From NCBI RefSeq assembly GCF_016595415.1, contig NZ_JAENIO010000035.1, forward strand, positions 1 to 45,489: a DNA stretch of 45,489 nucleotides. The letters are read 5' to 3'. The stretch's first letter is position 1, and each line of letters starts with the position of its first letter. Made by a program: the position numbers and the translations under genes. Origin of the DNA: Roseibacillus ishigakijimensis. GTDB lineage: Bacteria; Verrucomicrobiota; Verrucomicrobiia; Verrucomicrobiales; Akkermansiaceae. The notes under the pieces were generated by a model. That model was not told the DNA's origin, searched no databases, and worked only from the letters and a program-made list of their open reading frames with translations. Shown piece after piece: positions 1 through 45,489 of this stretch.

Positions 1-130
1 TTGCCAAAGAACCCCAGAACAAGTAATCAATTTTCCCTCATCACCATCGTTTAGCTGAGCCCTCAACTGGCCGAACTTTGGGGTCCACCTCAGTCTCTCC
101 TCGTAGTCAGAAGTTTCATGTCCTAATCAA

Positions 131-145
131 GTAGAGTCGTTCTCA
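131..145. promoter_or_regulatory. Weak Fur-box-like dyad upstream of the siderophore receptor
   Basis: In the 264-base leader before the receptor gene the sequence GTAGAGT-C-GTTCTCA resembles a 7-1-7 Fur box (typical TGAGAAT-C-ATTCTCA). The right half is good, but only about four of seven positions match on the left. Iron-repressed control would suit a siderophore receptor. The rest of 1-264 shows no convincing gene. Confidence 0.25.
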
Positions 146-264
146 ATAAGGACTCCTGAAAGGGCAACGATTGAGGAAAAATCGCCCTCGGAGATGTCAA
201 TTGAGCGCTAAAATTCGACAAAAGAACGGCAGCGATTTTTGGGCGGATGGGGAGGCTGTCGGCC

Positions 265-2409
265 ATGTTCTTTTTCAGCTCTAGCCGTGCTTTCAGCCGA
301 TCCGCCTTATTTGGCTCAGCGTTGACCGCTACCCTCTCCGCGCAAGATTTTTATGAGGAACCCCAAGACCTTGGGGCAACGACGGTGGTGAGTGAGCAAG
401 CCCCCGCCAGTGATCCGGAGGTGGATACCCGGGTGGCGGCCACGACCAAGCTTTCTGGCAATCTCTTCGAGACTCCCCGTGCCGTCGAGACGGTCACCCG
501 CGAGCAGTTCGAGGAGCGCGGGGCTCGTAATCTGGAGGAGACGCTGAACTACGCCTCAGGGGTGCAAAGTGGCTACTACGGACTCGATACCCGGCAAGAC
601 TTTGTGCGCGTGCGGGGTCTGAACTCGACCAATTATAAGGACGGCTTGCGGCATCAGTTCAACTTCTACAACAACACGCCGCAGGAGGCTTTTGCCGTCG
701 AGCAGATCGATGTGGTCAAAGGCCCTGCTTCGGTGCTCTTTGGACAAGGGACGGTCGGCGGAACCGTCAATACCTCCTCTAAAATTGCAGGAGCGGGAGT
801 CGAGAACGAGATCATGGCGGGATACGGAAGTCATGACCGCTACGAGGTGGGCCTCGACTACAACAGCGCCCTCGATGAGGCGGAGACCTTCTTCTTTCGA
901 CTGGTGGGCTACTACCGCGATGCCGATACCTACATCGATTATGTCGAGGATGATTCCCGCTTTCTCATGCCGTCATTCACTTGGCAGCCCAGCGAGCAAA
1001 CCCGACTGTCCTTGTTGTTGAATCTGCAGGAAAACAACAGCACGCCTTCGCTGATGTTCTTCCCTATCGAAGCGACACAAATTCCCGGCTTCACCCTCGA
1101 TAATGACACTTACGGCGGGGAGCCTTCCATGGACCGCTACGACACCAAGCAGGCGAGCGTGAACGTGCTCTTCGATCACGAGTTCAACGACATTTTCTCT
1201 TTCAGTGCCAACGCCCGCTATGTGGCTTCCGAAGCGGAATACGTCGAACACACCTTGGTTCCTCCCGGAATTGGTGCGCTCTTAAGTAATGCCTTGGGTA
1301 TGCCTCCACTTCCCGCTGGCACCTATCACCGCATTCTTTACGGTGCGGACCACGAGACCGACGTCTTTGCCGGAAATGCGATTTTGAAGGCCGATTTCGC
1401 CACGGGGGTGGTCGATCACAATCTTCAGTTTGGAGTCGATTATACCTACGCCGACCGGGATCGTCATACTTTGCCTATTGGTGGAATCCCTGGGTTTGGC
1501 GTTCCTTACATTTATTCTGGAATCATTGATCTCACCAATCCCAGCTATGGTGCCTCGGCTTCTCTTCCAGCGCTGAGCGACAACCTCCAAGTGACTGAGA
1601 AGATGGTGGGACTCTTCCTTCACGACCAAATTCGTTGGAACAACCTCATTCTTTCCGGAGGGGTTCGTTTCGACGATTACGAGCAAGAGAGCAACAAGAC
1701 CGAAACCATCGAAATCGAACAATGGAGCTTCGATGGCGGCATTATGTATCAGTTGCCTTACGGAATTTCGCCTTACTACTCCTATGCGGAGTCCTTCGAG
1801 CCCCAGGGCGTGAATACCGCCACCAACGAGCCGCTGGATCCCAAGACCGGGAGTCAGCATGAGCTGGGGGTGAAGTGGATGCCCAATAGTGACACCCTCA
1901 TTACCGCTTCCTACTTTCAAATCGAAGAAGACAATCGGGTGATCGGTAGTGGAGGGCCTGATGTGGAGCAATCCAGTGTCGAGGTCGATGGCGCGGAGTT
2001 GGCTTTGCGCCAGCGTTGCGGGGACTTCTATCTGCAGGCTTCCTACACCTATCTCGATACCGCAAACAACGATCGGGCTGGCTCGCCGCAGTTGGCGGGG
2101 GTGCCGGAGAACCAGGCCTCGGCTTGGGTTTCCTATCGTCCGGCGGGCACCGGATTCCGCACCGGGCTGGGGGTGCGCTACACCGGGGAGAGTTATGATG
2201 GGCTCGATGCAGTTCGCACCAAGTCGCATACTCTGCTCGATGCCATGGTGGGTTACCAGTGGCAGGACTGGGACTTTCAGCTCAATGTCACCAACCTGCT
2301 GGACAAGCAGTATGTGCAGACCCATGAGTTCTCGCCCTCCTATGGCTCGACCAATGCGTTTCTTGGCCAGGATCGCTCGGTCAATCTGAGCGCGACCCTG
2401 ACCTTCTAA
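265..2409 (+). CDS. TonB-dependent siderophore receptor
   Basis: Outer-membrane gated porin that takes up ferric siderophore using energy from TonB/ExbBD. The start at 265 is preferred over an in-frame ATG at 247 because GGGGAGG sits 9 bases before it. It gives a 714-residue protein with a signal peptide of about 27 residues (cut near LSAQ). A TonB-box-like stretch (ATTVVSE) follows. The plug domain spans roughly residues 65-170, with family signatures NLEETLNYASGV, VRVRGLNS and the VKGPASVLFGQGTVGG segment. The rest is a beta-barrel ending in the typical C-terminal aromatic (LSATLTF). It heads a three-gene operon with a small membrane protein and a PepSY protein, a common siderophore-uptake arrangement. 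Substrate cannot be told from sequence; the plug resembles the ferrichrome/ferrioxamine receptor class. Confidence 0.93.
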   Translation: MFFFSSSRAFSRSALFGSALTATLSAQDFYEEPQDLGATTVVSEQAPASDPEVDTRVAATTKLSGNLFETPRAVETVTREQFEERGARNLEETLNYASGVQSGYYGLDTRQDFVRVRGLNSTNYKDGLRHQFNFYNNTPQEAFAVEQIDVVKGPASVLFGQGTVGGTVNTSSKIAGAGVENEIMAGYGSHDRYEVGLDYNSALDEAETFFFRLVGYYRDADTYIDYVEDDSRFLMPSFTWQPSEQTRLSLLLNLQENNSTPSLMFFPIEATQIPGFTLDNDTYGGEPSMDRYDTKQASVNVLFDHEFNDIFSFSANARYVASEAEYVEHTLVPPGIGALLSNALGMPPLPAGTYHRILYGADHETDVFAGNAILKADFATGVVDHNLQFGVDYTYADRDRHTLPIGGIPGFGVPYIYSGIIDLTNPSYGASASLPALSDNLQVTEKMVGLFLHDQIRWNNLILSGGVRFDDYEQESNKTETIEIEQWSFDGGIMYQLPYGISPYYSYAESFEPQGVNTATNEPLDPKTGSQHELGVKWMPNSDTLITASYFQIEEDNRVIGSGGPDVEQSSVEVDGAELALRQRCGDFYLQASYTYLDTANNDRAGSPQLAGVPENQASAWVSYRPAGTGFRTGLGVRYTGESYDGLDAVRTKSHTLLDAMVGYQWQDWDFQLNVTNLLDKQYVQTHEFSPSYGSTNAFLGQDRSVNLSATLTF

Positions 2410-2413
2410 GGCC

Positions 2414-2689
2414 ATGGCCCGGTCGTCTCATCCTCCCAAGGTGCGCGGAAAGTGGGGAGCCCTCGTCATCGGGTTGCTTTCCCTTTTCGCCGCCGAGTCC
2501 TTCATGATGCTGGCGGTCAGCCCGCTCATGAAGATCGATCCGGGTTTCATCGTCTTGGCGGGTCTCTTCACTCTGCCCCTGTGGGCCACTTTGCTGACCC
2601 TGGCCTATACGGTGGACCAGCGGGGACGCTATCTGTCCGGTCTTCTGGCGGTGGGCCTGGGGAGCACGGCACTTCTTCTGATTCTATGA
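2414..2689 (+). CDS. Small hydrophobic protein of the siderophore operon
   Basis: A 91-residue protein with three likely membrane segments (about 14-34, 40-64 and 74-91) and a short basic N-terminus. It starts 4 bases after the receptor stop and its own TGA overlaps the ATG of the PepSY gene (ATGA), so the three genes are translationally coupled. Small membrane proteins of this kind (for example the DUF3649 group) often sit between a TonB receptor and a PepSY protein and are called iron-uptake proteins. I did not verify membership. A helper role in inner-membrane handling of siderophore iron is inference. Confidence 0.7.
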   Translation: MARSSHPPKVRGKWGALVIGLLSLFAAESFMMLAVSPLMKIDPGFIVLAGLFTLPLWATLLTLAYTVDQRGRYLSGLLAVGLGSTALLLIL

Positions 2690-4173
2690 AGGCACAAAAA
2701 CGCAATCGCTTTTGGCAGTTGCATTCCCTTTTGGGAATTGCCCTGGGTTTGCCTCTCTTCGTGATTTTTTTGGCGGGCTCTTTCGCTTTTTTCGTGCCCG
2801 AATCAGTCAATTGGACTCATCCGCAGGCAGGGGGATCGCCCACCCGGCCTGTCTCGCTCAATGAGGCCCACGCCGAGCTGGAGGAGATGTATCCGGGCAT
2901 TCACCATGTGATTTTCGGTCTTGCGCGCCCGAGTCGACCGGTCACTGACGTGTGGGCGGAAACAGGAAATCACGAGCGTATTCATCTGTGGCTCAATCCC
3001 GAAACTGGCCAAATCCAGGAGGCGATTCCGCACGAGAAGGACTATTTTCATTTCCTGGTCGATTTGCATTACTTCGAGTTTCTCCCGCTGGGCCAAGAGG
3101 TGGCGGGATTGATTGCGGCTCTTTTCTTTGCCGTCATTTTGACCGGGCTGGTCTATCAATGGCGTTCGCTGAGGGGGGATCTCGATGGCCGCAAATTGTC
3201 CTGGCGGAAGAAGAGCCGCTGGAAAAGCTTTCATCGTTTCACCTCCGCAATCACCTTTCCGCTGCAAATTTCCTACGCTCTGACAGGGGCCACGCTGACT
3301 TTGGGGCTTCTTTTGGCAGCTCCCGCGATCAGTCTTTTCTTCGATGGGGAGAGCGAAAAGCTGAATGAAGCTCTCTTTCCCGTGCGGGTGATCTTGCCTG
3401 AGCGTGAGGTCGCGGGCGAGGGGTTGCCCTTGGATGAAGCCTTGGCCAAGGCGCAGGCTCTTTGGCCTGAGGGGGTCGAGCCCGAGTTCGTCTTTGTCAA
3501 TGAACCCGAGGAGGAAGGCAGCGAAAAGGGGCAAGCCATCGCCATTCAGGGCGCGACCCAGCGGGTGAGCTTCTTAGGTGAATACGGGGTGAGCTTCGAT
3601 AGGGAGCTGACGGTTCTCCATCAGCAGACTCCGACCTCACATCTCGCCTCTTCCTTGTTGGAAGCGATTGTGAATCTTCACTTTGGCACCTTCCAGTCTT
3701 TGTTCATCAAGTGTGCCTTTGCGGGGGCTGGCTTGTTGATTTCGCTTTCGATTGCCAGTGGTGTTCTCATCCTGCTGCAGCGACGTTGCGAGCAGGAAGC
3801 GGATTCGCGGTGGACGGGCTTTCTCAGCGTGCTGACCCCGGCGGTGGTGGGCGGCCTCCCTTTTGCGATCGCGGGGGGCCTGCTGGCTTGTCAGCTGGCC
3901 CCGGACCTTCCCTTGCCGGTTTTTGCGATCTGCTGGGGGGTAGCGCTTGGGATTTCCTTCTGGAAAAAGAGCGATCTGCGTTGGCTGGGGTGGGGGACGC
4001 TGGTGTTGTTTCTCCTTCTCCCCCTTGCTTTCGCCTTTGCCCAAGGGCAGACTCCCTTCCCTTGGGAAAGTATGGGAGATCGGATGATTGCCCTCTTCAA
4101 TGGTGCTGCCTGGCTGTTGGCGGCCGGGTATTTCCTGTTGCTTCGGAAGCTTTCTCCCTCTGACAACCGTTGA
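2686..4173 (+). CDS. PepSY-associated TM protein (iron-regulated membrane protein)
   Basis: A 495-residue inner-membrane protein of the PepSY_TM (PiuB-like) family, members of which are thought to reduce or release siderophore-bound iron. The ATG at 2686 is chosen because it overlaps the upstream stop and begins the family-typical start (RFWQLHSLLGIALGLPLF, first TM with His). Further membrane segments lie near residues 140-165, 190-225, 340-370 and in a C-terminal cluster (about 395-490). Periplasmic PepSY-like portions lie between them. The FHRFTSAITFPLQISYALTG segment carries the conserved His and aromatic residues of the second TM repeat. The 3' end overlaps the convergent tetR gene by 77 bases. 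Confidence 0.88.
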   Translation: MKAQKRNRFWQLHSLLGIALGLPLFVIFLAGSFAFFVPESVNWTHPQAGGSPTRPVSLNEAHAELEEMYPGIHHVIFGLARPSRPVTDVWAETGNHERIHLWLNPETGQIQEAIPHEKDYFHFLVDLHYFEFLPLGQEVAGLIAALFFAVILTGLVYQWRSLRGDLDGRKLSWRKKSRWKSFHRFTSAITFPLQISYALTGATLTLGLLLAAPAISLFFDGESEKLNEALFPVRVILPEREVAGEGLPLDEALAKAQALWPEGVEPEFVFVNEPEEEGSEKGQAIAIQGATQRVSFLGEYGVSFDRELTVLHQQTPTSHLASSLLEAIVNLHFGTFQSLFIKCAFAGAGLLISLSIASGVLILLQRRCEQEADSRWTGFLSVLTPAVVGGLPFAIAGGLLACQLAPDLPLPVFAICWGVALGISFWKKSDLRWLGWGTLVLFLLLPLAFAFAQGQTPFPWESMGDRMIALFNGAAWLLAAGYFLLLRKLSPSDNR

Positions 4174-4774
4174 GGAAGAGGTCCACCGTTTCAGCGATGA
4201 TGGCAGCGCGTTCTTCCTCGTCTGGGGGGGGCGTGAGGTGGGTGAGCACGGGCCAGAAGGCGAACTCCAGCAGCATGGCGATGAAGCGGCGACCCGCAGC
4301 CCGGGGATCGGAAAACTGGAGGGCTCCAGCCTCTTGCGCTTCGCTCATCCAGCGGCCCACGCCGTTGGTTCCGAGGCGGAGCTTGGCAAATTGCGTGGGG
4401 GCCAGCTCGGGATTGCGGATGCGGGTCGGCAGGGTGACCCGGGCCATGGTGAGAAATTCCTCCGAAGCCAGCAGGTCAAGCTGACGGCAAGCCAGTTCGG
4501 TCAACTGGGCCTCCACCGGACGACTGCGATCGTAGGTGACCTCGGCTGCTTGTTCCACCACTTCACAGACCCGCTCGGCAATGGTGTGGAAGAGGGCTTC
4601 CTTGTTGTCGAAGTGATTGTAAATGGTGCGTTTCGAGACCTGGGCCCGCGCCGCGATCCCGTTCATGGTCGCGGCATTGAAGCCCGCCGCATTGAACTCG
4701 TAAATGGCCGCCTCGATGATGGCGGCCCGTTTCTTCTCACGCAAAGTGACAGCCATGGCCCTCTTCTCTGCCAT
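4097..4774 (-). CDS. TetR/AcrR-family transcriptional repressor
   Basis: A 225-residue regulator. Residues about 14-60 form the TetR helix-turn-helix (IIEAAIYEFNAAGF, then MNGIAARAQVSKRTIYNHF, DNKEALF), the conserved DNA-binding signature. The C-terminal helical domain (TetR_C type) would bind an inducer and dimerise. It is divergent from the RND efflux operon and a perfect inverted repeat lies 20 bases upstream of its start, so it probably represses both itself and the pump genes. An alternative start lies at 4756 (Met7, preceded by AGAGG). The 3' end runs 77 bases into the convergent PepSY gene. Confidence 0.92.
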   Translation of the reverse strand: MAEKRAMAVTLREKKRAAIIEAAIYEFNAAGFNAATMNGIAARAQVSKRTIYNHFDNKEALFHTIAERVCEVVEQAAEVTYDRSRPVEAQLTELACRQLDLLASEEFLTMARVTLPTRIRNPELAPTQFAKLRLGTNGVGRWMSEAQEAGALQFSDPRAAGRRFIAMLLEFAFWPVLTHLTPPPDEEERAAIIAETVDLFLNGCQREKASEATGNTRPPTARQHH

Positions 4775-4793
4775 GTTTCCGCTCTTTTGTAAA

Positions 4794-4836
4794 AAGTAAA
4801 CTTTAGGGTTTACTTGTTGGTGAGGGAAAAGTAAAC
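4794..4836. promoter_or_regulatory. Probable TetR operator (palindrome plus third half-site)
   Basis: AAGTAAAC at 4794-4801 and its exact reverse complement GTTTACTT at 4808-4815 are separated by six bases, giving a 22-bp dyad of the size bound by TetR dimers. A third exact AAGTAAAC half-site follows at 4829-4836. The cluster lies between the divergent repressor and efflux operon. Binding is inferred from position and symmetry. Confidence 0.7.
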
Positions 4837-4891
4837 CCGGCGGTGCAAACTTGCCTCTTGGCGTTTCGGTGCAGGAGCGATAAGACTTGAA

Positions 4892-6316
4892 TTGAAAAAT
4901 TTCGTGATGAATTTTTTACTTTTTCCTAGAACGCGCTTTCCGGTCATTCCCGCCGGGGTGGGAGCTGCCTTTTCCTTGCTCGTTGCTTGTGCCACCGTGG
5001 GTCCGGAGTATCGCGCACCGGAGGCCTCAGTGTCCGGGCATTTTCGTTGGGAAGAGAGTAAGAATGGCCGCCCCGCCGCCCGGCGCGAGAACTGGTGGAC
5101 GGTCTTCGGGGAAAGTGAGCTGAACCGGCTCATCGCGCAGGTGCGGAGCCAGAATCACGACCTGAAGGCCGGTCTCAAGCGCCTGGAGCAGGCGAGAGCG
5201 CTCATCGGGGTCACCCGGGCCGGTGGACGGGCCCAGGTGGGAACCGCGCCGAATTTTTCCCGCCAGCGCACCTCGGAGGAAATGCTCCAGCCGAGTGTGA
5301 CCTCGAATGCCTACACGCTGCCTCTCACTCTCGATTGGGAGCTGGACCTCTACGGACGCATCCGGCGTCAGGTCGAGGCGGCGGAGGCGGATGCCCGGGG
5401 CGCGGCTGAAGACCTCAATGCCCTGCGTCTCTCGCTCGAGGCGGAGGCAGCTTCCCGCTACTTCACCCTGCGTGCCCTGGACGAGGAAATTGCCATCGTG
5501 GCCGAGGGGGTGGAGACGCGCAAGGGCTCTCTCCAGCTGGCCAAGGATCGCAATGAACTGGGGGTGGTCAGTGAACTCGACGTCGCGCAAGCGCGCAACT
5601 TGCTGGCCTCGAGTGAGGCGGACCTCGAAGCGCTCAAAAGCCAGCGGGCGGGACAAGAGGCCGCACTGGCCGTCCTGGCGGGTCAACCGGCCAGCTCCTT
5701 CCGCCTGGCCAGCGCGCCCCTGCAGGGTGGCCCGCCTGCGGTGCCCGCCGGAGTGCCCTCCGAGCTGCTGCGGGCACGACCCGACCTGCGCCGGGCGGAA
5801 CGTCTGCTGGCGGCTGAAAATGCCCGCGTGGGGGTGGCGGTGAGCGCGTTCTATCCTTCCCTCTCTCTGAGTGGAAACTTCGGTCTCCAGTCTCTTGATA
5901 TCGAGCATTTGTTCACCAATGGAGCCCGCTTTTGGGCCATCAGCCCCGAAGTTTATCTTCCCATTATGCAGGGAGGGCGTTTGGAGGCCAATTTGCAACA
6001 GGCCCAGGCTCGCTACGAGGAGGTGCTGGAGAATTACCAGCAGACTGTCTTGGAGGCCATTGCCGAGGTCGAAACCGCCCTCGCCGCCCGCAAGTTTTAC
6101 GCGGGACAGACTGAGGCCCTGGAGCGCTCCACTTCGGCGGCGGAGCGGGCTCGCGAGATTGCCAACGCGCAGTATGAGGGCGGAATTGCCAACTATCTGA
6201 GCGTGCTCGATGCCGAGCGCACCGCCCTCAATGCCCGCCGCCAGCAAGCCGTGCTGCGTGGGGTCCATTTCGTCAATACCGTCACCCTCATCCGCTCCTT
6301 GGGCGGGCGCTGGTAG
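4892..6316 (+). CDS. RND efflux outer-membrane factor lipoprotein (NodT/OprM family)
   Basis: A 474-residue outer-membrane channel protein of the TolC/OprM type. The N-terminal signal ends in a lipobox (LLVAC), followed by ATVGPEYRAP, the hallmark start of NodT-family factors. Two OEP repeats follow: one with QNHDLKAGLKRLEQARA, and a second with RARPDLRRAERLLAAENARVGVAVSAFYPSLSLSG. The annotated start is TTG with AGGAG 14 bases upstream; GTG at 4904 or ATG at 4907 would also keep the signal peptide. It is the first gene of the pump operon, whereas in many mex/acr operons the channel gene is last or elsewhere. Confidence 0.93.
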   Translation: MKNFVMNFLLFPRTRFPVIPAGVGAAFSLLVACATVGPEYRAPEASVSGHFRWEESKNGRPAARRENWWTVFGESELNRLIAQVRSQNHDLKAGLKRLEQARALIGVTRAGGRAQVGTAPNFSRQRTSEEMLQPSVTSNAYTLPLTLDWELDLYGRIRRQVEAAEADARGAAEDLNALRLSLEAEAASRYFTLRALDEEIAIVAEGVETRKGSLQLAKDRNELGVVSELDVAQARNLLASSEADLEALKSQRAGQEAALAVLAGQPASSFRLASAPLQGGPPAVPAGVPSELLRARPDLRRAERLLAAENARVGVAVSAFYPSLSLSGNFGLQSLDIEHLFTNGARFWAISPEVYLPIMQGGRLEANLQQAQARYEEVLENYQQTVLEAIAEVETALAARKFYAGQTEALERSTSAAERAREIANAQYEGGIANYLSVLDAERTALNARRQQAVLRGVHFVNTVTLIRSLGGRW

Positions 6317-6361
6317 TCCTTCATTCTCTTTCCTTTATTCTTAACATCCACAACTGTTGCC

Positions 6362-7519
6362 ATGAGATCGCCCCTTCTGATTTCCTCCCTCTTCCTCTGT
6401 TTTTTGCCTTCCTGCCATCAGGAGGAAGAAGCTCCTGCCGCGCCCCAACGTCCTCCTGCGGTGGTCCAATTCGTCCATCCCGTGCAAAAAGAGATCACCG
6501 CTTGGGATGAATACACCGGGCGGCTGGAGGCGGTGAACGAGGTGGAAGTGCGGGCCCGGGTCAGTGGTCTCTTGGAGCGGGTCAATTTTACCGACGGCCA
6601 GTTGGTGGAAGAAGGGGACTTGCTCTTCACCATTGACCGCGAGCCCTTCGAGGCGGAGTTGGCCGCGGCGCAGGCGGACTTGGCCCAAGCGGAGACCGAG
6701 CGGGATCTGGCGCGCTCCAACTACCAGCGTGGCCAGGCCCTCCTGGAGCGCAATGCCATCGCGGCCGAGGACGTCGAGGTGCGCAAGGGCACCTTTGCGG
6801 GTGCGGAGGCCCGCGTGCAGGCGCAGCGGGCCCGGGTGCGCATTGCCCAGCTGAACCTGGAATACACCGAGGTCCGCTCGCCCATCACCGGACGCACCGC
6901 CGACCGCTTTGTCTCTGCTGGCAACCTGATCAGCGGAGGGACCGCCCAGTCCACTCTCCTCACGACCATCGTGACGGTGGATCCCATCTATTGCCGCATC
7001 GAGGCCGATGAAGCCTCGGTGCTGAAATACATGCGGCTTAACCTGGCGGGCAAACGGGAGTCTGCGCGGGAAGGGGGGCTGGAAATCCAGATGGGGCTGG
7101 GAGATGACGAAGGTTTTCCCCGAGTGGGCCGCATCGACTTCGTTAACAACGCCTTCGACACCGGCACTGCCACGATGCGAGCCCGGGCCGTTTTCGACAA
7201 TGACGATGGTTTTCTGACCCCGGGGATGTTCGCCCGCGTGCGTCTGCCCGGCCGCGGGGAATACACCGCAATGCTGGTTCCGGAGATCGCGGTGCAGACC
7301 CAACAGAGCTTCACCTCCTTGCTCACGGTGGGAGAGGGCGAGGTGGTGGAAGTCACTCCCGTGACCCTGGGCCCCTTGCAAGGTGAGATGCGGGTGGTGG
7401 AAGGGGAGCTCGACACGGAGACCCGGGTCATCGTTTCCGGAATCACCCAAGCCCGCCCCGGAGCACCGGTGCAGGCCGAAAGGGCCCCCGCGGAATCCGG
7501 GGAAGCCGAGTCCCACTAA
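6362..7519 (+). CDS. RND efflux periplasmic adaptor (membrane fusion protein)
   Basis: A 385-residue HlyD/AcrA-type adaptor that bridges the inner-membrane pump to the outer-membrane factor. A lipoprotein signal (LFLCFLPSC) anchors it to the inner membrane. The lipoyl half-motifs are visible (YTGRLEAVNEVEVRARVSG near 58-76 and LEYTEVRSPITGRTADRFVS near 163-182). A coiled-coil hairpin lies between them, and beta-barrel and membrane-proximal domains follow. It lies 45 bases after the channel gene and 33 bases before the pump gene in the same operon. Confidence 0.94.
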   Translation: MRSPLLISSLFLCFLPSCHQEEEAPAAPQRPPAVVQFVHPVQKEITAWDEYTGRLEAVNEVEVRARVSGLLERVNFTDGQLVEEGDLLFTIDREPFEAELAAAQADLAQAETERDLARSNYQRGQALLERNAIAAEDVEVRKGTFAGAEARVQAQRARVRIAQLNLEYTEVRSPITGRTADRFVSAGNLISGGTAQSTLLTTIVTVDPIYCRIEADEASVLKYMRLNLAGKRESAREGGLEIQMGLGDDEGFPRVGRIDFVNNAFDTGTATMRARAVFDNDDGFLTPGMFARVRLPGRGEYTAMLVPEIAVQTQQSFTSLLTVGEGEVVEVTPVTLGPLQGEMRVVEGELDTETRVIVSGITQARPGAPVQAERAPAESGEAESH

Positions 7520-7552
7520 GTCCTCAGGCGAGGTTCATTCCCAACTATTGTC

Positions 7553-10500
7553 ATGAAGTTTCCCCAGTTTTTCATCACCCGCCCCATTTTTGCGATGGTT
7601 CTCTCCATCGTGGTCATGATCGTGGGTGCGATCTCTTATTTTGGTCTCCCGGTGGCCCAGTATCCCGAGATTGCTCCGCCCACCATCCAGGTCACCGCCT
7701 CCTATCCCGGCGCGAGTCCGGATGTCTTGGCCGATACCGTGGCTGCGCCCCTCGAGCAGGAGATCAACGGTGTCGAGAACATGCTCTACATGACTTCGCA
7801 GAGCACGAGTAATGGCGCGGTCTCTCTCACCATCACCTTTGCCCAAGGCACGGACGTGGACCAGGCGCAGGTGCTGGTGCAGAACCGGGTGGCGCGCGCC
7901 GAGGCCAAATTACCGGAAATCGTGCGGCGCTCCGGGGTGGTGACCGAGAAGGCCAGCCCCGATCTGCTCCTAGTGGCCCACCTCATCTCCGAGGATGGCA
8001 AGCTGGACCAACTTTTCGTGGGGAACTATGGCTTTCTCCGCGTCCGGGACGAGCTGCTGAGGCTCAATGGGGTGGGGAACGTCACGGTCTTTGGGGCGGC
8101 GGAATACAGCATGCGGGTCTGGCTGGATCCGCAAAAGTTGGCCGCCCGCCAGCTCACCACCACCGATGTGCTCAATGCCCTCGGGGAGCAGAACGTGCAG
8201 GTGGCCGCCGGCACCATTGGCCAGCAACCCATGCAGGGCACCAATGCGTTCCAAATGAACGTTCTCGCCCAAGGCCGCTTGAAAACGGCTGAGGAATTTG
8301 GCGAAATCATCGTCAAGACCGGGAGCGAAGGGCAGATCGTCCACCTCAATGACGTGGCCCGCATCGAGCTGGGCTCGCAGGACTATGGCCGGGAGAGTTA
8401 TCTCGATGGTCAGCCTGCCATCGGCATCGGGGTGACCCAGAAGCCGGGTTCCAATGCCCTGGAGACGGCGGAAGAGGTCAAGGAGACCCTGGAGCGGCTC
8501 TCCAAGGACTTTCCCGCCGGGCTCGGACACACCATCGTTTACAATCCCACCATCTTTGTGGAGGAGTCGATTAATTCCGTCTACCACACCCTTATCGAGG
8601 CCATCATCCTCGTGGTGCTGGTGGTGCTGGTTTTCCTGCAAAACTGGCGGGCTTCCCTCATTCCCTTGCTGGCCATTCCGGTGTCGCTCATCGGGGCCAT
8701 GGCCGTGATGGCGGGCCTGGATTTCTCGCTCAATAACCTCACGCTTTTCGGCATGGTTCTCGCCATCGGGATTGTGGTCGATGATGCCATCGTGGTGGTG
8801 GAAGGGGTGGAGCGGCATTTGGAAGAAGGCAAGGGGCCTATCGAGGCCACTCAAATCGCGATGAAAGAAGTGAGTGGTGCTCTGGTCGCCATCGCCCTTG
8901 TGCTCAGTGCGGTCTTCATTCCCACCGCATTCATCACCGGCATTTCCGGGCAGTTCTACAAGCAATTCGCGATCACCATTGCAGCGGCCACGCTCTTCTC
9001 GGCTTTCGTCTCCCTGACCTTGAGTCCCGCCATGTGCGCTCTCCTTCTGCGCGGTCCGGAGGCCAAGAAAGACGGGTTCCAACGCCTGCTTGATTTCCTG
9101 TTCGGTTGGTTTTTCCGCCTCTTCAACAAGCTCTTCAACTCCCTGTCGCGGGGCTACGGCGGCTTTATCCGGCGCATCACGCGACTGTCCCTGCTCTTTC
9201 TCCTGCTCTATGCCGCCCTCCTCGCGGCGGGGGGCTGGGTTTTCCAGAAGGTGCCCGGCGGCTTCATTCCTGATCAGGATCAGGGCTATCTGATTCTTTC
9301 CGTGCAATTGCCCGACGCCGCTTCCCTGACCCGGACCCGCGAGGTGGTGATGGAAGCTGCCGAACTCGCCCGCGAGATTGATGGCATCGCCCATACGGTG
9401 GAAATCGCGGGATTCTCCGGGGCTACCCGGGCCATCGCACCCAATGCCGGCGCAATCTTCGTCATTCTCGATTCCTTTGAAGAGCGCTCGCATCATGGCA
9501 GAACGGCCAGCGAGATCTCGGCGGATCTGCAGGCCGCGCTCGCGCAGGTCACCGAGTCCACCAATGTCGTGATCGCCCCTCCACCGGTGCGGGGAATCGG
9601 AACCGGCGGCGGCTTTAAGCTCATGCTGCAGGACCAGCGCGGGGGCACTTACGACGAGCTCCAGGCCGTGGCAGGAGAATTGGTCGGCAAGCTCAATCAG
9701 GATCCGGCGGTGGGCTTTGCCTACACCACCTTCAGCGCCACCACACCGCAGTTCTACGCCGATATCGACCGGGAGAAGGCCAAGACCCTGCAAGTGCCGA
9801 TGTCCAATATTTTCCAGACTCTGCAGACCTTCCTGGGCTCTTCCTACGTGAATGATTTCAATCAGTTTGGCCGCACCTACCGGGTCATTGCGCAGGCGGA
9901 GGAGAGCTATCGCGATGATGCCGATGATGTGCGCTTGCTGACGACTCGCAGCGAGACTGGCGCGATTGTGCCCTTGGGCTCCCTCCTGGAGATGGAGCGC
10001 ATCACCGGACCCGACCGGGTGGTCCGGCACAATCTCTACCCCTCCGCCGAGGTTGCGGGCCAGGCCGCGCCCGGTTTCAGCTCGGGGGAGGCGCTCCTGG
10101 CCGTGGAGCAACTGGCCGCCGACTTGCCACCAGGCTACAGCTTCGAGTGGGTCGATATTTCCTACCAGGAACGGGCGGCCGGAAACACCGCCGGTCTGGT
10201 CTTCGCGCTCGCCGTGGTCTTCGTCTTTCTTCTTCTTTCCGCCCAATATGAGAGCTGGGGGTTGCCTCTGTCGGTGATTATGATTGTGCCCATGTGCATC
10301 GTAGGGGGGATCACCGGGGTTCTCCTGCGCGGGATGGACAACAATATCCTGACCCAGATTGGCTTCGTGGTCCTCATCGGTCTGGCGGCCAAGAACGCCA
10401 TTCTCATTGTCGAGTTTGCCCGTCAGTTGGAGGACGAGGGGAAGGACCGCTTCGCTGCGGCGGTGGAGGCTTGCAAACTGCGCTTGCGCCCCATCCTGAT

Positions 10501-10699
10501 GACTTCATTCGCCTTCATTCTGGGCGTGGTGCCTCTGGTCATCGCGCACGGGCCGGGCTTCGAGATGCGGCAGGTGCTTGGGACCACCGTTTTTTCCGGA
10601 ATGCTGGGAGTGACGCTTTTCGGTCTCATCTTCACCCCGGTCTTCTATGTCCTCATCCGGGGCATTGGCGCGAGAGGTCGGGAGAAGGCGAGCGAATAA
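7553..10699 (+). CDS. RND multidrug efflux pump, HAE1 (AcrB/MexB) family
   Basis: A 1048-residue inner-membrane proton-drug antiporter, the usual length for AcrB-like pumps. It starts with the classic KFPQFFITRPIFAMVLSIV helix. The proton relay residues are present: the adjacent aspartates in GIVVDDAIVVVEGVERH (TM4) and the lysine in GLAAKNAILIVEFA (TM10). Two large periplasmic loops carry porter motifs (YPGASPDVLADTV, GVGNVTVFGAAEYSMRVWLD). With the two preceding genes it forms a complete tripartite exporter, probably under the divergent TetR regulator. Likely substrates are lipophilic or amphiphilic toxic compounds; specificity cannot be read from sequence. Confidence 0.96.
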   Translation: MKFPQFFITRPIFAMVLSIVVMIVGAISYFGLPVAQYPEIAPPTIQVTASYPGASPDVLADTVAAPLEQEINGVENMLYMTSQSTSNGAVSLTITFAQGTDVDQAQVLVQNRVARAEAKLPEIVRRSGVVTEKASPDLLLVAHLISEDGKLDQLFVGNYGFLRVRDELLRLNGVGNVTVFGAAEYSMRVWLDPQKLAARQLTTTDVLNALGEQNVQVAAGTIGQQPMQGTNAFQMNVLAQGRLKTAEEFGEIIVKTGSEGQIVHLNDVARIELGSQDYGRESYLDGQPAIGIGVTQKPGSNALETAEEVKETLERLSKDFPAGLGHTIVYNPTIFVEESINSVYHTLIEAIILVVLVVLVFLQNWRASLIPLLAIPVSLIGAMAVMAGLDFSLNNLTLFGMVLAIGIVVDDAIVVVEGVERHLEEGKGPIEATQIAMKEVSGALVAIALVLSAVFIPTAFITGISGQFYKQFAITIAAATLFSAFVSLTLSPAMCALLLRGPEAKKDGFQRLLDFLFGWFFRLFNKLFNSLSRGYGGFIRRITRLSLLFLLLYAALLAAGGWVFQKVPGGFIPDQDQGYLILSVQLPDAASLTRTREVVMEAAELAREIDGIAHTVEIAGFSGATRAIAPNAGAIFVILDSFEERSHHGRTASEISADLQAALAQVTESTNVVIAPPPVRGIGTGGGFKLMLQDQRGGTYDELQAVAGELVGKLNQDPAVGFAYTTFSATTPQFYADIDREKAKTLQVPMSNIFQTLQTFLGSSYVNDFNQFGRTYRVIAQAEESYRDDADDVRLLTTRSETGAIVPLGSLLEMERITGPDRVVRHNLYPSAEVAGQAAPGFSSGEALLAVEQLAADLPPGYSFEWVDISYQERAAGNTAGLVFALAVVFVFLLLSAQYESWGLPLSVIMIVPMCIVGGITGVLLRGMDNNILTQIGFVVLIGLAAKNAILIVEFARQLEDEGKDRFAAAVEACKLRLRPILMTSFAFILGVVPLVIAHGPGFEMRQVLGTTVFSGMLGVTLFGLIFTPVFYVLIRGIGARGREKASE

Positions 10700-10797
10700 A
10701 GGCATTTTGCGTCAGAGTCTTGGCCTTTTCTCTGCAACGGCCACTTTTTAGGAATGGAGGCCAAAGGAACGGGCTTCCCCGTGCGTAAGGGAGAGGC

Positions 10798-11790
10798 ATG
10801 AGACGATTGACTGGAATCTTGCTGGGAGCTCTCGCCTTGACCACGAGCTTGGAAGCGCGCACCTGGACGGCGGTGGATGGGCGCACTTTGGAAGGGGAGT
10901 ATCTCCGCGCTGAAGGTGAGGAGGCGGTGTGGGTCGAGGTCGGCGGGCGTGAGGTCCGTATCGCTCTGAGTCAGCTTAGCGAAGGGGATCGGGAATTTGT
11001 GGCCTCCAAACGGGAAGAAGCGCAGTCTGCCAGTCTCACCCTTTTTGGTCAAAAGTTGACGCCCGGCAAGGCGGTCGAAGTGACCACCGGGCTCCCCGAA
11101 GAAGTGCAAAGAGAGCTGCGGGACAACAAGCTGCCCCCGACCCAAGCCAAGGTGAAAGTTCATCTGCCCGAGAACTTTGATCCGGCCCAACCGCAGAAGG
11201 TCTTCTGGCCAGTGGGAGGAATCAATAACGAGAAAGAGCGCTTGAGCGGCAATCTAAGCCGTTTCAGTGCCTGTGGCGAGGCCATCCGGCGAGGCTGGAT
11301 CGTCATTGCCGCCGATACCGAGCATGGCAATCCCCGCGAAACAACCATCAAAATTCAGGAGGGAGATGCCGCCTTCCATGCCTTCGTTATCGCCGAGCTG
11401 GCCAGCATCTGGCCCGACTTCCTCTCTTGGAAGCACGCTTGCGGCGGGCACTCCAGTGGAGCCAAGGGCAGCTTTTTCCGCTTGGGCCACCTCGGCGAGG
11501 CTGGCTGTCAAGTGACCGGTATTTTCCTCAGCGGGTGCAATCAGGCCTTCGGAAAGGAGTCGCTCGACGAGTCCGGAGCCCGCAAGTCGGCCTTCAAGAC
11601 CACCAAAGCGTTCATCAGCTCGGGCGATGCAGACAACTTGGTCGACGATGATGACCGCGAAGAGCTGGTCGATGGGGTGGGGGATATGGGAATCCGGGCG
11701 GTCCGCGACGAGGTCTTCTCCGGGGGGCACTCAATCAATAACAGCCATTTCGAAGCCGCCTTGAAGTGGTTTGAAGAGGGGGCTGAGTAG
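10798..11790 (+). CDS. Secreted SHD1-like domain plus alpha/beta-hydrolase-like protein
   Basis: A 330-residue exported protein. A signal peptide (about 1-21, cut after SLEA) is followed by an SHD1-like module (RTWTAVDGRTLEGEYL ... IALSQLSEGDREFV), common in Verrucomicrobiota and Planctomycetota surface or periplasmic proteins. The C-terminal part looks like an alpha/beta hydrolase: a GHSSG nucleophile elbow near residue 220, an acid candidate in SSGDADNLVDDDD, and a late histidine in FSGGHSINNSHFEA. Substrate is unknown. It lies 98 bases after the pump gene with its own ribosome-site region and is probably a separate unit. Confidence 0.7.
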   Translation: MRRLTGILLGALALTTSLEARTWTAVDGRTLEGEYLRAEGEEAVWVEVGGREVRIALSQLSEGDREFVASKREEAQSASLTLFGQKLTPGKAVEVTTGLPEEVQRELRDNKLPPTQAKVKVHLPENFDPAQPQKVFWPVGGINNEKERLSGNLSRFSACGEAIRRGWIVIAADTEHGNPRETTIKIQEGDAAFHAFVIAELASIWPDFLSWKHACGGHSSGAKGSFFRLGHLGEAGCQVTGIFLSGCNQAFGKESLDESGARKSAFKTTKAFISSGDADNLVDDDDREELVDGVGDMGIRAVRDEVFSGGHSINNSHFEAALKWFEEGAE

Positions 11791-11811
11791 GGCGAGATTT
11801 GGAGGCGTTAT

Positions 11812-11826
11812 TGAGACTCGTTCTCA
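11812..11826. promoter_or_regulatory. Fur-box-like dyad upstream of the respiratory operon
   Basis: TGAGACT-C-GTTCTCA has a 7-1-7 layout with outer arms TGAGA/TCTCA exactly complementary, close to the Fur-type TGAGAAT-C-ATTCTCA. It is 168 bases before actA. The right half is the same as in the weak site before the siderophore receptor (131-145). Control of iron-rich respiratory proteins by iron would make sense, but one site with central mismatches is weak evidence. Confidence 0.3.
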
Positions 11827-11926
11827 GTGTCACAATTTGTTTCAAAAAGCTGTTGCGCGAAGGTCTGAAAGGGATTTAGACCGTCCCCGCAGCGCGCCAA
11901 ATCATCCGGTTTTCGGGCTGCCGCGG

Positions 11927-11972
11927 ACTTTGTGAAATTTTTCACAAAGTTGGCTTGTGAAACTTTTCACAA
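11927..11972. promoter_or_regulatory. Tandem CRP/FNR-type operator before actA
   Basis: Two perfect dyads of the form TGTGA-N6-TCACA. The first (11931-11946) is the core of a 24-base perfect palindrome at 11927-11950, with arms ACTTTGTGAAA. The second (11956-11971) is the core of an 18-base perfect palindrome at 11955-11972. They are 25 bases apart and end 21 bases before the actA start codon. TGTGA-N6-TCACA is the consensus of CRP-type regulators and FNR-type sites are similar. The position close to the start codon would fit repression, or activation from a promoter not identified here. Confidence 0.7.
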
Positions 11973-11993
11973 TCTCCTAACCTCACCCCGCCC

Positions 11994-12725
11994 ATGGCGA
12001 ACTTCTTTCCTCGTTGGTCCAATTTTACACCACTCAAGCTTGCGATTTGCCTGGGGGCAATCGGCTTCGGAGTGACATTCATCTTCGCGGTCTATGCTGG
12101 GCCGTCGTCTCAAAGGGTCGGCTACCAACCCACCCAACCCATCCCTTACAGTCACGATATTCACGTGAATCAGTTGGGGCTCGACTGTCGCTATTGTCAC
12201 AGTTTTGTGGAGCATGGCGCGCAGGCGAACGTTCCTTCTGCGAACGTCTGTTGGAATTGTCACGGTCCTAATAAGGTCAAGTCCGATAGCCCCATGCTGG
12301 ATCCGCTCTACGCGGCCATGGGAGTGGATCGGTCGGGTCAGGAAACCGGAGCGCCCAAGCAACCCTTGGAATGGGTGCGGGTCCACAAGGCTCCTGACTA
12401 TGTTTTCTTCAACCACTCGGCACACGTGAATCGTGGTGTTTCTTGTCAGAGCTGTCACGGAGACGTTGATGAGATGAAGGTGGTTCATCATGACCAGTCG
12501 CTGACCATGGGTTGGTGTTTGGATTGTCACCGCGCCCCCGAGGAGCACCTTCGCCCGATTGAGGAGGTGACCAATCTCGACTACGACGTGGAGAAGTATT
12601 TGAAGGCCAATCCTATTAAGGATGCGGAGGGCAATGCCATTGAGACTCAGACGGAATTCGGAAAATTCCTCGCTGCTCACTGGAATGTGAAGCCCAAGGA
12701 GAGTTGTGCCACCTGTCACCGATAA
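11994..12725 (+). CDS. actA: Alternative Complex III pentaheme cytochrome c subunit ActA
   Basis: A 243-residue membrane-anchored periplasmic cytochrome. One N-terminal TM (about 15-35) is followed by five CXXCH heme sites (CRYCH, CWNCH, CQSCH, CLDCH, CATCH), as in known ActA proteins. Extra histidines for bis-His ligation (HDIHVNQLG, FNHSAHVNRG, VHHDQS) are visible. It passes electrons from quinol oxidised by ACIII towards ActE and then to an oxidase. First gene of a long co-directional operon whose next gene starts 18 bases after the stop. Confidence 0.94.
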   Translation: MANFFPRWSNFTPLKLAICLGAIGFGVTFIFAVYAGPSSQRVGYQPTQPIPYSHDIHVNQLGLDCRYCHSFVEHGAQANVPSANVCWNCHGPNKVKSDSPMLDPLYAAMGVDRSGQETGAPKQPLEWVRVHKAPDYVFFNHSAHVNRGVSCQSCHGDVDEMKVVHHDQSLTMGWCLDCHRAPEEHLRPIEEVTNLDYDVEKYLKANPIKDAEGNAIETQTEFGKFLAAHWNVKPKESCATCHR

Positions 12726-12743
12726 AAAAAGATTTCGTCTGAG

Positions 12744-15700
12744 ATGAGTAAACGTGTTTGGAATCATCCCGAAGTGCCGGCTGACGAGCTCGCTACGCGA
12801 GTTTGGCGCAGTCCCGGCGAGCTGGAAGGCAGTCCCTTGTTCCAGGATTACCTCGATCGCGAATTCCCCGAGAAGAGCGGCGAGCTGACCGAGGAAGAGC
12901 GCGAGCTTTCCCGCCGGAATTTCGTCAAGCTGATGGGGGCCTCCTCCGCGCTGGCTGGTCTCGGTCTCGCTTCTTGCCGCCGTCCGGAAACCTACATCGT
13001 GCCTTACACCGAGGCTCCCGAGTGGGTCATCCCGGGCAAGGCTCTTTATTATGCCTCCGCCATGCCCCGTCCTTCGGGCGCGGTGCCTTTGGTGGTGACC
13101 ACCTTCGAGGGTCGCCCCACCAAGCTGGAGCCCAATACTGAATGTCCTGATTCCGATGGCACCGATGCCTTCGTGCAGGCCTCCATTCTCAATCTCTACG
13201 ATCCCTTCCGTTCCAAGGATGTCCTCAAGAACGGCAAAAAATCGTCCCGTCAGGAATTCGATGCCGCTCTCGTCGAGTTGGCCAAGAATCCTGGTAAAAT
13301 TGGTTTTGTCTTCGGCGAAGACGACAGCCCGACCCGCAATCGCTTGGTGGGTGAACTGAAGAAGAAGTTCGCGGGTGCTCAAGTCTACCGCTATGAAGCA
13401 CTGGAAAGCGGAAACCCGCAGCAGGCTCTCGGTGAGGGTGTCAAAGCGGTGGTCGATTTTTCCAAGGCTGATCGGATTCTTTCCTTTGATTGCGATTTCA
13501 CCGAGCTCGACCATGTGGGAGCGGTGAAGCCCTTCTTTGATCGCCGTCAGGGTGGTTCCCACGACAAGGACAAGCTCTACGCTCACGAAATCGACCCGAA
13601 AAAGATGAATCGTCTTTATCAGGTCGAAGCCGCTTACTCTCTCACTGGCGGTATCGCGGATCACCGTCTCCGCACCGCACCCAGCCAAATCATCAAGATG
13701 GCCGCTGCCGTTGCGGCTGCCCTTGGCGTGGCCGGGGTGAGCGAACCCGCCGGACTTTCCGACGAAGAAAAGCAGTGGGTGAAAGCCTGTGCCGCCGATC
13801 TGCAAGCCCACGAAGGGAAATCCGCCGTTCTCGCGGGCTCCCGCCACTCGGTGGCGCTTCATCAATTGGTGGCCGCCATCAACAAGCGTCTTCGCAACCT
13901 CGGTGCGGACAAGCCCGTCAAGCTGGTGCAGACCGGGGGTCAGGGGTATGGCGATTTGGCCAAACTCGCTCAGGACCTCGATTCCGGGGCGATTGAGACC
14001 GTGGTCTTGCTGACTCCGGCGAATCCCGTTTACGACACTCCCGCCGATCTCGATTTCAAAGCGCTGCTGGCCAAGGCCAAGACCTCCCTTCATTGGGGCT
14101 TGCGCACGGACGCCACCGCCTACGCCGCGACTTGGCACCTTCCCGCCGCCCACTATCTTGAGAGCTGGGGGGACAGCAAAACGGCCACGGGTCATCATGC
14201 TCTCTTGCAACCTCTCATCCTGCCACTCTACGACGGAGTAGGGGAGTTGGAGTTGCTCAATGCCTTCCTCAACGAAGGTGAGCTGAAGCTGGGCGATGAG
14301 AAAACGCCTTCCGCTGGCTACGATGAAGTCCGCAAAACTTTCGATGCCGCCTTCGGTAAAGAGCTTTCCACTTGGAGCCAAGCGCTGCAAATGGGCTTCG
14401 CCGAGGCCAGCTACGAAGAAGCGACGTTGGGCAATGTTTCCCCCGATTTGGGTGAAGCGGTCAACGCTTCCGCACCGACTCAGGATTCTCTCGATGTTAT
14501 CTTCGCTTCCGATGCCTCGGTTTGGGATGGCCGCTATATCGACAATTCCTGGTTGCAAGAAGCGCCCGACCCAATTTCCAAGCTCACTTGGGACAACGTT
14601 GCTTACGTTTCACCCAAGACCGCCAAAGCTCTCGGTATTTCCGACAAGCTGGTCGAGCTGGAGCCCGTCAACAATGTCGCGGGCGTCATGACCAAGAATG
14701 CCCCCCGGCCCGAAATTGGGGAAGGGGAGAAGGCCCGCGCCCACATGGTCGATGTGACCTTGGGAGACAAGACCCTCAAGATTCCCGTCCTCGTTTCCTT
14801 TGGTTTGGCTGAAAACACCATCGTTTTGCCGGTGGGTTACGGTCAGGCTGCCGACGACGACCGCTTCTCGGCCCTCAAGTTCAGCAAGTCCAAGCCCACC
14901 GTCGGTCTCGTCGGGGTCAATAGTGGCTTCAACGTCTATCCTTTGCGCACGGCGGAAACGTCCTTCCTCGCTCGCGGCGCGAAAGTCGCCAACAACACCG
15001 GGCGCTACCCGGTCGCCTTGACTCAGGAGCACCACGCCATGTATGGCCGCGCGCTGGCCCGCGAAATCTCCACCAATCCGGTGGAATTCCACGGTCACGA
15101 AGCCGATTACAAGGAGCAGCTCAAGAAGGTCAAGAAGCAGGGCATGGACTCCCACATGCCCCCCAACAAGTCCATCTACAAGCCGAACGACGACAAGGGC
15201 CAGCCCTTGATGTCGGATAAGATTCACCAGTGGGCGATGGCGATTGACCTCAATGTCTGCACGGGCTGCAACGCCTGTCTGGTTGCCTGTCAGGCTGAGA
15301 ACAACATTCCGGTAGTCGGTAAGGAGCAAGTGGCCAAAGGCCGCGAAATGCACTGGATCCGCATGGACCGCTACTATGCCGCCGCTCCCGATGGCAATGA
15401 AGACAATCCGGAAATGATTCCTCAGCCGGTCGCCTGTGTGCAGTGCGAATTGGCTCCATGCGAAACGGTTTGTCCCGTCAATGCGACCGTCCACACTGAG
15501 GAAGGCCTCAATGCCATGGCTTACAACCGCTGTATCGGCACTCGTTATTGCGCGAACAACTGCCCGTATAAGGCCCGTCGCTTCAACTTCTTCGACTACA
15601 ACAAGCGCAATCCTCTCGTGCCCAAGAACCTTTACAAAGGACCTCTGGGCGAGAAGCAAGTGGGTGATTCCCGTCACCTCCAGCGCAACCCGAACGTGTC

Positions 15701-16097
15701 CGTGCGGATGCGGGGGGTCATGGAGAAGTGCACCTACTGTGTGCAACGCCTCGAGGACGCCAAGATCAAGCGCAAGCAGATCACTCGCAAGAAGGCCCTC
15801 GGCGTGGCTTCCACCAGCGAACAAGCTTCCGTTTCCAACGAAGATCTCCGCATCAAGGTTGATTCGGTCAAGGTCGCTTGCCAGTCGGCATGCTCCGCCA
15901 ACGCCATCACCTTCGGCAACAAGCTCGATGGCGACAAGTCATCGATGGTGCGGGCCAAGAATTCCAAGCGGAATTACGACCTTTTGAACTACATCGGCAC
16001 CCTGCCTCGCACCAGTTACCTGGCACGGGTGAAGAACCCCAACGACAAGATGCCCGACGCGAAAAGCATCGGCCGGGCCACCATTAACATTCACTAA
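12744..16097 (+). CDS. actB: Alternative Complex III iron-sulfur subunit ActB (fused)
   Basis: A 1117-residue protein joining a molybdopterin-oxidoreductase-like domain (about 50-800) to a C-terminal ferredoxin-type domain. A twin-arginine signal ([17 protein letters not shown]) near residue 53 is followed by ASC. The C-terminal part has clusters [54 protein letters not shown] and [16 protein letters not shown] with a later CQSAC, enough for the four clusters described for ActB. Known ActB proteins lack the molybdenum cofactor. It sits on the periplasmic side and contacts ActA and ActC. Confidence 0.95.
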
Positions 16098-16105
16098 AGG
16101 GCAGC

Positions 16106-17595
<1,490 letters not shown>

Positions 17596-17596
<1 letters not shown>

Positions 17597-18150
17597 TGAG
17601 CACCACGGTTAAACGAGTTTACGGTTACTTGGCAGAGTTCGAGAGTGCCTCGAAACTCTACAAGGCAGCGGAAAAAGTCCGCGACGCGGGTTTCGAGAAG
17701 TGGGACTGCCACTCTCCCTATCCCATCCACGGTTTGGATGATGCCATGGGAATCAAGCGTTCAGTTCTTCCCTACTTCGTCTTCTTCGGCGGATTGACGG
17801 GATTCCTGACCGCCATCACGCTGGCCTATGTCACCCAGGTAGAGATCTACCCCACCGTGGTGCAGGGCAAGCCCGCCAACTTTTTCACCATTCCGGCGTT
17901 CTTCCCGGTGATGTTCGAGTTGACGGTTCTTTTCTCCGGTTTCACCACCCTCTTCGGACTTCTGGGTCTCATGCAGCTTCCGCGCTTGAATCACCCCCTG
18001 TTCGCCAGCAAGCAATTCGCCCGCGCGACTGACGATGGTTTCTTCATCTCCATCGAAGCCCGCGACCCCAAGTTCTCGGCTGAGGGCACCAAAAATCTCC
18101 TGAATGAAATTGGCGGAGCCAATATTGAACTCGTTGAAGACGAAAACTAA
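17596..18150 (+). CDS. actD: Alternative Complex III subunit ActD (DUF3341)
   Basis: A 184-residue protein of the DUF3341 family. The N-terminal cytoplasmic part (GYLAEFESASKLYKAAEKVRDAGFEKWDCHSPYPIHGLDDAMG) is the family signature. Two membrane segments follow (about 56-78 and 98-122), then a soluble tail with FARATDDGFFISIEARDPKFS. It overlaps actC by one base and ends 9 bases before actE. It is a structural subunit without cofactors in known ACIII complexes. Confidence 0.93.
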
Positions 18151-18159
18151 GCGCACATC

Positions 18160-18825
18160 ATGCTCAAATATTTCTTCATAGTTTACGCGTTCGTCGCCTT
18201 GGCGGTCGTGGGAATCTTCGGGATTCCCGGCACCAAGTTCGAGCGTCCTCCTTTCCGCCTCTTTCCCGATATGGATGAGCAGGACAAGTTGAAGGGCCAG
18301 CAGGCCAGCGACTTTTTCGCCGACGGCCGGGGTGCCCGATTACCCGCGCCTGGCACCATCCCCAATTCCGGGGATAATGGCGAGTTCTCCGTTGAATTCG
18401 GCGAAGGCCGCACGGGTTACTACTACACCGGCCACTTGGAAGGCTACTACGGCACCGGCATGCCCGAGGAGTTGGCTCTGACCGCTGACAACGCGGCTGC
18501 CTTCCTCGCTCGCGGTGAAGAACGCTACGGAATTTACTGCGCCATCTGCCATGGCGAATCCGGTGACGGCGAGGGTGTCGTCAAGCAACTCGGACTCTCC
18601 ACCGTGCGGAACCTGCACGATACCGGAGCCGCTGGCTTTGATGCCGAAAATTATCCCGATGGCCGCCTGTTCGAGGTCATCTCCAAAGGCAAAGGCCAAA
18701 TGGGTGCCTATGGCATGAATATTCCGGTCGAAGACCGTTGGGCCATCGTGGCCTTTGTGCGGGCGCTGCAAGAAGCGCGTGAAGTTTCTAAAGAAGAATT
18801 GGCTCAGAAAGAGGAGGGACAGTAA
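18160..18825 (+). CDS. actE: Alternative Complex III monoheme cytochrome c ActE
   Basis: A 221-residue protein with an N-terminal hydrophobic anchor (residues about 3-20). There is no clear lipobox in the part read. One c-heme site (YCAICHGESGDG) lies near residues 126-131. The likely axial Met is in KGQMGAYGMNI. ActE receives electrons from ActA and is the exit heme of ACIII. The stop TAA overlaps the ATG of actF (taatg). Confidence 0.92.
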   Translation: MLKYFFIVYAFVALAVVGIFGIPGTKFERPPFRLFPDMDEQDKLKGQQASDFFADGRGARLPAPGTIPNSGDNGEFSVEFGEGRTGYYYTGHLEGYYGTGMPEELALTADNAAAFLARGEERYGIYCAICHGESGDGEGVVKQLGLSTVRNLHDTGAAGFDAENYPDGRLFEVISKGKGQMGAYGMNIPVEDRWAIVAFVRALQEAREVSKEELAQKEEGQ

Positions 18826-20165
18826 TGGGACATCGAGTAACATCCGCCGATATACCGGTTGACGGCGAACAATTGCCAAAAAGTAAAGTGCAACTCCCGA
18901 TGCTCGTTACGGGCGGAGTGGCTGCCGTAGGACTCATCGCAAGCGCGATTTTCCTCTGGCTGGGACCAGAAACCATGCGAGGCAATTACAGCTTCTCCTG
19001 GCTCTTTGCGACCTTCTATTTCTTCACCATCGCTCTTGGTGGCTGCTTTTGGACTCTTTTGCATAACGTGTCCAACTCAGGGTGGGGGACTTCCGTCCGC
19101 CGCTTGATGGAGAACGTGGGCTTTGTTTTCCCCTTCATCTTTGTTTTTGCCCTTCCTTTGCTGTTCCCGCCTGTGCAGGCATTCCTCTTTGAGTGGATGA
19201 CCGAGCACAAGACGGCGATCGAGTATGCCCAGGAGCACAACCTGCCGGAGCAAACCGCCGTTGCCGGTCTCAAAGCCCGCCAAGCCGTTCACGATGGCAT
19301 GCTGGTGGACAAGAGCTGGTATCTCAGCCTCGGTTTCTGGCACCTCCGCTTCGTGGTCTTTTTCCTTGGCCTCGGTTTTGTCATCTGGAAGCTGCGCAAG
19401 CTCTCCGTGGACCAGGACACTTGTCCCGCTCCCGGCACCAAGCGCCTGTTTGCAGCGCGCGCCATGTCTTCTTGGGGAATCGCGGTCTTCGCCGTCACTC
19501 TGACCTTTATCGCGGTCGATTGGGTCATGGGACTCGACTTCACCTGGTTCTCCACCATGTGGGGGGTCTACGTCTTCGCTGGCTCGGCTCTCAATTCCAT
19601 GGTTGTCATCCTCATCACCAGCATCCTGCTGCGTAAGGCGGGATTCCTGAAGAAGGTTGTCACCAAGGAGCATGACCACCTGATGGGTAAGCTCATCTTC
19701 GCCTTCACTATCTTCTGGGCTTACATTTCCTTCTCCCAGTTCTTCCTCTACTGGTATGCCAACGTCACCGAAGAGGCCCGCTACTTCATCCTGCGGAATA
19801 CTGAAAATTGGAACATCCTCAGCTATGTCCTCGTTTTCGGTCACTTCGGCGCTCCCTTCCTCATGCTGTTGCGTTCGGATTGGAAAAAGAGCCACACTTT
19901 CATGCTCGTGATTGGTTTTTACCTCTTGGGAATGCACTTCCTCGATGTCTATCACATGATCATCCCCGAGCGTGGTCCTTCCGTTGGAAACATCATTGAC
20001 CATGAACCGCAGCTCTGGATGCCCTTTGCCTGGATCGGTGACCTCATTGCCTTCGTCATCGTCGGATGCGGCTTTGTCTTCTTCTTCCTGCGTAACTTGA
20101 CCTCGGCCGCGCTCTATCCGAATCGCGACCCTCGAATCCTCGAATCTGCTAACGTTCACAACTAA
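18825..20165 (+). CDS. actF: Alternative Complex III membrane subunit ActF (NrfD-like)
   Basis: A 446-residue polytopic protein paralogous to ActC, with about ten membrane segments. Diagnostic stretches include FAIALGGCFW-like text (FFTIALGGCFWTLLHNVSN), MSSWGIAVFAVTLTFIAVDW, DFTWFSTMWGVYVFAGS, FWAYISFSQFFLYWYANV and VYHMIIPE. It lies at the membrane face opposite ActC in known structures and lacks cofactors. It overlaps actE and the next gene by one base at each end. Confidence 0.93.
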   Translation: MGHRVTSADIPVDGEQLPKSKVQLPMLVTGGVAAVGLIASAIFLWLGPETMRGNYSFSWLFATFYFFTIALGGCFWTLLHNVSNSGWGTSVRRLMENVGFVFPFIFVFALPLLFPPVQAFLFEWMTEHKTAIEYAQEHNLPEQTAVAGLKARQAVHDGMLVDKSWYLSLGFWHLRFVVFFLGLGFVIWKLRKLSVDQDTCPAPGTKRLFAARAMSSWGIAVFAVTLTFIAVDWVMGLDFTWFSTMWGVYVFAGSALNSMVVILITSILLRKAGFLKKVVTKEHDHLMGKLIFAFTIFWAYISFSQFFLYWYANVTEEARYFILRNTENWNILSYVLVFGHFGAPFLMLLRSDWKKSHTFMLVIGFYLLGMHFLDVYHMIIPERGPSVGNIIDHEPQLWMPFAWIGDLIAFVIVGCGFVFFFLRNLTSAALYPNRDPRILESANVHN

Positions 20166-20560
20166 TGTCCGCCCCGACCGATACTCCATTAAAGCGTTTC
20201 ACCGCCTTTTGGGTGACCCTGGGAGCCTTCCTGCTCTTCGGAATCATCGCTCTCATTTTTGCTCCCATGAGCAATAGTGACGACGCCACCGCAGCCGATG
20301 AAGCCGGTGCCGCGCGCCGTCAGGCTGTTCGCGAAGCAGTCGATGCGGCCCAGGCTGAGAAGCTCGCCTTCGTCGAAGGAGAAGAGACGGCCCAAGTGCC
20401 CCCTTCACGCATTTTCGCGCAAGTGGGAGCCAAACTCGCTGCCAGCAAGCCCGCAGCGGTCAAAACTGAAGCCCAGAAAGTCGCCCCTGCCAACCAGAAC
20501 GCGGAAGAGGATTCTTCTGCTGACGAAGAGACCGAAACCACAGAATCTTCCGACCAATAA
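20165..20560 (+). CDS. Small membrane-anchored protein of the act/cox operon, unknown
   Basis: I do not recognise a family. The 131-residue product has one membrane segment (about 12-33), then a long hydrophilic Ala/Glu-rich tail ending in a strongly acidic stretch (EEDSSADEETETTESSD). It overlaps the actF stop by one base and ends 3 bases before the ccoN-like gene, so it is co-translated with the complex. The composition suggests a disordered tail. A role as an assembly or linking subunit is inference from position only. Confidence 0.75.
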   Translation: MSAPTDTPLKRFTAFWVTLGAFLLFGIIALIFAPMSNSDDATAADEAGAARRQAVREAVDAAQAEKLAFVEGEETAQVPPSRIFAQVGAKLAASKPAAVKTEAQKVAPANQNAEEDSSADEETETTESSDQ

Positions 20561-20563
20561 GTC

Positions 20564-22057
20564 ATGTCTGCCACTGCCCAGAATTCCGATCCCAAGGACG
20601 CCAAGTTGCGTGCCGATATCGACCGCTCTTTGCGGCACCCCGTGATGTTTTTCTTCACGAGCGGAGCCCTCTGGTTGCTCGTCACGGTCTTGCTTGGATT
20701 TGCCGCCTCCTTCAAAAGCCATTCGCCCGACTTTCTTGGTGATGCGGCTTGGGCGACCACCGGTCGTCTTTCTCTCGCCCATGAGAACGTCTTTATCTAC
20801 GGCTGGGCCTGCCAGGCGGCCTTCGGGGCCATCATTTGGCTTATGTCCCGCCTCTGCCGGAAGGAGTGTCGCAATGGCATTCTTATTCTCCTTGCCGGTC
20901 ACGTCTGGAACTTCGCGGTGACCTTCGGGCTCATCGGGATCCTCGGTGGCGCGAGCAGTGGGGTCACGTGGATGGCCTTCCCGACCTTCCTCTGGCCGGT
21001 ATTCTTTGTCGCTTACCTCTGCATCACCATCTGGTCGGTGATTCAGTTCCAGGTCCGCGAAGCCGGACACGTCTATGTCTCACAGTGGTATCTCCTTGCC
21101 GCTCTCATCGCTTTTCCCTGGATTTTCCTGAGCTCACACCTCTTCGTCTTCGTCTTTGACGGCCATCCTCTTATGAAGGCCGCCGTCTCGGAGTGGTATC
21201 GTTCCGGTTTGGTCTTCCTTTTCTTTGCTCCCGTGGGCATTGCTTCCGCTTACTACCTCGCTCCCAAGGTGACCGGGCGCCCCGTGCACAGCTACCACCT
21301 CGCCATGTTCGGCTTCTGGTCCCTGATGGTCATCGCTCCATGGGCGGGCTTCCAGAAGTTGGCTGGAGCTCCCATTCCGCGCTTCTTGCCTTACGTCGGC
21401 GCTGCCGCGACCGTTCTTTTCCTCATTCCTGCCTTGGCCGTTGCGGTGAACATTCTCCGCACCATCCTCGACGATGAAAGTGGAGCCGCTTCCCACAGCC
21501 CCTCCCTTCGCTTCACGATTGGTGGAATGGTTGGCATGCTCATTCTCGGCTTCCTCGGCCTGGTGCTCAATATGAGCGGGATTCTTGCCGCGACCCAATT
21601 CAGCCTCACTGGATACGGTCTCGATATTCTCGCGCTCTATGGCTTCTTCAGCATGTGTGCCTTCGGCCTCATCTACTTTGTCGTGCCTCGGGTCACCCGT
21701 CGCGAGTGGTTGTCCAAGCGATTCATCACCAGCCATTTTTACCTCTCCCTTTATGGAGTAGCGGCCGTGGTTCTCTTCTCTGTGATTGGTGGCTGGTTCC
21801 AAGGGGGAGCGCAAAATGATGCCGATGCTCCTTGGGCGGACGCGGCCACCTTTGGCCGGGCCTACGCGGTGGGCACAACCATGGCATGGCTCTTCATTTC
21901 GCTTGCCAACATCATTTTCCTTTCCCACCTCCTTCTCATGTGGGCGCGACTGGGTCGTCGCAGCACCCATCCCACCTTGCTCGACCATGGGCACCACACC
22001 GTTTCTCCCCACGGCCCGGAAGGAGACATCGAAGAAATCCAAGCAGCTAAGGCATAA
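20564..22057 (+). CDS. CcoN-like (cbb3 subunit I) protein lacking catalytic metal ligands
   Basis: A 497-residue membrane protein with about twelve segments that follows the cbb3 oxidase subunit I along its length. Shared landmarks are the TM2 histidine (SLAHENVFIYGW, His73), HVYVSQWY, PKVTGRPVHSYHL, FWSLMVIAPWAG, FGLIYFVVPRV and TSHFYLS. The catalytic histidines are gone. The family GHNAV is RSGLV here (Ser214 at the CuB His). The family HHLH after WAG is QKLA (Gln264, Lys265). The family GHVH is GLDI (Leu353, Ile355) at the heme ligands. It therefore cannot hold a normal CuB-heme centre. The frame is intact, with downstream ccoO- and ccoP-like genes, so this is a conserved-looking but non-catalytic protein, not a decaying pseudogene. 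Confidence 0.85.
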   Translation: MSATAQNSDPKDAKLRADIDRSLRHPVMFFFTSGALWLLVTVLLGFAASFKSHSPDFLGDAAWATTGRLSLAHENVFIYGWACQAAFGAIIWLMSRLCRKECRNGILILLAGHVWNFAVTFGLIGILGGASSGVTWMAFPTFLWPVFFVAYLCITIWSVIQFQVREAGHVYVSQWYLLAALIAFPWIFLSSHLFVFVFDGHPLMKAAVSEWYRSGLVFLFFAPVGIASAYYLAPKVTGRPVHSYHLAMFGFWSLMVIAPWAGFQKLAGAPIPRFLPYVGAAATVLFLIPALAVAVNILRTILDDESGAASHSPSLRFTIGGMVGMLILGFLGLVLNMSGILAATQFSLTGYGLDILALYGFFSMCAFGLIYFVVPRVTRREWLSKRFITSHFYLSLYGVAAVVLFSVIGGWFQGGAQNDADAPWADAATFGRAYAVGTTMAWLFISLANIIFLSHLLLMWARLGRRSTHPTLLDHGHHTVSPHGPEGDIEEIQAAKA

Positions 22058-22690
22058 ATGAAGTTCAAAGCATTTCTAGGCGGCCTCACCGTGGCCTTCG
22101 GTCTTCCCTGGGTTCTTGCAGTCGCAATTCCCTACGGCAAAATGGCAAATCTCGAGCCCGTTCGATTCGATGAAAACGTCGATGGCTTCGAGGGAGTCTA
22201 CGAGTTCAAGCGCAGTGGTCGCACCGATGGGGCCGGCATCTATGCCGCCAACGGTTGTGCCCTCTGTCACACCCAGTTGATTCGACCCAGCTTCGCCGGA
22301 ACCGACATGTATCGGGAGGATTGGGCGGGCATTCCGGCCGACCCCTCCAATGGCATCGAGGATAGCCGCCGGGAGACTAATCCCTACGACTTTGCCGGGG
22401 AGAAATTCGCCTACATCGGCCAGTCCCGAGTTGGACCCGATTTGAGCAATGTGGCCATTCGCGCTGCCAAGCGGGGTCAAGCCGAAGGAATCACCGCCAA
22501 GCAGTGGTTGCTCGAGCACCTCTACAACCCGCGCAATTACGACTACCAGTCGGTTTGTCCTTCCGTTTCCTTCCTCTTCGAGGGGAGTGCCGACAAGCCC
22601 AAGTCTGACGCCAAAGCCTTGGCCGATTACCTCCTTTCCATGCGGAAAGACAATGTTATTCCCAAGTCCCTCAATCCCCGCGAATACTAA
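22058..22690 (+). CDS. CcoO-like membrane cytochrome c with Cys at the axial Met position
   Basis: A 210-residue protein with an N-terminal membrane anchor (about 5-25) and one c-heme site, CALCH (67-71), followed by TQLIRP as in CcoO/FixO. The later RVGPDLSNV and WLLEHLYNPRN also match CcoO. In the family the axial ligand lies in a segment like SNMPAY. Here the aligned, gap-free segment is SVCPSV, with Cys167 in place of Met. It starts directly after the ccoN-like stop (TAA ATG). It probably remains an electron carrier but with unusual heme ligation. Confidence 0.87.
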   Translation: MKFKAFLGGLTVAFGLPWVLAVAIPYGKMANLEPVRFDENVDGFEGVYEFKRSGRTDGAGIYAANGCALCHTQLIRPSFAGTDMYREDWAGIPADPSNGIEDSRRETNPYDFAGEKFAYIGQSRVGPDLSNVAIRAAKRGQAEGITAKQWLLEHLYNPRNYDYQSVCPSVSFLFEGSADKPKSDAKALADYLLSMRKDNVIPKSLNPREY

Positions 22691-22709
22691 GCACTTTTTC
22701 TCCTGAACC

Positions 22710-23492
22710 ATGTCTGACCAAGACCCCAACGCGCGGCTCCGGCCCGATCTCGACGAAGATACAAATGTGGGCGAGACCCATGCGGTCTTCGAAGGTGCCA
22801 CCGCCGCCACCATCCGCGAGCGCCGTCTCCACGAGAACGGCATGGAACCCGTTCCTCTTTGGCTCTTCCTCTTTGCAGGCCTGGCCCTGCTGGTCGGAGG
22901 CGTTGTTCTCGCCAGCGGTGGCCGCTTATTCGACTACGGCCAGGACAGTATGTGGGCCAATGAGTGGATCCCGGCGGCGGCTAAAGACGACGGCCCTCCC
23001 ACCGAAGGGGAGATTCTTCCTTTCTTCATCAGCCAGGGTGCCAAGACTTACGGCAAATGCGCCGGTTGTCACGGGGCCGATGGTGCTGGCGATGGTGCCA
23101 ACTACCCGCCTCTCGCGGGTTCCGAGTGGGTCACGGGCGAGAACACCGAGGCTCTGGGTCTGATCATTCTCAATGGTTTGACCGGTCCCATCGAGGTGGC
23201 TGGCAAGACTTGGAACAGCGTCATGCCGGCACAAGGTCCGCTTTCCGCCAAGGAGTTGGCTACTCTGATGACTTATCTCCGCAGTGGCCTCAACGAAGTG
23301 GGCGACATCGTTTCCGTGGTGCAAGCTGAGGAGCTCATTGCCCTCTACGAAGAGCGTGGCGCGGGTAGCCCGGTCACCGCGAGCGAACTGCAAAGCAGTC
23401 ACATGAAAATGGTCGCCGGAGATTCGGTCGATCCGACAACCGTTATTGATTTTGAAACCTACGAGCCCGTCGGCAGTGCCGGTGGCAACTAA
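22710..23492 (+). CDS. CcoP-like monoheme cytochrome c
   Basis: A 260-residue protein. An N-terminal cytoplasmic stretch (1-45) with HENGMEPVPLWL leads into one membrane segment (about 48-70). A single class I cytochrome c domain follows with CAGCH (117-121), PPLAGSEWV and a likely axial Met in NSVMPAQG. CcoP normally carries two hemes; this one has one and a longer C-terminal tail (about 190-260) without recognisable motif. It lies 19 bases after the ccoO-like gene and 24 before coxA. Confidence 0.88.
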   Translation: MSDQDPNARLRPDLDEDTNVGETHAVFEGATAATIRERRLHENGMEPVPLWLFLFAGLALLVGGVVLASGGRLFDYGQDSMWANEWIPAAAKDDGPPTEGEILPFFISQGAKTYGKCAGCHGADGAGDGANYPPLAGSEWVTGENTEALGLIILNGLTGPIEVAGKTWNSVMPAQGPLSAKELATLMTYLRSGLNEVGDIVSVVQAEELIALYEERGAGSPVTASELQSSHMKMVAGDSVDPTTVIDFETYEPVGSAGGN

Positions 23493-23516
23493 CCCCATTC
23501 TATTGAGATTCCCACG

Positions 23517-25424
23517 ATGAGCGCAGCAGCACCAACCGCAGACCATCATGGTCACGATGATCATCACCACGATGATCACAACCCCAACTTCTTGCAGAAG
23601 TATTTCTTCTCGACGGATCACAAGACGATTGGAATTCAATATGGTCTCGCCTCCTTGACCTTCCTCCTCATCGGATTCTTCCTGATGATGGTGATGCGTT
23701 GGTCCATTGCCTACCCGCACGAGCCGCTTCCCGCCTGGATGAGCTTCCTCTTCTCGGAAGATTGGAAAGCCCGTTGGTTGCAGGATGGCATGGTGAAAGG
23801 GGAGACCTACAACATGTTCGGTGCCATGCACGGCACCATCATGGTCTTCCTCGGGGTGGTTCCTCTCGGATTCGGAGCTTTCGGCAACTACGTGACTCCG
23901 CTCCAGATTGGTGCCCCTGACATGGCCTTCCCCCGTTTGAACATGATGAGCTTCTGGCTCTACTTCGTGGGTGGAGCGATGATGATGGCTTCCTTCTTCC
24001 TCGATACCGGCGCCGCGCAATCCGGTTGGACCAACTACTCGCCGCTGGCAGGGATCCAACAATCGACCGCCCCCAACCAATGGATGACGGGACAGACCTG
24101 GTGGCTCCTGGCCATGGTGTTCCTGATTTCCTCTTCGCTCTTGGGTTCCGTAAACTTCATCACGACCATCATCAACCTGCGAGCCAAAGGTCTCACCTGG
24201 ATGCGTTTGCCCTTCTTCGTCTGGGCCATGTTGGTGACCGGTTTCCTTCTTCTCCTGGCTTTCCCGCCTTTGGAAGCTGCTGCCCTCATGCAGTTCAGCG
24301 ACCGCATCTTCGGCTCTTCCTTCTTCATGCCCTCCGGTCTCGTCACCGGAAATGGGGCCCTCGAGCTGGCCGGTAGTGGTAGCCCGCTTCTTTACCAGCA
24401 CTTGTTCTGGTTCCTCGGACACCCGGAGGTGTATGTTCTCCTTCTGCCGGCCGTTGCCTGTGTCGCCGAAATCATTCCCTGCAACACCCGTAAGCCTCTT
24501 TGGGGATACCGTCCCATGGTCTGGTCGGTGATGATTCTCGGTTTCCTCAGCTTCATCGTGTGGGCTCACCACATGTATCTCACAGGCATGGGACCGGTCA
24601 TTTCGACTTTCTTCCAGACCACCACGGTTCTGATTTCGATTCCTTCCGTGATTTTGCTCACCTCGCTCATCATCTCGATGTGGGGTGGCTCCATCCGCTT
24701 CAATGTGCCCATGCTTTGGGCCACCGCCTTCATCCCCATGTTCGGGATTGGTGGTCTCACGGGTCTGCCGCTGGCCTTCAACCTGGTGGGCCTGCACTTG
24801 CACGACACCTACTACGTGATCGGTCACTTCCACTACGTGGTGGCTCCCGGTATTCTCTTCGGACTCTTTGCCGGTGTTTACCATTGGTATCCCAAGATCA
24901 CGGGTCGTTACATGAACAATCTCCTGGGTCACCTCCACTTTTGGCCGTCCCTGATTTTCATCAACCTCCTCTTCTTCCCCATGCTGGTGCAGGGGATGGC
25001 TGGATTCCACCGTCGTTGGTATAACGGGGGAGATGCTTACTTGGCCCAGGCGAGCGAAAGCGCCAACGTCTTCGGCAATACCGTCGAGCAATACCTCCCG
25101 CTCAATATTCTCATGTCAAATGCGGCCTTCTGGCTCGCACTGGCCCAAGTGCCTTTCATCATCAACGTCTTCGTGGCCTGGTTCCGCGGACGCAAAGTGG
25201 AGAATGACAACCCTTGGGATGCCACCACTTTGGAATGGGCAACTCCCACCCCTCCCGGACATGGCAACTTCACCTTCGAACCTGCGGTCTACCGGGGCCC
25301 TTACGAATATTCCCGCCCTGATTGCGGTGATGACTTCCTCCCGCAATGGAATGAACCTGTTAAAGTTGCGACTTCTGCGGACGACGAACAGATCGACTGC
25401 GATTCCAAGACTCCTGTGGCCTAA
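23517..25424 (+). CDS. coxA: aa3-type cytochrome c oxidase subunit I
   Basis: A 635-residue heme-copper oxidase subunit that reduces O2. All metal ligands are present: His105 (heme a), His302 with cross-linkable Tyr306 in GHPEVY, His351-His352 (CuB), and His437/His439 in GHFHYV. GHPEVY with Glu304 and Asp135 in IGAPDMAFPR indicate an A1-type D channel. The K-channel motif TGIK of the family is replaced by SVIL, so Leu380 stands where the lysine should be. The N-terminus is His/Asp-rich (ADHHGHDDHHHDDH). It is followed by coxC after 23 bases. Confidence 0.97.
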   Translation: MSAAAPTADHHGHDDHHHDDHNPNFLQKYFFSTDHKTIGIQYGLASLTFLLIGFFLMMVMRWSIAYPHEPLPAWMSFLFSEDWKARWLQDGMVKGETYNMFGAMHGTIMVFLGVVPLGFGAFGNYVTPLQIGAPDMAFPRLNMMSFWLYFVGGAMMMASFFLDTGAAQSGWTNYSPLAGIQQSTAPNQWMTGQTWWLLAMVFLISSSLLGSVNFITTIINLRAKGLTWMRLPFFVWAMLVTGFLLLLAFPPLEAAALMQFSDRIFGSSFFMPSGLVTGNGALELAGSGSPLLYQHLFWFLGHPEVYVLLLPAVACVAEIIPCNTRKPLWGYRPMVWSVMILGFLSFIVWAHHMYLTGMGPVISTFFQTTTVLISIPSVILLTSLIISMWGGSIRFNVPMLWATAFIPMFGIGGLTGLPLAFNLVGLHLHDTYYVIGHFHYVVAPGILFGLFAGVYHWYPKITGRYMNNLLGHLHFWPSLIFINLLFFPMLVQGMAGFHRRWYNGGDAYLAQASESANVFGNTVEQYLPLNILMSNAAFWLALAQVPFIINVFVAWFRGRKVENDNPWDATTLEWATPTPPGHGNFTFEPAVYRGPYEYSRPDCGDDFLPQWNEPVKVATSADDEQIDCDSKTPVA

Positions 25425-25447
25425 CTCACTGCTTTTCACCTGATATC

Positions 25448-27196
25448 ATGGAAATTCCCTACAACGTTACCCCTCGCAAGGATACCGGCCTTTACAATGC
25501 CAAAGTCGGCATCTGGCTGTTCCTGGCCTCGGAAGTGATGCTCTTTGGTGGCCTCTTCTCGGGTTATGTCTTCCTGCGTGTATATGCTGACTTCCCTTGG
25601 CCGGAGCGGACCCTTCCCATCGTGCCCGGATTGATCAACACCTTCATTCTGATCGCTTCTTCGGTGACGGTCGTCTTTGCCTGGGCATCGCTCAAGATGC
25701 GCAAGTGGCGGCAGTTCCAGGTCTATATGGTGATCACCCTGCTGTGTGCGGCAATCTTCATGGTCCTGAAGGCCTTCGAATATGACGCCAAGTGGAATCA
25801 CCAGGCCGTGCGCATGAAGGACTTCGTGGTCGTGGAAGGCCACACCCACAAATTCACCATCGATGGCGAGGGGCATTTGCACCACTACCATCCCGAAGAC
25901 GGGAAAAGCCAAGATAGCCATGACGAAGGTCAGGCGGTCAATGAGTTTGCTGAGAAAGGGTTTTATCTCACTGCCGCCAGCGGTGAGGCAGAAGCCCATG
26001 GGAGTGAGAATAAGAAGGGCGGTAAAGTTTCCGATCCCTTCGAGACCAACAAAATTGTCTTCAAGGGCAGCCGGTTGACCGTGGATCTCGAGAACTTCTA
26101 CGATCCCTTCATCCGGGACATCATGACCCAGGCCCAGAATCAGGGCAGCCAATTCACCCTCAGTGCCGATTTCGTCGGTCGCAAGTCCCACGAGGAATCC
26201 GAAGAGATTCTGGCTAAGAAGGGTGAGCTTCTCTCGCTGACCCTGCTGGACAAACTCAGCGAAACCCACCTCGCTGCCAAGGCGCACAATGCCAAGATCA
26301 AGACCGCCCAGAATCGGGATGCGTGGGCCAAGTTGCGCAAGAACCTCCCTGCGGAAGAGCGGAACAATCCCACCTATCTGCTGCGCGATCAGTTGGCCCC
26401 GGATGAAGAGTTCGACAAATTCATTGTGGAGAGCTCGTCCTCGGTGAGCTTCGAACTCGAGCCCGCCAAGACCTTCTATTTCCCACCACGCCGCGTGCGG
26501 GAAAGTGCGGATGCACTTTCCTTCAATGATGGCACGCTCATGCAAGGGGAATTGGATAGCAAGCACAGCGCCATCGAGATGGCTGCCGACGCCATCGACT
26601 TCCGTTTCGTTGCCCAGCGGGCTGAAGAGAAAGGAATCGACCCTGCCGAGGCCATCGAGAAAACCTGGCTCATGCAGAACAATCCTGAAGTGAAGGCCCT
26701 CTGGGAACAGCATTCTGCCAAGATCGCCAAATTGGAGGAGGAGCTGCTCAAGGAGCATGGCACCGACAAGAATGGCCAGCCCAAGCAGTTCCCGACCGAT
26801 ACCGAGCGCTACCGCATCACTTGGCAAGAGCTGGTGAACATGGGCGAAGGCAAAGAGGTGATGGGCGCGTTCAGCGGTTTCACCGGCCCCAGCCATACTG
26901 CGGACTATTCCAAGCATTTCCCCGAGCTGGTTATTCCACGGGAAGAAGTAAACCTGGAGTCCAAGTTTACTCCGCGTTGGAACAACTACTACGCCATCTA
27001 CTTCTTGATCACCGCCCTCCACGGTCTTCACGTCATTGGCGGAATCATCGTTCTCGGTCACTTCCTCTTCTTCGGTAAGAAGATTTACCTCAACAATCCC
27101 GAGCACCTCGCCAACCGGGTTGAAGTCGGCGGCCTTTTCTGGCACTTCGTTGACCTCGTCTGGATCTTCCTCTTCCCAATCCTCTACTTGATGTAA
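25448..27196 (+). CDS. coxC: Cytochrome c oxidase subunit III with a large internal insertion
   Basis: A 582-residue protein; bacterial CoxC of this five-TM type is usually around 200. Residues 1-113 hold the first three membrane segments (WLFLASEVMLFGGLFSGYVF, the PGLINTFILIASS helix, and the QVYMVITLL helix ending KAFEYD). Residues about 512-582 hold the last two (YFLITALHGLHVIGG and FWHFVDLVWIFLFP). In between, about 390 residues are hydrophilic, beginning with a His-rich stretch (GHTHKF, GHLHHYHPE) and continuing with mixed helical and charged sequence that I do not recognise. By the known subunit III topology this loop should face the periplasm. Confidence 0.93.
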   Translation: MEIPYNVTPRKDTGLYNAKVGIWLFLASEVMLFGGLFSGYVFLRVYADFPWPERTLPIVPGLINTFILIASSVTVVFAWASLKMRKWRQFQVYMVITLLCAAIFMVLKAFEYDAKWNHQAVRMKDFVVVEGHTHKFTIDGEGHLHHYHPEDGKSQDSHDEGQAVNEFAEKGFYLTAASGEAEAHGSENKKGGKVSDPFETNKIVFKGSRLTVDLENFYDPFIRDIMTQAQNQGSQFTLSADFVGRKSHEESEEILAKKGELLSLTLLDKLSETHLAAKAHNAKIKTAQNRDAWAKLRKNLPAEERNNPTYLLRDQLAPDEEFDKFIVESSSSVSFELEPAKTFYFPPRRVRESADALSFNDGTLMQGELDSKHSAIEMAADAIDFRFVAQRAEEKGIDPAEAIEKTWLMQNNPEVKALWEQHSAKIAKLEEELLKEHGTDKNGQPKQFPTDTERYRITWQELVNMGEGKEVMGAFSGFTGPSHTADYSKHFPELVIPREEVNLESKFTPRWNNYYAIYFLITALHGLHVIGGIIVLGHFLFFGKKIYLNNPEHLANRVEVGGLFWHFVDLVWIFLFPILYLM

Positions 27197-27202
27197 CACA
27201 CC

Positions 27203-27583
27203 ATGGCTGATTCTCCTGCAGAAATAAAAAAGGCTCAGAAGCTCTATTTGCTCATCGGGCTCACTCTCTTCTTCTTCACTGTCATTACAGTTGCGGTGGC
27301 GACGGTTGAAGCTCTCGACTTCGGCGGCCGCGGTTTCGACCATGTCGATGCCATCATCGGTTTGCTCATCGCGACCTTCAAGGCCTCCCTGGTGATGTTG
27401 ATCTTCATGCACTTGAACCACGAGAAGAAGTTGGTTTACTTCCTCTATGCCATGGCGATTGTCTTCGGTATTTGCCTGATGGGCTTGACCGGTTGGGCTT
27501 TCGAAGACCCGATTGAGTATGGCCAAGGCACCACCAGTGACAAGACCGGTTTCTACGACCCAACCAACACCCCTGAAGATTAA
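27203..27583 (+). CDS. coxD: Cytochrome c oxidase subunit IV (prokaryotic type)
   Basis: A 126-residue protein with three membrane segments (about 13-33, 47-70, 78-100) and the family signature ATFKASLVMLIFMHLNHEKKLVY. A C-terminal hydrophilic tail of about 25 residues follows. It starts 6 bases after coxC. It is an accessory structural subunit of the aa3 oxidase. Confidence 0.9.
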   Translation: MADSPAEIKKAQKLYLLIGLTLFFFTVITVAVATVEALDFGGRGFDHVDAIIGLLIATFKASLVMLIFMHLNHEKKLVYFLYAMAIVFGICLMGLTGWAFEDPIEYGQGTTSDKTGFYDPTNTPED

Positions 27584-27589
27584 AAACTC

Positions 27590-27793
27590 ATGTCACTGCG
27601 AGGATTTCATCTGGTATTCATCACCTTTGCCACCCTGCTCTGTGCGGGGGTGGCGGTCTGGAGCTTCGGCTTTGCCCCCCGTGACAGCGGGTGGATGGTG
27701 ACCGCTCTGGGGGTGATGATGGTTCTCGCTACCATCGCTCTTCCCGTCTATGGCATTCGCTTTTACCGCAAGGCGAAAGACCTGATTCTGTAA
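27590..27793 (+). CDS. Small two-TM protein of the oxidase operon
   Basis: A 67-residue protein with two hydrophobic segments (about 6-27 and 35-55) and a basic C-terminus (RFYRKAKDLIL). I recognise no family. It sits 6 bases after coxD and 11 before the next small gene, all co-directional, so a role as a minor oxidase subunit or assembly factor is likely from position alone. Confidence 0.7.
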   Translation: MSLRGFHLVFITFATLLCAGVAVWSFGFAPRDSGWMVTALGVMMVLATIALPVYGIRFYRKAKDLIL

Positions 27794-27804
27794 CTCCTCT
27801 CGCA

Positions 27805-28014
27805 ATGAACTTGACTCTCGCGTGCACCACTTGTGCCAAGGCTTTTCACGCTGTCGGCGGCAACGCGGCCGGCTTGGCCATCCTTTTCCTCCTCGTCGTG
27901 ATCGTGGCCGTCCTGGCCATGGTGGCGGTGGTGATGTTCCGCATGGCCCGCCGGGAGCAGGAGAACCTCGACCCGCGGTTTCAAGACGATTTCAATCCAC
28001 AAAGCACTCACTAA
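27805..28014 (+). CDS. Small single-TM protein with CTTC motif in the oxidase operon
   Basis: A 69-residue product. The start at 27805 lies after the preceding stop; a longer reading from 27691 would overlap the upstream gene. The N-terminus has Cys-Thr-Thr-Cys (residues 7-10), followed by a strong membrane segment (about 22-46) and a charged tail (RMARREQENLDPRFQDDF). The CXXC could bind metal or form a disulfide, but this is conjecture. It ends 3 bases before coxB. Confidence 0.65.
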   Translation: MNLTLACTTCAKAFHAVGGNAAGLAILFLLVVIVAVLAMVAVVMFRMARREQENLDPRFQDDFNPQSTH

Positions 28015-28017
28015 TAT

Positions 28018-28800
28018 ATGAAAGAATTTCTCGGCGTAACGGATAATTTCTCCATTCACGGAGGGGGCGTCGATCACATGATCGCTGTGATCCACTGGTT
28101 CATGTTGGCCCTTTTTGTGGGCTGGACTCTCTTTTTCCTCTTCACTCTCTGGCGTTTTGCCGCCCGCCGCAATCCCAAGGCCGATTACACGGGGGTCCGT
28201 AATCACGTGTCCACCCACCTTGAGGTCGGGGTGGTTGTGATTGAGGCTGTCCTCCTGTTGGGCTTTGCCTTCCCTCTCTGGCGCGAGCGCACTGATGACT
28301 ATGAGTCCATTCAAGCGAAGGACCCGGTGCGTGTGCGTGCCATCGGTTACCAGTTCGCCTGGAATTACCACTACCCGGGTGCGGATGGCAAATTCGGTCG
28401 CATCGACCTGCACCTCGCTTCCAATGTGGGTGACCCTTGCATTGATCCCGATGACCCGAACGGGTGGGATGATTTCACCACCTCGGTATTGAAGGTGCCC
28501 GTCGACAAGCCCTCCATCGTGATGGTGACTTCGACCGATGTGATTCACAACTACGCCATCGTCCCGATGCGGGTGCAGCAAGACGCCATTCCCGGGCAGG
28601 ACATTCCCATGTGGTTCACTCCCACCAAGCAGCTTGAGACCTATGTGGTCTGCGCCCAACTTTGCGGCGACCAGCACGCCAACATGCGGGGAACTATGGA
28701 GGTGGTGCGGCAGAGCTCCTTCGACTCTTGGGCCGCCGAGCAATCGGCTGCAGCGCTTGAACGCAATACGCCCCAAAAATCCGAGGTGGCTGCTCACTAA
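28018..28800 (+). CDS. coxB: Cytochrome c oxidase subunit II (CuA)
   Basis: A 260-residue protein with two membrane segments (about 25-45 and 70-88) and a periplasmic cupredoxin domain. CuA ligands are present: His177 (STDVIHNY), Cys212, Cys216, His220 and Met223 in CAQLCGDQHANM. Gln214 replaces the usual Glu, which binds through its backbone. The aromatic YQFAWNYHYP patch for electron entry is kept. Glu69, the K-channel entry residue of subunit II, is present even though CoxA lacks the channel lysine. No heme domain is fused, so electrons must come from a separate cytochrome. Unusually, coxB is the last gene. Confidence 0.96.
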   Translation: MKEFLGVTDNFSIHGGGVDHMIAVIHWFMLALFVGWTLFFLFTLWRFAARRNPKADYTGVRNHVSTHLEVGVVVIEAVLLLGFAFPLWRERTDDYESIQAKDPVRVRAIGYQFAWNYHYPGADGKFGRIDLHLASNVGDPCIDPDDPNGWDDFTTSVLKVPVDKPSIVMVTSTDVIHNYAIVPMRVQQDAIPGQDIPMWFTPTKQLETYVVCAQLCGDQHANMRGTMEVVRQSSFDSWAAEQSAAALERNTPQKSEVAAH

Positions 28801-28830
28801 GCGCTCTCTCCACTCTTGGTAACAATCTTC

Positions 28831-28856
28831 AGGGCTCCCTTTGGGGCCCTTTTTTT
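28831..28856 (+). terminator. Intrinsic terminator of the act-cox operon
   Basis: An 8-bp stem AGGGCTCC/GGGGCCCT (one T-G pair) with loop CTTT, followed by seven T. It lies 30 bases after the coxB stop and marks the end of the 17-kb operon. Confidence 0.9.
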
Positions 28857-28860
28857 GTGT

Positions 28861-29559
28861 TTAGATGAGGTCGTTCTCGACAAAGGAGTAGTAGGGGGCG
28901 AACTGGCTGGAGGGTTGGCCAATGATGACGTGGTCGGTCAAGCTGAGTTCCAGGAGTTCGGAGGCTTCCTTGAGGTTGCGGGTGAATTGGACGTCCGCCC
29001 GGCTGGGAGTGGGATCGCCCGAGGGATGATTGTGCACGACCGCGAATTGCACGGCTTGGTTGAGCAGGACCGGTCTGAGGACGTCCCGCACAATAGCCAC
29101 GGTTTGGTTGCTGCTCCCGGTGGAGACCTCGTGTACCGCTTGGCAGCGCAGGCGGGAATCGAGGACCACCACGCGGAGGGATTCGGTGCGCAGGTTTTGC
29201 ATCTGCGGGGCCATGTGGCGGTAGATGAGTTCCGGGCTGTTCAGTTCCACCCGGTCGATGGTGCGGCGCGCGAGGCGCACTCCCAGCTCGAAGGCTGCGG
29301 AGAGCTGGCAAGCTTTGGCGGGGCCCAGGCCGTGTTCTTTGGCCAGGATGGGGGTCTCGGTGCGGGCGAGCCCGGGGAGGCCTCCGTGGTTGTCGAGGAG
29401 ACGACGGCCAATGGCGATGGCGTTTTCGCCCGGCACGCCGGTGCGCAGAAAGATGGCGAGCAGCTCATCGTCTCCGAGAGCTCCCGGACCGAGGCGGAGC
29501 AACTTCTCGCGGGGTTTTTCTCCTTCGGGCAGGTCATGAATCAGTTTGCCGGACTTCAT
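28861..29559 (-). CDS. radC: RadC-family JAB1/MPN-domain protein
   Basis: A 232-residue protein, starting at Met 29559 (KSGKLIHDLPEGEKPREKLL is the typical RadC start); a longer frame to 29664 would run into the tRNA gene. The N-terminal helix-hairpin-helix region (LGPGALGDDELLAIFLRTG, LAKEHGLGPAKACQL) is followed by the JAMM-like metal site HNHPSGDPTPSRAD (176-189). The family was once linked to DNA repair, but its actual activity is not settled. Confidence 0.93.
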   Translation of the reverse strand: MKSGKLIHDLPEGEKPREKLLRLGPGALGDDELLAIFLRTGVPGENAIAIGRRLLDNHGGLPGLARTETPILAKEHGLGPAKACQLSAAFELGVRLARRTIDRVELNSPELIYRHMAPQMQNLRTESLRVVVLDSRLRCQAVHEVSTGSSNQTVAIVRDVLRPVLLNQAVQFAVVHNHPSGDPTPSRADVQFTRNLKEASELLELSLTDHVIIGQPSSQFAPYYSFVENDLI

Positions 29560-29629
29560 GAGGCAGAGCCTAATCTGCCGAAAGGGAAGGGCGGAACCAA
29601 AAAGATGCGGGCACAAAAAAGGCCGAGAG

Positions 29630-29705
29630 TGGTGGCCCGTCCCGGAATCGAACCAGGGACACAAGGATTTTCAATCCTCTGCTCTACCAACTGAGCTAAC
29701 GGGCC
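29630..29705 (-). tRNA. tRNA-Phe (GAA)
   Basis: On the minus strand a 76-base cloverleaf starts GGCCCGT and closes with ACGGGCC plus discriminator A and encoded CCA. The D arm (GCTC-AGTTGGTA-GAGC), anticodon stem GAGGA/TCCTT with loop TTGAAAA (anticodon GAA), and T arm with GGTTCGATTCC are all present. Confidence 0.97.
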
Positions 29706-29723
29706 GTCTCGGCGGGGGGCGAG

Positions 29724-29752
29724 GATTTACGCGGGCAGCGGGTCTTTGACAA
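29724..29752 (-). promoter_or_regulatory. Candidate sigma-70 promoter of tRNA-Phe
   Basis: On the minus strand TTGTCA (29752-29747) and TAAATC (29729-29724) are separated by 17 bases, with the tRNA starting about 19 bases downstream. The -35 matches five of six consensus bases; the -10 is weak. Confidence 0.4.
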
Positions 29753-29839
29753 GAGGAAAGTGACTCTTTTCTGCATTTTTTTGCGTTGGCCCATTTTGGC
29801 CTTGGCCAGTGGGCGGGCTGCGGTAGAAATCTTTCCATC

Positions 29840-31465
29840 ATGAAACCTATTTACCCCATTCTCGTTGGCACGATTTTCAGCTTCTCCCTGTCGAGCTGTC
29901 TGGAAGACTCCAATGCTCCTTCGGAAGAGGATTTGTTGTTCTTGGAGGATGAAAATGCCCAGCTGCAGGACAAATTGAAAGACGCCGAGCAGCAAATGGA
30001 GGAGTATGATGCCAAGCTGCAGGACTTCGAGGCTCTCGAGAAGCAGGCTCAGGAAGCCGAGCAAAAGGCCAAGGAACTCGAGGAGTTGCAGAACAAGCAG
30101 GAAGAGACCGAAGAGCAGCTGCGCGAGCTGCGCAAGGAATACGAGGACTACCAGAAGAAGTATGAGGTCAAGGTCCGCGAGGCGGCGGAAGGCGAGGAGA
30201 TTGCCACGCTGGAAGTGAATGGCAACACTCTCAACCAAGTGGTCATTGCCAAGGTGACGGAAACGGAGGTGCAGCTGAAGCACGCCGACGGCTTTGCGGT
30301 GCTGGATAGCGAGACTGCCCCGGCAGAGTGGAAAGAGCGTTTTTTTTTGCGCAGTGAGGAAGAGGTGGCCCAGCGGGCAGCCGAGCTAGCGGCCTTTCTC
30401 AACCCGACAGAGGACGCCGGGGAGGAGGAAAGTGGACGCGAGTTGTCCGCCTATCAGCAGCGGCGTCTGGAGCGCGAAGAGCAGGAAAAGAAGCTGCAAA
30501 GCCTTTCGGGACGGGTGGAAAAAGCGCTCGTCTCTCTCTCTGGCGATCGGGTGAATGCCACCGGCTTTTTTGCCCAGGATGGCATCGCCACTTACCTTTA
30601 CACTGCGGCCCATGTTTTTGACAACAATCCCAACCTCCAGGTGGTCGATGCCGAAGGCAACACTCTGGAGAGCTTTGGTGACATCCAGGTGGTGGGAGCA
30701 CGCAATCTGGCCCGGGTGGCGATCACGACTCCGGTCTCTACCTTTCTGGAGGTCGCCGAAGGGGTCTCCCTGGAGCCGGGGAGCATGCTCTCGGTGGTGA
30801 GCCGCACCGGGGGCACGACCAAGCAAGAAGACGGGCGCTTGCGGCGGGTCTCAGAGGAGACTTACGACGTCTCGACCAACGTTCTCACCGAGGCTATCGG
30901 GGCTCCCTTGCTGACTGCGGAAGGAGAAGTGCTTGGAGTGGTGACCGTGGAGCAGCCCGAGAAGCGCGATGGCTGGGAGGAGGAGGCGCGCCCCACGCGG
31001 GCCCGTCCCCAGGTCGCCCGGGTTGATATCGACCAGGAATGGGATGGCACCGAGCTCGGGCGCTTTGTGGCTTCCCACCAGATCATCAGCGATTATGATG
31101 CCGTTTCCCGCTTTCTCTTTGCGGTGGCCGAGCTGGAGGCGGGGGAAGAGGGGCTGAATCTCGATGCCCAGGTGGGCGGAGGACAGTCGATAAAGGATGT
31201 GCTCGCCGCAAACCGCAGCCTCAGCGTGGTGAGCGCCATCATGGACTTCCATGAAAAAGTGAAGGCTGCCGGGGGACGGATGAGTGAGACCGATGTCAAT
31301 CGTCGCCTGCGCTCCTTTTTTGAAACGGTCGGCCGCAGTGCTGCCAAGCAAAGTCTGCCCGAGAGCGCCTTCACCACCTTTCACCGCCCTGCGGTGGAGG
31401 TTTCCCAGAGCTTTCGTCAAGAGGCCCTCGACAAGCTGAAGGATGCGCTGAACGCGGTGAAGTGA
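29840..31465 (+). CDS. Lipoprotein with coiled coil and degenerate trypsin-like domain
   Basis: A 541-residue protein; start 29840 gives a lipoprotein signal (ISFS-like core FSFSLSSC, lipid Cys20). Residues about 30-125 are a Glu/Gln/Lys-rich coiled coil. A second charged helical part (about 170-225) follows. Residues about 226-370 resemble a trypsin-like (Tn/HtrA-type) fold: TAAHVF carries the His258 of the triad, but the Asp position (NLARVAI) reads Asn and the serine motif GNSGGPL reads EAIGAPLL with no Ser. It is thus a likely pseudoprotease. The C-terminal part (370-541) is not recognised. Confidence 0.75.
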   Translation: MKPIYPILVGTIFSFSLSSCLEDSNAPSEEDLLFLEDENAQLQDKLKDAEQQMEEYDAKLQDFEALEKQAQEAEQKAKELEELQNKQEETEEQLRELRKEYEDYQKKYEVKVREAAEGEEIATLEVNGNTLNQVVIAKVTETEVQLKHADGFAVLDSETAPAEWKERFFLRSEEEVAQRAAELAAFLNPTEDAGEEESGRELSAYQQRRLEREEQEKKLQSLSGRVEKALVSLSGDRVNATGFFAQDGIATYLYTAAHVFDNNPNLQVVDAEGNTLESFGDIQVVGARNLARVAITTPVSTFLEVAEGVSLEPGSMLSVVSRTGGTTKQEDGRLRRVSEETYDVSTNVLTEAIGAPLLTAEGEVLGVVTVEQPEKRDGWEEEARPTRARPQVARVDIDQEWDGTELGRFVASHQIISDYDAVSRFLFAVAELEAGEEGLNLDAQVGGGQSIKDVLAANRSLSVVSAIMDFHEKVKAAGGRMSETDVNRRLRSFFETVGRSAAKQSLPESAFTTFHRPAVEVSQSFRQEALDKLKDALNAVK

Positions 31466-32721
31466 TGAGCGTTTCTTCCCTTGGCGACGAACTCGCGCAA
31501 TTCAGCGAATTCGGGCAGCCAAGCCGTTGTTTTCACCGTTCGTTCGCGGGGGCGAGTGTTCCTTATTTCGTCAACGAGTTCTGGACGGCGCGGCAACGGG
31601 CGGCCCATTCTCTACACGAGATATCCTATCGCGCCTGCTTCAAGCCCCAGCTGCCGCGCTTTTTCATCACCAGGCTCACTACAGCGGGGGGGACGGTTTA
31701 TGACCCCTTCATGGGGCGGGGCACCAGCGTTTTGGAGGCGGCCCTCCTCGGGCGCGAGGCGGTGGGGTGTGATGTCAATCCCTTGTCCCGGCTCCTGCTG
31801 GCACCGCGCTTGCGACCTCCTCGCCTTGCGGAGGTTCAGAAGCGGCTTAGCGAACTCTCCTTTGAGGGCCGATCGCGGGGATGGAAAGAAGACCTGACGG
31901 TGTTTTTTCATCCCAAGACCTTGACCGGGTTGCGGGCGCTGCAGCGGTATTTTCGCGAGAAGGGCGAGGAGCAAGATGCCGTTGATCACTGGCTGCGCAT
32001 GGTGGCTACCAATCGCCTCACCGGACATTCCGTCGGCTTTTTTTCGGTCTACACCCTGCCTCCCAATCAAGCGGCTTCGCTCATCGCGCAGCGAAAGATC
32101 AATGCCAAGCGCCATCAGGTGCCGGAACCACGGGATATTCCCGCTATTCTGGCCAAGAAGAGCCGCCTTCTGCTCAAGCATGTCAATCACGAGGAAGATG
32201 GGGACTTTCTCCAGCGAGGGCAATCGGCCCGGCTGTTCACGGGGAATGCCTCCCGCACTCCGGAACTGGCCACCGCCAGCGTGGACCTGATCGTGACCTC
32301 GCCTCCGTTCTTGGATGTGGTTGACTATCAGGGAGACAATTGGCTGCGGTGCTGGTTCAATGGCATCAATGCGAGCAAGGTGCCGATTTCAAGATTCCGG
32401 CGTGTGAGTGATTGGCAAGCGGCGATGGAAAAAGTGCTTCGGGAGTTGGTGCGGGTTCTCAAGCCCGGCGGTCACCTCGCCTTCGAAGTGGGGGAGGTGA
32501 AGAAGGGGGCGATTCTGCTCGAAGACCATGCCATTCCTGCCGGTCGCGCGGCCGGACTGGCGGTGGAGCTCGTTCTTGTGAATCAACAAAGCTTTACCAA
32601 AACCGCTAATTGCTGGGGGGTGGATAACTTGTCGAAGGGAACAAACACCAATCGCATCGTGCTTTTTCGCAAGCCTCCCGCGCTCTCCACCGTTTCCCAG
32701 GGAGAGCTGGATTTTTCTTAG
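31465..32721 (+). CDS. Solitary DNA N4/N6-methyltransferase
   Basis: A 418-residue SAM-dependent DNA methyltransferase. The ATG at 31465 overlaps the upstream TGA by one base; a GTG at 31462 is the alternative. SAM motif I-like DPFMGRGTSVLEAALLGREAVGCDVNP is at 80-105. The catalytic motif TSPPF is at 278-282. A region of about 170 residues between them may hold the target-recognition function, an order like the alpha class (motif I, TRD, motif IV). A C-terminal VLKPGGHLAFEVGEV strand follows. No restriction gene lies next to it. Confidence 0.85.
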   Translation: MSVSSLGDELAQFSEFGQPSRCFHRSFAGASVPYFVNEFWTARQRAAHSLHEISYRACFKPQLPRFFITRLTTAGGTVYDPFMGRGTSVLEAALLGREAVGCDVNPLSRLLLAPRLRPPRLAEVQKRLSELSFEGRSRGWKEDLTVFFHPKTLTGLRALQRYFREKGEEQDAVDHWLRMVATNRLTGHSVGFFSVYTLPPNQAASLIAQRKINAKRHQVPEPRDIPAILAKKSRLLLKHVNHEEDGDFLQRGQSARLFTGNASRTPELATASVDLIVTSPPFLDVVDYQGDNWLRCWFNGINASKVPISRFRRVSDWQAAMEKVLRELVRVLKPGGHLAFEVGEVKKGAILLEDHAIPAGRAAGLAVELVLVNQQSFTKTANCWGVDNLSKGTNTNRIVLFRKPPALSTVSQGELDFS

Positions 32722-32817
32722 CGAAAGGAGAACCGCCAATCCGGGAGGCACGGAGAGATTCGCTAAAAGGTGGGGAGGCTGGGGAGGCCTCCCGATGACT
32801 GCTGGAAGATGGTCCCC

Positions 32818-35800
32818 CTATTCCAGGACAATCAGCAGGTCGTTGGTGTCAGCCTGTTTGCCCTTGGAGAGGACGATCTCTTTAACCAATCCGGCTTGAG
32901 GCGCGGAGACCGTGGTGAGCATTTTCATGGCCTCGAGGACGACCAGTTTGTCGCCCTCGGCCACGGAGTCTCCTTCCGCCACCGCCACCTCGCTGATCAT
33001 GCCGGGGAGGGGAGCGGCGATGTGGCGGCCATTGCCGTCCTCTGCCTTGCGATTGGCCACCACCTCCTTGCCGAGCGCTTGGTCGACCACCGTGGTCTCG
33101 CGAGGCATGCCGTTAAGCTCGTAAAAGACGGTGCGACGACCTTCGTCGTCGGGCTCGCTGATGGAGAGGAGTTTGATAAAGAGGGTCTTGCCGGGGGCGA
33201 TGTCGACATGGATTTCTTCCCCGATGGCCATGCCGTAAAAGAAGGCCGGGGTGGGGAGCACGGTCAGTCGATCATAGTCTGCCAGGCTCTGTTGATAGGC
33301 GGCGAATACCTGCGGATACATCAGGTGGGAGTAGAGATCGTCCTCGTTAGCCTCGCGGCCCAGCTGCTCGCTGAGCTGGGTCCGGGTCTCCTCGAGGTCG
33401 ACGGGCGCGGCCAGTTCTCCGGGACGGACGGTGTAGGGGGTGCGGTTGCCGAGGATGGCTTTTTGCACTTCGCGGGGCCAACCGCCGTCGGGCTGGCCGA
33501 GACCGCCCATGAGCATGTCGATAACGCTTTCAGGAAAGTCGATTTTATCCGTTTGCGTCAGGAGGTCATCGGTTTGCAGGTTCCGGGTGACGAGCAGCAT
33601 GGTGAGGTCGCCGACCACTTTACTACTAGGAGTGACCTTGATGATGTCACCGAAAAGCCGGTTGACGTCGGCGTAGGTGTGGGCGATCTCCTGCCAGCGG
33701 TGGCCCAGCCCCATGGCGTGGGCTTGCTCCTTCAAGTTGGTGTATTGTCCACCTGGCATCTCGTGCAGATAGACCTCTGCCGTGCCTGCCCGGGGGGCGG
33801 AGTTGAATGGCGTGTAGTGGGTGAGCACTTCCTCCCAATAATCAGAAAACTCGTTGAGAGTTTGCAAATCCAGCCCCGGATCGCGCTCATGGCCTCGCAG
33901 CGCCGCGCACACTGAGTTGAGATTGGGCTGGCTGGTCGAGCCGGAGAGGGAAGCGATGGCGAGGTCGGCAATGTCCACCCCGGCCTCGGCGGCTGCTAGC
34001 ACGGAGGAGGAATTGATGCCCGAAGTGTCGTGGGTGTGGAAGTGGAGGGGGATGCCGATTTCCTCCTTCAGGGTGGCAAAGAGCTTGCGGGCGGCGGCGG
34101 GGTGGCAAAGACCGGCCATGTCCTTGATGCAAAGGATGTGGGCCCCCATTTTTTCCAGTTCCCGGGCTTTGTCGACGTAGTATTGCAGCGAGTATTTGGC
34201 CCGGTCGGGATCGGTGATGTCTCCGGTGTAGCAGACCGCCGCTTCGCAGAGGACCTGGCCGTGCTCCCGGGCGGCTTCCATCGCGACTTTCATATTCGGG
34301 AGGTAGTTGAGGGAGTCGAAGATACGGAAGATATCCATCCCGGAGTCGGCGGCATGTTTGACAAAGCCGGCCACCACGTTGTCAGGATAATTGGAATAGC
34401 CGACCGCGTTGGAACCACGGAAAAGCATCTGGAAGCAGATATTGGGCACCCGGTCGCGCAGCTCGCGGAGTCGCTCCCAGGGATCTTCCTTGAGGAAGCG
34501 CATCGCGGTGTCGAAGGTCGCCCCGCCCCACATTTCGAGTGAGAACAGATTGGGGGTGCGCCGGGCCACGGATTCCGCAATGGCGAGCATGTCGTAGGTC
34601 CGCATGCGGGTGGCGATGAGGCTTTGGTGGGCGTCGCGCAGAGAGGTATCGGTGATGAGCAGGCGCTTCTCTTGCTGGATCCATTGTGCGAAGGCTTCCG
34701 GCCCTTTTTCCAAAAGGAGGGTGCGGGAGCCGGGGGCAGGGGAGGCTTCCCGCGAAGGGTGGGGGATGCGCGGACGGGCAAAGGGTTGCGCCGGGCGCCA
34801 GTTCTTGGCCTCCGCATTGCCATTGATGGTGCGGTCGGCCAGATAGTTGAGCAACTTGGTGGCCCGGTCCCGCCGGGGCGTGAAGCGGAAGAGCTCGGGC
34901 TTTTCGTCAATCAGCTTGGTGTGGGCCCCGCCAGCCAGAAAGAGCGGATCATTGATGATGTTCTCCAGAAAGGGAATGTTGGTTTTTACTCCGCGGATGC
35001 GGAATTCGCGCAGGGCCCGGTCCATGCGGCGGCAGGCCCGGTGAAAGGTCCGGCCCGTGGTGGTGAGCTTGACCAGCATGGAGTCGTAGAAAGGAGTGAT
35101 GACCGAGCCGGCGTCGCCCGAGCCCGCATCCAGCCGCACGCCAAAACCGGCCGCCGAGCGATAGTTGACGATGCGTCCGTAGTCGGGGGCAAAGTTTTTC
35201 TCAGGATCCTCGGTGGTGATGCGGCACTGGATGGCATAGCCATGGCAGGGGATCTCCTCCTGGGCCGGGATGGCAATCTCTTCCCCATGGAGGTCGTGGC
35301 CCAGGGCGACGAGAATCTGCGACTGCACGAGGTCAATGCCCGTCACACACTCGGTCACGGTGTGCTCGACCTGGATGCGGGGATTCATCTCAATGAAGAA
35401 CCATTCCTGACTATCCATATCGTAGAGATACTCGACGGTGCCCGCATTGTCGTAGCCAATGGCCTTGGCCAGGGTGGCTGCCGATTGGCAAAGATCCCGG
35501 CGGAGATCGCCGGGTAGATCGATGGATGGGGCGATTTCGACCACTTTTTGGTAGCGCCTCTGCACCGAACAATCGCGCTCGTGGAGGTGGACCACGTTGC
35601 CGTGCTGGTCACCCAGGACCTGAACTTCGATGTGTTTGGCTCGCTTGATGTAGCGCTCGAGGAAGACCGCTGGATTGCCGAAGGCATTCTGGGCTTCATC
35701 CTGGGCTTCCGCCAGCCGGGCCGGGAGCTCAGAGGGTTTTTCCACGATCCGCATGCCTCGGCCCCCTCCTCCGAAGGCTGCCTTGATGATGAGCGGAAAG

Positions 35801-36273
35801 CCAATTTCCTGAGCCACGGAAATGGCTTCATCCGGATCGGCGATGGCGGACTCGGTGCCGGGGAGCACGGGCACTCCGGCCGCGAGGGCTTGGGCGCGGG
35901 CTGCCGTCTTGTCTCCCATGGAGCCCAACAAATCGCTATTGGGGCCGATGAAAATGATGCCTTCCCGGGCACAGGCTTTCGCGAAAGCGGGGTTCTCGGA
36001 GAGGAAGCCATAGCCCGGGTGGATCATGGTCACCCCTTTGCTCTTGGCGAGAGCGACGATCCCCTCGTAGTCGAGGTAGGCCCCCACCGGGCCCTTGCTG
36101 GTATCGAGCTGATAGGCCTCATCGGCTTTGAAGCGATGGCGGGAAAAGCGGTCTTCCTCCGCATAGATGGAGACCGTGCGGAGGCCCAGCTCGTTGGCAG
36201 CCCGAAAGATCCGGATAGCAATTTCCCCGCGGTTAGCGGCCATCAGTTTGTGAGTCGAGAGATCCATGATCAT
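32818..36273 (-). CDS. pyc: Pyruvate carboxylase
   Basis: A 1151-residue single-chain enzyme that makes oxaloacetate from pyruvate, bicarbonate and ATP for the TCA cycle. The biotin carboxylase domain comes first (MAANRGEIAIRIFRAANELG; the glycine-rich GGGGRGMRIV; EMNPRIQVEHTVTE). The carboxyltransferase domain (TDTSLRDAHQSLIATRMRTYD) follows. The C-terminal biotinyl domain has the lysine in LEAMKM, near residue 1117. The ATG at 36273 is preferred for AGGG 9 bases upstream; TTG at 36276 and ATG at 36267 are in frame. Full length for the family. Confidence 0.96.
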   Translation of the reverse strand: MIMDLSTHKLMAANRGEIAIRIFRAANELGLRTVSIYAEEDRFSRHRFKADEAYQLDTSKGPVGAYLDYEGIVALAKSKGVTMIHPGYGFLSENPAFAKACAREGIIFIGPNSDLLGSMGDKTAARAQALAAGVPVLPGTESAIADPDEAISVAQEIGFPLIIKAAFGGGGRGMRIVEKPSELPARLAEAQDEAQNAFGNPAVFLERYIKRAKHIEVQVLGDQHGNVVHLHERDCSVQRRYQKVVEIAPSIDLPGDLRRDLCQSAATLAKAIGYDNAGTVEYLYDMDSQEWFFIEMNPRIQVEHTVTECVTGIDLVQSQILVALGHDLHGEEIAIPAQEEIPCHGYAIQCRITTEDPEKNFAPDYGRIVNYRSAAGFGVRLDAGSGDAGSVITPFYDSMLVKLTTTGRTFHRACRRMDRALREFRIRGVKTNIPFLENIINDPLFLAGGAHTKLIDEKPELFRFTPRRDRATKLLNYLADRTINGNAEAKNWRPAQPFARPRIPHPSREASPAPGSRTLLLEKGPEAFAQWIQQEKRLLITDTSLRDAHQSLIATRMRTYDMLAIAESVARRTPNLFSLEMWGGATFDTAMRFLKEDPWERLRELRDRVPNICFQMLFRGSNAVGYSNYPDNVVAGFVKHAADSGMDIFRIFDSLNYLPNMKVAMEAAREHGQVLCEAAVCYTGDITDPDRAKYSLQYYVDKARELEKMGAHILCIKDMAGLCHPAAARKLFATLKEEIGIPLHFHTHDTSGINSSSVLAAAEAGVDIADLAIASLSGSTSQPNLNSVCAALRGHERDPGLDLQTLNEFSDYWEEVLTHYTPFNSAPRAGTAEVYLHEMPGGQYTNLKEQAHAMGLGHRWQEIAHTYADVNRLFGDIIKVTPSSKVVGDLTMLLVTRNLQTDDLLTQTDKIDFPESVIDMLMGGLGQPDGGWPREVQKAILGNRTPYTVRPGELAAPVDLEETRTQLSEQLGREANEDDLYSHLMYPQVFAAYQQSLADYDRLTVLPTPAFFYGMAIGEEIHVDIAPGKTLFIKLLSISEPDDEGRRTVFYELNGMPRETTVVDQALGKEVVANRKAEDGNGRHIAAPLPGMISEVAVAEGDSVAEGDKLVVLEAMKMLTTVSAPQAGLVKEIVLSKGKQADTNDLLIVLE

Positions 36274-36350
36274 CAAGGATCACCCTATTCCAAATGGCTT
36301 CGGGGAGTCGAGAAAACCCTGCCGGGAACTTTCTTTCTCAATCTAACAGA

Positions 36351-36698
36351 TTAACCGGGAGGCCATTGCAGAGGTCGGCCGGCGAGAAGGTGGATGTGGA
36401 GATGGGGAACCGTCTCCCCGCCGTGGGGGCCGCTATTGACCACGACCCGGAAGCCGTCTTCAGCAAAGCCTTCTTGAGCGGCAATGGCGGGAATGCGGGA
36501 AAAGAGGTGTCCCAGGATGGCTGCATCACCCTCCGTCGCAGCCGCAATGCGGGGGATCACTCGCTTGGGCACCAGCAGGAGGTGGGTGGGAGCCTGGGGG
36601 CTGATGTCGCGGAAGCAGCAGCACTGTTCATCCTCGTAGATGATTTCGGCAGGGATTTCTCTGGCGACGATCTTCTCAAACAGGGTCTGGTCACTCAT
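36351..36698 (-). CDS. HIT-family (HINT-like) nucleotide-binding protein
   Basis: A 115-residue protein of the histidine triad group, length typical. The start TLFEKIVAREIPAEIIYEDE and the triad HLHIHLL near residue 102 are classic. HINT proteins hydrolyse nucleoside phosphoramidates; the physiological substrate is uncertain. It is 77 bases upstream of pyc on the same strand and may share its transcript. Confidence 0.94.
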   Translation of the reverse strand: MSDQTLFEKIVAREIPAEIIYEDEQCCCFRDISPQAPTHLLLVPKRVIPRIAAATEGDAAILGHLFSRIPAIAAQEGFAEDGFRVVVNSGPHGGETVPHLHIHLLAGRPLQWPPG

Positions 36699-36878
36699 GA
36701 CCTGAAATAGTGACCACTCTCTCGCTAATTTCCAGACTTTCCTTTTGGATGAAGATCTACAAAATATTTGTATCCTTCTGGCAGCGGTATTCCCTTTTTC
36801 GTATCAAAATCATTCGAATCGTGTCGTATTAATTTTAGTTCTTGATGTTAATAAAAAATGTGAAATGCTGACTGCAGC

Positions 36879-37208
36879 ATGACGAACAAATTGAAAAAGA
36901 GGACGGCAAAGCGCTATACCGACGAGGAAAAAGCCAACATTCTACGGTATGTCCACCAAGTCAATCAGGAGAAGGGAAGGGGAGGTGTCTCCGCCGCAGT
37001 GCGCAAATTCGGAATCTCTCCGATAACTGTAAATGGCTGGTTGAGAACCATGAAGGAATCTGGTCCGACTTTGCCTTTGCCGAAAAATGCTACTGCGGTG
37101 GAAGTCTTCCAGCGCCTTGCCGACTTGCACTCCGCCATCGAGGCTAAACGCCAGGAGTTGGCCCGGATGGAGGAAGAGTATGAAGGCTTAAAGAACAAGA
37201 TCAAGTAG
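36879..37208 (+). CDS. Small helix-turn-helix protein with C-terminal coiled coil
   Basis: A 109-residue protein. Residues 12-60 hold an HTH of the kind found at the start of IS3-type transposase OrfA (YTDEEKANILRYV ... AAVRKFGISPITVNGWLR). A coiled coil (78-109, EAKRQELARMEEEYEGLKNKIK) follows. No transposase catalytic gene and no terminal repeats are next to it, so it is either a domesticated DNA-binding protein or an isolated remnant. The AT-rich leader (36720-36878) contrasts with the GC-rich neighbourhood and holds no other gene. Confidence 0.7.
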   Translation: MTNKLKKRTAKRYTDEEKANILRYVHQVNQEKGRGGVSAAVRKFGISPITVNGWLRTMKESGPTLPLPKNATAVEVFQRLADLHSAIEAKRQELARMEEEYEGLKNKIK

Positions 37209-37262
37209 TCTTCTGGAGACCTTTGCTAGTTCGACCGCGTAGCGCGGCCTAAGACTTTTGTC

Positions 37263-37832
37263 TCAGGCCGCTTCTAGTTTGAGGGCTAGCTTTCCGTTAG
37301 CAGTCTCTTTGCCCTGAGCTGTCATTTCGAGAAAATCGAGAACTTCGCGCTGCATTTTTTCGCACCGGGAGTCCCAGTCCCGGGTGCCGGCGAGCAAGAG
37401 GGTGGCCTCTTGGATTTCGGTAAAGCGCACTTCTTCGGCCCCCAGCTGGTGCACTTCATCAAGCAGCTTGCGCAGCTCCTGGAAAAAGCCGAGCTCGAAT
37501 CCGGCGGGTATCTTTCGCGCCGTGCGCGCCAGCGAGAGAGTCAAGGGGGGAGTCAAGACGCGCAGTTCGCGGGCGATGGCGCTGCAACCAATCTTATCCA
37601 GCATGTGGCGCATGCGGCCGTAAAGATCTTCAATAGGCAGAAGGCGCAGTGAGCACTTGTGCTCCAGATAATAAATGACCCCATCGCGAACCTCCTCAAT
37701 GAAGGGGAAATCATCCCGGTCGGCGGCCAGGGAGGCCCGGCGCAGAGCGGTCTCGATCCAATCCACCTCATAGCCGACAATCTGGTGATTGCCAACTTGC
37801 AGGATGGGACGATTTCCAACGAGGCAAATCAT
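37263..37832 (-). CDS. ATP-cone-like protein encoded next to nrdR
   Basis: A 189-residue protein; the start at 37832 leaves one base after the nrdR stop. Residues about 15-90 (WIETALRRASLAADRDDFPFIEEV, then a strand/helix run, IEDLYGRMRHML, GCSAIARELR) follow the helical order of an ATP-cone but lack the usual Lys-Arg-Asp-Gly start. The C-terminal half (about 95-189) is helical and unrecognised. No signal peptide. The link to nrdR suggests a role in dNTP control; this is inference. Confidence 0.6.
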   Translation of the reverse strand: MICLVGNRPILQVGNHQIVGYEVDWIETALRRASLAADRDDFPFIEEVRDGVIYYLEHKCSLRLLPIEDLYGRMRHMLDKIGCSAIARELRVLTPPLTLSLARTARKIPAGFELGFFQELRKLLDEVHQLGAEEVRFTEIQEATLLLAGTRDWDSRCEKMQREVLDFLEMTAQGKETANGKLALKLEAA

Positions 37833-37833
37833 G

Positions 37834-38352
37834 TCAACGGGCTTTGGAGGAGGGATTGGGGTTGACGGGAATGAGGTCGCGCTGCAGCGGATCGCGTTTG
37901 GCGCGTTGGGAGAGATTCTGAATCTCGGCGATGAATTCGCCGACATCGTCGAATTCGCGGTAGACCGAGACATAGCGCACGTAGGCGACCGGGTCGATTT
38001 GGTGCAGTTTGTCCATCACTTTGGCCCCGATCACTTCCGAGGGAATTTCGGCGAGATGATCGTGGTGCAATTCGGTGAGGATTTCCTCCACCGCCCGGTC
38101 GATGCGGTTGAGTGGGACGGGCCGCTTTTCGCAGGCTTTGGTCAAGCCGCGGGTCAATTTTTCCCGATTGAGAGGTTGGCGGGTGCCATCTTTCTTCACC
38201 ACTTGGAGCTCGGTGCGCTCGATCGTTTCGTAAGTGGTGTAGCGATACTCGCACTCCAAGCACATGCGCCGTCGACGGATCGAGGTGCCATCCTTCGACA
38301 TCCGGGAGTCGAGGACTTTGTCTTTGAGAGAACCACATTGAACACATCGCAT
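37834..38352 (-). CDS. nrdR: Ribonucleotide reductase regulator NrdR
   Basis: A 172-residue repressor of ribonucleotide reductase genes. The N-terminal zinc ribbon (MRCVQCGS ... CLECEYRYTTYETIE) is followed by an ATP-cone (VVKKDGTRQPLNREKL to VRYVSVYREFDD). Length is near normal (about 150-180). Responds to ATP/dATP. The next gene downstream is translationally close (one base). Confidence 0.96.
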   Translation of the reverse strand: MRCVQCGSLKDKVLDSRMSKDGTSIRRRRMCLECEYRYTTYETIERTELQVVKKDGTRQPLNREKLTRGLTKACEKRPVPLNRIDRAVEEILTELHHDHLAEIPSEVIGAKVMDKLHQIDPVAYVRYVSVYREFDDVGEFIAEIQNLSQRAKRDPLQRDLIPVNPNPSSKAR

Positions 38353-38510
38353 GGCTGGGCCTCCGAGGAGGCAAGAGCGAGTCTTGATACCTGGGCGGAA
38401 GGCGAAAGGGAAAATCGTGCTATAATGACGTTATGACTCAACGGCTCTCTTTTTTTAAACTTTTCCGCTAGGGAAATCCTGCCGTTCCACTCATTTGGCG
38501 CTCTTGGCAC

Positions 38511-38547
38511 AAAAAAACCCCCGTTCCCATTGCTGAGAATCGAGGGT
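38511..38547 (-). terminator. Intrinsic terminator downstream of the polyprenyl synthase gene
   Basis: On the minus strand ACCCTCG and CGGGGGT pair (one T-G), with inner TTCTC/GGGAA and a 6-base loop, then seven T. It lies 35 bases after the minus-strand stop at 38582. Confidence 0.8.
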
Positions 38548-38581
38548 TCCAAATAGTTAAGAGAACTAAAGCAAATCGCGT

Positions 38582-39589
38582 TCAGCGCAGTTTTTGGAGG
38601 AGATCGAGGAGGTAATCCGCGAGGGTGAAGAGGGCGGCCCGATACTGGTTATCGGGGAGGAAGTGCAGGGGATCGCGAGCGTCGCCGAGGAGCTTGATGG
38701 CGGTCTCGATGGAGTAATCGATGGCTCCTTCGTAGTCGGCAATGCCGGAAAGGATGCTCAGGTCGAGGGGCTCCTGATTGATGATGCGTTGTTGCAACTT
38801 CTCCCGCTGGGCCGGATTGGCTTTTTCTAGCAAACGGAGAATGGGCAGGGTGAGTTTGCCTTTTTCCAAGTCGGTGCGGAGGGTTTTTCCGAACTCTTCC
38901 TCTTCGCCCACCAAGTCCAGGCAATCGTCGTAGAGCTGATAGGCCGTGCCGAGCTTGAGGCCGAATTGATAGAGGTCTTCCTGGGTCTCCTTGTCCGCTC
39001 CGCTGAGGTAGGCGGAGAGACCGGTGGCAGCGGCAAAGAGTGCGCCCGTTTTCATTTCCAGCAGGCGGAAATACTCTTGTCGCGACATGGTGAGGTCGAA
39101 GCGTCGCTGGGTCTGGAGAATCTCGCCCTGGCACACTTCGCGGGCGGCTTTGGCGATCTCGCGGCTCAGATGCAGGTCATCGAACTCGGTGCTCATCATG
39201 AGGGCGTGCGAGAAGAGGGCGTCCCCGAGAAGAACGGCCAAGCCATCACCCCACTTGGCATTGGGGGTGGCCAGCTTGCGCCGGATGTCGGCCCCGTCGA
39301 TGATGTCGTCATGCACCAAGCTGGCCACGTGAATGAGCTCCAGGATACTGCCGAGCTTGCGATGGTCGTCGGTGACCGGGCCGAGGGCGCCGCCAGTGAG
39401 CACGGCGAGGGCCGGTCGCAAGCGCTTGCCCGAGGCATTACAAACATAGTCCACATAGGGCGCGACCCCGGGGTCGAAGGCTTTGACCTGCTCGTTCAGA
39501 AGGGACTCCACTTTTTTCAAGTGAGGGCGAACGAGGTCAAAGGGAGCCAAGAGATTGGCGCGGCCGGGGAGTTGTAATTTTCGGTTCAT
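38582..39589 (-). CDS. Polyprenyl diphosphate synthase (long-chain)
   Basis: A 335-residue trans-prenyltransferase. The first Asp-rich motif is LVHDDIIDGADIRR and the second is YQLYDDCLDLVG, with GKRLRP and DLEKGKLTLPI as family landmarks. Such enzymes build the octa- or nonaprenyl tail of menaquinone or ubiquinone. A regulatory half-site shared with the ACIII operon lies upstream. Chain length cannot be settled here. Confidence 0.92.
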   Translation of the reverse strand: MNRKLQLPGRANLLAPFDLVRPHLKKVESLLNEQVKAFDPGVAPYVDYVCNASGKRLRPALAVLTGGALGPVTDDHRKLGSILELIHVASLVHDDIIDGADIRRKLATPNAKWGDGLAVLLGDALFSHALMMSTEFDDLHLSREIAKAAREVCQGEILQTQRRFDLTMSRQEYFRLLEMKTGALFAAATGLSAYLSGADKETQEDLYQFGLKLGTAYQLYDDCLDLVGEEEEFGKTLRTDLEKGKLTLPILRLLEKANPAQREKLQQRIINQEPLDLSILSGIADYEGAIDYSIETAIKLLGDARDPLHFLPDNQYRAALFTLADYLLDLLQKLR

Positions 39590-39616
39590 ATTGAAAGTTC
39601 CGGATGGCTTAAGAAG

Positions 39617-39633
39617 AACTTTTCACAAAGTTG
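39617..39633. promoter_or_regulatory. Half-site shared with the actA operator
   Basis: TTTTCACAAAGTTG at 39620-39633 is identical over 14 bases to 11939-11952 in the actA operator. It also forms a short dyad AACTTT-TCAC-AAAGTT. It lies about 30 bases upstream of the polyprenyl synthase start (minus strand). Possible common regulator of quinone and respiratory genes. Confidence 0.4.
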
Positions 39634-39689
39634 TCACCTAAGCAAACGTTTTTTCAGAAATTAGTGAAAGTAGAGAGAGGCGGGAGAGC

Positions 39690-40031
39690 TTAGGAAGGGG
39701 ATTCGGTCTTGTTGAGAGGTCCTCCAATAATGATGAGGATGAGGCCGGTAAGAAGCAGGGTGCGAATGAGCCAGGAGGGGTGTGTGGGAGTGGCGTGCGT
39801 GCGGGCTTCGATAATTTTGAGGTGGAGGGAAATGCGTTCTTTTTCGGGAAGCTTTGAGCTGGTGGGATTGAGGAGGTAGGTGTCGAGGATGGGGTCGACG
39901 ACTTTGCGATAAGTGGCTTCTCGTCCCCGGTTGTGGTAGGTGGAGTTCAGCCCGGCAGTGAGGAGGGCGATACCCAGAATCATGGGCAGGGTCTTAATTA
40001 GGCGGAGAAGCCGAGTTTTTTTGGGAGTCAT
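39690..40031 (-). CDS. Small two-TM protein downstream of gpsA
   Basis: A 113-residue protein with a basic N-terminus, a membrane segment (about 12-30), a soluble loop (31-84) and a second membrane segment (about 85-102). No family recognised. It lies 12 bases after the gpsA stop and is probably cotranscribed with plsY and gpsA. Confidence 0.65.
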   Translation of the reverse strand: MTPKKTRLLRLIKTLPMILGIALLTAGLNSTYHNRGREATYRKVVDPILDTYLLNPTSSKLPEKERISLHLKIIEARTHATPTHPSWLIRTLLLTGLILIIIGGPLNKTESPS

Positions 40032-40043
40032 GGCAAGGACGCA

Positions 40044-41036
40044 TCAATCGGCTTCCGCACGATGGTCGCGGGTGAGGAGTTGGTGGAGCACGGCAGGGGC
40101 AGGTTGATTTTGATAGAGAATGGCGTGCATGGCATCGACGAGGGGGGTGCGGGCGTCGATTTTCCGGGAAGTCTCGTAGATGGAGAGGGTGTTGGGGACG
40201 CCTTCCGCGACCATACCGAGGCGTTTCTCGGCCTCTTCGGCGGTGTCTCCGGCAGCGAGGGCGAGGCCGACCTGGTGATTCCGCGAGTGGGTGGAGAAGC
40301 AGGTGGCGATGAGATCGCCCACGCCAGAAAGCCCAGCGAAGGTCTCCGCTTGTCCGCCCAAGGCCATTCCCAGCCGGGTCATTTCCGCCAGCGAGCGGGT
40401 GGCGAGAGCGGCGAGGGCGTTGTCGCCGAGCTTGAGACCGGTGGCAATGCCGGCGGCGAGAGCGTAGACATTCTTGATGGCGCCACCGAGTTCGATCCCG
40501 GCAATATCGGTGGAGGTGTAGGCGCGGAAGGTGTCGGTGGAGAACTGGTCTTGCAAGCGGATGGCGAGCTCTTCCTCGGCCGCACCGATGACCGCGCAGG
40601 CGGGAAGACCACGGGCGATTTCCTCCGCATGATTAGGGCCGGAGAGCACCGCGATGGCGTGCCCGGGATAGATTTCGCTCAGGATTTGCGACATGCGCAG
40701 GCCGCTCCCGCGCTCGATGCCCTTGGCGCAGGTGAGGAGGACGGCTTGCGGGGGCATCAGGTCGCGCAGCTTCTGCGCGGTTTCCCGGTAGCCGGAGGTG
40801 GGGATGACGAAGAGGACGAGCTCGGCCCCGGCCAGGGCTTCCGCCGGCTGGGCGCTGGCGGTGACGGGCTCTGGCAGGCCCACCCCAGGGAGATAGCGCT
40901 CGTTGGCGCGGGTCGCTCCCATGGTTTCGGCATGCTCAGGGTCGCGGGTCAGGAGGGTGACTTGATGGCCGTTGGAGGCGGCGAGGATGCCGAGGGCGGT
41001 GCCCCAGGAACCCGCGCCGATGATGGTGGTTTTCAT
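40044..41036 (-). CDS. gpsA: Glycerol-3-phosphate dehydrogenase (NAD(P)+)
   Basis: A 330-residue enzyme making sn-glycerol-3-phosphate from dihydroxyacetone phosphate for phospholipids. The Rossmann motif IIGAGSWGTALG is at the start. CAKGIERGSG, SGPNHAEEIARG, the catalytic lysine segment GGAIKNVYALAAGIATGLKLGDN and SGVGDLIATC are present. It is 27 bases downstream of plsY. Confidence 0.96.
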   Translation of the reverse strand: MKTTIIGAGSWGTALGILAASNGHQVTLLTRDPEHAETMGATRANERYLPGVGLPEPVTASAQPAEALAGAELVLFVIPTSGYRETAQKLRDLMPPQAVLLTCAKGIERGSGLRMSQILSEIYPGHAIAVLSGPNHAEEIARGLPACAVIGAAEEELAIRLQDQFSTDTFRAYTSTDIAGIELGGAIKNVYALAAGIATGLKLGDNALAALATRSLAEMTRLGMALGGQAETFAGLSGVGDLIATCFSTHSRNHQVGLALAAGDTAEEAEKRLGMVAEGVPNTLSIYETSRKIDARTPLVDAMHAILYQNQPAPAVLHQLLTRDHRAEAD

Positions 41037-41063
41037 GTCGGAAAAGGTATTGCCAGGGGGGAT

Positions 41064-41783
41064 TCAGTTCTCAGTGCTCGACTGCTGCTTCTTTTTTCCG
41101 AAGCGGTTTTCGGTGCCGTTGCGGAGGCGTTCGATGTTGGAGCGGTGCTTCCAGATGGCCAGCACGGCCACCACGATGCTGAAGATGAAGAGGGGCTTGT
41201 TCCAAGTGCCATCGGCGATGCGGCCGTGATACCAAGAGCCCCAGAAGGTGAGGAGGGGCAGGCAGGCGGCGGCGGTGATGGAGGCCAGTGAGACGTATCG
41301 ACTGGTGAGGAAGACCGCGAGAAAGATGAGGATGAGCAGGGCTACGGCGGCGGGCATGAGGGCGAGGAGCACTCCGGCAGAGGTGGCGATGCCCTTGCCG
41401 CCCTTGAACTTGAGCCAAGGGGAGTAATTGTGGCCGAGAATGGCAAAGAGGGCGGTGACGATGTGAATCAGTTGCACGAAAAATTGCTCGGAGGCGGGAC
41501 GAACCTGGGCCAAGGAGTCGAGAAAGGCCACGTGGGGCACGGGCTCGCGTCCTACGAATTGAAGCAGGTTAATGGCTGCCACCACGGGCAGGAAGCCCTT
41601 GAGAATGTCGAGAATGAGGCAGACGATGCCGGGGCCTTTTCCCAGCACGCGAAAGACATTGGTGGTGCCGATATTTCCCGAGCCATGCTCGCGGATGTCG
41701 ATTCCTTTGACCAGACGGCCAATGATGAGGCCGAAGGGGGTAGCTGCCACGATGAAGGCAATGAGAGGGAGCGCGAAGGGCAT
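41064..41783 (-). CDS. plsY: Glycerol-3-phosphate acyltransferase PlsY
   Basis: A 239-residue membrane protein that acylates glycerol-3-phosphate with acyl phosphate. The start at 41783 removes an N-terminal stretch overlapping the terminator. Family motifs SGNIGTTNVFRVLGK, LDILKGFLPV, HNYSPWLKFKGGKGIATSAGV are clear, with several TM segments. The gene product supplies the substrate step after gpsA, in an operon in biosynthetic but reversed order. Confidence 0.95.
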   Translation of the reverse strand: MPFALPLIAFIVAATPFGLIIGRLVKGIDIREHGSGNIGTTNVFRVLGKGPGIVCLILDILKGFLPVVAAINLLQFVGREPVPHVAFLDSLAQVRPASEQFFVQLIHIVTALFAILGHNYSPWLKFKGGKGIATSAGVLLALMPAAVALLILIFLAVFLTSRYVSLASITAAACLPLLTFWGSWYHGRIADGTWNKPLFIFSIVVAVLAIWKHRSNIERLRNGTENRFGKKKQQSSTEN

Positions 41784-41813
41784 GGAAGGGAGACTAGTGG
41801 GATTTTTGAGAAA

Positions 41814-41845
41814 GAAAAAGGCGGGTTTCGTCAACCCGCCTTTCT
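41814..41845. terminator. Bidirectional-looking intrinsic terminator
   Basis: GGCGGGTT/AACCCGCC, an 8-bp perfect stem with loop TCGTC, has A5 on the left and T-rich sequence on the right (Ts on each strand). It follows the minus-strand cyclophilin gene (stop at 41870). Confidence 0.85.
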
Positions 41846-41869
41846 CTGGGGTGAATTGTCAGGCCCGGT

Positions 41870-42574
41870 TTACTTGAGCTTGGCGGATTTGATGTAATCC
41901 ATCTCCGGAAAGCTCTTTTTCAAGAGCGCGTTGCCTTGGGCCTGGAACATGCCTTGGTCTGGTCCGCGACCACGAGGCGCACCTTCGCCATAGCCGGAGT
42001 AGATGGACTTCACTACGTCCATGCCCTTGGTCACTTCGCCAAAGGGGGTGAAGCCCATGCCGTCGAGGTTGCCATTGTTGCCGTAGTTGATGAAAAACTG
42101 CACCGAGCGCGAATTGGGAGCGCCGGTCTTGGCAAAGGTGATGCGGCCGGGAGTGTTGGAGACCACCGCTTTACCGTCGTCATTGATGTTGGCATCGCGC
42201 CAGACCTTGTTCACGGCCGGGTCGCCATGGATGCCGAACTGGGCCATGAAGCCCTCGATCACGCGGAAGAAGGCGATGTCCTCGAAGTAGCCAATCTTAA
42301 CCAGATTGTAAAAGCGGTCCGCGCCGAGAGGAGACCACTCGCGGTTGACCTTCACCTCGAACTCACCCTTGGTGGTCTCGAAGACGACCTCGAAGGTCTC
42401 GGGAGCTTTTTCCTTCGCCAGCGAAGGATCTTTCAGCGCGGGATGGGGTTCACCCTCCGCCAGGACCGGGGTCTCGGCGGTGGCAGGAGTGGATTCTTTG
42501 GACTCTTGTTTTTCGTCGGCCTTGATGCAGGAAACCGCCAAAAAGAGGGAGAAGAACGGAATGATCAATTTCAT
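41870..42574 (-). CDS. Cyclophilin-type peptidyl-prolyl isomerase lipoprotein
   Basis: A 234-residue protein. A lipoprotein signal (LFLAVSC, lipid Cys about residue 16) is followed by a linker and a cyclophilin domain (about 55-215) with FEVVFETTKGEFEVKVN, FYNLVKIGYFEDIAFFRVIEGFMAQFG and RSVQFFINYGNN. The catalytic-type Arg and Phe-Met-x-Gln-x-Gly positions are kept (FMAQFGIHGDP). It likely assists protein folding in the periplasm. Confidence 0.9.
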   Translation of the reverse strand: MKLIIPFFSLFLAVSCIKADEKQESKESTPATAETPVLAEGEPHPALKDPSLAKEKAPETFEVVFETTKGEFEVKVNREWSPLGADRFYNLVKIGYFEDIAFFRVIEGFMAQFGIHGDPAVNKVWRDANINDDGKAVVSNTPGRITFAKTGAPNSRSVQFFINYGNNGNLDGMGFTPFGEVTKGMDVVKSIYSGYGEGAPRGRGPDQGMFQAQGNALLKKSFPEMDYIKSAKLK

Positions 42575-42619
42575 GTCGGGCCCAGTGAAAGCGAAAACGG
42601 CAGGGGAGGCAAGCCCGCG

Positions 42620-43765
42620 TCACGGGACTGGCTGGGGCGGGGGAGTGGCTTGGCCCCGGCGAAGTATTTTGACCGCAAAAAAGAGGATGACCCCCGCCCC
42701 CAGCAAGAGTGGTATCGCGATGAGGGGACGAAAGGTGACCCAGGAGAGCGCTATGATGAGGAGCGACAGGCAGCCCGCGAGAAGGGCGGCCACGATGCCG
42801 GTGAGCGCTCCGACGAGATTCCCGAGAAGAGGAATGAGGTCCGCCAGCACGGAGAGAGGCTTGAGCACCAGACCGAGACCGATGGTCATTAGGATGAAAC
42901 CCGTGACCCGCAGTCCCCAGCGGAGTCCAGCCGCCTTTTTTTCCTCCTGCTGCACCATCTCCTCCGCACCCAAGGTGCCTTCACTCAGCAAAAAGCGCGT
43001 CTTGCCGTTTTTCGCGCGGAAGGGCACGAAGCTCCCGCCCTCTTGCACGGCCATCACCGAGACCGGTCCCGGGCGCGTCAGTGTAAAGCTCACCCGCTCG
43101 TCTCCGATGGCCGGGGCCTCCGGATCGCCGGTGTAGAAGGCACCCTCGTGCAAGCGGGCCGACTCGTCGGCCAAGCTGGTCGGGATTTCGGCCAGGGCAT
43201 AGGGCTCCTCGCTGGCGATTTTGGCAATCAACGCGGGCGGCAGACGAAAGGCTCCCACCGTTACCGTCTCGGCCTGCGCCGCGCCCGAGCGGAACCGGGC
43301 CGGGCCGGGATTCTCGTGGCCCGGCTGCACAAACTCGCTGGAGTCGACCGCTTCTGGCAGCCATTTTTTCTCGTAAACATAGCCTGCCCCGCTCCCCTCG
43401 GTTTCTTCTTCCCCAATGTCGCTGCGGCTCTTCGACCGCTCCGTCCATTGGAAAATTTCTGCCTGCCAACGCAAACGCACCGCCTCCTCGCTGATCCCGA
43501 ACTCCTCATTGGCGACCCGATCCCCGGTCTTTGCTTGGCCAGTGAGGTGCACCAGTTGTCCCTCCTTGCTGGCATCGATGGTCTCGCTGGGGATGGAGAC
43601 CACCTCCCGGCCCAGCTCACTATTGGCCCGCAGGTCGCGCACCGCATTGCGCTCATTGGCCACCAGCATCACCACCGCCACGAGGGCCAGGACCAGCCCC
43701 GCCACGATACCTTTGAAGGACCGGCCTAAGCGACGGAACCATCCCCTTTGCGAAAACAAATTCAT
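42620..43765 (-). CDS. TMEM43-family membrane protein
   Basis: A 381-residue protein. One TM segment (about 20-38) is followed by a large soluble region (40-275) with RLRWQAEIFQWTE and YEKKWLPEAVDSSEF, as in TMEM43/LUMA proteins. Several C-terminal TM segments (about 280-370) end with a Pro-rich tail. Eukaryotic TMEM43 lies in the nuclear envelope/ER; the bacterial function is unknown. Stand-alone gene. Confidence 0.8.
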   Translation of the reverse strand: MNLFSQRGWFRRLGRSFKGIVAGLVLALVAVVMLVANERNAVRDLRANSELGREVVSIPSETIDASKEGQLVHLTGQAKTGDRVANEEFGISEEAVRLRWQAEIFQWTERSKSRSDIGEEETEGSGAGYVYEKKWLPEAVDSSEFVQPGHENPGPARFRSGAAQAETVTVGAFRLPPALIAKIASEEPYALAEIPTSLADESARLHEGAFYTGDPEAPAIGDERVSFTLTRPGPVSVMAVQEGGSFVPFRAKNGKTRFLLSEGTLGAEEMVQQEEKKAAGLRWGLRVTGFILMTIGLGLVLKPLSVLADLIPLLGNLVGALTGIVAALLAGCLSLLIIALSWVTFRPLIAIPLLLGAGVILFFAVKILRRGQATPPPQPVP

Positions 43766-43797
43766 GGCCCGAGCCTAGGGGAATGCAGGAAAAAACT

Positions 43798-43831
43798 CGA
43801 TGCCTTTCTTCCCCCGATGCCTTTCTTCCCC
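43798..43831. repeat. Tandem 17-bp repeat, two copies
   Basis: CGATGCCTTTCTTCCCC occurs twice head to tail without mismatch, between two minus-strand genes. A partial CCCCGATGCG follows. No function is apparent. Confidence 0.85.
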
Positions 43832-43854
43832 GCCTCCCCGATGCGACCTTCTGG

Positions 43855-44343
43855 TCAGAAGAGATGTTGAATGACTGTGAACGCTCCAATCACCGCGAGA
43901 ACCATTATCACCAAGGCTGCTAGAAGACATCCGGACAACCAGAGCCAGCCGAGATTGTCTGACTTCATGGCCCGTTCCAAATTCTCCGGCGCTCCCAGTT
44001 CACTAAGCCGCCTTCTAGCAAAAGAGGGAAAATCACTGAGAGATTGAGCGTGGAATTTCGGACCTGCAGCAAGCAAGGCCTTGAAATTCTCACCCCCATG
44101 CCGCTCCAGAAATAGGTCGATTGCCTCGCGCTCAACGGTGTTCGGATTGTCGACAGAGTAGAAAAGGTAGCGTCCTGCCTGAAGCTCATCGCCCATGGAA
44201 AGAAGGATTTCACCGTAGAACCGATACAGCTTTGGAGAATACCCGTAGTTGCCGAGACTGGAGTGAACGATTTCTTTCGCCCTCCTGTGATTACCCGCAG
44301 CAAGCTCTGCACGCGCTTTTCCAATGGTGGCTTCTACAGGCAT
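43855..44343 (-). CDS. TPR-like protein with C-terminal membrane anchor, DUF6584-like
   Basis: A 162-residue protein. Residues 5-60 look like a short helical repeat (ARAELAAGNHRRAKEIVHSSLG; LYRFYGEILLSMGDELQAGRYLFYS), close to what I recall of DUF6584. The membership is unverified. A middle helical part follows, and a membrane segment (about 132-157, LWLSGCLLAALVIMVLAVIG) near the C-terminus. Function unknown. Minus strand, isolated. Confidence 0.65.
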   Translation of the reverse strand: MPVEATIGKARAELAAGNHRRAKEIVHSSLGNYGYSPKLYRFYGEILLSMGDELQAGRYLFYSVDNPNTVEREAIDLFLERHGGENFKALLAAGPKFHAQSLSDFPSFARRRLSELGAPENLERAMKSDNLGWLWLSGCLLAALVIMVLAVIGAFTVIQHLF

Positions 44344-44727
44344 TTCTCGAGTTGGATTTCTTGGGGGCGGTGATCGTCCCGACCAGTTCTATTTGAAAGG
44401 AGCGGGCTTGCAGTCACTGAGCTTACGAAACCTGTCAAGGAGCTCCGCCGAAGGAGTCGCGGTAGGGAGGCCTCGCCGAGGCCTCCGCGAATCGCTGTGA
44501 GGAGTTCACCAAAGCCTCCAAGAACCACAAAAAACATGGGAGACTGGCCCAAAGGAACTCGGAGCGTGTGGAGGTAGTCGACGCTGGCTTTTCGACCAAG
44601 GGGCTCCGGATGCAATGCCCGGTCGCCCAACGGAGTGAAGCGACCTCATCTTTGTGCGAAGCGAAAAGCGCATGGCCGCAGCGAAGCACAAGCAAAGCCG
44701 CATGTCCGGTGGTGTGGGGGGTGATGG
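44344..44727. repeat. Structured intergenic region with nested inverted repeats
   Basis: This 384-base stretch has no convincing gene. It contains a perfect GGAGGCCTCG/CGAGGCCTCC hairpin with a single-base centre (44466-44486) nested within TCGCG/CGCGA (44457-44490). To its right are GGTCGC/GCGACC (minus strand), TTGTGC/GCACAA and an outer CCGGATGC/GCATGTCCGG pairing (44616-44710). It could be a mobile palindromic element (REP-like) or a structured RNA. Not identified. Confidence 0.55.
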
Positions 44728-45120
44728 TTAGAACCCATCACCTACCCGATTCGCGTTGGTTTTGTCTCCAGCGTCCACTACTCCGGATGCAGCTGCATCA
44801 ATGAAAGCCAGAGTCGGAGAAACGTTGGAAAGCATCGCGATCACACCAAAGACAGTCACGGCTAAAAGCTTCCTATCCTTGGTTGTGAGAATAATCAGCG
44901 AAACAACGCAGGCCACCAAAGCCGGCAAGGATGCGATCCAAATGCAAAACCAGAGCCATCCGATCGGCTGGACGGCATCCAAGTAGGGTAGTGCCAAGGT
45001 AAATACTCCTGTCAGAATTGCTGCGCATCCGCCGAGAAAACACGGGAATCTTCCTCGCGACATCGATGCAATCATAAAGACGCCCGCAATCACTGAAACC
45101 GCTGCGAAGAATGTCGTCAT
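44728..45120 (-). CDS. Small four-TM hypothetical protein
   Basis: A 130-residue protein with about four membrane segments (4-22, 27-46, 51-75, 83-106) and a short hydrophilic C-terminus. I do not recognise it. It is isolated, minus strand, with structured DNA on both sides. The stop codon (TAA, minus) falls at the edge of the structured element. Confidence 0.55.
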   Translation of the reverse strand: MTTFFAAVSVIAGVFMIASMSRGRFPCFLGGCAAILTGVFTLALPYLDAVQPIGWLWFCIWIASLPALVACVVSLIILTTKDRKLLAVTVFGVIAMLSNVSPTLAFIDAAASGVVDAGDKTNANRVGDGF

Positions 45121-45489
45121 TTTTTGAGGCGAACGTTTCAGTACACCAAATCCGACCGACTCAGCACGCTTTCACTCCTTCTACCACGTCCCCTCCTCCA
45201 GTCAATCTCCGACTCGGCAGTTCGGTCGGATTTGCGGTGCTGCGCCTTCCATGAGAAGGCAGTCAAGGGTAATTTGAAGTTCACTTCAAGATTTTTTCAT
45301 TTTCTGAGACTTGTGATGATGGTGAGTGTGGAAAGTCAGGACGATGCCCGAGGGGTTGAAAAAGGAAGGCGGGGCTCCCCCAGGGGGACGGGAGGGGGGA
45401 AGCCCCCGGCGGGGGTTGGGGGGCGAAAAACCAAATGTGGTCAAGCTGACTCAGCTTGGCGGGGTGCGGGGTGGCAACCCCGGGCTGAT
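45121..45489. other. Non-coding tail of the window with inverted repeat and G-rich tracts
   Basis: No gene is supported. A perfect 13-bp inverted repeat CAAATCCGACCGA (45147-45159) / TCGGTCGGATTTG (45222-45234) encloses 62 bases. Further right are the hairpin AAGCTGA-C-TCAGCTT, the hairpin CGGGGT-GGCA-ACCCCG, and runs of five or six G (45370-45425) that could form unusual DNA structures. The window ends inside this stretch. Confidence 0.5.

What the first reader, a model, noticed from the sequence alone, without database searches (positions are those of the whole stretch)
20564..22057. cbb3-like oxidase subunit I that has lost its CuB and heme histidines
The protein aligns with CcoN over its whole length (H in TM2, HVYV, RPVHSY, FWSLM, WAG, FGLIYFVVPRV). 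Yet the CuB His positions read Ser214, Gln264 and Lys265, and the heme GHVH motif reads GLDI. The reading frame is intact and embedded in a tightly spaced operon, so it looks selected for and not decaying. A heme-copper-fold subunit that cannot reduce O2 would have to be structural, quinone-related or electron-conducting.
Basis: partly seen in the sequence, partly recalled or inferred. Interest (0 to 1): 0.85.

Follow-up and report, generated by a model that had tools for sequence, protein, structure and literature searches.

The report
Dead oxidase kept in respiratory operon
A protein built like the oxygen-reducing core of a respiratory oxidase has lost the residues that would hold its copper and its hemes, yet many related bacteria keep it beside its heme-carrying partners, which suggests a respiratory enzyme turned into a scaffold within another respiratory machine.

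Summary
Observation confirmed. The 497-aa protein is a CcoN homologue with a confidently predicted CcoN fold (pLDDT 90.3; best PDB match CcoN 3mk7, Z 44.7). The three CuB histidines read S214, Q264, K265 and both TM10 heme histidines read L353, I355; only the TM2 histidine H73 remains.

It is not a one-off. Of 198 distinct homologues, 133 keep at most three of the six ligands, 65 keep five or six, none keeps four. On the tree the loss needs two events. Close pairs evolve under strong purifying selection (dN/dS 0.03-0.14). The operon is ACIII (actA-F), a small gene, dead CcoN, CcoO-like and CcoP-like monoheme cytochromes, then a ligand-complete aa3 oxidase. The heme c motif survives in 131 of 131 O genes and 127 of 128 P genes found beside dead CcoN.

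Best reading: a pseudo-oxidase kept as membrane scaffold of a cytochrome c module serving ACIII and aa3. Neither published ACIII-to-oxidase bridge domain is encoded here, so P is the candidate bridge. Against a simple wire: in the window's family the O heme has Cys for its Met ligand, and outside the window's order aa3 adjacency is weak (9 of 31). The complex and the electron route are inferred, not shown.

The parts
11994..12725 (+). actA, ACIII multiheme cytochrome c, 5 CxxCH
   Evidence: phmmer 8k9e_A 1.5e-49, 6f0k_A 7.3e-49; aligns only to residues 248-405 of the 444-aa F. johnsoniae chain 6btm_A; 5 CxxCH
12744..16097 (+). actB, ACIII Fe-S subunit
   Evidence: 4Fe-4S dicluster domains; named ActB from position and size
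16106..17596 (+). actC
   Evidence: phmmer 6f0k_C 3.7e-176, 6btm_C 1e-153; NrfD Pfam
17596..18150 (+). actD
   Evidence: PF11821 ActD 203 bits; 6f0k_D 1.4e-46
18160..18825 (+). actE, monoheme cytochrome c
   Evidence: Cytochrome_CBB3 45 bits; 1 CxxCH; named ActE from position
18825..20165 (+). actF
   Evidence: phmmer 6f0k_F (ActF) 1.2e-45
20165..20560 (+). 131-aa small protein of unknown role between actF and N
   Evidence: ORF; no NCBIfam match, no Pfam match over cut-off
20564..22057 (+). N: ligand-less CcoN homologue (pseudo-oxidase subunit I)
22058..22690 (+). O: CcoO-like monoheme cytochrome c; CALCH; Cys167 at the place of the CcoO Met ligand
   Evidence: FixO 46.4 bits over cut-off 29.6; 3mk7_B 1.1e-10 with M aligned to C
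22710..23492 (+). P: CcoP-like monoheme cytochrome c; CAGCH, Met172
   Evidence: Cytochrom_C 43.3 and Cytochrome_CBB3 31.6 bits, both over cut-off
23517..25424 (+). coxA, A-type oxidase subunit I with its ligand motifs
   Evidence: COX1 433 bits; CtaD_CoxA 545.7 bits; GHPEVY, HHM, HDTYYVIGHFHYV present
25448..27196 (+). coxC with a large internal insertion
   Evidence: COX3 in two stretches of a 582-aa ORF
27203..27583 (+). cox4-like subunit IV
   Evidence: COX4_pro 41.2 bits
28018..28800 (+). coxB, CuA subunit without a cytochrome c domain
   Evidence: COX2 51.6 bits; no CxxCH

Best explanation
N is a catalytically dead paralogue of CcoN. An ACIII operon that carried a complete C-type oxidase module (N, O, P) lost the CuB and heme ligands of N, while N stayed on as the membrane scaffold that holds and places the O and P cytochromes. 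In the window's order an aa3 oxidase is encoded right behind it and does the O2 reduction. Most likely course: menaquinol is oxidised by ACIII, electrons leave by the ActA and ActE hemes, pass the P heme (His/Met) and enter the CuA site of CoxB. Shown from sequence: ligand loss, fold, conservation, selection, operon order, heme motifs. Inferred: absence of heme and copper in N, assembly of one complex, and the electron route.
For: Six-ligand loss with no replacement histidines. Model pLDDT 90.3, pTM 0.91, best match CcoN 3mk7 at TM 0.83 and Z 44.7, rmsd 1.9 over 441 residues. 133 of 198 distinct homologues ligand-less, 0 of 133 with both TM10 histidines. Of 125 positions at least 95% conserved in the 65 ligand-bearing forms, 25 are nearly gone (all ligands but H73, plus W210, Y258, Y325, H345, R438), 52 are kept, 48 lie between: the pocket decays, the fold does not. 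dN/dS of N 0.026-0.143 in 17 of 20 ligand-less pairs with finite dS, 0.026-0.147 in 8 ligand-bearing pairs. CxxCH kept in 131 of 131 O and 127 of 128 P found beside dead N, the exception at a contig end; P Met kept in 125 of 126. ActF gene upstream of 128 of 132. In the window's order coxA follows in 43 of 44 loci with 6 kb of flank. Known ACIII-oxidase bridges are a cytochrome c domain on oxidase subunit II (R. marinus) or a sixth heme in an N-terminal ActA domain (F. johnsoniae) (passages of PMC5928083 and PMC8552683); here ActA has 5 motifs and CoxB none, and 65 of 65 CoxB ORFs found have none.
Against: No biochemistry. Outside the window's order coxA is close in only 9 of 31 ligand-less loci against 8 of 47 ligand-bearing ones, so the link with an adjacent aa3 rests on one clade; 22 of the 23 genomes without adjacent coxA hold one elsewhere. 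O in the window's family has Cys for its heme ligand Met (57 of 77 loci of the order), which predicts a low potential and an unlikely in-line carrier. ActE may hand electrons on directly, without P. O and P have their own membrane anchors by eye, so a scaffold need is not proven. At least six genomes with a strong ActC match gave no N match.
Confidence: 0.55

Rival explanations
1. N-O-P is purely structural glue or an assembly platform for an ACIII-aa3 supercomplex; its hemes carry no respiratory flux, and electrons pass straight from ActA or ActE to CuA.
For: ActE is the direct donor to caa3 in R. marinus (passages of PMC5928083); the O heme ligand has changed in the window's family.
Against: P keeps CxxCH and Met in nearly every copy found; glue would not need that. 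CoxB here lacks the cytochrome c domain that receives electrons in R. marinus.
Confidence: 0.22
2. The module has been turned to another use: the O heme, predicted His/Cys-ligated in the window's family, oxidises thiosulfate or thiols, or senses redox state, and passes electrons by P to aa3; N is its anchor.
For: Met in 62 of 62 O proteins beside ligand-bearing N, Cys in 57 of 77 of the window's order and 4 of 55 other ligand-less loci, four changes on the tree. Window O has only Cys67, 70 (CxxCH) and 167, so no disulfide partner. Thiosulfate dehydrogenases use Cys/His c hemes (abstract seen in listing only, PMC9562282).
Against: 48 of 55 ligand-less loci outside the order, and 17 of 77 within it, keep Met, so this cannot explain the family. 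No sulfur genes were looked for.
Confidence: 0.12
3. N still binds one b heme through H73 and an unrecognised sixth ligand and takes part in transmembrane electron transfer or quinone chemistry.
For: H73 is kept in 73 of 78 members of the window's order.
Against: Its partner 355 is His in 1 of these 78 (L135); H73 is Phe in 5 of 78 and kept in only 3 of 55 other ligand-less forms. No other conserved His or Met pair replaces it across the family.
Confidence: 0.07
4. N is an active oxidase or NO reductase with an unusual metal site.
For: Fold match to CcoN and NorB.
Against: Both hemes and CuB lack ligands, and the replacing residues differ between lineages.
Confidence: 0.02
5. N is a decaying pseudogene.
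For: Drifting residues at ligand positions.
Against: Open frame, dN/dS 0.03-0.14, 35 positions at least 90% conserved among 133 ligand-less forms.
Confidence: 0.01

Closest known systems
cbb3 (C-type) cytochrome c oxidase, CcoN-CcoO-CcoP
   Same: Fold of N (Z 44.7 to 3mk7_D), O and P homologues in the same gene order
   Different: N lacks CuB and heme ligands; O and P are each monoheme; all three fall below the TIGR00780, 00781 and 00782 cut-offs
ACIII followed by a C-type oxidase in verrucomicrobial methanotrophs and Opitutaceae
   Same: Same neighbourhood: ACIII next to a C-type oxidase (PMC8498564, section 14 read); my ligand-bearing relatives have act-N-O-P order
   Different: There the oxidase is taken as active; here N is dead and an aa3 oxidase follows
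ACIII-(c)aa3 supercomplexes of Rhodothermus marinus and Flavobacterium johnsoniae
   Same: ACIII plus A-type oxidase
   Different: Their bridge is a cytochrome c domain on subunit II or a sixth heme of ActA (passages); neither is encoded here, and they are not described with an N-O-P module in the passages I saw
Nitrospina gracilis cbb3-like fused oxidase with a substitution next to CuB
   Same: Departure from consensus near CuB
   Different: There one replacement near a retained set of histidines was called unprecedented (passage of PMC3578206); here five of six ligands are gone

Membership tests
cbb3 / C-type heme-copper oxidase, subunit I (CcoN) | 12-helix COX1 fold | tested here: met
   Pfam COX1 over cut-off; AF2 model and PDB matches
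cbb3 / C-type heme-copper oxidase, subunit I (CcoN) | three CuB histidines | tested here: not met
   S214, Q264, K265
cbb3 / C-type heme-copper oxidase, subunit I (CcoN) | heme b3 proximal histidine and bis-histidine low-spin heme b | tested here: not met
   L353 and I355; only H73 left
cbb3 / C-type heme-copper oxidase, subunit I (CcoN) | TIGR00780 equivalog cut-off | tested here: not met
   88.1 against 583.15 bits; ligand-bearing relatives also fall short at 220-229 bits, a canonical fused CcoNO passes at 646
cbb3 / C-type heme-copper oxidase, subunit I (CcoN) | partner cytochromes CcoO and CcoP | tested here: met
   homologues next door with CxxCH; below the TIGR cut-offs
cbb3 / C-type heme-copper oxidase, subunit I (CcoN) | O2 reductase activity | not testable with these tools
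   needs purified protein
Nitric oxide reductase (NorB) | histidines for hemes b, b3 and FeB | tested here: not met
   same positions lost
Alternative complex III operon | actA, C, D, F homologues in order | tested here: met
Alternative complex III operon | N being a physical part of the ACIII or supercomplex | not testable with these tools
   no complex prediction or biochemistry available

The most novel reading that the evidence does not exclude
A heme-copper oxidase core has been turned, at least twice, into a cofactor-free hub that carries a cytochrome c relay between ACIII and another oxidase: a third way, besides a cytochrome domain on the oxidase or on ActA, of joining complex III and IV; in the window's family its O heme was further re-ligated from Met to Cys.
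Probability: 0.45. Interest if true: 0.87.

Novelty: new variant of a known kind. Interest (0 to 1): 0.74.

Why it matters
Loss of the active site of a heme-copper subunit I with retention of the subunit and of its cytochrome partners across 133 distinct homologues separates the scaffold role of this fold from its catalysis. It offers a natural case for asking how ACIII passes electrons to oxidases, and it warns that annotation by COX1 or CcoN homology alone will count dead proteins as high-affinity oxidases when microaerobic respiration is inferred from genomes. The ligand-bearing relatives in the same operon position give a ready comparison.

Tried and rejected
Pseudogene: rejected by dN/dS and conservation. 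Other histidines in the site: none in the query. A conserved new ligand set: columns rich in His, Met, Cys or Lys in the window's order were listed; H73, H113, H455, H391, M94, M459, K51 and K235 appear, but none of the pocket sites is refilled and most of these do not hold across the family.

A general rule 'ligand loss goes with an adjacent coxA': true for the window's order (43 of 44) but weak elsewhere (9 of 31 against 8 of 47), so I dropped it as a family-wide claim. An early count of 202 homologues held four loci that were second copies of contigs already fetched; one search removed them and its numbers are used. The trees used reduced sets (74 and 110 rows), quick search, SH-aLRT only; five end branches are long.

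Rows dropped before the counts: ten canonical-type or fused rows of nine loci (L219, L221, L223, L225 in two pieces, L229-L233); L229 is an odd 634-aa six-histidine form that I set aside. N hits were fetched for 60 chosen places, plus loci from the 24 genomes; most hits of that survey were not fetched, so family-wide frequencies are of a chosen sample. Loci L235-L245 were not aligned. In one search some coxA and actC cells are artefacts (wrong ORF paired); only N values are used.

Literature: searches listed nothing that describes a ligand-less CcoN; one search was about Cys-ligated hemes. Listings and passages only, in an open-licence library; the ACIII gene-cluster surveys of Refojo and colleagues and the 'unknown group' of Muntyan 2015, named in PMC5492636, I could not read. 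The cited papers were seen as passages (PMC13274419, PMC8498564, PMC5615132, PMC8552683, PMC5928083, PMC3578206, PMC5492636, PMC8361435), section 14 of PMC8498564 in full, and PMC9562282 as the start of its abstract. Numbering of P. stutzeri CuB ligands is from a passage of PMC3578206; matching W210 to Trp203 is my own counting. Which histidine serves which heme is recalled.

Full report
The finding. The ORF at 20564-22057 (+) encodes 497 residues and is open. It matches Pfam COX1 at 2.7e-34 and CcoN chains of the PDB at 3.6e-19 and weaker, but reaches only 88.1 bits against TIGR00780 (ccoN), whose cut-off is 583.15. Aligned with 15 canonical CcoN sequences from related genomes, which all show the six histidines, it reads H73, S214, Q264, K265, L353, I355. 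The query has no histidine at 202-241, 246-310 or 312-390.

Structure. An AlphaFold2 model from a 68-row alignment has mean pLDDT 90.3 and pTM 0.91. Foldseek ranks CcoN chains first (3mk7_D, TM 0.83); VIA-align gives Z 44.7 with rmsd 1.9 over 441 residues, then cNOR at 40.5 and A-type oxidases near 33. The fold is CcoN's.

The operon. Upstream lie actA, C, D and F, confirmed against solved ACIII structures and PF11821, with actB and actE placed by domain and position. Then come a 131-aa gene, N, a CcoO-like and a CcoP-like monoheme cytochrome, and an aa3 oxidase with coxA, coxC, cox4 and coxB. CoxA has its ligand motifs. The window's genome, 95% complete, holds two COX1 matches: this coxA and N. 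Nearest named relative: Roseibacillus persicicus, 85% identical in N.

A family with and without ligands. Relatives were taken from 58 related genomes, 80 named loci, 60 chosen places from a class survey in which 219 of 286 genomes had a match and 24 further genomes. After removal of canonical-type rows and four second copies, 198 distinct sequences remain: 63 with all six histidines, two with five (L091, L170), none with four, 133 with three or fewer, of which 34 have none. One of the 133 keeps the three CuB histidines (L202), two keep H353, three keep the low-spin pair, none keeps both TM10 histidines. Replacing residues differ between lineages; in the window's order position 264 is Q in 65 of 78 and 265 is K or R in 66 of 78. 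H73 is kept in 73 of 78 there but in 3 of 55 elsewhere.

How often was it lost? On a tree of 110 rows with the ligand columns masked, the ligand-less state needs two changes, and well-supported branches force two: one clade of 80 rows (SH-aLRT 99) nested among ligand-bearing forms, and L151 beside ligand-bearing L150. The window's order is one clade at 100. The tree is a quick one without bootstrap.

Is it under selection? dN/dS of N is 0.026-0.143 in 17 of 20 ligand-less pairs (in three dS was saturated) and 0.026-0.147 in eight ligand-bearing pairs. Of 125 positions at least 95% conserved in the ligand-bearing forms, 25 fall under 20% in the ligand-less ones, among them five of the six ligands, W210, Y258, Y325, H345 and R438; 52 stay above 80%; 48 lie between. 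The relaxed positions include the metal ligands and neighbours of them in sequence; I had no coordinates with which to measure distances to the pocket.

Partners. Beside ligand-less N, O was found in 131 of 132 loci and has CxxCH in 131 of 131; P was found in 128 of 132 with CxxCH in 127, the exception cut by a contig end; of the four loci without a P hit one (L149) had ample sequence. ActF is upstream in 128 of 132, the four others having under 1 kb of flank. For ligand-bearing N: O 62 of 62 found, P 61 of 61 found, actF 57 of 65, with five loci lacking it despite 3 kb or more of flank. So dead N travels with the same cytochromes and the same ACIII as live N.

Which oxidase? In the window's order coxA lies close downstream in 43 of 44 loci with at least 6 kb of flank; L135 is the exception. 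Outside it, coxA is near in 9 of 31 ligand-less and 8 of 47 ligand-bearing loci, so adjacency is no general rule. Of 23 genomes with ligand-less N and no coxA near it, 22 hold an A-type coxA elsewhere; the exception is 82% complete. Whether genomes with ligand-bearing N lack one was not tested.

Mechanism. In the passages I saw, ACIII reaches its oxidase by a cytochrome c domain on subunit II in R. marinus and by a sixth heme in a mobile N-terminal ActA domain in F. johnsoniae (PMC5928083, PMC8552683). The window's ActA is 243 aa with five CxxCH and matches only the C-terminal half of the F. johnsoniae chain; CoxB has none. Across the loci, 50 of 54 ActA ORFs found have five (the other four are short ORFs) and 65 of 65 CoxB ORFs have none (second copies not removed). 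A cytochrome is therefore wanted between the two complexes, or ActE does the job alone. P, with CxxCH and Met kept, is the candidate. This step is inference.

A complication. The axial Met of the CcoO heme aligns with Cys167 in the window's O. It is Met in 62 of 62 O proteins beside ligand-bearing N, in 48 of 55 other ligand-less loci, but Cys in 57 of 77 loci of the window's order, including 24 of 24 handle-bearing loci of its family. The window's O has no other free Cys. Among M/C rows the tree needs four changes. A His/Cys heme should have a low potential; the abstract of PMC9562282 puts such hemes several hundred mV below +198 mV (listing). In CcoO this heme feeds the b hemes of CcoN (recalled), a step that no longer exists, which may be why its ligand was free to change. 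It makes O a poor in-line carrier and leaves room for a new use of that heme.

Known or new. ACIII next to a C-type oxidase is in print for verrucomicrobial methanotrophs and Opitutaceae (PMC8498564 section 14). In nine literature searches I saw no listing that describes loss of the ligands; the library holds open-licence papers only. I rate it a new variant of a known kind: known fold, known neighbourhood, a subunit emptied of its chemistry and kept.

Noticed in passing
22058-22690, O Cys167: Predicted His/Cys ligation of the CcoO-like heme c in the window's family, Met in all 62 relatives beside ligand-bearing N.
   Followed up: partly
25448-27196: CoxC is 582 aa, with the COX3 match split in two stretches and several hundred residues between them.
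   Followed up: no
L138, L139 (same family as the window): N is far more diverged (32% identity, end branch 2.2-3.4) than in other members of the family, in small genomes of 1.5-1.6 Mb.
   Followed up: no
L170 (HRHHHH) and L091 (HHSHHH): Single-ligand changes in otherwise complete N: early steps of loss or errors.
   Followed up: no
L202 (AHHHQK): Keeps the three CuB histidines but neither heme's ligands.
   Followed up: no
L191 and L192, P gene: P carries two CxxCH motifs instead of one.
   Followed up: no
L229: A 634-aa six-histidine COX1 protein that scores between this family and canonical CcoN (249 and 185 bits), in a genome that also has a ligand-less N.
   Followed up: no
20165-20560: A 131-aa protein between actF and N; matched by sequence in many relatives, no family found.
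   Followed up: no
genus g3 of the window's family: Genomes of this genus listed have no N match; an ActC-like match there is weaker than in genomes with N.
   Followed up: partly
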